DNA from: Nitrosomonadaceae bacterium
GTDB taxonomy: Bacteria; Pseudomonadota; Gammaproteobacteria; Burkholderiales; Nitrosomonadaceae
Assembly: GCA_002721545.1 (NCBI GenBank)
Contig: PBKR01000011.1
Span: forward strand, 109,034 to 173,033
Direction of reading: 5' to 3'
Length of the DNA: 64,000 nt
Shown here: one piece after another, positions 1 to 64,000 of the stretch
Numbering within the stretch: the first letter of the stretch is position 1
Layout of the letters: each line of letters opens with the position of its first letter
Translations under genes and position numbers: made by a program
Notes under the pieces: model-generated
Seen by the model: the letters and a program-made list of their open reading frames with translations, nothing else
Database searches by the model: none
What the model was told of the DNA's origin: nothing

Positions 1-561
1 GGTAGACTGTCTCCTTATTTTTTTAATGCTGGGCTATTCAATGATGGTGAATCCTTACGTAAGATTGGACAATTTTACGCGAAAGCTATTCTTGCCGCAC
101 AGCTTCCTTTTGATATGCTGTTTGGCCCAGCATATAAAGGCATTCCCTTAGTTAGTGCTATTTCGATTAATCTCTCTGAAATTGGAAATAACTATCCATT
201 TTGCTTTAATAGAAAAGAAGCAAAAGATCATGGTGAAGGCGGGAATTTAATTGGGGCGCCTCTATCTGGAGAAATTCTAATAATTGATGATGTGATTTCA
301 GCGGGCACATCTATAAGTGAAGCTATAAATTTTATTTGTGCAGCTAGCGCCAGACCCTGTGGTGTAATCGTTTCACTCGACCGAATGGAACGGGGAGAAA
401 GCGGCTTATCAGCAATCCAAGAGATCCAAAAGGCATATAATATTCCAGTTATTAGTATTATCAATCTAGATGACTTAATGAGCTACATGAGTGGTAGGGA
501 TGATTTGGAGCTTAATCTGCATGCTGTAGAAAATTACCGAGCACAATATGGGATTACTTGA
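1..561 (+). CDS. pyrE: Orotate phosphoribosyltransferase, 5' end outside window
   Basis: Frame 1 is open from base 1 (GRLSPYFFNAGLFNDGESLRKIGQFYAKAI...) and continues into the 148-aa ORF; PRPP-binding motif ILIIDDVISAGTS. Confidence 0.93.
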   Translation, partial: GRLSPYFFNAGLFNDGESLRKIGQFYAKAILAAQLPFDMLFGPAYKGIPLVSAISINLSEIGNNYPFCFNRKEAKDHGEGGNLIGAPLSGEILIIDDVISAGTSISEAINFICAASARPCGVIVSLDRMERGESGLSAIQEIQKAYNIPVISIINLDDLMSYMSGRDDLELNLHAVENYRAQYGIT

Positions 562-627
562 TTAATATATTTAATTGAAAATCTATAATCCATAGATGCC
601 TATTTAAATGCTAAAAAATATATAATT

Positions 628-996
628 TTACCAGCGTCTCTTTGAGCAATTCCAACGATATAGAAACTTAGCGAAAATATTATATGTCCAGCGTGAGAGT
701 TGGCTGACTATGGGAAATTGAAGTAGTTTGGCTAACCAATGCTGTCCTCTAGTCTGTGACCATAAGACTATAAAAGCATCTATACCAATATAGAGCTGGC
801 CATTAATGTTTTCAACATAAAGCTTCTCTCTGACTTGATTCTGGGGAACATTAATTTTAGATAGCTCTTCTGGATTTGTATGTATATCAATCCAAATAAT
901 GTTTTTAAGGCCACATGCTTCCATCCGTTTACGTTGATTTTTAATGCCTGTATTACAAATAGGGCACGCGCTATTGTAATAAACTTTATTGGACAT
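628..996 (-). CDS. DCC-family thiol-disulfide oxidoreductase-like (DUF393) protein
   Basis: N-terminal YYNSACPICNTGI (CxxC) and FIVLWSQ..., typical of DUF393/DCC. Confidence 0.8.
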   Translation of the reverse strand: MSNKVYYNSACPICNTGIKNQRKRMEACGLKNIIWIDIHTNPEELSKINVPQNQVREKLYVENINGQLYIGIDAFIVLWSQTRGQHWLAKLLQFPIVSQLSRWTYNIFAKFLYRWNCSKRRW

Positions 997-1101
997 AATT
1001 TAATACACAAAAATATAAAATAGTATTTTTAATTTATGTACTAATTCTAGGTAGAGATTAACCCTTTATAGGTAATTTAAAACTAGAATCAACAGATAAA
1101 A

Positions 1102-2442
<1,341 letters not shown>

Positions 2443-2523
2443 TTAGGAGTCTATATTATAATTCTTAAGAAAAGGGTTATTATTGCTAGTAAGTGTTTGA
2501 AAAAAAGGGATTATAAAATTATA

Positions 2524-3696
2524 TTATATAGTGGTAATTTCCCATATTTTATTCTTTAGTACTAATTTCTTGTCACAATTATATGTATCTTTGTTTTTAC
2601 CCTGACCGGGTAATTTTATTATTACAATTTTACCCTTTTTGCGTAATTGCGCTATTTTCTTTTCAAGTAGCTTGTCATTTTTTCTATATGGAGCGAGGAT
2701 TCCTTTAGGGCATAAATTAGGTGGTTGATTTAGTTTCAACAATTCACGTAAATCCATACTAAATCCAGTAGCTGGGCGGGCTCGCCCAAATGCTTTTCCA
2801 ATTTCATCAAAACGCCCACCTAGTGCAATAGCGTTGGTATGATCTTTAGTATATGCTGAAAACACTATACCAGTGTGGTAATGATAACCTCGTAAATCTG
2901 ACAGATCGAATGCTAAGGAGCAGTTTTTTAATTTTATTTCTTTTGCTATTGCTTCTAATTCATCTAGTGCTTTTCTAATTTCTGGGTAATTAGGTAAAAC
3001 ATTTCGTGCTTGGGTTAGTATCTTTTTATCTCCATATAGCTTTGGTAATAACATTAATGCCTGACCTATTTTCTTTTTAATACCTTTACTAAATTCTGAG
3101 CAGAGAGTCTGTAAAGATGGAATATCCTTTGCCTGAAGTGCGTTAAACAATTCTATCTCTAAATTAGTTGGAATTTTTGCAGCTTTTACAAGGCTTCGAA
3201 ATATAGCCACATGACCAAGATCTAAATGAATATTATCTACTTTAAGCATTGCTAGGGCCTGTAGCATGAGGCGCTGAATTTCTAAGTCGCTTTCTATTCC
3301 AATGTGCCCATATAGTTCTCCACCGATTTGAAATGGTTCACGAGTACTAGTTATTCCTGTTGGTATAGTATGTAGTACGCTACCTGCATAGCATAAACGG
3401 GTAATACCGTTACAATTTAATAAGTGAGCATCAATACGTGCAGTTTGTGGTGTTATATCTGGACGCAGGCCTATCATTCTTCCACTCAATTGATCAATCA
3501 TTTTGAACATACGAAGATTCATATCGCTTCCGCTACCTGAAGTTAGGGATTCAACAAATTCCAGCATTGGAGGCGTTACTAGTTGATAACCATGTACTAA
3601 CAGCAAATCTAGGATTTGTCGTCGCATTGATTCGATACGTTGTGCTTCTGCAGGCAGAATATCTTCAATGTATTCGGGAAGGACCCAATTACGCAT
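2524..3696 (-). CDS. hisZ: ATP phosphoribosyltransferase regulatory subunit
   Basis: HisRS-like fold sequence (LRPDITPQTARIDAH, ALGGRFDEIGKAFGRARPATGFSMDLREL); located next to purA and hflCK. Confidence 0.93.
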   Translation of the reverse strand: MRNWVLPEYIEDILPAEAQRIESMRRQILDLLLVHGYQLVTPPMLEFVESLTSGSGSDMNLRMFKMIDQLSGRMIGLRPDITPQTARIDAHLLNCNGITRLCYAGSVLHTIPTGITSTREPFQIGGELYGHIGIESDLEIQRLMLQALAMLKVDNIHLDLGHVAIFRSLVKAAKIPTNLEIELFNALQAKDIPSLQTLCSEFSKGIKKKIGQALMLLPKLYGDKKILTQARNVLPNYPEIRKALDELEAIAKEIKLKNCSLAFDLSDLRGYHYHTGIVFSAYTKDHTNAIALGGRFDEIGKAFGRARPATGFSMDLRELLKLNQPPNLCPKGILAPYRKNDKLLEKKIAQLRKKGKIVIIKLPGQGKNKDTYNCDKKLVLKNKIWEITTI

Positions 3697-3741
3697 ATTT
3701 TTATCTAGAAATTTTTAGTTTAGAAAAGAAAAGATATGAGT

Positions 3742-3927
3742 TTATTTAATAAGGTACAGCATCAGTAATCCTAATAGCATAGAAGTTAGTCCTATGAAGC
3801 GAACCTGATTATCGGCAACCTCAGTTAGTTTTTTGAAGGTATCACGCCAAATACTAGGAAATAAGAATGGCAATATTCCTTCTAATACTAACATTAATGC
3901 AAATGCAATTAGCAAAGTGTCCCACAT
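3742..3927 (-). CDS. DUF2065 (YjeT-type) small membrane protein
   Basis: 61 aa, LMLVLEGILPFLFPSIWRDTFKKL...RFIGLTSMLLGLLMLYLI. Confidence 0.85.
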   Translation of the reverse strand: MWDTLLIAFALMLVLEGILPFLFPSIWRDTFKKLTEVADNQVRFIGLTSMLLGLLMLYLIK

Positions 3928-4057
3928 ATTTCTAATAACTCCAATAGTATATTTTTATATCGAAGCTTTTAAAAAATCAATGCTAGCTGTAACTATAATA
4001 AAAACTACTAAATTAATATAATAATTTTAATTAATGTCAAACCAAATTATTTATTTC

Positions 4058-4924
4058 TTACTGTTTTTTTGAATTTTTCAAGTATTTGAAGAATTCAGAA
4101 TTTGGCTCAAGAACCATTATATCATTCTGGTTCTGGAAACTTTGTTTATAAGCTTCTAGGCTGCGATAGAAAGAATAGAACTCTGGGTTCTTTTTGAATG
4201 CCTCAGCATATATTTTTGTGGCTTTAGCGTCTCCTTCGCCCTTAATTTTTTGCGCATCTCGATATGCTTTAGCTATAATTACTTCGCGCTGTCGATCAGC
4301 ATTAGAACGAATTTTTTCAGATTCTGCAAAACCAGTGGATCTTAATTCATTAGCTACGCGCTTTCTTTCTGCTTCCATTCTTCTGTAGACTGATTCACTT
4401 ACTTCTTGTGGTAAATCTACTCTTTTTAAGCGAACATCTACTACTTCTACTCCAATATTACGAGCATCAACATCAGCCTTCTGACGCATTATCTCCATAA
4501 TTTTATCGCGTTGACCTGAAACTACTTCATGTACTGTACGATTACCAAATTCATCACGTAAGCTTGAGTTTACAGTTTGTGCTAAGCGTACTCTTGCTAA
4601 TGCTTCATCACCCTGTACACTGATGTAATACTGTTTTACATCAACGATACGCCACTTAACAAATAAATCCACTAGCACATTCTTTTTCTCTGATGTGATG
4701 AACCGCTCAGGCTCTTCAGAATCCATTGTTAAGATACGTGAATCAAAAAACCGCACATTCTGTACTATTGGGATTTTAAAATATAATCCTGGAGATGTTT
4801 TTACAGAGACAACCTCTCCTAGCTGAAAGACTATCGCTCTTTGACGTTGGTCAACAATATATAGCGAAGAACTTATTAAAAGGAATAAAACAACAATAAT
4901 GGCTAAAAATGTTTGACTTTTCAT
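4058..4924 (-). CDS. hflC: FtsH protease modulator HflC
   Basis: SPFH/prohibitin protein, VDQRQRAIVFQLGEVVSVKTSPGLYFKIP; adjacent to hflK. Confidence 0.96.
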   Translation of the reverse strand: MKSQTFLAIIVVLFLLISSSLYIVDQRQRAIVFQLGEVVSVKTSPGLYFKIPIVQNVRFFDSRILTMDSEEPERFITSEKKNVLVDLFVKWRIVDVKQYYISVQGDEALARVRLAQTVNSSLRDEFGNRTVHEVVSGQRDKIMEIMRQKADVDARNIGVEVVDVRLKRVDLPQEVSESVYRRMEAERKRVANELRSTGFAESEKIRSNADRQREVIIAKAYRDAQKIKGEGDAKATKIYAEAFKKNPEFYSFYRSLEAYKQSFQNQNDIMVLEPNSEFFKYLKNSKKQ

Positions 4925-6154
4925 TTATCTTGACTCCCGTTCGCGGATTCGGAATACTTCACGAGAACGCTGCGTACGTGTTGTACTTCTTGGTTCTGGT
5001 TGGGCCTCATCTTGTGTAGGAGCTGCTGTAGTAGCTGCCGGAGTTACTGGAGTAGTTGCTGAAGTAGTGGAGCTCTGTCCTATTATTTTATCTAGTGGCA
5101 AATACATTAGATTATTGCTGCTTTTTGAATCTACTAATACCTTGTTTGATTTTTTTAATACTTCTTGCATCGTATCGAGGTAAAGGCGATCACGGGTTAC
5201 ATTAGGGGCTTTACTATATTCAACTAATATCTGATCAAATCGGTTAGCATCACCGGTAGAGTTCTCTATTACTCGCTGCTTATACCCTTCAGACTCTTCT
5301 AGTATGCGAGCTGCATTACCTTTTGCTTTTGGGATAACATCATTAGCATAAGCCTCCCCTTCATTTTTTTGTCTTTCTTTATCTTGCCCTGCTTTAACTG
5401 CATCATCAAATGCTGCCTGAACTTGTTCTGGCGGTTGAGCATTTTGCATAGTAACTTTGCTTATAGCAATTCCTATTTTGTAATGATCAAGCAGCCCTTG
5501 CATTAGTACTGTTGCCTTTGCTGCTACATCTTCACGCCCTTCGTAGAGAACATAATCCATACTGCTTTTTCCAATAACTTCACGAATTGATGATTCTGCA
5601 GCTTGTAATACTGCTTCATCTGGATTACGGTTATTAAATAGGTATTCTTGAGGGCTTTTAAGGATATATTGCACAGCAAACTGAATATCAATAATATTTT
5701 CATCATCAGTTAACATTAATGACTCTTTTAGTACTTTACTAGATACATTATTACGATATCCAATTTCAATAGTCCTAACTTGACTTACATTAACAAGTTC
5801 AACCGTTTCTGCTGGATAAGGTAAATGCCAGCCTAAACCTGCTGGAGTTGTTTCACTATATTGTCCAAAACGTAGAACTACCCCACGTTGACCTTCATTG
5901 ACAATATAAAACCCGCTAGCTATCCATAACAATAAAAGTATGCCGAGGAGAACGCCAATACTTACACCTCCACCAAGACGTTTAAAATTATCACCTCCAG
6001 ATCCGCCTCCATCCTTGCTGCCATTGTTGCTTGGACGTTTTTTACGGCCACCAAAAAGGTCATTAAGCTTTTTGTTAACGTTACGTAGCATTTCATCCAG
6101 ATCGGGCGGCCCAGATCCATCTTTTTTTCGGCCCCACTGCGGATCATTTCCCAT
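4925..6154 (-). CDS. hflK: FtsH protease modulator HflK
   Basis: Gly-rich N-terminus, FYIVNEGQRGVVLRFGQYSETTPAGLGWHLPYP. Confidence 0.96.
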   Translation of the reverse strand: MGNDPQWGRKKDGSGPPDLDEMLRNVNKKLNDLFGGRKKRPSNNGSKDGGGSGGDNFKRLGGGVSIGVLLGILLLLWIASGFYIVNEGQRGVVLRFGQYSETTPAGLGWHLPYPAETVELVNVSQVRTIEIGYRNNVSSKVLKESLMLTDDENIIDIQFAVQYILKSPQEYLFNNRNPDEAVLQAAESSIREVIGKSSMDYVLYEGREDVAAKATVLMQGLLDHYKIGIAISKVTMQNAQPPEQVQAAFDDAVKAGQDKERQKNEGEAYANDVIPKAKGNAARILEESEGYKQRVIENSTGDANRFDQILVEYSKAPNVTRDRLYLDTMQEVLKKSNKVLVDSKSSNNLMYLPLDKIIGQSSTTSATTPVTPAATTAAPTQDEAQPEPRSTTRTQRSREVFRIRERESR

Positions 6155-6256
6155 AATAATGTTTATTCCAATTTATTGTATTAATTAAGTTCGACGAGCG
6201 AGCAGCTTAGTAAGTTCCATTAGCTTAAATGGGAGTTAATAATATTTATTATGTAT

Positions 6257-7447
6257 TTAATTGGTTATAGTGCATCCATCGTCTAATGTTTTAATTTGAG
6301 GCAATATTTTACACCATTGTGGTTTGCTTTGTTTAATTACTTCAGCTAGTGCAAGCTTAATGAAATCAAGTCCTTCGCCAGTTTTTGCACTTAGACGAAT
6401 TAATTCTATTCTACCATACTCGTTACGCCGATACCCAGATGTTCCTTGTGATTCGTTTGTTAAATCAATTTTGTTTAATATTAATATCTGTGGAACTGTA
6501 TCAGCACCAATTTCCTGTAGTACTTTATTCACTTCTTCAATTTGTTCTTCTCGATTAGGACTACTTGCATCTACTACATGTAGTAGTACATCTGACTGTA
6601 CAGTTTCTTCTAGTGTTGCTTTAAATGCTGCGATTAGAGTATGTGGTAGTTCACGGATAAAACCTACAGTGTCTGAGATAACTAATGGGCCATGTCCTGG
6701 AATATAAAGCTTACGAGTAGTTGCATCTAATGTTGCAAAAAGTTTATTTGCAGCATATGCATTTGTCCTAGTAAGAGAATTAAATAAGGTAGATTTGCCT
6801 ACGTTAGTATAACCAATGATAGAAACTGATATAACATTGGCCCTTTTTCTCGTACGTCTTTGAATATTTCTGCGGGATTGTAGTTTTATAAGTTTTTCTT
6901 TTAGTAATTTAACTCTCTTACCAAGTAGCCTTCGATCTGTTTCAAGTTGAGTTTCTCCAGGACCACGTAAACCTATACCACCTTTTTGTCGTTCTAAATG
7001 AGTCCATCCACGTACTAAGTGAGTGGCTAGGTATTGGAGTTGTGCTAGCTCAACTTGGAGTTTTCCTTCATGGCTTTTAGCTCGTTGGGCAAATATATCT
7101 AAAATTAGGCTAGTGCGGTCAATTACGCGGCAATTAAGATATATCCTTAAATTTCGTTGTTGAGCAGAAGAGAGATTGTTATTAAATATTACTAGCTGAG
7201 CACCAGTTTGCCTTAATATTCTTGCAATTTCCTCTACTTTTCCTTTACCTGCATAAGTAGCAGGATTAGGTTTATGGCGCTTGCTCTTTATCTCTGCAAG
7301 GATTATAAGCTTATCACTTATTGCTAGTTGCCGTAATTCTTCTAAGTCTTCTGAATACTTACTGCTGTCAACATTTAAGCTTACTAGAATAGTAGTGTTT
7401 TCTTTATTTATTGCATTAGTGAAATTACCAGTAATATTATCAGGCAT
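6257..7447 (-). CDS. hflX: GTPase HflX
   Basis: [12 protein letters not shown], [26 protein letters not shown]. Confidence 0.96.
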
Positions 7448-7691
7448 CAGAATCAGGTATAGCTGGCATTTCTAGTTCAGTAGAGAAAGCTTTAGTAGGA
7501 ACAACAGTAGAAATAGCGTGCTTATATACCATTTGTGTCACTGTATTTTTTAGAAGAATTACATACTGATCAAATGATTCAATTTGACCTTGTAGTTTAA
7601 TGCCATTTACCAAATAAATTGATACTGGGATGTATTCTTTTCGTAAGGCATTTAAAAATGGATCCTGTAAGAGTTGTCCTTTAACTGCCAT
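7440..7691 (-). CDS. hfq: RNA chaperone Hfq
   Basis: [45 protein letters not shown]; overlaps hflX start. Confidence 0.98.
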
Positions 7692-7903
7692 TGGAGCCTC
7701 CTTATTTTAATTATTAAAATGCTAACTTTACTTTATTTTTTGTAGTAAATCTATATTTTTAGGACTAAGATAAGTAGTTTATATTTTATATAACTACATG
7801 TTATTATTTCATAAAATTAATAGTGAATTTAGAAAACTTTAATTTATTGGCATTTTATTTCTGGCTAAATTACTTAATTTTATTTTTGGTATATTTTGTT
7901 TCT

Positions 7904-8437
7904 CTAACATTTATTTTTTAGATAGATACGATTATATTTACTATATTTAGTAATTTCATGGGACTCATGATTAAGCAATCTCGCTAATTCAGTCAGGGCC
8001 TCATAATATACTTGTCTTTTAAATTCAACTACCGATTCAAGTTCAATCCAGTATTGATTCCAGCGCCACGCATCAAATTCAGGGCGTATATTTGCACGAA
8101 GTGATACATCAGAGTCTCGTCCTACCAAACGCAATAAATACCAAATTTGTTTCTGGCCTTTATAATTGCCACGACATTCACGTTTTATCCAATTATCAGG
8201 CACGTCATAACGTAGCCAATCACGTGTACGGCCAACAATTTTTATATGCCGTGGGTGCAGCCCTGTTTCTTCTGTTAATTCTCTATACATAGCTTGTTTT
8301 GGACTTTCTCCAGGGTTAATTCCCCCTTGAGGGAACTGCCAAGAATTCTGTTTAACACGTTTTCCCCAGAACACTTCATTCTTCTTATTTAGAAGAATGA
8401 TACCAACATTGGAGCGATATCCGTTACGATCGATCAT
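7904..8437 (-). CDS. rppH: RNA pyrophosphohydrolase (Nudix)
   Basis: [17 protein letters not shown]..., Nudix box [23 protein letters not shown]. Confidence 0.95.
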
Positions 8438-8732
8438 ATAGTTATTAATGTTATCCGTTTATATAAGATTGATACAGATTTTTTCATACTTTATACTAGA
8501 ATGAAAGTAAACGCTAAATTAATAAAGATATTCAACTAAATTTATAGCATTTAGATTTAATTCTCTAGTAAGTGTTATATTCAATTTCCATTGTATAAAA
8601 TAATTATTGTTTCTATTTCATTGTCATGAAGATAGGTGTTTTCCAAAAATTATTTATTAAGGTGCGATATACATAAATATAAAATTTTATGCTTAAACAC
8701 TTATGGACATAAATGTTGAGGGTAAAAAACAT

Positions 8733-8792
8733 ATGATAAATATTCTTAAGGTCGGATTATCTGGATTGAATTTCTTTGATGGAGCCAAGTGA
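8733..8792 (+). CDS. Possible short upstream ORF (19 aa) translationally coupled to proS
   Basis: ATG at 8733 preceded by [27 protein letters not shown] overlaps the proS ATG as TGATG. Short, so it could be chance. Confidence 0.25.
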
Positions 8793-10495
8793 TGCGTGTA
8801 TCGCAATTTTTTATTTCTACCTATAAAGAGGCTCCTGCTGAAGCTGAATTAGTAAGCCATAGTCTAATGTTACGTGCTGGCTTTATTAAAAAACTTGGAA
8901 GTGGTCTATATACTTGGATGCCACTAGGTTTGAGAGTTTTGCGTAAAGTAGAGTCTATTATTAGGGAAGAAATGAATAAATCTGGTGCAGTAGAGTTACT
9001 TATGCCTGTAATGCAGCCAGCAGAATTATGGAGAGAGACAAAGCGTTGGGATAAATTTGGATCATTAATGATGAGAATGCAAGATCGTTACCAACATGAT
9101 TTTTGTTTTGGCCCAACACATGAAGAAGTAATTACTGACATTGTACGTAAAGAAATAAAAAGTTATCGTCAGATTCCTCTTATTCTATATCAAATTCAAA
9201 CTAAATTTCGAGATGAGATTCGTCCGCGCTTTGGTGTGATGCGTGCGCGTGAATTTGTAATGAAAGATGCATACTCATTTCATACTGATAGTTCTAGTCT
9301 AGAGGAAGCATATAAGGCTATGCATATAACTTATACTAAAATATTTAGTCGCTTAGGGTTAAATTTCCGTGTTGTAGAGGCTGATCCCGGCGCAATAGGT
9401 GGTGGGAGCTCGCATGAATTTCACGTATTAGCTGAATCAGGTGAAGATAGTATTGCTTTTTGTCCAGACTCACCCTATGCGGCTAATATAGAATTTGCTG
9501 AGTCCATGAAATCAGATAAATTACGCAATAAAGCTAATTGTCCTATGGAGAAAATTGCAACAGCTAATAGAAAAACTTGTGAAGAAGTAGCAAATTTTTT
9601 AAATGTACCACTTCAAAACACTGTTAAAACGTTAGCTGTGATAGTGAACCATGAAATGATTTTGTTGTTATTACGTGGCGATCATTGCTTAAATGAGTTA
9701 AAAACTAAAAAGATTCCATTACTAAAAGATTTTCGGCTAGCTAATAAAGAAGAGATTATTAAGAAAATAAGCTGTCCTGCAGGATATATAGGGCCAGTAG
9801 GCTCTGATTTAACCATTGTTTCAGATGTATCAGTAATAGAAATGAGTGATTTTATTTGCGGCTCAAATGAGGAAGGTAGCCATTTTACTGGAGTTAATTT
9901 TGGTCGTGATTTGAAAGAGCCTGATCATGTATTTGATATTCGTAATGTTGTTCCAGGTGATTTATCTCCTGATGGTAAAGGTAAATTACAGATTTGCAAG
10001 GGTATTGAGGTTGGACATATTTTTAAATTGAATACTGAATATTCTAAGGCAATGAAAGCTTGTTATTTGGATGATTCTGGTCAGTCTGTACCTATAGAAA
10101 TGGGGTGTTATGGTATCGGTGTATCACGTATAGTGGCTGCAGCTATTGAGCAAAAAAATGATAAGCGTGGCATCATTCTTCCATTTGAAATGGCACCTTT
10201 TCACGTTGTAATTGTGCCTATAGGAATGAGCAACAATAAATTGATAAAAATTGAATCTGAGAAACTATATAAGAAATTATCTGCTATTGGTATTGAGGTT
10301 TTACTTGATGATCGTAATGAACGCCCAGGTGTTATGTTTGCAGATATGGAATTAATTGGGATTCCCCACCGTATCGTTATTGGGGAGCGTTGTTTAAGAG
10401 AGGGAAAAATTGAATATAAGGGTAGGTGTGATGCAGAGCATCAGGATATTCCCTTACTAAATATAGTTGATTTTATAAAATCAACTTTAGTTTAA
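8792..10495 (+). CDS. proS: Prolyl-tRNA synthetase
   Basis: [46 protein letters not shown]; full-length. Confidence 0.98.
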
Positions 10496-10612
10496 AAATA
10501 TCCATATTATAGATCATGAGTGATTTTTCAAGATTAGATCCTAGATTTAGTGGGGGTTGATTTTAGCTCTTCATATCAGTCTGCTCATGATGGTTTATTA
10601 TGTTTCAGGGTG

Positions 10613-12130
10613 TCATTTCTGCAACTTACTATGTAAGTTATTAAGAGCGCTGAGGTAGGCTTTTGCAGATGCCGTTACAATATCAGTATCTGATCCGTTA
10701 CCGTTAGCAATTCGTCCTGATTTTTGTAATCTTACTGTTACCTCTCCTTGTGAATCAGTACCGCTAGTAATATTGTTTACTGAATATAATTGTAATTCTG
10801 CATCGCTAGAAAGGATCTTTTCAATTGCACGGAAAGTAGCATCAACTGGACCACTACCATTAGATTCTGCTTGTAATTCTTTACCCATTTCAGAAATTAC
10901 CACCTTTGCATATGGTGTTTTACCAGTCTCACTATGGGCTGTTAGAGACACAAGCTTGTAATGTTCTTGTAGATTAGTAGCCTCATTAGAAACTAGTGCA
11001 TGTAAATCCTCATCGAAGATGTCATGTTTCTTGTCAGCTAATTCTTTGAAACGAATAAATGTGGTATTGAATATTTTTTCTGATTCTAATTCGATTCCAA
11101 GTTCAGTTAGACGGCTACGAAGTGCATTACGTCCAGAATGTTTCCCAAGTGATAATTTATTAGCTCCCCAGCCAACATCTTCAGCGCGCATAATCTCATA
11201 TGTTTCACGATGCTTCAATACACCATCTTGGTGGATACCAGCTTCATGCGCAAATGCATTTGCTCCGACAATAGCTTTATTAGGCTGTACTGGGAAGCCA
11301 GTTATACTAGAAACAAGCTTACTCGTTGGTACGATATGAGTAGCATCTATAGTTGTATCGCAAAGAAACAGGTCCTGGCGAGTACGGACTGCCATTACAA
11401 TTTCTTCAAGAGATGCATTACCTGCACGCTCTCCTAAACCATTAATAGTACATTCAACTTGGCGTGCACCATTTATTACCGCTGCTAATGAGTTAGCAAC
11501 TGCTAGGCCTAAATCATTATGGCAGTGTACTGAAAATATTGCTTTATCAGAATTAGGTACTTGTTTACGTATAGTATGTATGAGTTGGCCAAATTGTTCT
11601 GGCATCGTAAAGCCAACAGTATCTGGGATATTAAGGGTTTTTGCTCCTGCTTCAATAACTCCTTCTAACACTCTACAAAGAAAATCAAGATTTGAGCGAC
11701 CCGCATCTTCTGGAGAGAATTCTACATTGTCAGTGTATTGACGTGCCCATTTTACAGCTTTAACGGCTTGTTCAAATACTTGGTCAGGAGACATACGTAG
11801 TTTTTTTTCCATATGAACTGGTGAAGTGGCAATAAAGGTATGAATACGTGCTGAATTTGCACCTCTTAGAGCTTCTCCAGCACGATCAATATCATTCTTA
11901 GTAGCACGAGCCAATCCGCATATAGTACTTTCTTTAATATTTTTAGCTACTGCTTTTACTGCTTCAAAATCACCGTTGGAGGCAGCTGGAAACCCAGCTT
12001 CTATGATGTCAACTTTCATACGTTCTAGATGTCGTGCAATCCGGATTTTTTCTTCCTGGGTCATAGATGCACCAGGACTTTGTTCGCCATCACGTAGAGT
12101 TGTATCAAAAACTATTAAATGCTCTTTCAT
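10613..12130 (-). CDS. leuA: 2-isopropylmalate synthase
   Basis: [40 protein letters not shown] track extends to 12193, but the internal ATG fits the family N-terminus better. Confidence 0.97.
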
Positions 12131-12374
12131 TCTTTCTCTATCTCCATCATATATAGAAAAAATCTGAGTTGAAATACAGAATTTGCAAAGCATATTCTGT
12201 TAGATAAGACATTAGAATTAGATATAATAATCAGCGCGCAAGGCGCAGCAGAGATTTTGACAATAGCATCAAGCTATGTGAGTGATAAAAATAAAGATGA
12301 CTATAAATATGTTTCATATGTTTAAATATAAACGGTTTTTTATTTTTACGCAACAAAGTGTGGATAAGATTTTT

Positions 12375-13139
12375 TTAAGTATTGGTTGGTTTTTTCTTCT
12401 TTTTCCATTGTAATACCCATGTAAAATAACCAGATAATGCGTAAAGCATAAATAAGCAAAAAAGAACAACAGGTGGTTGGCTAGGGATTAGCACAAAGAA
12501 GAATAGTGCTAGTAGCAGCACCGTTATAAATGGTACGCTCTTGCGTAAATTTATTTCCTTTCCACTGTAATAGGGTAAGTTACTAACCATAGTAAATCCA
12601 GCAAATATTGTAATACTCCAAGCTAACCATTTTATATCTGCCCCTGCAATTTTAAAGTCTAGCATTACCCAAACTAATCCAGCAATTAGTGCGGCAGCAG
12701 CCGGACTAGGTAGTCCTTGGAAAAATCGTTTGTCTAATACTACTGTTTTCGTGTTAAAGCGTGCAAGACGAAGTGCTGTACAGGTGCAATAAACAAAAGC
12801 TGCTATCCATCCCCATTTTCCCATATCCTTTAGGGCCCACTCATATATAACTAATGCAGGGGCAGCACCAAATGAGATCATATCTGATAGGCTATCATAT
12901 TCGGCTCCAAATTCACTCTGAGTATGAGTGAGTCTTGCTACGCGTCCATCTAGACCGTCTAGAACCATAGCAATAAAAATTGCTACTGCAGAATATTCAA
13001 AATTTCCATTCATTGCTTGCACAATGGCATAAAATCCAGCAAATAGCGCTGCTGTAGTAAACAGGTTAGGAAGTAAATAGATACCCCGTCGCCGTAGCTT
13101 TGATTTAAACATTATGCGAGGTTGGTTAGGATCGTACAT
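12375..13139 (-). CDS. pssA: CDP-diacylglycerol--serine O-phosphatidyltransferase
   Basis: CDP-alcohol phosphotransferase motif DGLDGRVARLTHTQSEFGAEYDSLSD. Confidence 0.95.
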   Translation of the reverse strand: MYDPNQPRIMFKSKLRRRGIYLLPNLFTTAALFAGFYAIVQAMNGNFEYSAVAIFIAMVLDGLDGRVARLTHTQSEFGAEYDSLSDMISFGAAPALVIYEWALKDMGKWGWIAAFVYCTCTALRLARFNTKTVVLDKRFFQGLPSPAAAALIAGLVWVMLDFKIAGADIKWLAWSITIFAGFTMVSNLPYYSGKEINLRKSVPFITVLLLALFFFVLIPSQPPVVLFCLFMLYALSGYFTWVLQWKKKKKPTNT

Positions 13140-13246
13140 TATTTATGCAATACAATAAAAGATCAATGCATGGTAAACCGTTACGTTATGATGGTAAACA
13201 GAATATTCATTATTAATGAAAATTAAAGGATTAGGTTATAAAGGGT

Positions 13247-13894
13247 TCAAGGTGTCAATTCGGCTAGTATACTTAATGTTGCTTGGACTTTGTCTCCAAT
13301 ATTTACCCTTATTTTAGTATTAAGTGGTAGATAAACATCAACCCGTGATCCAAAACGGATAAAACCAAAGCGTTGTCCCCGTGTAAGATGTTCGCCAATT
13401 TTTGTATGACAAACTATACGTTTTGCAATTAGGCCAGCAATTTGTACACAAGTTATATCAAGGTCATTATTAGTTTTTATCCAAAGCGCGTTACGTTCAT
13501 TCTCAAGTGAAGCTTTAGGTAAGCTAGCATTAATAAACTTACCAGGAAAATACCATTTATTATGTACCTCTCCATCTACAGGGCTACGATTAGAATGTAC
13601 ATTAAATATATTCATGAATACACTTATTTTTATAGCATCACGATTAAGATATGGATCGTGTGTATTCTCAACTGCTACTATTCTTCCATCTGCAGGTGAC
13701 ACAATAGCATTAGAAATTTGTGGAACAATTCGTGGTGGATCACGGAAAAATTGTAAAATAAAAAATGCAATAATCCAGAATAGAATAGACCAAGTCCAGC
13801 TTGCAAAAATACTTACTAAGATAGCAATTGCAAAAGATCCTGCAATAAAAGGCCATCCTTCACGGGCAAAGAAAGGGTGAGGATAATTCGTCAT
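13247..13894 (-). CDS. psd: Phosphatidylserine decarboxylase proenzyme
   Basis: [42 protein letters not shown]; adjacent to pssA. Confidence 0.95.
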
Positions 13895-13990
13895 AATCTA
13901 AATAGTTTCAGTAATCTAACCTATTATTAGAATGGGATCGGCATTATCTATTCTATAGTTAATGTTTTAAATAATAATATTCATTCCACA

Positions 13991-15019
<1,029 letters not shown>

Positions 15020-15093
15020 TTAATATAATTGGAAACAGATATTGAAAGACTATTAATTGTAGATAGAAAATTTTCTACAATTTATATCAAATT

Positions 15094-15588
15094 TTATTTA
15101 ATTTCTAATGTTCTTTCGCCGCGACCAATTCCAGAGGCTCCAGTACGCACTGTCTCTAGAATAGTATTGTGGCTTATTGTATCGAGAAATGCATCAAGCT
15201 TTGAACCAGTTCCAGTCAATTCAATAATATAAGACTTGTCAGTAACATCAACAATGTGGCCACAAAAAATTTCAGTTGTATCTTTTATTTCCTTCCGATT
15301 TTTACCTATAGCGCTTACTTTGACCAGCATTAGCTCACACTCTATATGATCCCCATCACTTAAATCAATTACCTTTATTACATCAATTAATTTATTCAGC
15401 TGTTTAGTAATTTGCTCAACCACACTATCTGAACCAATAGTAACCAGAGTCATTCTCGATAATGTGGGGTCCTCTGTAGGTGCAACTGAAAGAGATTCGA
15501 TATTATAACCTCTAGCAGAAAATAGCCCTGCTACGCGTGACAAGGCACCTGCTTCATTTTCCATTAACAAAGAAATAATATGTCGCAT
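15094..15588 (-). CDS. ilvH: Acetolactate synthase small subunit
   Basis: MRHIISLLMENEAGALSRVAGLFSARGYNIESLSVAPTED. Confidence 0.98.
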   Translation of the reverse strand: MRHIISLLMENEAGALSRVAGLFSARGYNIESLSVAPTEDPTLSRMTLVTIGSDSVVEQITKQLNKLIDVIKVIDLSDGDHIECELMLVKVSAIGKNRKEIKDTTEIFCGHIVDVTDKSYIIELTGTGSKLDAFLDTISHNTILETVRTGASGIGRGERTLEIK

Positions 15589-15590
15589 TT

Positions 15591-17297
15591 TTATACCAAA
15601 ATCATTTCAGATAGACCTTTTCCACCAGGAACCATAGGAAATACATTCTCAGTTTGATCTGTAATGAAGTCCATAAATACTAATTTATCTTTAAGCTTGA
15701 ATGCTTCTATTAGTGCATCTTCTATATCAACGGGTTGTTTTATTTTTATACCTATATGGCCATAACTTTCTGCTAATTTGACAAAATCCGGTAAAGCATC
15801 AACATATGATTCTGCGTATCGATTGCCATGGAAGAATTCTTGCCACTGACGTACCATGCCCATATAACGATTATTTAGGTTAATAATTTTAAGTGGTAGA
15901 TTATATTGTTTACAGGTTGATAATTCTTGTATGCACATTTGTATACTAGCTTCACCAGTGATGCATGCTACTGCATTTCTGGGGTTGGCAATTTGAACAC
16001 CCATTGCTGACGGTAGACCAAATCCCATAGTTCCTAATCCACCAGAGTTAATCCATTTTCTTGGTTTATTAAATTTATAGAATTGTGCGGCCCACATTTG
16101 ATGCTGGCCAACATCAGAAGTAATAAAAGCATTACCTTTTGTTACTTTGTAAAGCTTCTCAACTACCATCTGTGGCTTAATGATGGTACTTTCTCGGTCA
16201 TATTTTAAGCAGTCCTGTGCTCGCCATTCATTTATTTGTGACCACCATGACTTTAATTCCGACTGCTTTGGTTTTTTGTTACTAGCCATTAGTAATTCAA
16301 TTAGTTCTTCAAGCACATTTGAAACGTTACCAATGATGGGAACATCTACTTTTACACGTTTGGAGATAGATGAAGGATCTATATCAATATGTATAATTTT
16401 TCTAGTGTTATTAGAAAAATGTTTTGGGTTGCCAATTACACGGTCATCAAATCGCGCCCCAATAGCTATTAAAACATCACAATTTTGCATTGCCATATTT
16501 GCTTCATAGGTACCATGCATGCCTGGCATGCCAACAAATTGTTTGTCAGTTGCTGGATAGCCACCAAGTCCCATTAAAGTATTTGTACAAGGGAAATTTA
16601 GCATTTGTACAAAGCGTGTAAGTTGTGAGGCTGCGTGACTCAATATGACACCCCCGCCAGTATAAACCATTGGTTTTTTTGAGCCTAATATTAATCGAAT
16701 CGCTTTTTTTAGTTGGCTTGGATAATTTTTACTGATTGGACTATATGATCGTATAGATATGTTAGTAGGGTAGGAGAATTTAAATTTTTCTTGACTGATA
16801 TCTTTAGGGATATCTACAAGCACTGGTCCTGGACGCCCAGTTGAGCATATATAGAACGCTTTTTTTATTGTAGTAGCTAATTCTGTAATATCTTTTACTA
16901 GAAAATTATGTTTAACACATGGGCGCGTTATACCTACAGTATCAACTTCCTGAAATGCATCTAGTCCAATAGCATGGGTTGGTACTTGTCCACTAATAAT
17001 GACCATTGGAATTGAATCCATATAGGCAGTTGCAATACCAGTAACAGCATTAGTTACTCCGGGTCCAGAAGTAACTAATGCCACTCCTGGATTTTTGCTA
17101 GATCGTGCATATCCATCAGCTGCATGTATTGCTGCTTGTTCATGGCGTACTAATATATGCTTTACTTTATTTTGTTTAAATAATTCGTCATATATGAATA
17201 GCACTGCTCCACCAGGATAACCAAAGATATGTTTTACCCCTTCTTCCTGTAGACAGCGAATTGTAATTTCAGCACCAGTTAAATCTTCTGCGCCCAT
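15591..17297 (-). CDS. ilvI: Acetolactate synthase large subunit
   Basis: ThDP enzyme, GAEITIRCLQEEGVKHIFGYPGGAVLFIYDEL; adjacent to ilvH. Confidence 0.97.
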   Translation of the reverse strand: MGAEDLTGAEITIRCLQEEGVKHIFGYPGGAVLFIYDELFKQNKVKHILVRHEQAAIHAADGYARSSKNPGVALVTSGPGVTNAVTGIATAYMDSIPMVIISGQVPTHAIGLDAFQEVDTVGITRPCVKHNFLVKDITELATTIKKAFYICSTGRPGPVLVDIPKDISQEKFKFSYPTNISIRSYSPISKNYPSQLKKAIRLILGSKKPMVYTGGGVILSHAASQLTRFVQMLNFPCTNTLMGLGGYPATDKQFVGMPGMHGTYEANMAMQNCDVLIAIGARFDDRVIGNPKHFSNNTRKIIHIDIDPSSISKRVKVDVPIIGNVSNVLEELIELLMASNKKPKQSELKSWWSQINEWRAQDCLKYDRESTIIKPQMVVEKLYKVTKGNAFITSDVGQHQMWAAQFYKFNKPRKWINSGGLGTMGFGLPSAMGVQIANPRNAVACITGEASIQMCIQELSTCKQYNLPLKIINLNNRYMGMVRQWQEFFHGNRYAESYVDALPDFVKLAESYGHIGIKIKQPVDIEDALIEAFKLKDKLVFMDFITDQTENVFPMVPGGKGLSEMILV

Positions 17298-17350
17298 TTT
17301 TTCTTATTTTCCTGCATTGTGAAACATAAATATAATAAATAGAACAATGA

Positions 17351-17379
17351 ACATTAGCTGGTAGCTGACTTTTGGTCAA
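17351..17379 (-). promoter_or_regulatory. Candidate sigma70-type promoter for ilvIHC
   Basis: Minus strand TTGACC-N17-TAATGT upstream of ilvI. Confidence 0.55.
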
Positions 17380-17694
17380 CCCCTTGTTAGCTGTTACTTT
17401 ACATGCTATTCATAGTTTTATTCTTTTTTTGATAGTGGCTATTATCTACTTCTTAGACTACCTTGTTTGAGTCTATTATTACAATAGAGTATTTATAGGT
17501 TGTAAATGTTCATAATAGATCCATGAGATAAAAGTGTGAATTATTCAAATTTATTCAAATTTGGTTATTATACTTTAAGGTATTATGCGTAGATTGGTAC
17601 TATTTATTCGAGGATAAAGATTATCTTTAGGCTTTACTTTGGAACTGATAATAACCTTCTTTACTTATTAATGTTAAAAAAAATGGCACATTAC

Positions 17695-17724
17695 TTGAGA
17701 ACTAACCTTAATAAAGAGTAAAAT
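17695..17724 (+). promoter_or_regulatory. Candidate sigma70-type promoter for rpsO
   Basis: TTGAGA-N18-TAAAAT, 40 nt upstream of rpsO ATG. Confidence 0.5.
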
Positions 17725-17764
17725 AGCGCCTTTTCATATCTAGGGTTTAAATTGGAGAGTATGC

Positions 17765-18034
17765 ATGCCTGTCACAACAGATAAAAAAGCAAAGATAGTG
17801 GGTGATTATCAAAGAGCTGCCGGGGATACTGGTTCTCCGGAAGTGCAGGTGGCATTACTGACTGCCCGTATAAATGATTTAACCAGTCATTTTAAAGCTC
17901 ATGTTAAAGATCATCATTCCAGGCGTGGTTTATTACGTATGGTGAATCGTAGACGAAAGCTACTTAATTATTTAAAGCGCAGTAGTAACGATGTTTATCG
18001 TGCTCTAATTGAGCGACTAGGTCTTCGTAAATAG
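17765..18034 (+). CDS. rpsO: 30S ribosomal protein S15
   Basis: 89 aa, [38 protein letters not shown]. Confidence 0.98.
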
Positions 18035-18119
18035 ACTTATCCTAACTAGGAAAACAGAGGCATTTCAATTATTTATAGCTCTTTATTGGGAAAGAATAGT
18101 AGGCGTTCATATCAATTAG

Positions 18120-20276
18120 TTGGATATTGGGACAAATAAAGATAATCTCATTAGAAAGGAAAGTACATTGAAATCTATCAAGAAAAGTATTAGTTACGGA
18201 CGCCATACATTGACGTTAGAAACTGGAGAGATTGCAAGGCAAGCTCATGGGGCCGTAATGGTCTCAATGAATGAAACAGTAGTATTAGTTACAGTTGTAG
18301 GTGCTAAAAATGTCAGGCCAGGGCAAGATTTTTTCCCGCTAACTGTAGACTATATGGAACGTAGTTATGCTGCCGGTAGAATACCTGGTAGTTTTTTTAA
18401 GCGAGAGGGGCGGCCTTCTGAAAAAGAAATCCTTACTTCTCGTTTAATTGATCGGCCTATTCGTCCTCTATTTCCTGATAGTTTTTATAATGAAGTACAA
18501 ATTGTTGCTACAGTTTTATCTTCTGATAATGAAATAGACGCAGATATTCCAGCAATGATTGGTGCCTCTGCTGCGTTAGTATTATCTGGTATTCCATTTG
18601 ACGGACCAATTGCAGGTGCACGTGTTGGTTATATTAATGGAAGTTATGTTCTTAATCCAACAATAACTGAGCTTGATCAGACAGAACTTGATCTAGTGGT
18701 GGCAGGGACGGAGAGTGCAGTTCTTATGGTGGAATCTGAAGCAAAGGAACTATCTGAAGATGTAATGTTAGGTGCGGTTGAGTTTGGTCGTAAAGAGATG
18801 CAGGTAGTTATAAATATAATTAATGATTTAGCTGATGAAGCTGGAGTAACTGAATGGGAGTGGACTCCTGTAGAACAAGATATTAGTCTTGCTGAGAAAA
18901 TCACAGAATTGGTAGAGGCGGATTTATCCTCAGCATTTGATTTAAAGCAAAAACAAGAGCGTACTGAGGCTATTAATAAAGTTTGGGAAAAGGTTAATGT
19001 AGAATTGGGAGTAGATTTAGAGGATGGGCCAGATAAACAGTCTGTCCAAAAGGTTTGTTTTGATCTTGAATCTAAAATCGTACGTGGTCGAATTCTTAAT
19101 GGGGAACCACGAATAGATGGACGAGATACTCGTACTGTACGACCTATCTCTATTCGTAATAGTGTATTACCCCGTACTCATGGTTCTGCTTTATTTACAC
19201 GTGGTGAGACACAAGCATTAGTGGTGGCAACTCTTGGTACAGGACGTGATGAGCAAAAAATAGATTCTTTACAGGGAGACTACACTGATCGTTTTATGTT
19301 TCATTATAATTTCCCACCTTATGCGACTGGAGAGACTGGAAGAGTTGGTACACCTAAGCGCCGTGAAATTGGCCATGGACGACTTGCTAAGCGTGCACTT
19401 GTTGCAGTTTTACCTTCTGCTGAAGAATTTGGGTATTCATTAAGAGTAGTATCTGAAATTACTGAGTCTAACGGTTCTAGCTCTATGGCTTCAGTTTGTG
19501 GGGGATGCGTTGCTTTAATGGATGCAGGGGTACCGCTTAAAAATCATGTAGCTGGAATTGCGATGGGGTTGATTAAAGAAGGAAATCGTATTGCTGTATT
19601 AACTGATATTCTTGGTGATGAAGATCACTTAGGGGATATGGATTTTAAAGTTGCAGGTACTGAAGATGGCATTACCGCATTACAAATGGATATTAAGATT
19701 CAGGGTGTCAATAAGGAAATCATGCATGCAGCTCTTGAGCAGGCAAAAGAGGGGCGTTTACATATTCTTGATATAATGAAACAGGCTCAACCCTCAACTC
19801 GTAAAGAAATCTCAGAGCATGCTCCACGTATTATTAAGATTAAAATTAATCCTGAAAAGATTCGTGATGTAATTGGTAAAGGTGGTGCAGTGATTCGTGC
19901 ATTAACTGAGGAGACTGGTACAACTATAGATATCACAGATGACGGCGTTGTCATGATAGCTTGTATTAGCTCTGAAGGCGGAGAATTAGCTAAAAAACGT
20001 ATAGAAGACATTACTGCTGATGTGGAGGTAGGTAGAGTTTATGATGGGACTGTATTGAAGCTTTTAGATTTTGGTGCAATTGTAAGCGTTTTACCTGGAA
20101 AAGATGGGTTGTTACATATTTCACAAATTGCGAATGAGCGCGTTAATAGTGTGGCTGATCACTTAAAAGAAGGCCAGCTTGTACGTGTTAAAGTTTTAGA
20201 AGCTGATGATAAGGGGAGATTGCGTCTTAGTATGAAGGCAGTTACAGCTGAAGCTGATGATAATACATCAGATTAG
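18120..20276 (+). CDS. pnp: Polyribonucleotide nucleotidyltransferase
   Basis: RNase PH, KH and S1 domains; downstream of rpsO. Exact start uncertain (a downstream TTG start near 18168 is plausible). Confidence 0.97.
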
Positions 20277-20314
20277 ATTTTGAATAATTTAGCTAAAATG
20301 TAAATATTTAATTT

Positions 20315-20746
20315 CTATTTAGCTAGCTGTCTTTCTCTTATTTCATCCAGAGTCTTGCAATCTATACAAAGGGTGGCTGTTGGTCTAGCTTCTAATCGTT
20401 TTAGGCCAATTTCTATACCGCAGGTATCACAATAACCATAATCACCAGAATCATTAGAATCAATTCTAGCAATAGTCTCATTAATTTTTTTGATTAGCTT
20501 ACGTTCTCGATCACGATTACGTAGTTCAAGTGCCATATCAGATTCCTGGCTTGCGCGGTCATTAGGATCTGCAAAAACTGTAGCTTCGTCTTGCATGGTG
20601 TGGACCGTACGGTCTATATCCTGCCCTAACCCAACTTTAATATCTTCAAGTATTTTACGGAAATGCTTAAGTTGCTTAGCATTCATATATTCTTCTCCCT
20701 TTTTCATTTTATAGGGAGTAGTTTGCTTGAGTTGTTGTTGCGACAT
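20315..20746 (-). CDS. dksA: RNA polymerase-binding transcription factor DksA
   Basis: YGYCDTCG...LCIDCK zinc finger; [30 protein letters not shown]. Confidence 0.95.
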
Positions 20747-20969
20747 TTCTTAGTATTCCTTTTCTTAGCTAGTTACAATTAATGACGCTTTAATATCAGA
20801 AATTACAGTATAGAGCAAGTGTTGTAATAGTTTTTTAAGAAATGATTTTAAAATAATATAATTTAAAGTTACTTTCTATTGCAGCTTATTCTTATATTTA
20901 AATAAACTACATGACATATATAGAAAAATTGACCTTTTATTGGTGGAAAGGTATAGTTACACGCTTCCC

Positions 20970-21046
20970 CGGGGTGTAGCGTAGCCTGGTAGCGCGCCTG
21001 GTTTGGGACCAGGATGTCGGGAGTTCGAATCTCTCCACCCCGACCA
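20970..21046 (+). tRNA. tRNA-Pro(TGG)
   Basis: Cloverleaf CGGGGTG...CACCCCG-A-CCA, anticodon TGG, encoded CCA. Confidence 0.96.
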
Positions 21047-21083
21047 ATTTCACTCAATTAAATTGGGTTACCCGGTTTGAGTA

Positions 21084-21160
21084 GTGCCCGTAGCTCAACC
21101 GGATAGAGCACCAGCCTTCTAAGCTGGGGGTTACAGGTTCGATTCCTGTCGGGCACGCCA
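21084..21160 (+). tRNA. tRNA-Arg(TCT)
   Basis: GTGCCCG...CGGGCAC-G-CCA, anticodon loop CTTCTAA, encoded CCA. Confidence 0.96.
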
Positions 21161-21222
21161 TATAGTTCTTGAATTAATTTATTTTAGGCTCAAATGCATG
21201 GGTTATTTTTAGTTCTTTTGAT

Positions 21223-21299
21223 GGTGGCTGTAGCTCAGCTGGTAGAGCCCCGGATTGTGATTCCGGTTGTCGTGGGTTCGAGCCCCATCAGCCACCCCA
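21223..21299 (+). tRNA. tRNA-His(GTG)
   Basis: G(-1)GTGGCTG...CAGCCAC-C-CCA, anticodon GTG. Confidence 0.95.
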
Positions 21300-21397
21300 T
21301 ATAAACAATATTATCTATGATGATTCAACATAAAGCATGTATTAACTTTGATTAAGTAATTTTTTCAAAGCTATCTAAAATTTAAAATTATTATAGT

Positions 21398-21964
21398 TTA
21401 GTTTAATTTATCATTTCTCCAAAATTTAGTTCCTTTTACAGTAGCTTGAAGTGCTAGTCCTGCTTCTGTTAATTGATAGATTGTTATGCCGTCAATTACA
21501 ATCTCAACTCCTATCGCTGCACCTTTGTCAATAGTTTTAGCGGCAGCATCAGCTTGTGCTCCAAATTCCCAGCCACTATTAATAAATTTATCCATAGTTG
21601 CTTGGTCATGAAAAATAAATATAGAACGAAAATCTTTAACACCTAGTCCGAATCCAAAGCCAACTTCGCCCATTCTCATATATACTGGTTTTTCATTTTT
21701 TGGCTGTACAAGCCCATACCCACCACCAAAGCTTGCAAGAATTAGATTAATATTTGCGTTACTGAATACGGCATAACCAGGTGCTTCTTCAATTCTATTT
21801 TTGGCTTTGGGTTGGGCCTTATAGAGATCAGAAAGAGCTTTATCTCTCATAGCAAGATATTCTTTACGGTCTTCTTCAGGACTGCCGGCTATTGCTGTAG
21901 TAGAAAGAATGCTAAAGATGATGGAGGTCACTAAGCAATATAATCCAAATTTTGCTCGCGTCAT
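21398..21964 (-). CDS. YSC84-like lipid-binding domain protein (exported)
   Basis: Signal peptide; KNRIEEAPGYAVFSNANINLILASFGGGYG...GFGLGVKDFRSIFIF. Confidence 0.85.
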   Translation of the reverse strand: MTRAKFGLYCLVTSIIFSILSTTAIAGSPEEDRKEYLAMRDKALSDLYKAQPKAKNRIEEAPGYAVFSNANINLILASFGGGYGLVQPKNEKPVYMRMGEVGFGFGLGVKDFRSIFIFHDQATMDKFINSGWEFGAQADAAAKTIDKGAAIGVEIVIDGITIYQLTEAGLALQATVKGTKFWRNDKLN

Positions 21965-22099
21965 ATTAATTCTCCTTTATTTAATAACTTAGAATTATAT
22001 TTATAATAGTATATTTTAGTAAATATTTGAGCTTAATTTTATAGATACAGTATTAAATTAGGATCATTCATTATTCTGCATTCAGTGTGGAATAAATAA

Positions 22100-22804
22100 T
22101 TATTTAATTCCCAATTCAATACCAGCATGTAGTACTACGGTTGATAGGGTGGTGCGAGCAGAGCGTACTTCTTTTGCTAGGCGTAGTAATGTATTTAGGG
22201 TTATAGACTGTTTTAGTAGTAAAGCTATTATTTTTATTATTTTAGCGCTGCCATCAGGATTTATTGAGCTTAATAGAGCCAATGGAGGTGAAAACTCTAT
22301 AGGGTCTGAAATCGCACGTATTGCAAGGAAAGGAATATCTGAATTTTTAGCTACCTCAGCTACTGCTCCACTTTCTAGATCTACTGCACAAGCTCCTGTG
22401 ATTTTTTCAAATTCTTGTTTTTCAGTCATTGAGGTAAGAATCTTTTTACTTGTTGCTAGTGTACCACCAATGACTCGTATGTGAGAAGGCAAATTTTTCT
22501 GTATCCGATTTCTCCAGGCTAGGGAAACAGGTAATGGGCATTCATTATAAATTGATTCGGGAAGTACTAGGTCACCTGCACGTAATTTAGGGCTTATTGC
22601 TCCTGCAACTCCAAAGCTGATTAAAGAATTCGCACCTCTTGCCTGAAGTTCCTCTGCTGCTTTTCGTGCAGAATCTTCTCCTATACCACATAAACATATA
22701 GATGTATTATCCCCTATATTTATTATTTCACCGAGAGGTAAGTAGCGATTAGTGATGCAACGACCCTCAATTCGCATAGCCGTAACAATGCCTATATTAT
22801 TCAA
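22100..22804 (-). CDS. hpnG: Hopanoid-associated phosphorylase/nucleosidase HpnG
   Basis: MTAN-like nucleosidase sequence (LISFGVAGAISPKLRAGDLVLP, AVDLESGAVAEVA) overlapping shc stop by 4 nt. Confidence 0.88.
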   Translation of the reverse strand: MNNIGIVTAMRIEGRCITNRYLPLGEIINIGDNTSICLCGIGEDSARKAAEELQARGANSLISFGVAGAISPKLRAGDLVLPESIYNECPLPVSLAWRNRIQKNLPSHIRVIGGTLATSKKILTSMTEKQEFEKITGACAVDLESGAVAEVAKNSDIPFLAIRAISDPIEFSPPLALLSSINPDGSAKIIKIIALLLKQSITLNTLLRLAKEVRSARTTLSTVVLHAGIELGIK

Positions 22805-24747
22805 ATATTATCCTGCTGGGTAATTTTTTGGTATCTTGCTAGCGCCCATAATGGAAAATATTTGGTGTAGCCATGATATTTTAAATAGAAGACCCTTGGA
22901 AATCCTGGTGCAGTGAACCAGGGATCATTCCATAATCCAGAGCTATCTTGTTGGTTTAAAAGGTATTTTATTCCTCTATTTACTTCTTCACTATGAGCTT
23001 CACCTGCTGCCATTAGGCCAAGTAAAGCCCATGCGGTTTGAAAAGAAGTGCTTATTCTAAACCTCCCTGCTAATTTTGGTGCAAAATAGGTATCATTGTT
23101 TTCACCCCATCCACCATCCTCTCTTTGAACTGATTTTAACCATCCTACAGCGCGAATGATAGATGTATGAGAAGTATCTATTTTTGCTAGTCTCAAGGCT
23201 TCTAGTACTGACCAAGTTCCATAAATATAATTACTTCCCCATCGACCAAACCAAGCACCATTTTTTTCTTGTTCATTAAATAAATAGTCTAATCCTTTTT
23301 TTATTGAAATTTGTTGTTCAGATTTTCCGTATAAAGCTAGAAAGCCAGTACAACGGGCACTTACATCACTAGTGGGAGGGTCAAGTAATGCACCATGATC
23401 AGCAAATGGGATTTCGTTAAGATAATAATAAGTATTGTCGACATCAAAGGCACCAAAACCACCATTTTTTGATTGCATGCCGCTAAGCCAGAATGCAGCT
23501 CTTGATAAATTTTTATTATAAATATTAGAGTCTGCCTGATACATTGCCCAAGCTATTGCAGCTGTATCATCAAGATCAGGGTAATGTGGATTTGCGTATT
23601 GAAAAGCCCAGCCACCACCAGCTAGCTTTATATTTTCTTCTCTCCAGTCGGCAGGCGCATCCAGTATTTGTAGAGGAGCTAGCCAGTTAAGAGCTTTACG
23701 GACATATTTTTGATCGGCACCACTATCTTCTTGTAATGCTAGGCTAGCTAGAGCAGTATCCCACACAGGAGATGTGCATGGTTGGCACCAGGCCTGCTCA
23801 TCATCAATGATTAATAATCCTAATAAAGCTTTGCGACATTGGTCCCTATATGGATGCTCATAAGGGTAGCCTAGTAATGAAAGCGCTTCATTGGCATTAA
23901 CCATAGCGGGGAAAATTGCTCCTAGGCCACATTCACCATTTAGTCGTTCTATTATCCATCGCTCTGCTCGCCGGAGAGCAACACGCCGTAGGATATTTGG
24001 AATAAATGGTTCAAATACTGAGGCAGTACGCTCAATAAATAAGAATAAGCGGTTGAGAGGAGTTCTTACTGGGAAATAATCACGTTCTTTTTTTGGGTCT
24101 ATAGTAAAGAGTTCTCGAATATTAATCTTATGCGGATTAGCAGCTTTTGCTCTTAGGCTACATAAGATTGTCAGTGGTACCGTTACTGTACGTGACCAAT
24201 AGGCTATTTTACTTAGATGAAATGGAAACCATTTTGGTAATAAAATAATCTCAACTGGCATAAATGGTACACCTCGCCAGGGGAGTTGCTCGTACATTGC
24301 AAGTAATATTCTGGTAAAAACATTTGTTTTTGATGCACCACCATTTGACAGAATAGCTGTACGAGCAGCTACCATATGTGGAGCATCTTGTGAATCACCA
24401 GCTAGCTTCAATGCATAATAAGCCTTTACAGTACAACTTATATCAAAATGTCCACCATAGTATAGAGGCCAGCCCCCATGTTCCTTGTCCTGCTTGGTTC
24501 GGATGAAGCGGGCAATTTTTATTTCAAGGTCCGTGTCTATATCATCCATAAAATGCATCATCAGTATATATTCGGCGGGAATAGTACAATCTGCTTCAAG
24601 TGGGAAGCACCAATGTCCATCTTTTTTTTGTAAGGCTAATAATGCTTTGCGTGCGGATGCCAAGGCTTTTACTAGTTTTCTAGTATCAGATTTAGAACTA
24701 ATATCCTCCTGGCTCAGATTAGTAAGAGCGTTATCTGTTTCTGTCAT
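22801..24747 (-). CDS. shc: Squalene-hopene cyclase
   Basis: Catalytic DLDDTA motif, multiple QW repeats (QREDGGWGE, QDSSGLW). Confidence 0.96.
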   Translation of the reverse strand: MTETDNALTNLSQEDISSKSDTRKLVKALASARKALLALQKKDGHWCFPLEADCTIPAEYILMMHFMDDIDTDLEIKIARFIRTKQDKEHGGWPLYYGGHFDISCTVKAYYALKLAGDSQDAPHMVAARTAILSNGGASKTNVFTRILLAMYEQLPWRGVPFMPVEIILLPKWFPFHLSKIAYWSRTVTVPLTILCSLRAKAANPHKINIRELFTIDPKKERDYFPVRTPLNRLFLFIERTASVFEPFIPNILRRVALRRAERWIIERLNGECGLGAIFPAMVNANEALSLLGYPYEHPYRDQCRKALLGLLIIDDEQAWCQPCTSPVWDTALASLALQEDSGADQKYVRKALNWLAPLQILDAPADWREENIKLAGGGWAFQYANPHYPDLDDTAAIAWAMYQADSNIYNKNLSRAAFWLSGMQSKNGGFGAFDVDNTYYYLNEIPFADHGALLDPPTSDVSARCTGFLALYGKSEQQISIKKGLDYLFNEQEKNGAWFGRWGSNYIYGTWSVLEALRLAKIDTSHTSIIRAVGWLKSVQREDGGWGENNDTYFAPKLAGRFRISTSFQTAWALLGLMAAGEAHSEEVNRGIKYLLNQQDSSGLWNDPWFTAPGFPRVFYLKYHGYTKYFPLWALARYQKITQQDNI

Positions 24748-24896
24748 TAGATTCCCTTCCGGTATGTCAGGCTGAGTTAGTTTATTCTATATAATAAGCT
24801 GGTAAGATTCTTATTATTTATATCAAAATTATATTGCTAGAGTTGATTTCTTTTTTATACAAAGAAAATTTATCAAGTTTATTGCAGATAAAAATA

Positions 24897-25760
24897 CTAT
24901 GAAGATTTATCGGAGCAGGGATCATTGAGGTACTTAGTATCCGCTGTATCGTAAAGCTCTTCATCAAGATCTTCTTCAGGAAAGAGATTGTCATAATCAG
25001 TTGGTGGTTTACCATCAAATACAAGGTTTTCTCGATGTTGCCAGTATGCCTCACGAGTAAATACATAACGATCTAGCGCGGCCTGATCACGAATACGCAT
25101 TTTCTCTGAATACTGTGCACGCTTATCAATTGCTCCTAGAAGACCTAAGGGGATAGTTACTGGAGCTCCAGCAACAAATCCTGCATAAAATAACATATTT
25201 GATGCTATGGTGACAGGGAGACCAATTACATCACGATTACTACTAGGGCCTAGAATAGGTAAATACACATAAGATTTATTATCCACACCCCAAACCCCTA
25301 ATGTCTGTCCAAAATCTTCATCATGTTTTTTTAATCCGATTGAGGATGCTGGATCAAATATTCCACCTAATCCTATTGTAGTATTTACAACAAAACGCAA
25401 ACTATCACCTAGTCCTTGTTTAACTTTTCCTTGTAATAAGCCATTTAAAGCTACATTTGGGTATGCAAGGTTTGCATAAAAATTTCCAACTGATTCTCGT
25501 ACTGATTCAGGGACACTATCTACATATGAGTCGGCAACTGGTTCGAATACAGATTCGTCTAGAGACTCAGTAACGTTATAAAATTTGCGATTAAATTTCT
25601 CATAAGGATCTCCCTCTATACAGGGATCGCTATAAGGAATTGATTTCGTAATTTTATTTGAGGATGCTTTGCTATTATTTTTATTGGATGTTGTTGAGCA
25701 TCCAGCAAATACCGTGGTAAATAGTATTAGTAAAATAGTAGTTAGACGGCTTAGTTTCAT
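24897..25760 (-). CDS. mlaA: MlaA/VacJ-family outer-membrane lipoprotein
   Basis: Lipobox FAGCS; DPYEKFNRKFYNVTESLDESVFEPVADSYV; GVWGVDNKSYVYLPILGPSSNRDVIG. Confidence 0.93.
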   Translation of the reverse strand: MKLSRLTTILLILFTTVFAGCSTTSNKNNSKASSNKITKSIPYSDPCIEGDPYEKFNRKFYNVTESLDESVFEPVADSYVDSVPESVRESVGNFYANLAYPNVALNGLLQGKVKQGLGDSLRFVVNTTIGLGGIFDPASSIGLKKHDEDFGQTLGVWGVDNKSYVYLPILGPSSNRDVIGLPVTIASNMLFYAGFVAGAPVTIPLGLLGAIDKRAQYSEKMRIRDQAALDRYVFTREAYWQHRENLVFDGKPPTDYDNLFPEEDLDEELYDTADTKYLNDPCSDKSS

Positions 25761-25889
25761 ACCGCATATCCTGTTTTTTAAAAGTTACGCTATAGTAATT
25801 CGTTTTTAGTGGCTCTGTACAGTAGAAATGGTTATCTTTTTTCTATGATATTTAGTTTTAATTACTTAATCATAAAGCACATTACTATT

Positions 25890-28538
25890 TTAAGAAACCA
25901 CTTTTTTAGATGAAGTATTTAACAAAATCGGTAAAATAAAGAGTGTGCAAATAAGAGTACAAGCTAATCCTACAGTTAATAATATTCCCATACTAGCAGT
26001 TCCTAAATGAGAAGAAAACATTAAACTAGCAAATGTGACCAGAGAAGTTAGAGCACTGTAGAAAACAGCTCGAGCAGTACTGGTATGGATCAGAGTTCCA
26101 CCAGCTAATTTTTCATTACGATTTCGGTGCACCATATGTAGGCTACTATCTAGTCCAATACCAAGTAAAAGTGGAAGAGCAATAATATTAGCGAAATTGA
26201 ATGGTACATTTAACAATATGGTGAAAATACCAATAAATATACTTGATAGGAAGAGTGGAATAAGCACTAATATAGTATACTTTATACTTCGTAATAAAAT
26301 TAATAGCGCTATAACAATACCAGCTAGAGCTAATGAGAATGCTTGTATGAAAGCTTGCACAACAGCCTCTCCAGCTTCTAAATTTATCATGGGAGCACCG
26401 GTAGCCTGTGGTGCAATCTTTTGTATAGCTCGAACAAAGCGCCTTAATGCATCGTTATCATTTATATCTTCTGAAGGGTATACAGCAATTTTGTATTCTC
26501 CTGCTTGACTAAGCCAGCGATTTATCAAAGGCATTGGGAGATCATTTTTATTGAATGTCGTAGAGGTCTCAATAGCAGTCTGCATTCGGTGTAAAGAGGT
26601 AGGTAGAGTTATAAGCAAATCTTCCTCTACCAAGTGTAATAGTTTCTCTTTATTTATCTTCTCATTCTTTTTGAGATGATCAAATACTGCGGATAGTGAG
26701 CTCTTAAGCGTACGGGCAGGAATTATTAGAGCATGCTCAGGTCTTTCGGCAATAAATTTATCAAGGGTATTACTAAGTTTAGTTAATTCCTTTTGTTGCT
26801 TTAGCATCACTTCCTGATTGCTTACTTGTGATGGATAGGACATGGTTAATGGTCCTGTGGTAAGCGCCATTTCTTCAATGAATGGTAATTTAATTTCCTG
26901 ATCCTCTGGAACAAAATCAAGGATTGTTACCACTCTTTTTACTTCTGGTAATTTTGCTAGATCTCTTACTAGAATATCAGTATCTTTACGATTCTTAGCT
27001 AATACAGCTACATACCAAGGCGAGTTATCAACTTCTGAGAGTAATTCTTTAAAAGTACTTACAGCCTCTCCTTTTGGATCTAACATGTTCAATAAATTAT
27101 AGTCAAATTTTAATTGAGGAAAAAGTATGACAGCAGATAATAGTCCAATAAAAATAGCTGTATAACTTAGTTTTTTCCATCTAAATGATATTTCAAGTAT
27201 TTTGCTAAGAGAGCGATCAATATTAGATTCTAATTTAGATTGTTTTGGTGTATAGCGAAGTAAAGCAGGTCCAATAGTAAGAGTAACAAGCAGGCTAATC
27301 AGCATACCAGTACCTGAAATTACTCCTAATTCAGCTACTCCCTTAAAATCTGTAGGTATAAAAGCATAAAAAGCGATAGCATTTGTGAGGGCGCATACAG
27401 TTAGAGCTCCTCCTGCTACTCTCCCAGATTCAAAAATCGCATCTTTATTTGATAGACCTTTTTCTATTATTTCTTGGTATCTTAAGAGAAAATGGATTGC
27501 AAAATCTGCGCCAAGACCAATGTACAGTATTGCAAAAGCAATTGATATTATATTTAGGTGGCCTATTGCAGCAGTAGCAAATGCTGTAGTGAAAATTAAG
27601 CCGAGGATCAGGCAGATTATTACAGCTAATAATAATCTAATCGTACGCATTGCAAAAAACAATACTAATGCAACCATGATAAATGTAATTATTCCAGCAT
27701 ATTCCATGCCACGTAGAGAGCTGTTTAATTCTTCATCTGCCAATGCTATTGCGCCAGTAATGCGCATTTGGATAGGGCTGTCAGCTGTTAGGCCAATTTC
27801 ATGTGCCGCAGCTTGTAATGCAGTGATTGCTTTTTCGGCTGGATATAGCTGGGTAAAATCCTGTTTTGGTTTTACCATTATAAATTCTTGATATCTTTCT
27901 TGTTGAGATTTTCCTCGGAATAGCTCTTGCCATGAAAGAACGCGTGGCGTCCCTGAAAGTCTGGCATTTAAAGTAGTACTCAAGCTATAAAACAATGGTC
28001 CCAGCTCCAGGTCACGTCCCTTACGTAACTCATCTGTTGCACCAGATAATACAGAGGAAAAAGTTTGTAGTGTAGGATCTTTTGCAATATGGGCGATCAG
28101 TGGCTGTGCTTTTGCCATATGATCTATAATTCTTTCTAATTCAGGAATATTTTCGTACAGCAAGCTATTATGTATAAAAAAAGAATCTATATTTGGAGCA
28201 TAGATATCTTGGAAATTCTGTGTGTCATTTTTTAGGAGATCAGAAAGAAGGCCAGCAGTAGCATATGCTTGTTCCGGTGTAGGCGCATCCAATACTACTA
28301 ACATGCTATCATTTTCTTGGGGGAACGTTTTATTGTAATGCTTTAAATTGACGCGAAATGGGAGGTGTTCTGCAAGCATATCGGCAGTGTCTGTATTCAT
28401 ACCAAGGTTTTTTGCTATATATACAGAGCAACTCATAGCAGCAAGTAATGCTACAAGAATTATCCATGGTGCGTAGATATGCGAGGTAGTAGCCCAACGC
28501 CCAAAAGTGCTATAGATATGTCTTTTTGAAGCTTCCAC
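25890..28538 (-). CDS. hpnN: Hopanoid transporter HpnN (RND/MMPL family)
   Basis: 882 aa RND protein with two MMPL blocks, in hopanoid locus. Confidence 0.9.
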   Translation of the reverse strand: MEASKRHIYSTFGRWATTSHIYAPWIILVALLAAMSCSVYIAKNLGMNTDTADMLAEHLPFRVNLKHYNKTFPQENDSMLVVLDAPTPEQAYATAGLLSDLLKNDTQNFQDIYAPNIDSFFIHNSLLYENIPELERIIDHMAKAQPLIAHIAKDPTLQTFSSVLSGATDELRKGRDLELGPLFYSLSTTLNARLSGTPRVLSWQELFRGKSQQERYQEFIMVKPKQDFTQLYPAEKAITALQAAAHEIGLTADSPIQMRITGAIALADEELNSSLRGMEYAGIITFIMVALVLFFAMRTIRLLLAVIICLILGLIFTTAFATAAIGHLNIISIAFAILYIGLGADFAIHFLLRYQEIIEKGLSNKDAIFESGRVAGGALTVCALTNAIAFYAFIPTDFKGVAELGVISGTGMLISLLVTLTIGPALLRYTPKQSKLESNIDRSLSKILEISFRWKKLSYTAIFIGLLSAVILFPQLKFDYNLLNMLDPKGEAVSTFKELLSEVDNSPWYVAVLAKNRKDTDILVRDLAKLPEVKRVVTILDFVPEDQEIKLPFIEEMALTTGPLTMSYPSQVSNQEVMLKQQKELTKLSNTLDKFIAERPEHALIIPARTLKSSLSAVFDHLKKNEKINKEKLLHLVEEDLLITLPTSLHRMQTAIETSTTFNKNDLPMPLINRWLSQAGEYKIAVYPSEDINDNDALRRFVRAIQKIAPQATGAPMINLEAGEAVVQAFIQAFSLALAGIVIALLILLRSIKYTILVLIPLFLSSIFIGIFTILLNVPFNFANIIALPLLLGIGLDSSLHMVHRNRNEKLAGGTLIHTSTARAVFYSALTSLVTFASLMFSSHLGTASMGILLTVGLACTLICTLFILPILLNTSSKKVVS

Positions 28539-28567
28539 TATTGAGGGCTGTCCTTCAGGGGAGGTGA

Positions 28568-29266
28568 TTAATTTTCTTCAGCTATTTTGATTTTCTTCTT
28601 GAGCATATCGATAAAAACATTAAATCCTTTTTGCTCAAGGACAGTACGGTATTCTACGCGCTTTAGTGCAAGATCGCTAACTCCATCAGCTAAAACATTG
28701 ATAATTCTCCAACCTGTTTCGTCTTTACGTAGGAGATAATCAAGACTTACAGTATCGCCACTAGATCGGACTAATTGGCTGCGCACCAAAACATAATCTC
28801 TAGGCATTTTTTTTTGTTCAATATATTCAAAATGCTCATTATCATATTTCTTGAACCACCCTGCATAAGTGCTAATACTTAGCTTATGAAAATGATCGGA
28901 AAGAATTTTTTTTTGTTCTGGTTCTAGTTTGGCCCAGAGTCCTCCTAGAATTTTCTTTAAAATAAAATCAAGCTCATGGGAATTTTCGATTATAGGAGCT
29001 AATAGTTTAAAACGACCTTGAAACCCAAGTTTATTTCCCCCCTTCATTCCTTCTAATAAATGAATATGAAGATTACTGATAGTTTTTGCTGGGGCTGTAT
29101 TAGTATCAAAATCTTGTGCTGAGACTATTGGTGTAAATAGGAAGCAAGCTGTTAGCACTAGCCAATATATTACTAGTTTTATATCTATCAAATTATTTAA
29201 TTTTTGTATAGCCATATATCTAATAATTTTATTATAGCCCAATGCAAGGTAGTTTGCTGATTCCAA
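28568..29266 (-). CDS. hpnM: MlaC/Ttg2D-like protein (HpnM)
   Basis: Exported ABC-transporter auxiliary protein family (ILGGLWAKLEPEQKKILSDHFHKLSISTYAG...DYLLRKDETGWRIINVLADGVS), between hpnN and hpnH. Confidence 0.85.
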   Translation of the reverse strand: MESANYLALGYNKIIRYMAIQKLNNLIDIKLVIYWLVLTACFLFTPIVSAQDFDTNTAPAKTISNLHIHLLEGMKGGNKLGFQGRFKLLAPIIENSHELDFILKKILGGLWAKLEPEQKKILSDHFHKLSISTYAGWFKKYDNEHFEYIEQKKMPRDYVLVRSQLVRSSGDTVSLDYLLRKDETGWRIINVLADGVSDLALKRVEYRTVLEQKGFNVFIDMLKKKIKIAEEN

Positions 29267-30388
29267 TTAAGGTTTAATTGTCACAGGTATCTCCGAGAGA
29301 GTGTTTTTTTTCTTTTGCTCCTCAACTATCCATTTAGGGACTGGTTCAGCTACCATTGACCCTACAGTTTTTGGTCCCCTTATGGCCGTGAATAATCCTT
29401 TTAGAGGGTGTTGTAGCATATCTTCAACTGCCGTTGCTTCATAACCACAGTGTGCCATGCATTGTACGCATTTTGGATTGTTAGTATTCCCATACTTCTC
29501 CCAAGGAGTGTCATCCAGAAGCTCCTGAAAAGTAGATACATAACCCTCATCGGATAGTAAATAGCATGGCTTCTGCCAGCCAAATATATTACGGGTTGGA
29601 TTGCCCCACGGGGTACAATCATAACTTTGATTACCTGCTAGAAAATCAAGATAGAGTGTTGAGTGGTTTAATTTCCAGTTCCGCTTCCTCTTCTTGCTAA
29701 GTTTAAAAATTCCCCGAAATAAATTCTTAGTATCTTTACCTTTAATAAACACATCTTGTTGGGGTGCACGCTCATAACTAAAACCGGGGGCAATAGTTGC
29801 TCCTTCTATGCCTAGTGTCATAGCGTAATCTAGAAACTCAGCAACGTCTTCTGGGGTTTCACCTTGAAATAGAGTGCAATTTACCGTGACTCTAAATCCT
29901 TTTTTTACAGCTAATTTTATAGCCTCAACCGCTCGATCAAAAACGCCTTCTTGACAAACAGAGTTATCATGTCTTTCTTTCATCCCATCTAGATGAACAG
30001 ATATAGTTAAGTATGGAGATGGTTTGTAGTCATTAATTCTCTTTTTTAATAATAGTGCGTTTGTACATAGATAAATGTATTTTTTACGTGCGATAATACC
30101 CTTTACTATTTTTGGCATTTCTTTGTGGATTAATGGTTCTCCGCCTGGAATTGATACCATCGGCGCACCACATTCATCGACAGCTTGCATACACTCTTCA
30201 TATGAAAGACGTTTATCTAGGGTTTCATTAGGATAATCTATTTTCCCACAGCCGCCACAAGCTAGATTACAACGAAAAAGTGGCTCTAGCATTAAAACCA
30301 TTGGGTATTTTTTTACCCCGTTTATTTTTTGTTTTAACAGGTAACTGGCCACAGCTAGTTGTTGACGTAATGGAACACCCATAAGCAA
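29267..30388 (-). CDS. hpnH: Radical SAM adenosyl-hopene transferase HpnH
   Basis: LEPLFRCNLACGGCGKIDYP, SIPGGEPLIH; hopanoid context. Confidence 0.94.
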   Translation of the reverse strand: MLMGVPLRQQLAVASYLLKQKINGVKKYPMVLMLEPLFRCNLACGGCGKIDYPNETLDKRLSYEECMQAVDECGAPMVSIPGGEPLIHKEMPKIVKGIIARKKYIYLCTNALLLKKRINDYKPSPYLTISVHLDGMKERHDNSVCQEGVFDRAVEAIKLAVKKGFRVTVNCTLFQGETPEDVAEFLDYAMTLGIEGATIAPGFSYERAPQQDVFIKGKDTKNLFRGIFKLSKKRKRNWKLNHSTLYLDFLAGNQSYDCTPWGNPTRNIFGWQKPCYLLSDEGYVSTFQELLDDTPWEKYGNTNNPKCVQCMAHCGYEATAVEDMLQHPLKGLFTAIRGPKTVGSMVAEPVPKWIVEEQKKKNTLSEIPVTIKP

Positions 30389-30457
30389 ATTTCTCCAAGA
30401 TTAATTTAATAGGCCAAATAATAATCATTCATAGATAAAATTGCTACTTTTATTATT

Positions 30458-31456
30458 CTATTTTGCCGCATAATTAAATGTTTTCTGCTTGCGTAATAGT
30501 GCTGCAGGTAATTTAAAAGTAATATCTTCTGATACCCCTTCCAACTCTTTAATGCTAGTTACTCCAAGGCTTTGTAATCGATCAAGAACACCTTGTACCA
30601 ATATCTCGGGAGTAGAAGCACCGGCAGATACACCTATTCTGGAACTATTGGTGAGCCAGTTTGGAGAAATTTCATTAGCATCTTGAATTAAATAGGCATT
30701 GACACCACTCATTTCACCGACTTCCCGTAGACGAGCAGAATTAGAACTATTTCTGGCACCCACTACTAAAATTACATCCACTTTTTCTGCAAGACTGCGT
30801 ACAGCATTCTGGCGGTTTTGTGTTGCATAACATATATCAGATAATTCAGGGCCTTTTACATCTGGAAAACGATCTTTTAAGGCCTGCACAATGCAACGTG
30901 TATCATCTAAGCTAAGAGTTGTCTGAGTTACATAAGATACTCGCTTTGGATCAGAAACTTTAAGAGCCTGAACATCTTCTACAGAACCAACCACATGCAC
31001 TGTTCCGCGTACTCTTCCGTATGTGCCTTCTACTTCAACGTGGCCTCGATGACCAATAATTACTACTTCATATCCACTTTTATTATAACGTTGAGCCTGT
31101 AAATGCACTTTGGTAACAAGTGGGCAAGTTGCATCAATAATTTCCAGATCTTGAGCTTTAGCAGCTTCCATAACTGCGTCAGATACGCCATGAGCACTGA
31201 GAACAGTTACTGTTTTGGGTGGGATGCTTTTCATATCTTCAGTAAAAATAACTCCACGTGCTTCTAGGTCTTGGATTACTTGTTGATTATGAACGATTTG
31301 ATGCAGTACATAAATAGGAGCCCCATAAAGTACTAGTGCCTGTTCAACAATTTCTACAGCACGCACAACACCGGCACAGAAGCCTCTCGGATTAGCAAGT
31401 ATGGTTTCTATGTTGTTCTCCTTATTGAATATTTTATTAAATTCCCTATATGACAT
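30458..31456 (-). CDS. ispH: 4-hydroxy-3-methylbut-2-enyl diphosphate reductase
   Basis: LANPRGFCAGVVRAVEIVEQAL, LSAHGVS, VGARNSSNSARL; GVSAGASTPE. Confidence 0.96.
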   Translation of the reverse strand: MSYREFNKIFNKENNIETILANPRGFCAGVVRAVEIVEQALVLYGAPIYVLHQIVHNQQVIQDLEARGVIFTEDMKSIPPKTVTVLSAHGVSDAVMEAAKAQDLEIIDATCPLVTKVHLQAQRYNKSGYEVVIIGHRGHVEVEGTYGRVRGTVHVVGSVEDVQALKVSDPKRVSYVTQTTLSLDDTRCIVQALKDRFPDVKGPELSDICYATQNRQNAVRSLAEKVDVILVVGARNSSNSARLREVGEMSGVNAYLIQDANEISPNWLTNSSRIGVSAGASTPEILVQGVLDRLQSLGVTSIKELEGVSEDITFKLPAALLRKQKTFNYAAK

Positions 31457-31543
31457 TATTCTAGCACGTAAGTTGCATAAATTATATATGTAAGTTTGTT
31501 AACTATATAAATTATGAGGATTTTATTCTAATTTTAAATTTTC

Positions 31544-32830
31544 TTATATAAACTGATTGGCTACTATTAAATCATGCCAATCAGTTGTATAACTTAGACT
31601 TTTATTGTTTTGTTTCATTTTCCATGGCTGTGTTATACCCTCGGATGCAACTACTAATATTTTTCTCCCCATTTTTGTATTAATTTTATCTAGTATCATC
31701 ATTAGATTATCGGATTTTTCTTGTTTCTCTTTTTTGTTAAACAGGCTAGGTTGGTATTTTTTTCTTGGTACTATTTTAGATAGTGAGATTCCTGCCTTTT
31801 GATATTTATATCCATTGCAATAAATTGTACGTAATCCGAATGATGCAAATTTTGTAAGCACTAGGGTGTTGTCTGTCTGATCTGGTAATGGGATAGTCGT
31901 ACTGTTAGTGTAGCAAGATTCCTTTTTGTTGAATGGGCTGGTACTTATATGAATATGGATTGATCCTGTATATGAATTTTGCTGACGTAATTTCTCAGCA
32001 GCACGGCTAGCATAAAGAGTAATAGATTGTTCTAGATCTTTAAAATCAGTTATTGCTGTGCTAAAGGAGCGAGAACAGGTTATTTTCTTTTTAGGCGCAG
32101 TTGTTTCCTTGAGTTTAAAGCAAACTATATTATTAAGCTCAAAAATAATTTTTCTTAAATAGACAGAGGATTGTAAATTTATCGTTCTTAGATTAAGATT
32201 TTTTAAATCAAATGCAGTGTAAATACCAGTTTTTTGTAATTTTATTGAGAGTTGTTTGCCAATACCCCATACATCTTTCGTATTAATTCTATTTAGTAAT
32301 TTATTTTGCTTCTGTATAGTCATAGCGTTGAAATTGCATACATTCTGAAATGATGAATTTTTTTTTGCAACGTGATTTGCAAGTTTCGCTAACGTTTTTG
32401 AGGATCCAATTCCTATGCAAACAGTTAATCCCGTTTGTTGTTGTATACAATTACATATTTTTTGTGCATAAATAGTCAAGTCATCTTTGCAGAATCCTGT
32501 GAAATCTAGAAAGCATTCATCAATAGAGTATATGTCTTGGTTTGGGCTAAATTTAGATAGGATGCTCATTACTCGATCAGACATATCGGAATATAGCGCA
32601 TAATTAGAAGAGCAAGTAATAATATTATGCTTTTTTGCTAAAGTTTTAAGCTGAAACCAAGGCTCTCCCATTCTCACGCCAAGTGCTTTTGCTTCTTCGC
32701 TTCTGGCAACTATGCAGCCATCATTATTAGAAAGTACTACTACTGGTTTATTTTTTAATTTTGGATTAAATAATTGTTCACAGCTTACATAAAAATTATT
32801 GCAGTCAACTATAGCAATAGAGCAGTTCAT
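31544..32830 (-). CDS. umuC: DNA polymerase V subunit UmuC-like (Y family)
   Basis: IAIVDCNNFYVSCEQLFNPKLKNKPVVVLSNNDGCIVARS, YSIDECFLDFTG; overlaps umuD by 4 nt. Confidence 0.94.
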   Translation of the reverse strand: MNCSIAIVDCNNFYVSCEQLFNPKLKNKPVVVLSNNDGCIVARSEEAKALGVRMGEPWFQLKTLAKKHNIITCSSNYALYSDMSDRVMSILSKFSPNQDIYSIDECFLDFTGFCKDDLTIYAQKICNCIQQQTGLTVCIGIGSSKTLAKLANHVAKKNSSFQNVCNFNAMTIQKQNKLLNRINTKDVWGIGKQLSIKLQKTGIYTAFDLKNLNLRTINLQSSVYLRKIIFELNNIVCFKLKETTAPKKKITCSRSFSTAITDFKDLEQSITLYASRAAEKLRQQNSYTGSIHIHISTSPFNKKESCYTNSTTIPLPDQTDNTLVLTKFASFGLRTIYCNGYKYQKAGISLSKIVPRKKYQPSLFNKKEKQEKSDNLMMILDKINTKMGRKILVVASEGITQPWKMKQNNKSLSYTTDWHDLIVANQFI

Positions 32831-33456
32831 TTAAATTTACGCATGGATCCAGTAACAACTCCCCAGATTTCAAAGGATTGTCCTTCTTTGATTTCAATAT
32901 TAGAGTAATTTTTGTTAGCTGGGATAAGGGCTATGCCTTTCTTAGATTGCCCTAGAATTTTTACGGTAAATTCTCCATCTAACATCACAAGGACAATATC
33001 ACCAGTTTGTTGGGATATTGAACGGTCAATAACTAGCACATCATTATCGAAGATACCTGCTTCTATCATTGAGTCTCCTTTGACACGCACGAAAAATGTT
33101 GCAGTATCATTTTTTACGAGATAATCACTTGGATTGAGTCGTTTTTCAACATGATCATCAGCTGGAGATGGAAAGCCAGCAGCTACTTTCGATATATAGA
33201 GTGGGAAAGTAGTATGATGCTTGGCCTGTATCAACTGGATTAGACTAGAGAGCTTGGTGTGTGTTTGTAACGGAGTCTCTTTTGTTAGAGCAGAGATAGC
33301 ATTCTTGATGATTTTAGCTGTGCTTACCGGAACACGTATGACTTTAGTAGGCTGAGCTATATTATTTCCTAGTTTGCGTCCAGCACCCGGGCGCCTGCCC
33401 CCATGAGTCTTTATAGTATTAGTCATCATAAACTTGATTTTGTAACAGTTAATCAA
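32827..33456 (-). CDS. umuD: UmuD-like S24 peptidase with extended N-terminus
   Basis: AAGFPSPADD cleavage-type site, GDSMIEAGIFDNDVLVIDRS, DGEFTVKIL; N-terminal GGRRPGAGRK extension. Confidence 0.9.
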   Translation of the reverse strand: MINCYKIKFMMTNTIKTHGGRRPGAGRKLGNNIAQPTKVIRVPVSTAKIIKNAISALTKETPLQTHTKLSSLIQLIQAKHHTTFPLYISKVAAGFPSPADDHVEKRLNPSDYLVKNDTATFFVRVKGDSMIEAGIFDNDVLVIDRSISQQTGDIVLVMLDGEFTVKILGQSKKGIALIPANKNYSNIEIKEGQSFEIWGVVTGSMRKFK

Positions 33457-33709
33457 GTTTACATTTAAGTTCTTTGAATGGCAAGAGTGAGTAATAAAGC
33501 AGTATACATTTATTCTTGTTTCTTCCTGCCTTTTATTGGTTTTGTGTGCTGAGAATATATCTTTTTACTACATGTCCTTAGTTCTTTTATTGCTGGTTCT
33601 CGTAATATTATGTATATAGATTTATTATGGGCTGGCAAGTATTTTTAATAGTATAAATGAGTTAATCAAAATTATAGGTCGTCTTAGCTAAAAATAAACA
33701 GGAAATAAT

Positions 33710-33871
33710 ATGGAGATATTTGATGATTTTGCAATATTATATATTTGCGTGGCATGTATTTATATTATTCATAAGATTTACGTTTCATCGCGGAAGGGTT
33801 GGGACACAACAGCAAAACCTATAGTTGGGATAATTATTTTAAGTGCTTTGCTATATCTAACTATAAAATAA
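33710..33871 (+). CDS. Small putative membrane protein (53 aa), not in the ORF track
   Basis: ATG preceded by AGGAA; MEIFDDFAILYICVACIYIIHKIYVSSRKGWDTTAKPIVGIIILSALLYLTIK, two hydrophobic segments. Confidence 0.5.
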   Translation: MEIFDDFAILYICVACIYIIHKIYVSSRKGWDTTAKPIVGIIILSALLYLTIK

Positions 33872-34062
33872 ATATAAGAATCACAGATAATACTTAGGAG
33901 ATTAAATTTTTATTCATAACTAGGTCTGATTAGTTTGAAAATAATTAAATTATTGTGGGTATACAGTATTTTAAAGATTTTATTTGTGTAGGCATGTTTT
34001 GCTATAGTATCTAATCAATATCCCCTATTTTCCTGCATAGCGAATTTTCTTAGAAGTAAGAG

Positions 34063-34149
34063 TGGTGCCGGGAGGGGGGGTCGAACCCCCATGATGTTAC
34101 CATCGCGGGATTTTGAGTCCCGTGCGTCTACCAATTCCGCCATCCCGGC
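34063..34149 (-). tRNA. tRNA-Leu(CAA)
   Basis: Reverse strand GCCGGGATGGCGGAATTGGTAGACGC...long variable arm...TCCCGGCACCA, anticodon loop CTCAAAA. Confidence 0.95.
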
Positions 34150-34379
34150 TAATTTATCTCACTAGATTAGAAATTTGAAAAATTTATTTATATAAGTAAA
34201 TATAGGATTATGGATAGTCTAAGAGACAATGATTAATTGTAACTCAGACTATAGTAGGAGTGTTGTAATCACAAAAATAATTAGGCTTTTAGGTGAGGTT
34301 TATTTTCCCATTTTCTGCAAGGGAATAAATAAAAAATGTCTTAATAAAATTTTAGTATAAGTAGGCCAGCTATAATTTA

Positions 34380-35528
34380 TCAGAAATTTATAGCCAGTGC
34401 TGTAGTTAAAGCTGTATTAGTTTCTGTGGTAGTGCCATCTTGTTTTGTAAAGATATTATCTTTATTAATAAGTGATCTTGCTTCAAATCGCCAAAGAAAA
34501 TTCTTTGTGATATGCCAATCAAAATTTGCAGAGAAGGCCCATGTTCTAAAGCTATTTGGTGCTATAGAAGATAAAAGTACACTATCCCTGTCATCAAAAT
34601 ACTCTCCTCTTATTGCCATAGCCGTATTTTTTGTTGGGGTGTAACGGATAATAACTGTAGAATTAAACCATTTATTGAAAGTTGATGAGCCTTTTCTCTT
34701 CTGTTCCATACCAATATCAAAACCAACTGTTGCAGCTAATTTATTACTCAGCTTTAAGGTGCTGTAGAAGTTATGGAAATATCTCATTAATCTACTATGG
34801 TTTGGCGTATCAGTACCAATAAAAGTACTACTGTTTAAGGTTATATTGGAAGAAGGCTTGTAAGTAATTTGTGTGCCAAATGAAGGGAGTGTATTTCCAT
34901 CTATAGGTTTAATACTCTGCCAACCAGTTAGAATGAGGGCACTCATAAACCACTTACCATCATTAGAAGTATGGTTAATTCTTGCACCAGACTCATAGTA
35001 GGGAACATTCTCGGCCGTAAGGCTTCTTGTTAAAGTCCAATTATTACTACCTTTAGCATTTTCAAATCCAATGTGGGACGAAAAAGTACCTATTTCAAGC
35101 CATGTATTATTTTCTTTTAAAATTTTTAGTGCAATATTAGCTTCATATAGATTTTTCAGTAAACCTGGCTCTTCCTTATAATTGCTACGCATATAGGTTC
35201 CTGCAGCCAGGGCAAAATTAGCTTTAACATTTTTAATATCATATTTTATTTTAAAGAATGCTAGATTTACTGCTGGCTCATTATTTCGGTTATAGCTTAC
35301 GAATATGGGTGATTTTTTATTATTTAAAGAATTACTAAAAGTAGTAGAACCGTATGTTTCAACATAACCACTAACCTTGAATGGTGATATTAGATTATTT
35401 GTAAGCTTGATAATTTCTTGTGAATATACTTCTTTACTAAAAAACAAGATAATAACCATAATAAAGATATTTTTTATTTGATTTTTTGGAGAATTTATAA
35501 TCTTAAATTTATGGATAATTTGGTACAT
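34380..35528 (-). CDS. Outer-membrane beta-barrel protein, BBP2-like/porin
   Basis: Signal peptide, VSGYVETYGSTTFSN..., alternating amphipathic strands, terminal LTTALAINF. Confidence 0.7.
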   Translation of the reverse strand: MYQIIHKFKIINSPKNQIKNIFIMVIILFFSKEVYSQEIIKLTNNLISPFKVSGYVETYGSTTFSNSLNNKKSPIFVSYNRNNEPAVNLAFFKIKYDIKNVKANFALAAGTYMRSNYKEEPGLLKNLYEANIALKILKENNTWLEIGTFSSHIGFENAKGSNNWTLTRSLTAENVPYYESGARINHTSNDGKWFMSALILTGWQSIKPIDGNTLPSFGTQITYKPSSNITLNSSTFIGTDTPNHSRLMRYFHNFYSTLKLSNKLAATVGFDIGMEQKRKGSSTFNKWFNSTVIIRYTPTKNTAMAIRGEYFDDRDSVLLSSIAPNSFRTWAFSANFDWHITKNFLWRFEARSLINKDNIFTKQDGTTTETNTALTTALAINF

Positions 35529-35676
35529 ATATAATTTGTATTTTTATAATTATCAAACTATTTTTTGTTGATAATTTTTTTCTGTAATTATTGTTATAAG
35601 AAAACTACTAAAAATAAGAACATATAAAATTACCATCAATATGGCAGATATATAGTACGCCGTTATAATATATCGG

Positions 35677-37817
<2,141 letters not shown>

Positions 37818-37854
37818 AATGCTCCTCCTTTGAAATCTCCTTTGGAGAAATATT

Positions 37855-38193
37855 ATGTTGATTAGTGATGCTTATGCTCAAGCTACCCCTCCAGCAGGAG
37901 GTGGTATGTTAATGGAATTGCCTTTGATAGCACTAGTAATTGCAATATTTTACTTCGTAGTAATTCGTCCTCAGACCAAGCGGGCAAAAGATCAGAAAGA
38001 AATGGTTGCAGCGTTACAGAAGGGTGATGAGGTGGTAACAAGTGGTGGTCAATTAGGGCGCATAGCAAAAATTACTGAGAGCCATGTGATTTTGGAAATT
38101 GCTCCAAGTATAGAGACGATTATATTGAAGACGGCGATTCAGACTTTATTACCAAAAGGGACATTAAAAGGGATTGAGAAAGGAAAAAAATAG
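37855..38193 (+). CDS. yajC: Preprotein translocase subunit YajC
   Basis: FYFVVIRPQTKRAKDQKEMVAALQKGDEVVTSGGQLGRI. Confidence 0.96.
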   Translation: MLISDAYAQATPPAGGGMLMELPLIALVIAIFYFVVIRPQTKRAKDQKEMVAALQKGDEVVTSGGQLGRIAKITESHVILEIAPSIETIILKTAIQTLLPKGTLKGIEKGKK

Positions 38194-38241
38194 TTGTGAA
38201 ACAGGAATATAATAGGATAAATATAATTTATTTCCTACCGT

Positions 38242-40107
38242 TTGTTATTGGTATTTATCTATAATATGAATCGATATCCATTTTGGAAATATTCAATTAT
38301 TGTAGTTTCAGTTCTGCTCGGACTGATTTATACATTGCCTAATTTTTATGGTGAATCACCAGCAGTTCAGATTTCTCCTATGCGAGCTACTGAAAAGGCT
38401 AATAGCTCTTTGCTTGTTACAGTTGAGAAAATTCTAAAACAGAATAATATCTTAATAAGCGGAGTGTTATTTGAGCCAAGCGGTATCAAAGTACGCTTCT
38501 CAGATACTGATACTCAGCTAAAAGCAAAAGATTTATTACAAGCACAGTTAGGTAATAAATATATGGTTGCATTAAATCTTCTTTCAGATTCTCCTCAGTG
38601 GTTAACTGATATTAGTGCCCTACCTATGTATTTGGGGCTCGATTTACGTGGTGGCGTTCATTTCTTGTTGCAGGTTGATATGAAAGGTGCTCTTTCTAAA
38701 TCACTTGATCGTTTTAGTGCTGATATACGGGCTAGTTTAAGAGAGAAAAAAATTCGATATAAGAGAGTAAGTAAAGAAAACTCACAGATTATTGTAAAAT
38801 TCCGTGACTTAGAGTCACGGAATAAAGCAAGTGGTGAAATAAAGAATAATTATGATGATTTAAGTCTGCGTGAGCAAGATGTACAAGATGAGTTTCATCT
38901 TATAATAGCTTTAAAACAGACAGCGCTAAAGCGTATGCAGGATTCTGCTGTGCAACAGAATATTACTACACTCCGTAATCGTGTGAATGAGTTAGGTGTA
39001 GCTGAGCCTATCATCCAGCAGGCAGGGTCTGACCGTGTATTAGTGCAATTACCTGGCGTACAGGATACTGCAAAAGCTAAGGATATATTGGGACGAACAG
39101 CTACATTAGAACTACGCATGGTTGATGAGGAACAGGATGTAAGTATTGCATTGAGCGGACAGAATTATTCTGGCTCAGAACTTTATACTGAGCGTGGTGG
39201 CGGGCCGGTATTAATAAAAAAACAGGTCATGCTAACAGGAGATCGTATTAATGATGCTCAACCTGGCTTTGATAATAATAATCAACCGGCTGTACATTTA
39301 AATTTAGACAGTAATGGTGCTCGTATTTTTAAGCAATTGACTCGTGAAAATGTTGGCAAGCGTATGGCAATACTTCTTATTGAGAAGAGTCAAAAAGAAG
39401 TGATTACTGCTCCGGTAATACGTGAAGAAATACCAAGTGGGCGGGTACAAATTACAGGTAATATGACTATTTCGGAAGCAAGAGATATTTCATTACTTTT
39501 GCGCGCTGGCGCATTAGCAGCTCCAATGGATATTATTGAAGAGAGGACTGTGGGCCCTAGTTTAGGTGCAGAGAATATTGCTCGTGGTTTTAATTCTACT
39601 TTATGGGGTTTTGCAGCTATTGCTATTTTTATGACTGTATATTATTTGATATTTGGTTTTATTTCAGTAACTGCACTTGGTGTAAATTTATTACTACTTA
39701 TTGCTCTTCTTTCAATTTTGCAGGCCACTTTAACACTTCCTGGTATGGCAGCGATAGCACTTACTATAGGTATGGCTATCGATGCTAATGTGTTGATAAA
39801 TGAGCGCATTCGTGATGAATTACGAAATGGTATTTCTCCACAGGTAGCAATTAATGCTGGGTATGAGCGAGCATTTGGTACAATTTTGGATGCAAATATT
39901 ACAACTTTAATTGCCGGTATTGCATTATTTGCTTTTGGTTCAGGCCCAGTAAAAGGTTTTGCAGTAGTGCTATGTCTAGGAATTTTGACTTCAATGTTTA
40001 GTGCAATTATGGTTTCACGATCTTTGGTTAATCTATTGTATGGGCGACGCCAGAAATTAAAAATTGTTCCTATTGGACAAGTATGGAAGCCATCAAACAA
40101 TAAATAA
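38242..40107 (+). CDS. secD: Protein translocase subunit SecD
   Basis: MNRYPFWKY..., YLGLDLRGGVHFLLQVD; true start likely ATG 38266. Confidence 0.97.
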   Translation: MLLVFIYNMNRYPFWKYSIIVVSVLLGLIYTLPNFYGESPAVQISPMRATEKANSSLLVTVEKILKQNNILISGVLFEPSGIKVRFSDTDTQLKAKDLLQAQLGNKYMVALNLLSDSPQWLTDISALPMYLGLDLRGGVHFLLQVDMKGALSKSLDRFSADIRASLREKKIRYKRVSKENSQIIVKFRDLESRNKASGEIKNNYDDLSLREQDVQDEFHLIIALKQTALKRMQDSAVQQNITTLRNRVNELGVAEPIIQQAGSDRVLVQLPGVQDTAKAKDILGRTATLELRMVDEEQDVSIALSGQNYSGSELYTERGGGPVLIKKQVMLTGDRINDAQPGFDNNNQPAVHLNLDSNGARIFKQLTRENVGKRMAILLIEKSQKEVITAPVIREEIPSGRVQITGNMTISEARDISLLLRAGALAAPMDIIEERTVGPSLGAENIARGFNSTLWGFAAIAIFMTVYYLIFGFISVTALGVNLLLLIALLSILQATLTLPGMAAIALTIGMAIDANVLINERIRDELRNGISPQVAINAGYERAFGTILDANITTLIAGIALFAFGSGPVKGFAVVLCLGILTSMFSAIMVSRSLVNLLYGRRQKLKIVPIGQVWKPSNNK

Positions 40108-40168
40108 TAGTATGCGAATTGATTGATGGTAGTTACTTAATTTTGTAAGGATTTAATAAAGGTTCTAT

Positions 40169-41104
40169 ATGGAATTTTTTAGATTCAATCGTGATATTCC
40201 TTTTATGAGTTGGGGTAAATACACCACCGCTATTTCACTTTTAACTTTTATTGTGGCAGTGTTCTTTCTTATTACTAAGGGATTGAATTTAGGTGTAGAT
40301 TTTACTGGTGGAACGGTTATGGAAATTGGTTATAACCAGACTGCTGACCTGAATAAGGTGCGAAATACCCTCGCTAGGACCGGAATGCCAGATGCTAGTG
40401 TTCAGCATTTTGGAAATTCAAGTGATGTGCTAATACGCCTACCTACTAAGCTGGAAATATCTAGTGCTCAGCTATCAGAGATTGTTATGGAAGCATTACG
40501 TAAGGATGACAGTAAAGTAGAAATGCGTCGAGTAGAGTTTGTTGGTCCACAAGTAGGTGAAGAGTTAGTTGAGAATGGTGCGCTTGCTTTATTAGTAGTT
40601 TCTTTTGGAATTATTGCATACCTTGCTATTCGTTTTGAATGGAAATTTGGTGTTGCTGCCATTATTGCTAATCTGCATGATGTGGTTATCATTCTTGGAT
40701 TTTTTGCTTTTTTTCAGTGGGAATTTTCATTAACAGTTCTTGCTGCGGTATTAGCGATCCTGGGTTATTCAGTGAATGAATCAGTAGTAGTATTTGATCG
40801 TATACGTGAGAATTTTCATAAAATGCGTAAGGCTTCTGTAGCACAGGTTATTGATAATGCAATTACTCGTACTATGTCGCGCACTATTATTACTCATGGC
40901 TGTACTCAGATGGCAGTATGTTCTATGCTTTTTTTTGGCGGAGAGGCACTACATTATTTTGCTTTAGCGCTTACTATTGGAATTTGTTTCGGTATATATT
41001 CTGCGGTTCTAGTAGCAAGTCCTATAGTTATGCTATTAGGTGTTTCGCGTGAAGATCTTATTAGAATAGAAAAGAAAGAGACAAAAGAAGAGGCTGTACC
41101 TTAA
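40169..41104 (+). CDS. secF: Protein translocase subunit SecF
   Basis: GLNLGVDFTGGTVMEI; follows secD. Confidence 0.97.
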   Translation: MEFFRFNRDIPFMSWGKYTTAISLLTFIVAVFFLITKGLNLGVDFTGGTVMEIGYNQTADLNKVRNTLARTGMPDASVQHFGNSSDVLIRLPTKLEISSAQLSEIVMEALRKDDSKVEMRRVEFVGPQVGEELVENGALALLVVSFGIIAYLAIRFEWKFGVAAIIANLHDVVIILGFFAFFQWEFSLTVLAAVLAILGYSVNESVVVFDRIRENFHKMRKASVAQVIDNAITRTMSRTIITHGCTQMAVCSMLFFGGEALHYFALALTIGICFGIYSAVLVASPIVMLLGVSREDLIRIEKKETKEEAVP

Positions 41105-41142
41105 TTTTAGCCATTAATTCTTCACTTTTTTATTAGGATATT

Positions 41143-41793
41143 TTGGAATTTTTTACTAACTTTATCGATATTGTTCTACATCTAGATCGCCATCTTATTT
41201 GGTTGATTGAAAATTATGAGAACTGGATTTATCTGGTTTTATTTTTGGTTATTTTCTGTGAGACTGGGCTGGTTATAATGCCATTTCTACCAGGAGATTC
41301 TCTATTATTTGTTACAGGTGCACTTGCAGCAAATGGCATAATGGATGTGCAGTTCTTGGTAATACTTTTAATGCTTGCTGCTTTTGCTGGAGATAATACA
41401 AATTATTGGATTGGGCGTTATTTGGGCCCAAAAATTTTTTCACGAACTGATTCGCGTATATTAAATCGTAAATACCTAGATAAAACTAATTTATTTTATG
41501 AGAAGCATGGGGGTAAGACCATAATATTTGCGCGCTTCCTTCCCATTTTTCGTACTTTCGCGCCATTTGTTGCAGGTATTGGCCGTATGACTTATACGAC
41601 TTTTATTTTATTTAGTGCAATTGGTGGTTTATTTTGGATTAATTTTTTTGTTTTCGGTGGTTATTTTTTTGGTAATGTTCCTATAGTTAAAGAGAATCTT
41701 TCATTATTTATTTTTGGTATAATTTTTATTTCAATAATTCCAGGTATTTTACAATTTATTCAAGCCTGTCTTGAGAAAAATAGAAAGAATTAA
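41143..41793 (+). CDS. DedA-family membrane protein
   Basis: FCETGLVIMPFLPGDSLLFVTGALAA; FYEKHGGKTIIFARFLPIFRTFAPFVAGIGRM. Confidence 0.95.
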   Translation: MEFFTNFIDIVLHLDRHLIWLIENYENWIYLVLFLVIFCETGLVIMPFLPGDSLLFVTGALAANGIMDVQFLVILLMLAAFAGDNTNYWIGRYLGPKIFSRTDSRILNRKYLDKTNLFYEKHGGKTIIFARFLPIFRTFAPFVAGIGRMTYTTFILFSAIGGLFWINFFVFGGYFFGNVPIVKENLSLFIFGIIFISIIPGILQFIQACLEKNRKN

Positions 41794-41865
41794 AATTAAA
41801 TAAAGTTTAATATAGTTATTGGTAGTATAAAATATTTAAAACTTTTACATAAATTTATTCTTTCA

Positions 41866-42951
41866 TCAATTTTTAGCGCCCATATCGACAGCCAGTTTTC
41901 TTGATTGCTCTGCATTCTCTTTTGATTCTTCTAGGCCAAGCCATCCTTCTAGGTTACTAAGGGCAATATCAGTTAAGGCATGTATCCAATCATCACGCTC
42001 ATTAAGGCATGGAATGTAATGGAATTCTTTACCTCCAGCTTGAATGAATGTAGTTTTTCCTTCTATAGCTATTTCTTCTAACGTTTCAAGGCAATCAGAA
42101 ACAAAACCAGGACAAATTACATCAACTCTGCCTGTATTTTGCTTGCCAAGCTGTTCTAGTATCTCTGCTGTATATGGTCTCAACCATTCTGTTCGGCCAA
42201 AGCGTGATTGAAAGCAGATTTGAAATTTTTCTTTATCTAGATTAAGTGCTTCAACTAAGAGTCTGCCTGTTTTTTGGCACTCGCAGTGGTAAGGATCTCC
42301 CTTATCTAGGCTGAAGCGCGGTACCCCATGAAAACTTATGATCAATTTATCTGGTTCTCCATTTGTTAGCCAATAATCACGCACATTTTGTGCAAGAGCA
42401 TGAATATAAGCAGGATGGTCATGATAATGTTTTACTGTTCGAATAGCTGGGATATTTCTCATTTTTTTTAATTGATTAAATACACCATCAAGTGCTGCTC
42501 CAGTGCTGCTAGCTGCATATTGGGGGTAGAGTGGTAGTATTAGGATACGTTCACAATTTTTTTGTTTCATCCTTATGATAGCTTCTGAAATAGAGGGGTT
42601 TCCTATACTCATGGCATACTCTACCAATGGAGTTGGTGTTGTACGTTCCTTAATCAATTTTAGTAATAATTTTGCCTGTTTCTCAGTATGAACTTTTAAT
42701 GGTGAGCCTTCTTGTGTCCAGATTAAAGAGTATTTTTCCGCAGATTTTTTTGGGCGAATATTGAGGATAATAAAATTTAGTATTGTCCACCAGATCCATT
42801 TAGGTATTTCAATTACCCTTGAGTTACCTAGGAACTCTTTAAGATATGGTTTTAATGCTTTTGGGGTTGGTGCATCTGGAGTACCAAGATTAATTAGTAA
42901 GATACCAGTCTTACCAGAGGATCCATGCTGATAAATAGTTTCTGATGACAT
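41866..42951 (-). CDS. hemH: Ferrochelatase
   Basis: [50 protein letters not shown]. Confidence 0.97.
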
Positions 42952-43053
42952 TGAATTTTCTTTTAATCACATTAAAAAGAATTTTACTGAATATATGGCA
43001 GTATAGGTAATCTACATTATCTGATTATATAGTGTTCAATTAATATTTTACAC

Positions 43054-43080
43054 GAGGTTTATAGGTTTTAGGTTTTAGGG
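43054..43080 (+). repeat. Short imperfect tandem repeat (TTTATAGG/TTTTAGG/TTTTAGGG)
   Basis: gaggtttataggttttaggttttaggg in the hemH-nadK intergenic. Confidence 0.5.
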
Positions 43081-43197
43081 CTAAGCAAAAAAGCTTAATT
43101 TTTTGAATTTTTTGTCACGTGATGCCCAATATGTTTTAATCATAAAAGTAGCACTATGAAAAATTAGTATTATGACAAGTTTATATTAAATTTTGCG

Positions 43198-44070
43198 ATG
43201 AATTCTTTATTTAAAACTATAGCTTTAATTGGTAAATATGATAATCCTGAGATTATGGCGCCGCTGCTTCGTCTGGGAAAATTTCTAGAAGATCGTAATC
43301 TTAACGTGGTACTGGACAGCCTGACAGCATCACATATTCCTGAGACAAAATATCCAATTCTAACTTTAGACGAAATAGGTTCGGAAGTGGATTTGGCAGT
43401 TGTTTTGGGTGGAGATGGAACCATGCTTAATATTGCGCGTAGATTAGCTCCTTTTGATGTGCCATTAGTTGGAATAAATCAGGGCCGGCTAGGATTCCTT
43501 ACAGACCTTTCAATTGAGACCATGCAGGATGACTTAGACTCCTTCTTTGATGGTAATTATGTTACTGAGAGGCGTATGTTACTTGCTGCTGAAGTGATAA
43601 GAGATAAAGATAGCCAGTTTAGCGCTTTAGCCTTCAATGATGTGGCTGTAAATAGGGGTAATGGTCGAGGTATGATTGAGTTTGAAGTGCATATCGATGG
43701 AGAATATGTATATTCTTTACGATCAGATGGATTAATAATAGCAACTCCTACAGGATCTACTGCATACGCTCTATCCTGTGGGGGGCCTATTTTACATCCT
43801 AGGCTTGATTTAATTGCATTAATACCTGTTAGTCCACATACATTAAGTAATCGACCTATCGTGGTTGGTCCTGAAGCTACAGTAGAGATTCTAATGCATC
43901 GATCTGAAGGCTCACGCATCCACTCGGATAGTCATTCTCATTTTGACTTAAATAAGAATGACAAAGTTGTAATTCGTCGTTCTCCTTATACCGTAAGTTT
44001 GTTACATTCTTCTAATCATAGTTACTATCGTATGTTACGAGAGAAGCTTGGATGGAGTGGTTTTTCCTAA
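43198..44070 (+). CDS. nadK: NAD kinase
   Basis: VVLGGDGTMLNIAR; INQGRLGFLTDL; TPTGSTAYALSCGGPI. Confidence 0.97.
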   Translation: MNSLFKTIALIGKYDNPEIMAPLLRLGKFLEDRNLNVVLDSLTASHIPETKYPILTLDEIGSEVDLAVVLGGDGTMLNIARRLAPFDVPLVGINQGRLGFLTDLSIETMQDDLDSFFDGNYVTERRMLLAAEVIRDKDSQFSALAFNDVAVNRGNGRGMIEFEVHIDGEYVYSLRSDGLIIATPTGSTAYALSCGGPILHPRLDLIALIPVSPHTLSNRPIVVGPEATVEILMHRSEGSRIHSDSHSHFDLNKNDKVVIRRSPYTVSLLHSSNHSYYRMLREKLGWSGFS

Positions 44071-44086
44071 AAGACTGCTTATTATT

Positions 44087-45769
44087 ATGCTAAGGCTTTT
44101 AAATATCAGAAATTTTGTCATTGTTGATCACATGGAGGTCGAGTTTGACAATGGGTTTACTGTCCTGACAGGAGAGACTGGTGCAGGCAAATCAATTTTG
44201 ATAGATGCGCTTTCGCTCGCATTAGGTGAGCGGAGTGATGCAGCTCAGGTGCGAAATGGTAGTAAATGTGCTGAGATAAGCGCAGAGTTTGATATAAGAA
44301 ATTATCCAGAATTACAGGAGTGGTTACAAGAAAATGATTTAGAAGGAAAGGAAGATGAAAGAAATGTATGTTTAGTGCGTCGTGTTATAGAAGCTGGTGG
44401 ACGCTCTCGTAGTTTTATTAATGGGTGTATGACTACCCTACAACAGCTTCGTATATTAGGTAGAAAATTAGTTGATATACATGGGCAGCATGAACATCAA
44501 TCATTATTACGTTCTGAAGAGCAACGAGATTTATTAGATGCTTTTGCTGGAAATTATAAACTTGCAAAAGATGTAGCTATAAGTTTTTATCATTGGCAAG
44601 ATTTAAAAGAACGTCGTATAGCTTGGGAAAAAAATACAGCCTCTTTTAAAGAAGAGAGAGAGGAGGTCGAGTTTAAAAGTCGTGAAATTTTAGCGTTGAA
44701 TTTTTCGCTTGATGAGTGGGAATCTCTTACAGATGATCATAGGCGTTTATCTCATTCCGCTAGTTTATTAGCGGCAGTTCATAAGTGTGTAGAAATTTTA
44801 TCTGAGAGAGATCATTCTTCTCTTTCTCAGATTAATTTGGCTATCTCGCACCTAAAAGGTTTGGTTCAATATGATAATGAGCTAAAAAATATATTTGATA
44901 TGCTAGATTCTGTACAGATTCAGTTACAGGAAGCAGTCTATGAATTGGAGCACTATAAACAAGGTCTTGAGCTTGACCCAAAATTACTGCAAGAAATGGA
45001 AGATAGATTATCAGTGGTCCATGCTATTTCCAGAAAGTATCGTATTACCCCAGATAAGCTACCTGATTTATTGGAAATACTTACTCAGAAATTAGATGAA
45101 CTGAATCAAATTGGTGACGGTAAAGAACTGATAAAGGAGGAAGAGATTGCTAAAGATATATATATGAATCTTGCAAAAGAATTAAGTGTAGTAAGAGATA
45201 GCGCATCTAAAATACTTGCTCAGAAAGTTACTGCTGCTATGCAAACTTTAGCGATGGAGGGTGGTAGATTTTTTGTTTCACATGTGCCTTTAGATGAAGG
45301 AAATGCGCATGGAATGGAGAAAATTCAGTTTAAAGTATCGACTCATAAAGGCATGTCATTGTATCCCTTAGCAAAAATTGTATCTGGTGGGGAATTATCA
45401 CGTATAAGTCTAGCTATACAGGTTGTGACAAGTAAAGTTGGTGTAGTACCAACATTGATATTTGATGAAATAGATGTTGGGATTGGTGGTAGGGTTGCAG
45501 AGATTGTTGGAGAACTTTTGAAAAAATTAGGTATAGAGCGCCAGGTGATGTGTGTTACACATTTAGCGCAAGTCGCATCTGCAGGTAATCAGCAATGGCA
45601 AGTTTCTAAATTTGGTGATCCTGATAATGGTAATAATATTTTGAGTCATGTTACTGTACTAAAGGATGAGGAAAGAGTAGAAGAGATTGCTCGTATGTTA
45701 GGTGGTGTAAAAATTACTGAGACTACTCGTAAACATGCAGCCGAGATGTTGCTAGGAAATAAGAGCTGA
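44087..45769 (+). CDS. recN: DNA repair protein RecN
   Basis: MLRLLNIRNFVIVDHMEVEFDNGFTVLTGETGAGKSILIDAL; LIFDEIDVGIGGRVAEIVG; internal ATG preferred over track start 44048. Confidence 0.97.
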   Translation: MLRLLNIRNFVIVDHMEVEFDNGFTVLTGETGAGKSILIDALSLALGERSDAAQVRNGSKCAEISAEFDIRNYPELQEWLQENDLEGKEDERNVCLVRRVIEAGGRSRSFINGCMTTLQQLRILGRKLVDIHGQHEHQSLLRSEEQRDLLDAFAGNYKLAKDVAISFYHWQDLKERRIAWEKNTASFKEEREEVEFKSREILALNFSLDEWESLTDDHRRLSHSASLLAAVHKCVEILSERDHSSLSQINLAISHLKGLVQYDNELKNIFDMLDSVQIQLQEAVYELEHYKQGLELDPKLLQEMEDRLSVVHAISRKYRITPDKLPDLLEILTQKLDELNQIGDGKELIKEEEIAKDIYMNLAKELSVVRDSASKILAQKVTAAMQTLAMEGGRFFVSHVPLDEGNAHGMEKIQFKVSTHKGMSLYPLAKIVSGGELSRISLAIQVVTSKVGVVPTLIFDEIDVGIGGRVAEIVGELLKKLGIERQVMCVTHLAQVASAGNQQWQVSKFGDPDNGNNILSHVTVLKDEERVEEIARMLGGVKITETTRKHAAEMLLGNKS

Positions 45770-45850
45770 AAGGTTATCTACATAGGCTCGATATTTAATT
45801 AGTTCTTTATAAATATCTCATCTCTAAAATTTATTAATTCTGGGTGGCTG

Positions 45851-46237
45851 ATGGGTGTATACGCGTTAATTGCAATAGGGGTGGGTGCGGCATTAGGAGC
45901 TTGGCTCAGGTGGGGGTTTAGTTTAATACTAAATTCAATTTTTCCAACCCTGCCTTTTGGTACTCTGGCTGCTAATCTGATTGGTTGTTATTTTATTGGT
46001 ATGGCTGCCGAGTATTTTGTGTACAACAATACAGTAACTGCTGAGACTCGGTTATTTATTATTACTGGATTTTTAGGTGGATTGACTACCTTTTCTACAT
46101 TTTCTGTTGAAACTGTTACGTTATTATTACGTGAGCAGTATAGTTGGGCTTTCACCATAATTTCTTCTCATGTTTTTGGGTCATTACTGATGACAATCTT
46201 GGGGATATTGACTATTAAATTATTTTTTCCGAATTAA
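45851..46237 (+). CDS. crcB: Fluoride channel CrcB/Fluc
   Basis: GAALGAWLRWGFSLILN...PFGTLAANLIGCYFIG...GFLGGLTTFSTFS. Confidence 0.95.
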   Translation: MGVYALIAIGVGAALGAWLRWGFSLILNSIFPTLPFGTLAANLIGCYFIGMAAEYFVYNNTVTAETRLFIITGFLGGLTTFSTFSVETVTLLLREQYSWAFTIISSHVFGSLLMTILGILTIKLFFPN

Positions 46238-46353
46238 TTTGTTATCAATTATAAAAGATTATTAAGTTATTGTATTTTAATATTAAATTTAATATATCTA
46301 ATTTTATTAGATATAAATACTAGTTATTATCATAGGTGTTTATATGTTTTACA

Positions 46354-46452
46354 TTAATCTTTTTTCTTATTTTTTTTTCGGGGTAAGGTCCACCATATAA
46401 TAATAAATGCCAATGTAATTGCTACGCCAATTTCCAATAGTATTACCCACAT
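46354..46452 (-). CDS. Tiny putative single-TM protein (32 aa), not in the ORF track
   Basis: MWVILLEIGVAITLAFIIIWWTLPRKKNKKKD: hydrophobic helix plus basic tail. Confidence 0.4.
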   Translation of the reverse strand: MWVILLEIGVAITLAFIIIWWTLPRKKNKKKD

Positions 46453-46502
46453 TTTTTAAGAATTCCTGTATATTTATAAAGCATAACTTTAACTAATATT
46501 CA

Positions 46503-47729
46503 ATGAAAAACCAATTAAGAATTTTTAGTGTCATACTAATTTTATTGCTTAATGCCTGCTCAACTGGGCCAAAAATTTCTTCTTCTGATCCAGATAAACC
46601 TATAGCACCTGTTATTCCGCCTCTTACTTCTGTACCTATTATACCTCCTTATGTTATTTCTCCAGATGTAGCGACTTTAAAGATTGCTAATTGGAGTGTA
46701 CTACCTGATTGGAAAAATGATGATATCCGTCCGGCATTAGAAACTTTCTTAAAGAGCTGTAGTGCTTTAAGAAATCAGAAATTATGGGTAAAAATTTGTA
46801 ATCGTGCAGTTTCCATGCAGCATAAAGATAATGCTGCATTACGTAAATTCTTTGAGCATAATTTTAAGCCTTATCAGGTAATAAATTCTAATGGTGATAA
46901 CAATGGTCTCATCACTGGTTATTATGAACCACTGTTAAAAGGCAGCCGTAAATTATCAAAGCGTTACCGTTTTCCTCTTTATACTGTGCCTAAAGATTTG
47001 CTTATTGTAGACTTGGGCAAGTTATATCCACAGCTAAAGAGTGCACGGATTAGAGGTCGATTGGAAGGACAAAGAATAGTCCCTTATTATAGTCGTGCAG
47101 AGATAGAAGCTGACCCGTCTCCTTTAAAGGGATATGAATTGTTGTGGGTTGATGATGCTGTCGAGCTATTTTTTCTACAAATTCAGGGATCAGGTCGGAT
47201 AGAAACTGATAGTGGTGAGATTGTGCGGGTGGGATATCATAATCAAAATGGCTATTCTTATAAGTCAATTGGAAAATTACTAGTTAAACGTGGGGAATTA
47301 CCCCTTAATAAGGCTTCTATGGCAGGGATTAAAGAATGGGGCTTAAAGAATCCTGGGAAATTAAAAGAATTATTACATCAAAACCCAAGCTACGTTTTTT
47401 TCCGTGAATTACCTACTAATGTATTTGGCCCTATTGGAGCACTTGGGGTTCCTTTAACCGCAGGAAGAAGCCTTGCTATTGATCCCCGCGCAATTCCCCA
47501 AGGTGCACCAGTATTTCTCTCAACTACATGGCCTAATAGCAGTAAGAAGCTTAATCGGTTAATGGTGGCACAAGATACAGGAGGTGCTATTAAAGGCGGT
47601 GTTCGTGGAGATTTCTTCTGGGGATTCGGTAAAGACGCTGCAAAGAAAGCTGGGAGTATGAGGCAAATTGGGAAGATGTGGGTACTTATGCCAAATGATT
47701 ATGTACCAAGAATTAGATATAATAAATGA
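46503..47729 (+). CDS. mltA: Membrane-bound lytic murein transglycosylase A
   Basis: Lipobox LLNACS; LITGYYEPLLKGSR; AQDTGGAIKGGVRGDFFWGFG. Confidence 0.95.
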   Translation: MKNQLRIFSVILILLLNACSTGPKISSSDPDKPIAPVIPPLTSVPIIPPYVISPDVATLKIANWSVLPDWKNDDIRPALETFLKSCSALRNQKLWVKICNRAVSMQHKDNAALRKFFEHNFKPYQVINSNGDNNGLITGYYEPLLKGSRKLSKRYRFPLYTVPKDLLIVDLGKLYPQLKSARIRGRLEGQRIVPYYSRAEIEADPSPLKGYELLWVDDAVELFFLQIQGSGRIETDSGEIVRVGYHNQNGYSYKSIGKLLVKRGELPLNKASMAGIKEWGLKNPGKLKELLHQNPSYVFFRELPTNVFGPIGALGVPLTAGRSLAIDPRAIPQGAPVFLSTTWPNSSKKLNRLMVAQDTGGAIKGGVRGDFFWGFGKDAAKKAGSMRQIGKMWVLMPNDYVPRIRYNK

Positions 47730-47732
47730 TAG

Positions 47733-48452
47733 TTATTGGATAGATTTATCTAATTCTTGTTCAATCATTTCTGTAGATATCATGCCTGGTACAACCGTAC
47801 CATTAGCAAAAATTATTGTTGGGGTACTATTAAATCCATAGCTTTTACCAGTTTCAAGGACAGCATCAATTGGTGTGCTACAGTTTTTTCCAGTAGGGGT
47901 TTTACCATTTAGCATAAACCCTCTCCAAGATTCTAGTTTGTCATCTGAGCACCAAATTGCCTTAGAAATTTCTTTGGATCCTTCTAGTATTGGGTAAAGT
48001 AATGTGTAGATGGTAACATCGTTCACATGAGCCAGTTCTTTTTCTAGACGCTTGCAATAGCCACAATTAGGATCAGAAAAAATAATAATTGTACGCTTAC
48101 CATTACCTTTAATTTCTTTAATTGCGTATTCTAGCGGAAGAGAGTCAAGATTTACTTGCCGTGACTCATTTATTTCTTGTAAGCGTTCTGTAGTAATATT
48201 TTTTTGGGTTTTTAGATTAAACAGATGGCCAGAGAAAAAATAAATTACTTTTTCATCGACATAAAAAAGTTGATTGTCAATTGTAATCTCATATAGTTGT
48301 AGGGAAGGTATTTTTTTTAAGACTTTAATCTCTTTAGTGGGGAAATAAATATCAAGAGATTTTTTTACTGATGTTATATCTGCATATGCTATGCTGGAAT
48401 ATATATATATTAGAAAGGAGAAAAGAAATAATTTATTTCGATTAATGTGCAT
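47733..48452 (-). CDS. dsbC: Thiol:disulfide interchange protein DsbC-like
   Basis: FSDPNCGYCKRLEKEL (CxxC), SKAIWCSDDK, GFNSTPTIIFANG. Confidence 0.93.
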   Translation of the reverse strand: MHINRNKLFLFSFLIYIYSSIAYADITSVKKSLDIYFPTKEIKVLKKIPSLQLYEITIDNQLFYVDEKVIYFFSGHLFNLKTQKNITTERLQEINESRQVNLDSLPLEYAIKEIKGNGKRTIIIFSDPNCGYCKRLEKELAHVNDVTIYTLLYPILEGSKEISKAIWCSDDKLESWRGFMLNGKTPTGKNCSTPIDAVLETGKSYGFNSTPTIIFANGTVVPGMISTEMIEQELDKSIQ

Positions 48453-48498
48453 TTGGATTTTGAAAACGTTATTAATGAATATTAATTATTTTGATGCT

Positions 48499-49668
48499 TT
48501 AATTTAGTGCATTCTGCATTAGTCTTTTTTTTAACAGCGGAAGCTGATTAGTGATTATTAGGCCTAAATTTCTTAGACGGGATATTGTTAAGTTTTTACT
48601 ATTAAATAACTTCTGTAGGCTATCTGTAGTAAGCTCCATAGTCAGAATATCTTCTTTTCGTGCCCGTTCATACTGGCGTAGCAGCATATAATCCCCACAA
48701 TCTGCTTGTCCTCCTCGATCAATAATAGTGGTAACTAATTTACGCACATCACGTAAACCAAGATTTACTCCTTGTCCAGCAAGTGGGTGGATACCGTGAG
48801 CTGCATCTCCTATGAGGGCAAGACGTGGCTTTACTAAGCTCTTTACATGTACAGAATGTAGTGGAAATGAAACAGGACTAGTAATGAGTTGCAATTTACC
48901 CAAAGTATTGTTTGATGCCTCCTCAACCTGCCGGCAGAGATCTTTCTCAGATAGATTAGATAGGTGGTTAGCTTGATCCTTATTAGCTGACCACACCATA
49001 GATATTGATTTGTCAGGTAAAGGCAATAAAGCTAAAATACCATCACGGCGAAACCATTGACGTGCGATATTTTGATGAGATAGGTCCGAATTAAAATTAG
49101 CTACCATGGCACTTTGTTGATATGAGTGTTGTGATACTTCAATTTCTGCTTTATTACGAACCCAAGAATTTACACCATCTGCACCAATAACTAGAGCGGT
49201 TTGTAATGATTCCCCATCTGAAAGATGAATATTAGCCTGAGTTTTATTCCATTCTATAGAGGTGCATTGCATAGGACAAAAAATCTCTATATTTGCACCT
49301 TGCTTTTTAAGCTCATTCCATGCTGCTGCTTGTAGTTGTCGGTTCTCGACTATAAATGCCAGTTCTGTTATACCAACATCATAGGCATTGAAATCTAGGT
49401 GTGCAGAATTATCATCACCAAATATCTCCATGTCATATACAGGAGTAATTCGGCTTTTATTAATTGCGGACCAAATCTTTATGTCCTCTAAAAATGAGAC
49501 ACTACCAGGGCTTATTGCATAGATTCTATTGTCCCAGCTTTTATCATTAGGGATAGTAGGGGGGGGGCGTGATTCGATTAATGCTATATTTAGGTCACAC
49601 TTTTTAAGTGATAGGGCCAAGCTTGAGCCAACGATTCCACCCCCAATGATTACAACATCAAATTTCAT
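48499..49668 (-). CDS. ubiH: UbiH/UbiI-family FAD-dependent monooxygenase
   Basis: MKFDVVIIGGGIVGSSLALSLKK; ALIGDAAHGIHPLAGQGVNLGLRDV; start at 49668 preferred over 49728. Confidence 0.9.
   Translation of the reverse strand: MKFDVVIIGGGIVGSSLALSLKKCDLNIALIESRPPPTIPNDKSWDNRIYAISPGSVSFLEDIKIWSAINKSRITPVYDMEIFGDDNSAHLDFNAYDVGITELAFIVENRQLQAAAWNELKKQGANIEIFCPMQCTSIEWNKTQANIHLSDGESLQTALVIGADGVNSWVRNKAEIEVSQHSYQQSAMVANFNSDLSHQNIARQWFRRDGILALLPLPDKSISMVWSANKDQANHLSNLSEKDLCRQVEEASNNTLGKLQLITSPVSFPLHSVHVKSLVKPRLALIGDAAHGIHPLAGQGVNLGLRDVRKLVTTIIDRGGQADCGDYMLLRQYERARKEDILTMELTTDSLQKLFNSKNLTISRLRNLGLIITNQLPLLKKRLMQNALN
49559..49567. repeat. G9/C9 homopolymer tract inside the ubiH-like ORF
   Basis: gtaGGGGGGGGGcgtg; on the coding strand CGC CCC CCC CCT. 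Confidence 0.9.
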
Positions 49669-49902
49669 AAATAGATTATACAGGTGCTTAGTATTTGTTG
49701 CGATAAAGCAAGAATGATTTAATAGCAAGATTAAGTATATATCTTCTATTAAGGCATTATAATTGAATTATATTTAATATTTGCATCATCTAAATGTGTA
49801 TGTAGTAACGGTGCCAAATAGGCTTATTTCAGGTTACAATTATAATATCTTAACGACATTCTATATAACCTTAGGCTGTTTTTAGTGCATGTGGCTTCAA
49901 GT

Positions 49903-49978
49903 GGCGAATTAGCTCAGTGGTTAGAGCAGCGGAATCATAATCCGTTGGTCCGGGGTTCAAATCCCTGATTCGCCACCA
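49903..49978 (+). tRNA. tRNA with CAT anticodon (Met, or Ile2 if lysidine-modified)
   Basis: GGCGAAT...ATTCGCC-A-CCA, anticodon stem-loop GCGGAATCATAATCCGT. Confidence 0.93.
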
Positions 49979-50162
49979 TTTATTCTGGTCTTCTTGAATC
50001 AAAATTTTTTGATTATGTTGAAATTGAGTATCATTCTTTGTAGTCATAAAATTTTTGATAACAGCTAAAGGGTATCTTAAATTTTTTCGGGCTTACTATA
50101 AATGAAGCAGCTATAGTATATAATTTCTTAGAAAAATTATTTGGATAGAATTACAATTACGA

Positions 50163-50501
50163 GTGATTAAAATAATAGTACTATATATTCTTCTAATATC
50201 TGGTTGTGGAACACTCACAGGCTACAATTTTATAGCTGAGTCTTATCATGGAATACCAGAATCAGAATTAATTAGAACATGGGGAATCCCATCTAAAATT
50301 TATGAATCTGGGGATAGTAGATTCTTAATTTACTCTAAATTAGATACAGCTATGTTTGGATTGATAGAAGAAAGAATCACCTGTAAAACAACGTTTGAAA
50401 TTAAGAATAAAACTGTAACATCTTCTAATTTTGAAGGTAGTCAATGCTGGGGAAAAGAGAAATATGATTCAAGTTATAGAAAATTTAATCCTCCATATTA
50501 A
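50163..50501 (+). CDS. Small lipoprotein, unknown function
   Basis: Lipobox LLISGC after short signal peptide. Confidence 0.6.
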   Translation: MIKIIVLYILLISGCGTLTGYNFIAESYHGIPESELIRTWGIPSKIYESGDSRFLIYSKLDTAMFGLIEERITCKTTFEIKNKTVTSSNFEGSQCWGKEKYDSSYRKFNPPY

Positions 50502-50526
50502 GGTTCTAAATCTCCCTGTATTTTCT

Positions 50527-50916
50527 TTATTTTCCACATGCTATTTTCCAGGAAGCTTTCCTAATATCTAGTTTTATATTTCTCCATTTAGCATTAGGAG
50601 TTTCAGATGAACGTACAATTCTGCCAGTGCCCATATAATCGTTATACCATGCAATAAACAGTGCTCTACTCTTATGCTCTTTGCAGTCATATTCGTGTAT
50701 TGCTTTAATTGTAAAAGATTTTTCTCCCAGTTTAATATTTTTTATATTTTTTGAAATATTAGTGAGACTCCACATTTTTACTAGATTACCAGATGACTGG
50801 ATAGTAGCAGAATCGATATATTCATTAGATTCTTTTCCGGCCTGCACAAGCACCCATTCTGCTAATGTATTACTGCTAAACATTATAAAAAATAGAGCTA
50901 CTAATAACTTTTTCAT
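50527..50916 (-). CDS. Surface-adhesin protein E-like family, exported
   Basis: Signal peptide; AEWVLV...NEYIDSATIQ...HEYDCKEHKSR...WKIACGK. Confidence 0.75.
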   Translation of the reverse strand: MKKLLVALFFIMFSSNTLAEWVLVQAGKESNEYIDSATIQSSGNLVKMWSLTNISKNIKNIKLGEKSFTIKAIHEYDCKEHKSRALFIAWYNDYMGTGRIVRSSETPNAKWRNIKLDIRKASWKIACGK

Positions 50917-50948
50917 ATTACTTTTAACTTTATTTTCTCTTAAGGGAT

Positions 50949-50974
50949 AATTGGCAGCCTTTCGGCTGCCAATT
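50949..50974. terminator. Strong inverted repeat / possible terminator
   Basis: AATTGGCAGCC-TTTC-GGCTGCCAATT, perfect 11-bp stem, between the peroxidase and adhesin E-like genes; no strong T-tract. Confidence 0.5.
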
Positions 50975-51000
50975 GTATCGAAGGAAGCTACTCTTATATA

Positions 51001-52020
51001 TTAATTAAATGGCACAGGTCTCGGTGTTTTATTGCTAGAAGGTGGTAGGATAGGCAATTTAAAGCTAGGCTGCTCTCCTGTTAATGTTTTTAAGAATGCT
51101 ACGATCTTAGAATTTTCTTCAGTACTAAAATCAATCCCAAGCTGTAATCGGCCCATTTTATCCACTGCCTCTTCTAAGGTAGCTACTGCGCCATCATGAA
51201 AATAGGGATAAGTTAGTTCAATATTACGGAGAGTCGGAACCTTGAATACAAAACGATCTGTTTCTCTGCCTGTTACACCTTTACGCCCTTCTGCCTTACT
51301 TTCTGTTTTGTATGAGGCGACAACTCCTAATTTTTGGAAAGAGGCTCCACCAACAGCCGAACCATAGTGGCAGGATACGCAGCCACTTTCCTTAAATAAT
51401 TTATAACCTGCTAGCTCGGTTTGGGACATAATTTTTTTGTCACCTTTAAGCCACTTATCAAATCTAGAATTAGGTGTGACTAAAGTTTCTTCAAATGCTG
51501 CAATAGCATCTGTTACCATATCAATAGAGGCTTGGTTTGAACCAAATATTTTCTTAAAAAGGTTGCGGTATTGTGGTATTGAATTTAAAACATCTATTGC
51601 TAGTTTATGAGTAAATGCCATTTCACCAGGATTGGCAATTGGGCCGCCTGCTTGTGCTTTTAAGTCTTTAGCACGGCCATCCCAGAACTGAGCTAGATTC
51701 ATACTAGAATTTAGCACTGTTGGTGCATTAATAGGACCTTGCTGCCATTTGTGCCCAATAGAAGTTCTAATGTTGTCTGTACCACCCATACTTAGATTAT
51801 GGCAAGAATTACAGGAAATCCATCCAGATTTAGATAATCTTGGGTCAAAAAATAGCATTTTCCCTAGCTCAACCATTTCTAAATTTTCTGGTGTAGGTTC
51901 TTTAATTGGTTGAATAGGTTCTTCTGCGAATAAAATAGAAGAAAATAAAAGGCCAAATGATAATAAAGCCGCATTTCCTATATATAATATATTCCTATTA
52001 ATATTGCCAACAAACATCAT
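51001..52020 (-). CDS. Diheme cytochrome c peroxidase (MauG/CcpA family)
   Basis: Two CxxCH motifs (CNSCH, CVSCH); LGKMLFFDPRLSKSGWISCNSCHNLSMGGTDN; PTLRNIELTYPYFHDGA. Confidence 0.93.
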   Translation of the reverse strand: MMFVGNINRNILYIGNAALLSFGLLFSSILFAEEPIQPIKEPTPENLEMVELGKMLFFDPRLSKSGWISCNSCHNLSMGGTDNIRTSIGHKWQQGPINAPTVLNSSMNLAQFWDGRAKDLKAQAGGPIANPGEMAFTHKLAIDVLNSIPQYRNLFKKIFGSNQASIDMVTDAIAAFEETLVTPNSRFDKWLKGDKKIMSQTELAGYKLFKESGCVSCHYGSAVGGASFQKLGVVASYKTESKAEGRKGVTGRETDRFVFKVPTLRNIELTYPYFHDGAVATLEEAVDKMGRLQLGIDFSTEENSKIVAFLKTLTGEQPSFKLPILPPSSNKTPRPVPFN

Positions 52021-52788
52021 GCTTAAGCCTCCCCCTTAGGTTATTTTCAACAATTATTTTTAATCTAAAGCGTATATTTTTTAAGTTTTAGTTAAAATTA
52101 AACTAGGTAAATTAATTTAGTAAATTTAGTCTTTACTCAACTAGCTGCTATTAAACTAGCCGGTGATTTTATCATAAGTTAGTATAAATTTTGAGTTTGT
52201 TTATTTGATATTAAATAACCTATATTTAGGGCTTATTTTCTAGCTGTTTTGTTACAGTATTAAAGTGAATATTTTATTGGGTTTTTATGACTTCTTCTTA
52301 ATCAATAATTAGGAATGATTATAGCTGGCATAGCTATCATAGAATGAGTTTGAATCTCTATACAGTACTTTATTAATTAAATTCTATATTAGTGTAATTA
52401 TTTTTGTTTTTGGTTATATGCTAATATGATAAATAGTAATTTCGGGACTAGATATAATTTGAATTACATGTAATTTCCATCTGCAAAGAATAACGTGTCA
52501 CTTAGAAAATAAAATATGATAGAATTATAGGTTCCCGATTATTTTTTGTTATAGGCAATTTAGTAGGGTAGGTTTTTGTCTATTTTTAAGTTGTCTGGAT
52601 GCAATCAAGATTGGTATATATTTGCTGGTTAACACAATATTAAGAGTTATTTAATATTACTGCTGCACATCTGTATCAAAACCAGAATTTATAAAATGGA
52701 GTTCAGTATGATAATTATGTTGTATGTCTATCGGTGCAGCAGCAAAATTTAAAACCTTATCTATTTAAATTGTTTTAGTGATGAACTT

Positions 52789-53055
52789 ATGGATGAAATT
52801 CTACAGTATTTAAAAAAACATGGTGAGAAGCTTGATATGGAAATTGCTTCGGCTACAGGCATTTCACTCGCTAATGTTCGTATACATTTGGAAGAGCTTG
52901 CTACTAAGGGAGAGATTATGACATGCCATTTAATTAGGCATGAGAAGGGGAAGACAATTGAAGGGACTAGTTGTCGGATAGCTGGATATATTCCTCCTGC
53001 AGCACCTGGCAGAAAATCAAAAGCACAATTGATGGGTGCCACTGATAAGAATTAA
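52789..53055 (+). CDS. Small winged-helix/HTH protein
   Basis: MDEILQYLKKHGEKLDMEIASATGISLANVRIHLEELATKGEIMTCHLIRHEKGK: wHTH pattern. Confidence 0.65.
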   Translation: MDEILQYLKKHGEKLDMEIASATGISLANVRIHLEELATKGEIMTCHLIRHEKGKTIEGTSCRIAGYIPPAAPGRKSKAQLMGATDKN

Positions 53056-53541
53056 GTAGTTATATAGAATCTTTTTTGGGGTTAATGTAGTTAAATTAGG
53101 ATTGCTTACTAGCTCAAATTACTAGTCTTTCTATATAAACCGCCCTTCTCAAATTTAAATTTATAAAGTTAGTATTAATTAGATTGCATTCTGTGCATTT
53201 TATCCGTGTTTTATCTATCCTTGAAATATAGATTCCCGCCAGTATAGTCTGTAGAGCAGATTATTTATATAAGGTAATTCAATTATAATTTTTATCTAAA
53301 TTGAATTATAAAATAGTTGTTTATAGTTGATTAAATACAGCTTAAAGCTAGGTATCATGCAGATTTTCGGCTTAGTAATCCACATTTATTACTTTAATTT
53401 CATAAACATCTGGCGCAAACCCGCGCTGGTCTTAAGTGTTACTTTAAGTCATTGTTTTATAACATATAATTATTGGTTTAAAATTTAATCTAATTAAGAA
53501 ATATCCTTATAGAATGGCACCTTAAACGCTTTAATCTTATA

Positions 53542-53576
53542 TTATCCACAAACTTATCCACAGTTACTGTGGACAA
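53542..53576. promoter_or_regulatory. Cluster of DnaA boxes
   Basis: TTATCCACA at 53542-53550 and 53554-53562, inverted one-mismatch box TGTGGACAA at 53568-53576; further one-mismatch box TAATCCACA at 53376-53384. Confidence 0.65.
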
Positions 53577-54015
53577 GGGAATCGAGCAATTATTATCTTG
53601 AATAGTTAGGGTAAATTTTTTATGAAACTATATAAAAAAAGATTTCACACTGTTTTCATAGGCTTGATGCGAGATCACTTTTTCTAATAATAAAACCTGT
53701 TAGGATTTGCATAGATTCAAGTGATTTTGTAATGATAAAGAAGATTGGTATTAAAGAAATTTTTAGATGTGTTATTAGTCACTATCCTAGCAAGGTACTA
53801 AGTATTGATTTAATCTGCTTTATTTCCTCCAAGAATAACAAAATATAGTATTTGTTACCCTTATTTGTTCCCTATTGCTCTTTAAATGAGCGTAAATTCT
53901 CATATAATATAGCTAGCGTATTTTATTCGGTTAGTCGAAAAAAACTATTTCCAAGGAGGCTCTTTTAGTTTTAAGAAAAAATATTGTATTTTCTTAGTTA
54001 GAGGGTTATACTATA

Positions 54016-54030
54016 TGCAACTATGTTGCA
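54016..54030. promoter_or_regulatory. Palindrome TGCAAC-TAT-GTTGCA, candidate Zur/Fur-family operator
   Basis: Perfect 6-bp arms, ends 12 nt before the Fur-family ATG; near-identical copy at 54944-54958. Confidence 0.5.
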
Positions 54031-54042
54031 AAATAAATCAAA

Positions 54043-54465
54043 ATGCTAGCTAATTTTTATGACCAGGCGGAAGAGATGATCTCCCAAATCGGAGAACGAG
54101 TCACTTCCAGAAGAGTTCTTATTCTTAGTATTCTGCTTGCCGAGAAGCAGGCTATTTCCCATAGTGAAATTGAAGAACATATAACTGATGATAAAAAACT
54201 TAACCGCGTTACGCTTTATCGAATCCTTGAATGGTTAAATAAGAATGGGTTGATTCATAAAATAGTAAGTGGTGATCGAAAGTGGCGTTTTCGTGTCAAT
54301 ATCTATAGTGGTCTACATAAGCATGCCCATTTTAAATGCTTAAGATGTTTAACAGTTATATGTCTAAATAATGTAAAAGCTGAATATAACTTGCCTTTGC
54401 CAGAAGGTTATCAGTCTCAGGAAATGGATCTGACTATAAGAGGTCTTTGTGCAGTATGTTCCTAA
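54043..54465 (+). CDS. Fur-family regulator, probably Zur-type
   Basis: GERVTSRRVLILSILLAEKQAISHSEIEEHI...VTLYRILEWLNKNGLIHKI; two CxxC (CLRC, CAVC); adjacent ZnuD-like receptor. Confidence 0.85.
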   Translation: MLANFYDQAEEMISQIGERVTSRRVLILSILLAEKQAISHSEIEEHITDDKKLNRVTLYRILEWLNKNGLIHKIVSGDRKWRFRVNIYSGLHKHAHFKCLRCLTVICLNNVKAEYNLPLPEGYQSQEMDLTIRGLCAVCS

Positions 54466-54492
54466 ATAATAGTTAATTCTCATAGAATTGTA

Positions 54493-54819
54493 ATGTTAAT
54501 ACGAAAATTCCTTTATTTTGCTTTGGCGATAACGATCGTGTCAGTGCCAGTTTTCCAGGCAGCACATGCGCTAACTCATGTTTCTGATATTGATACAATT
54601 AGTTATATTCAGGTTGATAATGACCATCAAGAAGATGATGATTTTGATCAAATATGCTTAGATTGCCTTGCGTTAACGGCGTTTACTATTGTTGCTGCAA
54701 TTTTTAACTATTTCTTAATCAATCTTATTAGGCAGGGTGTTTTATGTAAATTAAGACATATGCCTATCCATGTTCATTTCTTTTCAAAATATCATAAACG
54801 AGCACCCCCGCTAGTATAG
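54493..54819 (+). CDS. Small exported/membrane protein with His/Asp segment, DUF2946-like
   Basis: AAHALTHVSDIDTISYIQVDNDHQEDDDFDQICLDCLAL..., C-terminal KRAPPLV. Confidence 0.5.
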   Translation: MLIRKFLYFALAITIVSVPVFQAAHALTHVSDIDTISYIQVDNDHQEDDDFDQICLDCLALTAFTIVAAIFNYFLINLIRQGVLCKLRHMPIHVHFFSKYHKRAPPLV

Positions 54820-54908
54820 TTTCTGACGATTTCTCTTAGTTATTCTTTATCTATATCTATTTATTGTAATAGATTATTAAAGCCAGTTTATAAATTTGGG
54901 GGTGTTAA

Positions 54909-57059
54909 ATGTCGCAAAGGAAAAAAAGCATTTTTAATTTAAATGCAACATTGTTGCTATTAGTCCATTGTTTCTCATTTATGAGGACTAAATATTGCAT
55001 TTGGTGTAATGCAGGGTCTGTTTTGGTAATTTTAAAAAACTTAGCTGCTTTAGTTTTAGTTTTATTCTGTATGAAACTAAGTATTCAAAACGTACAAGCT
55101 GATGATAAGCATCCTCATAAACAAATAGAATTACCAGCAGTTACAGTACTAGCTAGCCCATTTGAGAGTCATACTGAATTAAATATGGCTCAGCCAGTTA
55201 CTATATTAAAAGGTGATCGATTACTACACAAACAAGAATCACAACTAGGAGATACTCTATCAGGAGAGCTTGGTGTTGCTTCCAGTTCTTTTGGGCCTGG
55301 AGCAGGTCGACCGATTATTAGGGGATTAGATGGTCCACGAATTCAAATCTTGGATAATGGTATAGATACGCTGGATGTGTCATCTCTCAGTGCAGACCAT
55401 GCTGTTACAATTGAATCGATTAATGCTTCAAGAATAGAAATTCTACGCGGCCCCTCAACACTCATGTATGGTGGGGGTGCAATAGGTGGCATAGTGAATG
55501 TAGTTACTAACAAGATTCCTAGGAAGATATTTAAGAAATCAACTGGTAGTTTTGAAGGGCGTGGAAATACATCTACACAAGAGAAATCAGGATTCTTTGA
55601 TATAAGTAGGAGTATCGGTAATCATATATCATTAAATGCTAGTGGTTTTAGGAGAAAAACTAATGATTACGGTATTCCTGGAAGGCAAAATAGAAATGAA
55701 CCAGACCATGGTAAAAAAGGGGTTGTCAAAAATAGTGGGATAGATACTGGAGGAGGGTCCATTGGCGCATCAATTATAGGTTCAAGAGGATATATAGGGG
55801 GATCACTCTCACGAACGGAAAGTAAATATGGGGTTCCTAGTGAAGAAGCACCAACGATTGATCTTGTAAAGAATCGTTATGATATAGCTGGAGAATTAGC
55901 TCGCCCTGTTATTGGTTTTGAAAAAATGAGAGTGAAGATGGGATACAGTGATTATCGGCATACAGAATTTGAAAGTACAGGTGAGGCAGGATCAGTTTTT
56001 GCTAATCAGGGAATTGATAGTCGAGTCGAACTTATACATAGACCAGTAAAAGGTTGGAAAGGTGTAGTTGGCGTTCAAGTTAAAGATCGTGATTTTTCTG
56101 CAGTAGGAGAAGAAACGATTGTACCAAAAACAAATTCAAGGAATACCAGTGTTTTTCTGATTGAAGAGCGACATTGGAATAATTTCCATCTTGATGTGGG
56201 TGCGCGTTATGAGCATGCATCAGTAGATCCAAAGTCTGCTGACAATTCTCGTAAGTACGACCTTTATGGCGTATCGATTGGTGGGAAATGGCAACCTATA
56301 GATGGATATAGTATTGGGCTCTCTGGAACTAGAGGGCAGCGTGCACCGGAAACAGAAGAGCTCTATTCAAATGGCGCGCACCATGCCACAGAAACGTTCC
56401 AAACTGGCGACAGTACACTTAAAAAAGAAACCTCAAATAATCTTGATCTTTCATTAAGTAAAAACTCAGGGGCGATAAGGTGGAAGGGAAATTTCTTTTA
56501 TAATTATTTTGAGAACTATATTTACTATGCTAATACGGATGCTGATAGCAATGGTATCGCAGACCGTGTTGATGAAGAGGGTGCTGTAGACCCAGATGGG
56601 GAACTTCTAGTTCAGAACATTGCTCAGAAAGGTGCAACTTTTTATGGAGTAGAAGCAGAAATAAAGTTTATTTTTAAACCTAAGGTATTAGACTTGCGTC
56701 TCTTTACAGATTATGTGCGTGCAAGACTAAATAGTGGAGGCAATATACCCCGTACTACTCCACAAAGGTTCGGGCTCGAATGGAATCATAGATCTGGCCC
56801 TTGGAAACTTAATTTAATGACTACTCATATATTAAAACAAAATAAACGTGCAGATTTAGAGACAAGTACTAGTGCGTATACAATGATAAATATATTTGCT
56901 GGTTATACTATGAAAATGGATCGATCTACTAAGCTTACAGTTTTTTTACAAGGTAAAAATTTAATGAATGAGGATATACGTATTCATAATTCATATCTAA
57001 AAGATTTTGCACCGCGTCCAGGTCGTGCTCTTGTACTAGGGTTTAGAGGGAGTTTTTAA
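54909..57059 (+). CDS. TonB-dependent receptor, ZnuD-like
   Basis: LPAVTVLASPF; GPGAGRPIIRGLDGPRIQILDNGIDTLDVSSLSADHAVTIE...IEILRGPSTLMYGGGAIGGIVNVVTNKIP; C-terminal LGFRGSF. Start uncertain (54909 with GGGGG upstream, or 54979). Confidence 0.88.
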   Translation: MSQRKKSIFNLNATLLLLVHCFSFMRTKYCIWCNAGSVLVILKNLAALVLVLFCMKLSIQNVQADDKHPHKQIELPAVTVLASPFESHTELNMAQPVTILKGDRLLHKQESQLGDTLSGELGVASSSFGPGAGRPIIRGLDGPRIQILDNGIDTLDVSSLSADHAVTIESINASRIEILRGPSTLMYGGGAIGGIVNVVTNKIPRKIFKKSTGSFEGRGNTSTQEKSGFFDISRSIGNHISLNASGFRRKTNDYGIPGRQNRNEPDHGKKGVVKNSGIDTGGGSIGASIIGSRGYIGGSLSRTESKYGVPSEEAPTIDLVKNRYDIAGELARPVIGFEKMRVKMGYSDYRHTEFESTGEAGSVFANQGIDSRVELIHRPVKGWKGVVGVQVKDRDFSAVGEETIVPKTNSRNTSVFLIEERHWNNFHLDVGARYEHASVDPKSADNSRKYDLYGVSIGGKWQPIDGYSIGLSGTRGQRAPETEELYSNGAHHATETFQTGDSTLKKETSNNLDLSLSKNSGAIRWKGNFFYNYFENYIYYANTDADSNGIADRVDEEGAVDPDGELLVQNIAQKGATFYGVEAEIKFIFKPKVLDLRLFTDYVRARLNSGGNIPRTTPQRFGLEWNHRSGPWKLNLMTTHILKQNKRADLETSTSAYTMINIFAGYTMKMDRSTKLTVFLQGKNLMNEDIRIHNSYLKDFAPRPGRALVLGFRGSF
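54944..54958. promoter_or_regulatory. Second copy of palindrome: TGCAAC-ATT-GTTGCT
   Basis: Same GCAAC-N3-GTTGC core as 54016-54030; at the 5' end of the TonB receptor ORF. Confidence 0.45.
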
Positions 57060-57180
57060 TTCTGATATACTTCTAGAGAAATTTATTTAGCTAAATCATT
57101 AGAAGTTTTTTTCTTGTTGTTTCTTGATCTACTATAAGGTCTAATAGATTTGGCAATTCTAGTACAAACAAAATTTAAAA

Positions 57181-58170
57181 ATGGTTATTAATTTTAGGTA
57201 TGACAATAGAATTTTTATTCTATTTTTTCTGGCAATAGGTATTTTATTCTCGTTTCAAGTAGAAGCATCGGTAAGAGAATATTGGATTGCTGCAGAAAAA
57301 GTATCTTGGGATTATGCGCCCTCTGCGCAGAATCAGATTGTGCCTGATGAAGGTCTTGGAGTTTGGGGTGGTTCCTTAAAATACAAAAAATATCGTTATA
57401 TAGGCTATACAGACAATACCTATGCTGTCCCTGTGCCTCAAGATGATTGGATGGGAATATTAGGCCCACAGATACGGGGTGTAGTGGGAGATAATATAGT
57501 TGTTCATTTTTTAAATAGGACAGATCGTCCACTATCTATGCATCCTCATGGGGTACTATACAGCAAAGATAACGAAGGAGCTGATGGCCATAGTGCAGGG
57601 GCGCATGTTTTACCAGGAGAATCTTATAAATATATATGGGCTGTTGATGAGGCTTCTGGTCCAGGGCCCAATGACCCTTCATCAATTGTCTGGCTCTACC
57701 ATTCTCATGTTCTAGGGGAGGAAGAGATGAACTTGGGTTTAGTTGGTGCGATTATTATTACCAGAAGAGGAATGGAAAGCTCTCCTTCGAATCCTTCTCC
57801 GTATGATGTAGATCATGAATTTATTTCATTATTCATGATTTTTAATGAGGAAAATGGTGAAGAAAGTGGATTAAAACATGCAATTAATGGCCGTATTTTT
57901 GGCAACCTTAATGGATATAGCACTAAGATAGGCAAGCGTGTGCGATGGCACGTAGCAGCTCTAGGTAATGAACAGGATAACCATACTATTCATTGGCATG
58001 GGCAAACAGTTCTTAATCAGGGGCATCGAACTGATGTCATAGAGGTGTTTCCTGCTAGTATGGTTTCGGTTGATATGATTCCTCGTTCGCCAGGCAATTG
58101 GCTTGTACATTGTCATGTTAATGATCATATGCTTGCAGGAATGTCTACACGTTGGCATGTATTGCCCTGA
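57181..58170 (+). CDS. Two-domain multicopper oxidase (NcgA/BCO-like)
   Basis: HPHGVLY, WLYHSHV, HTIHWHGQ, WLVHCHVNDHMLAGM; 329 aa with signal peptide. Confidence 0.88.
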   Translation: MVINFRYDNRIFILFFLAIGILFSFQVEASVREYWIAAEKVSWDYAPSAQNQIVPDEGLGVWGGSLKYKKYRYIGYTDNTYAVPVPQDDWMGILGPQIRGVVGDNIVVHFLNRTDRPLSMHPHGVLYSKDNEGADGHSAGAHVLPGESYKYIWAVDEASGPGPNDPSSIVWLYHSHVLGEEEMNLGLVGAIIITRRGMESSPSNPSPYDVDHEFISLFMIFNEENGEESGLKHAINGRIFGNLNGYSTKIGKRVRWHVAALGNEQDNHTIHWHGQTVLNQGHRTDVIEVFPASMVSVDMIPRSPGNWLVHCHVNDHMLAGMSTRWHVLP

Positions 58171-58231
58171 ATATGAAACATGTTTGAAAAAGAAATATTA
58201 AGACATAACTGCGATTAACATTAAATCATTC

Positions 58232-58951
58232 TTGATATTAAGCATGAAATATTGCTGCCTAATTATTCCCTTATTTATTTCAAATTTAGTAAATGCATCA
58301 GGAAGTTTATCGATTACTGTACCCGATACAATGGAAGAGCGGGTGAAGGCATGTACTATTTGTCATAATAATAAAGATAGAATAGGTCGTGACGCATATT
58401 ATCCGCGTATAGCTGGTAAGCCTGCTGGTTATATTTTCAATCAATTAAAACATTTTAGGGATGGGCGGCGCTATTATCAGCCTATGGCTATTCTGCTTGA
58501 AAATATGTCAGATGAATATATGCTAGAAATAGCGCATTATTTTTCTTCCTTACAGTTGCCATACCCACCACCTGAAGAAATTAGTATGCAACCAGAAGAA
58601 ATTGAACATATCAATATGCTTATTCGTTTAGGGGATCTAGATAGGAGTATTCCAGCATGTCAATCATGTCATGGAAAATTATTAATGGGGATTAAGCCAT
58701 TTATTCCAGGCTTACTTGGATTACCGCTTGCTTATATTTCTGCTCAATTCGGGAGTTGGCGTAATGGAGGGTTAATGCGAGGCCAAGATTCTAATTGTAT
58801 GTCAGAAATTGCAAATTTACTTACTGATAAAGAGGTTGTTGCTATTGCAAAATGGCTTGCTATGCAACCCGTATCTGGGGAGCCAGATCAATCTGAATTA
58901 CTTTTACCTAAGCTTTTTCATCGTTGTAGTGAACTTATGTATTTGAAATGA
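58232..58951 (+). CDS. Diheme c-type cytochrome
   Basis: CTICH and CQSCH motifs, signal peptide; immediately downstream of the MCO. Confidence 0.9.
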   Translation: MILSMKYCCLIIPLFISNLVNASGSLSITVPDTMEERVKACTICHNNKDRIGRDAYYPRIAGKPAGYIFNQLKHFRDGRRYYQPMAILLENMSDEYMLEIAHYFSSLQLPYPPPEEISMQPEEIEHINMLIRLGDLDRSIPACQSCHGKLLMGIKPFIPGLLGLPLAYISAQFGSWRNGGLMRGQDSNCMSEIANLLTDKEVVAIAKWLAMQPVSGEPDQSELLLPKLFHRCSELMYLK

Positions 58952-60258
58952 AAAGTATACAGTATGAATCTAAGATCTATATACAGAGGAAAATAGTATC
59001 AGCATGTAGTTTTGCGGCATCTTTTTTCATTCTATTATCATTGTTTGGATCTGTTTTTGCAGATCCTATACAACCTGCCCATCATATTTCTAATCAAAAT
59101 AGATTAGTTGGCTCATATCTTGCTCGAGTTGGAAACTGTATAGGGTGCCACACTGCTAGGGGCGGGGATTTATTTGCTGGTGGAAGAGAAATGCATACTT
59201 CATTTGGAATTTTTATTACACCGAATATAACGCCAGATAAAGAAACAGGAATTGGAAATTGGGATAAGAGTGATTTTTGGAGGGCTCTTCATCAAGGAGA
59301 ATCTCGTAATGGTCGTATGCTTTATCCTGTTTTCCCTTACCCTCAATATACTAAGATAACAAGGAAAGATTCAGATGCAATCTTTGATTATCTTATGTCT
59401 CTGAAGCCTATTGTAAATGAGAATGCTCCTAGTAGAGTTTTCTTCCCATATAATTTAGAGCCGCTTTTGTATATATGGAGAAAACTTTATTTTAAAAAAG
59501 GAGTATTTAAACCAGATTTATCTAAAAGTAAAGAATGGAATCGAGGTGCTTACTTAGTGGAAGGACTTGGACATTGTAATTCATGTCATTCTTCTCGTAA
59601 TTTATTAGGAGCAAGTCAGAAAACAAAGCATATTGGAAAGAAGATGACAGGTATGGGTTGGTATGCGCCATCCTTAATTTCTAGACTAGAGGCGGGTAGT
59701 AGAGGGCTGGAAATAAATGAGATTATTGAACTTCTTACATCTGGCATATCTAAGAATGCGGTAGCTTCTGGCCATATGGCAACCGTGATTAGGCAAAGCC
59801 TTCAGTTTATGTTGCCACAGGATATACGTGCTATTGCTATATATCTTAAATATATTGGAAGAGAAAATTCTGATATTGCACCTGCAGAGAGTTTTCCAGT
59901 TTTATCTAAGAAAGTACGTAGCCAGCTTTCAGAAGGAGGTAAGATATATACGAAATACTGTGAAGGTTGTCATCAGTCTTCTGGTAGAGGTATTCCTGGT
60001 ATTTATCCGCCACTAGCAGGAAATCGAAGTGTGACTATGTCTTCACCCCTTAATACAATATTAAGTGTTATGCATGGAGGATTCCCACCAACTACAATTG
60101 GAAATCCACGGCCATATGGGATGCCACCTTTTCAGCAAATATTTCATGATAAAGAAATAGCCCTAGTAGTTTCTTATATCAGGAATGCATGGGGAAATCA
60201 TAGTAGTTTAGTTACAGAAATTGATATTGAACGAAGTAGAAATAGTAACAGAGATTAA
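58948..60258 (+). CDS. Triheme c-type cytochrome (alcohol/gluconate-dehydrogenase cytochrome subunit-like)
   Basis: CIGCH, CNSCH, CEGCH; FITPNITPDKETGIGNWDKSDFWRALHQG; overlaps the previous ORF by 4 nt. Confidence 0.9.
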   Translation: MKSIQYESKIYIQRKIVSACSFAASFFILLSLFGSVFADPIQPAHHISNQNRLVGSYLARVGNCIGCHTARGGDLFAGGREMHTSFGIFITPNITPDKETGIGNWDKSDFWRALHQGESRNGRMLYPVFPYPQYTKITRKDSDAIFDYLMSLKPIVNENAPSRVFFPYNLEPLLYIWRKLYFKKGVFKPDLSKSKEWNRGAYLVEGLGHCNSCHSSRNLLGASQKTKHIGKKMTGMGWYAPSLISRLEAGSRGLEINEIIELLTSGISKNAVASGHMATVIRQSLQFMLPQDIRAIAIYLKYIGRENSDIAPAESFPVLSKKVRSQLSEGGKIYTKYCEGCHQSSGRGIPGIYPPLAGNRSVTMSSPLNTILSVMHGGFPPTTIGNPRPYGMPPFQQIFHDKEIALVVSYIRNAWGNHSSLVTEIDIERSRNSNRD

Positions 60259-60279
60259 TAAAAATTTAATTGATTCTCT

Positions 60280-60807
60280 TTAATACCGGAATGGATAATA
60301 CCAACCTCTTCGGAAAAATGGATAGCTATAATAACCATAGGGATGCCACCCATATTTACCATGTCCATAACGGTTGTTCTGCCGTTTCGGCCATAAATGG
60401 ATACCTATAGATTGTATCAATGGAACTCGAATAATTTTTTTCCCTACAGTACGCTGGAGATCACCATTCAATTCCCCTACAACACTAATTTCATTGTTTT
60501 TTGAGTAAACTACTGGATCAAGAAACTCTGTACTTTTAATTACGAATCTCCCACCGTGTTCTTCACTTACTTGAGGACGCCCTGAATAATCTAAAGGATA
60601 TGAGAGTACTTGAATTAGGCTAAAATTCTTTTCATTTTCTACATCTATAATAATACCGCCCCACCGAATTAGAGTATTTCTGTGGGCATCAATATTCTGA
60701 ATGGCCTGTGAATAGGTGACATCCACTACATTTATATTCTGTATTGCTTTAGGCATGCTAGTACATGCGCCTAGAACTAGACAAAGAAGGCATAAACATA
60801 CTTTCAT
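60280..60807 (-). CDS. Slp-family outer-membrane lipoprotein
   Basis: Lipobox VLGACTS; VTYSQAIQNIDAHRNTLIRWGGIIIDVENEKNFSLIQVLSYPLDYSGRP. Confidence 0.85.
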   Translation of the reverse strand: MKVCLCLLCLVLGACTSMPKAIQNINVVDVTYSQAIQNIDAHRNTLIRWGGIIIDVENEKNFSLIQVLSYPLDYSGRPQVSEEHGGRFVIKSTEFLDPVVYSKNNEISVVGELNGDLQRTVGKKIIRVPLIQSIGIHLWPKRQNNRYGHGKYGWHPYGYYSYPFFRRGWYYPFRY

Positions 60808-61118
60808 ATTTTCTCCAGAAATATAAAAAATACTTAATCATATAGGTTACAGGAAGATGTAAATTACATAACCTAGAAATAGCTATTAACAGAAAGTATG
60901 TTGAATTTTTTTATTGTTAGCTCTGCTTTGAAATAAATAGATCTTCAAAGAGAGCTAGTATTCCATTAATTCATTTTCTGATAGCAATGTACTAACTTGC
61001 AAAGAGATATATTGCAACTGCTGTAATAAGTATTTTAAGAACTGAAATTACAATAACATGATTAGTAGGTATTGATATATGCTTTTATTGAATAATACAG
61101 TATGATGTAAAAACAGTT

Positions 61119-61142
61119 TAATATATATAGTAATATATATAG
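61119..61142 (+). repeat. Perfect two-copy 12-bp tandem repeat (TAATATATATAG)x2
   Basis: taatatatatagtaatatatatag in the intergenic upstream of 61158. Confidence 0.9.
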
Positions 61143-61157
61143 TATGGCATCGTATTA

Positions 61158-61442
61158 GTGCTTCTAAAGAATGTATTGAGGCATGTCTATAAATATAAAT
61201 CATATATGAAAATTAATGTTTTTGAAGCTGCTAGGCGTATTTCAAGGCTAGCAGCTGCGACTTGGATGATTAGTTGGATGGTGTTAGCGCTAAATAATAA
61301 TATGCAAGGGGATCCTATTTACTTTGCTATTGTGTCATTTGGGGGCCTTTTTTTTATTCTGATGGTTACTTCGATAATTGGCTGGATTGTGCGCAAGTTT
61401 ATGGGGATTCCTGCTAGAAAAGATAGAAAGGTAATTAATTGA
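61158..61442 (+). CDS. Small membrane protein, unknown function
   Basis: Two predicted TM segments (LAAATWMISWMVLAL; IVSFGGLFFILMVTSIIGWIV); start could be the internal ATG at 61206. Confidence 0.55.
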   Translation: MLLKNVLRHVYKYKSYMKINVFEAARRISRLAAATWMISWMVLALNNNMQGDPIYFAIVSFGGLFFILMVTSIIGWIVRKFMGIPARKDRKVIN

Positions 61443-61502
61443 GAAGTCTTGCTAGCAAGGTGCTCTATAGGTATTTAAAAGATAAATATAGCAATCTAAA
61501 AA

Positions 61503-61757
61503 ATGAGACGAGCAAATTTATTAATTATAATGACATTATTTGGTTGTGCATCTACTCCATACAATGGAAAATATACACTAAATGGCGATGAAAATATTGA
61601 TTACAGCATTGAAAAGAAGCAGTGCCAGATACAAGCAACAGAGCAGGCAATTCAAAAATTAGATGGAAATACAATTGGTTCTACTTGGATGTTAAGTAGG
61701 AGAAATAATATGCTTGCTTGTATGAAAGAAAAAGGGTTTAAGTGGAATCAAGAGTAA
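61503..61757 (+). CDS. Small lipoprotein, unknown function
   Basis: Lipobox TLFGCAS; conserved-looking CQIQATEQAIQ...MLACMKEKGFKW. Confidence 0.6.
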   Translation: MRRANLLIIMTLFGCASTPYNGKYTLNGDENIDYSIEKKQCQIQATEQAIQKLDGNTIGSTWMLSRRNNMLACMKEKGFKWNQE

Positions 61758-61896
61758 ATAACATTATGATTTGATTATTATTATTTGCTAATTCATTAGA
61801 ATGTGCCATATAATTTTTATTTGATGGATTAGATTATTCGTTTTTTGAAAAAATATTTATACTTGTAATTATATTTTATGCCCATATATTCATAAT

Positions 61897-62097
61897 ATGA
61901 AAAAGATACTTTCCCTTTCTTCTAAAACTAAGAAACGAGTTCTTGTTCTAACTGAAAGCCCTGATGGTGACGTTGATTGGATAGATGCTGCTGAATTGGC
62001 GGAATCAGTTGGGATAACTTATGAGCAGTATCCAGCTTGGCTAAATTCTATGCATGAGTTAGGAGCAGTAGCGATATCAGATAGAATGGCACATTAA
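61897..62097 (+). CDS. Small hypothetical protein (66 aa)
   Basis: ORF with plausible composition; KKRVLVLTESPDGDVDWIDAAELAESVGIT. Confidence 0.4.
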   Translation: MKKILSLSSKTKKRVLVLTESPDGDVDWIDAAELAESVGITYEQYPAWLNSMHELGAVAISDRMAH

Positions 62098-62244
62098 ATT
62101 TAGTATTCCTGCTCTATTTTATTATTAAACTTTAATTACTAAGTGTAGTCTTAGAATTATTCTTCATTGTTTGTTCAATTGTAGATGATAGATTATTTTT
62201 AAAATAATAGTGAGTGTATATTTCGTACTTATATTAGATAAGAT

Positions 62245-63306
62245 ATGTTTTTAGGGATTGTTATTAAAATTATTCGTCATATTTTTTTATTTTTATTTAT
62301 TCTGTTATTTGCTGCATGTGCAAATAAGTCGTATTTAGCAAAAAATCAGGACTCTAGTGGAGTAGCAAAGAGCAAGGATTCTACCGGCTTCCCAACTGTC
62401 GAACGTTCTGTGGCTGGTTGTCAGCCGGATGAGAGCGCCTTTGACTGTGATCGTCGCGCTATTCTTTCAATGCTTGGTGAATATCAGGTAAGCTTTAATT
62501 TCTATGAGACGTCAATACTTAAGCCTGGGTATGTAAGAAGTGACCCTAAGCATTCTGGAGGATTTGAGGTAGTAGTGCTGGCAGAGGATACTAATTCACG
62601 TATATCAATACAACATATTTTAGTTGGAGCTGGTGGCATGAAAATCAAGCACTGGAGACAAGAGTGGGTATATGAGATGCCTTCCCATTGGGTTTATTTG
62701 GGTAATCAGAGTTTTGAAATTCAGAAACGTAAGCTTTCTTCTATACCAGGGACTTGGACACAATTGGTATATGGAGTAAATGATGGGCCTCGTTATGCAG
62801 GAAGTGGTCGTTGGAACCATCGTTATGGGGTGTCAACTTGGACTTCAGAGCGTACGTGGCGTCCATTACCAAGACGAGAATATTCAAAGCGTAAGGATTA
62901 TCAGTTATTAAATGTCGAAAATCGTCATACAATTACTCCGCAGGGCTGGACGCATGAACAGGATAATACTAAAGTTAAACGTAATAATGGGAAAGATACT
63001 ACCCTAGTACGTGAGTTTGGTTTTAATGAATATCGGCGTATTGATGGCTTTGATTTCAGTCCAGGTCTCGATTATTGGAAAGCTACTTCGCCGTTTTGGG
63101 AACTGGTACGTAAACGGTGGAATAAAGAATTAAATAAAGAAGGTATAACTAAGCTTTTATTTGAAACTGGTGATGAAAAATTTAGTGATGAAGTTTTATC
63201 TCTTGCAGATGCTTATCAGATTAATCCAGTCATGAATAACCATTTGCCTGCATTTGAGGAAATATTTGGAAAGTTTGTAAGCACTGATGCGTCTACAATG
63301 CATTGA
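62245..63306 (+). CDS. Lipoprotein of DUF6607 type
   Basis: Lipobox LFAACAN; CDRRAILSMLGEYQVSFNFYETSILKPGYVRSDPKHSGGFEVVVLAED. Confidence 0.65.
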   Translation: MFLGIVIKIIRHIFLFLFILLFAACANKSYLAKNQDSSGVAKSKDSTGFPTVERSVAGCQPDESAFDCDRRAILSMLGEYQVSFNFYETSILKPGYVRSDPKHSGGFEVVVLAEDTNSRISIQHILVGAGGMKIKHWRQEWVYEMPSHWVYLGNQSFEIQKRKLSSIPGTWTQLVYGVNDGPRYAGSGRWNHRYGVSTWTSERTWRPLPRREYSKRKDYQLLNVENRHTITPQGWTHEQDNTKVKRNNGKDTTLVREFGFNEYRRIDGFDFSPGLDYWKATSPFWELVRKRWNKELNKEGITKLLFETGDEKFSDEVLSLADAYQINPVMNNHLPAFEEIFGKFVSTDASTMH

Positions 63307-63364
63307 ACATTAATTCAATATTTTATTTTGGTAATAAATACAATATAACTATATTTTGATTAAA

Positions 63365-63769
63365 TTAGTTGCATGCATATTTCCATAAATCTTCAGAGAC
63401 ACTGTCAGGTACAATAGGTTCCCACTTATTGTATGGTATATCATTGGCATAGACTATTTTACCTTCAGTAAACCTTCCTGAATGCTTGGAAATATAAAGT
63501 AGGCGAGTTTGTAATTTTTTACAATCATATTCCTTGTGTTTCTTGATAGACATAATTTTGTCACCAGACTCTATTATGGCTTTTCTGTAGTCGAATAAAA
63601 TCCATAATTTTGTATGGTCACCTGTTTTTTTAATAGTTTCGGGATTCACGAATATAGAGGAGCCATTCCTGTTGGTTGAGATATTGTTCCATTCAGCGCT
63701 AGCAGAATTACTAAAAATCGCTAGTAATAGGGTTAGGGCAGCGCTAATAAAATGCCTTGTCCTATACAT
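63365..63769 (-). CDS. Surface-adhesin protein E-like family, exported (second copy)
   Basis: SASAEWNNISTNRNGSSIFVNPETIKKTGDHTKLWILFDY...KEYDCKKLQTR...LWKYACN; same pattern as 50527..50916. Confidence 0.7.
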   Translation of the reverse strand: MYRTRHFISAALTLLLAIFSNSASAEWNNISTNRNGSSIFVNPETIKKTGDHTKLWILFDYRKAIIESGDKIMSIKKHKEYDCKKLQTRLLYISKHSGRFTEGKIVYANDIPYNKWEPIVPDSVSEDLWKYACN

Positions 63770-64000
63770 AAATATTATTAATGTTGGTGTATTTTATTGA
63801 ATCTTAAAGCATGCATGTGTACTCAAAGTCAAGTAAGGATTTTAAATTCTTATGGTATACTTAAATTAGTATAGAACTATATACTGTAATTTCTTAAGAT
63901 GATAAGGTTTTACTGTGAGTTTATCTAGGAGGAAAGGTAAATAATTTTATAGGAAATGAGAATTATAGTCATAATTATTTATTAATATTTGGCAGTCTGA

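Follow-up and report, generated by a model that had tools for sequence, protein, structure and literature searches.

Two copies of a short palindrome in a contig of a Nitrosomonadaceae bacterium (order Burkholderiales in GTDB terms), one directly in front of a gene for a Fur-family regulator and the other at the 5′ end of a gene for a TonB-dependent receptor, raise the question as to whether the regulator controls both genes through them and, if so, which metal it responds to. The initial annotation of this DNA had read the pair as a candidate lineage-specific Zur operator, and we followed this reading up in the window (the whole stretch of 64,000 nucleotides that was analysed), in the rest of the genome and in related genomes. 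The features of the locus are collected in Table 1. Box 1 ends 11 nt 5′ of the regulator ATG and box 2 is found 34 nt into the longest ORF of the receptor; the two are spaced 928 bp apart in one cluster, in which the genes for the regulator, a small protein and the receptor share one direction.

Table 1 Features of the regulator and receptor locus, with positions counted from the first letter of the window
Feature	Position	Strand	Remarks
-35 element TTGTAT of the regulator promoter, 17-bp spacer	53984..53989	+	Read directly; TTGC at the same distance in orthologues
-10 element TATACT	54007..54012	+	TATANT- or TTACAAT-like element at that distance in family loci
Probable operator box 1, ATGCAACTATGTTGCAA, ATGCAAC-TAT-GTTGCAA	54015..54031	.	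Exact core in 25/25 family orthologues
Predicted Zur-like Fur-family repressor, 140 aa, helix NRVTLYR	54043..54465	+	PF01475, E=1.8e-12
Small predicted membrane/secreted protein, His-rich C-terminus	54493..54819	+	Conserved position in family loci
Probable operator box 2, ATGCAACATTGTTGCTA, ATGCAAC-ATT-GTTGCTA	54943..54959	.	Before the receptor; 15 family loci with a box likewise placed
ZnuD-like TonB-dependent receptor, proposed start ATG 54981	54981..57059	+	Longest ORF starts at 54909; start placed by comparison

The palindrome pair and its shared core GCAAC-N3-GTTGC are as the initial annotation had described them, except that each palindrome extends one base further at either end. Counted in the window only, the pair is unremarkable, with 2 matches against 1.18 expected when one mismatch is allowed and 33 of 100 shuffles reaching the same number. 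Across the genome of the organism (2.01 Mb in 37 contigs) the exact core occurs three times and the reversed control pattern not at all, and the third copy, read by eye, is coding sequence in a fatty-acyl-AMP-ligase-like ORF. A scan of the same genome with three mismatches gave 100 sites against 58 for the control and was discarded as being of no use for regulon calling. The decisive evidence that the pair is real is its conservation. Of 61 relatives, 40 have the regulator or a protein related to it, and absence of the motif from orthologous loci, which the initial annotation had named as evidence against its reading, is not what we observe, since each of the 25 loci examined from the organism's own family has the exact core ahead of the regulator, at 9-29 nt from the aligned regulator start. 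A second box precedes the ZnuD-like receptor in 15 family loci.

The position of box 1 with respect to the promoter is conserved as well. The window promoter reads TTGTAT-N17-TATACT, and throughout the 25 family loci the core lies directly 3′ of a conserved -10 element with the -35 element around 17 bp further up. As box 1 begins 2 bp past the -10 element the predicted transcription start falls inside it. This promoter call rests on conservation and not on a strict promoter scan, which returned no sigma-70 site at box 1, and no clear promoter could be assigned at box 2.

The regulator matches the FUR domain above the cut-off and is thereby a member of the Fur superfamily. Its best solved-structure match by sequence is E. 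coli Zur (4mtd), and its structural model has the Fur fold (pLDDT 84) with solved Fur, PerR and Zur structures as the best matching folds. It scores 36.3 bits against NF008646, the NCBIfam Zur equivalog, for which the curated cut-off is 167, and it reaches the cut-off of no curated NCBIfam model. Only two Fur-family proteins are found in the genome, a canonical Fur and this Zur-like regulator. Nitrosomonas europaea has three Fur homologues, one of which groups with Zur (PMC3050691). As described below, operator-like sites occur at zinc-uptake and zinc-sparing genes including the regulator's own, which is the functional mark of a Zur, and the regulator, though no member of the E. coli-type equivalog, would work like a Zur.

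The small membrane-like protein starts 27 nt after the regulator, with which it is probably co-transcribed. No Pfam family matched the window protein over the cut-off, while one orthologue matched PF11162 (DUF2946) at 0.0031, under the cut-off, making it at most DUF2946-like. For the receptor NF038289 (ZnuD) is the best family by far (E=1.8e-136, 456.5 bits) though short of the cut-off of 950 bits, and of the solved structures ZnuD (4rdr) alone matches it at E<=1e-10. After the receptor follow genes for a multicopper oxidase and two cytochromes c (57181-60258). Two sibling genomes (L109, L110) share this gene order and other genera do not.

In a tree of 62 Fur-family proteins, those with an R[VI]T[LVI]YR recognition helix (n=47) split from those with PPTVYR (n=8) at a support of 100/98, E. 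coli and Xanthomonas Zur grouping with the latter. The box tracks the recognition helix across loci. The core is found upstream of 32 of 47 regulators of the RVT clade and of 0 of 6 of the PPT clade (Fisher p=0.0024), GTTATA-type boxes upstream of 0 of 47 and 4 of 6 respectively (p=5e-5), and since the sequences are related both p values are only indicative. The background count of 195/6811 is an overestimate, the loci having been retrieved on account of the box. The conventional-helix Zur genes of the order carry boxes of the GTTATA type, which the initial annotation had found the palindrome not to resemble. One PPTVYR Zur adjoins an apparent ABC-3-type permease gene (read by eye), as in znuABC arrangements. 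For 15 of the 47 RVT-clade regulators no box was found within 160 nt upstream, and several of these appear to be operonic or to have boxes further downstream.

The two clades also differ in their putative sensing site. Both retain the structural CxxC pairs, C99 and C102 being present in 47/47 and C136 and C139 in 45/47 proteins of the RVT clade, and the recognition-helix arginine (E. coli Arg65) is invariant. The E. coli-type sensory set of H77, C88, H96 and E111 is retained only in part, H77 being kept in 43/47 and H96 in 35/47, whereas C88 is lost, mostly to Asn, E111 is replaced by Cys in 45/47 and an HxH is added. In the structural model the recognition helix has R55 in its first turn, at the place of Pro60 in E. 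coli Zur, and this residue may help to read the GCAAC box.

We then looked at the distribution of the box outside this genome. An exact scan of 300 genomes of the order for the 14-letter box ATGCAAC-N3-GTTGCAT gave 15 sites against 1 for the control, some of them inside ORFs and chance-like. Counts with five-base arms were near background in larger genomes, and specificity is therefore limited to the 14-letter box. The initial annotation had suggested asking whether the motif falls upstream of zinc-related genes, and in other families and orders boxes do stand before such genes (ZIP, ZrgA, CobW GTPase, DksA). In some neighbourhoods the regulator leads into the receptor, in others into a DksA-like gene and CobW GTPases, the latter with two boxes around 38-39 bp apart (L179, L180, L184). 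Further ones contain CobW beside an ABC transporter, a cluster of ZIP, HisI and CobW, or ZIP by itself, and in yet others ZrgA or ZIP is placed opposite the regulator. In genome G055 the regulator and a ZIP gene flank a box with one mismatch, and in another family a ZIP gene has TTGCAACCTTGTTGCAT 10 nt 5′ of its ORF. The ZIP promoter of the sibling genome G005 contains a perfect box in an insert of around 22 bp just upstream of the conserved -10 element (L154:1130-1146), and as the insert is absent from three siblings (L137, L135, L151) this promoter has apparently been recruited into the regulon. In G004 and G005 a perfect box also stands around 30-40 nt 5′ of the gene for DAHP synthase (L089:2998-3014, L090:2995-3011), the first step of aromatic synthesis and an unexpected candidate target.

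When 229 genomes were scanned across the class, 4 sites were obtained against 2 for the control. All 4 lie outside the order, and two of these adjoin a Fur-family protein with the same helix together with ZrgA or NicO and CobW (L246:1501-1517, L249:1458-1517). The pairing of regulator and box thus spans many families of the order and extends to at least two genomes from outside it, and the term lineage-specific used by the initial annotation was too narrow. The organism itself has a ZIP gene without a box, and a ZnuA was not found in its genome, so that the recognised regulon there is the regulator's own cluster and the link to zinc depends on the similarity of the receptor to ZnuD, which is under the curated cut-off.

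That the boxes are operators of this regulator but that its effector is copper, manganese or iron in place of zinc seems to us improbable. With two E. coli sensory ligands (C88, E111) missing, the sensory residues would on sequence alone permit another metal, and copper is hinted at by the multicopper oxidase and cytochrome genes downstream in the window genus and by the DUF2946-like protein nearby. The copper reading, prompted by the oxidase genes, was however set aside as these are not neighbours of the receptor in other genera. In other genomes boxes stand in front of genes for ZIP, ZrgA, CobW GTPase and DksA-like proteins, all of them connected with the supply of zinc or with its shortage, and the best solved relative of the regulator by sequence search is Zur. 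Binding of the palindromes by some DNA-binding protein other than the Fur-family neighbour has still less to recommend it and we hold it to be highly unlikely: short inverted repeats are used by several regulator families, but this one is found with the regulator gene in different families and orders, and conventional-helix Zur genes are preceded by boxes of the GTTATA type instead.

Box 2 raises the question of where the receptor begins. In several other genera the box lies around 30-35 nt 5′ of the receptor ATG and outside the ORF, while in the window genus the ORF is longer and takes in the box, its additional residues showing poor conservation except at the box. The idea that the repeat arose by chance and box 2 is merely receptor coding sequence (N-A-T-L-L) deserves next to no credence, for although the one-mismatch count within the window is not unusual and the longest ORF takes in box 2 and has a GGGGGTG-like ribosome site 5′ of 54909, it is contradicted by the conservation in orthologues and by the location of box 2 in those other genera. 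The initial annotation had considered 54909 probably too early, should the box be an operator, and had suggested that translation may begin near 54979. An ATG is present at 54981, 21 nt past box 2, and the receptor start is best placed there; the orthologues favour this part of the earlier proposal and do not amount to proof of it.

We conclude that the two boxes are very probably the operators of a zinc-responsive repressor of a distinct Zur clade which controls its own gene and that of the ZnuD-like receptor. The operator reading of the initial annotation is thereby upheld, with the core kept at the regulator, over the predicted transcription start and before zinc genes elsewhere. We infer binding, repression and zinc as the effector, the last from the target genes, the sequence kinship to Zur and the ZnuD-like receptor. 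A zinc-bound dimer would sit on ATGCAAC-N3-GTTGCAW with each monomer reading one GCAAC, which fits the R-N-N-N-Y half-site pattern of E. coli Zur. One box would be occupied at each promoter. At its own promoter the dimer would cover the transcription start and block initiation, and at box 2 it would repress the outer-membrane receptor. When zinc becomes scarce the dimer would leave the DNA, and all three proteins of the cluster (regulator, small membrane protein and receptor) would be expressed.

Several known systems resemble this one in part. Neisserial Zur boxes are of the TGTTAT...ATAACA type, and the neisserial ZnuD system likewise has a ZnuD-like TonB receptor as Zur target (predicted here), although the receptor in the window scores under the ZnuD cut-off. 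The predicted autogenous control is common among Zur proteins. E. coli Zur, in which each monomer reads R-N-N-N-Y with Arg65 on the purine (PMC4219657), resembles the regulator in its Fur fold, structural Cys4, recognition-helix Arg, zinc-uptake targets and half-sites. It differs in having a PPTVYR helix against DRVTLYR or NRVTLYR here and a GTTATA-type box against GCAAC-N3-GTTGC, while the present regulator has mostly Asn at C88, Cys at E111, an extra HxH and, with 140 aa, a shorter C-terminus. Two papers on the FurC/Zur regulon of Cupriavidus metallidurans describe zupT and cobW1-3 as members and two boxes before the cobW1 operon (PMC10882993, PMC11340326), which to that extent parallels the ZIP importer, the CobW GTPases and the paired boxes before dksA/cobW operons seen here. 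For Burkholderia, probably of the same order, a Zur box in RegPrecise has been cited (PMC10563805), with Zur autoregulation as predicted here and, unlike here, Zur beside znuABC. Our literature search, in which the RegPrecise logos and the Cupriavidus operator were outside the comparison, returned no paper linking the letters of the box to Zur, and the box may have been described earlier, for example in RegPrecise.

The data are suggestive, at about even odds, of a second and so far undescribed Zur subfamily of beta- and gamma-proteobacteria with an operator class of its own (ATGCAAC-N3-GTTGCAT), a helix changed from PP to RV, a re-composed zinc-sensing site with Cys at E111 and none at C88, and regulons of ZIP, ZrgA, CobW and TonB-receptor genes in place of the Zur-ZnuABC arrangement. 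What is supported by the comparisons is a putative Zur-like autorepressor with its own operator class that is not a curiosity of one lineage. It would make zinc regulons readable from sequence in a group of bacteria with Zur proteins that score below the cut-offs of curated models, and would supply predictions as to the pairing of helix and operator and the residues that sense zinc. As helix and operator appear to have been switched together and the sensing site rebuilt, the two clades may serve as a natural experiment on the evolution of specificity in the Fur family.
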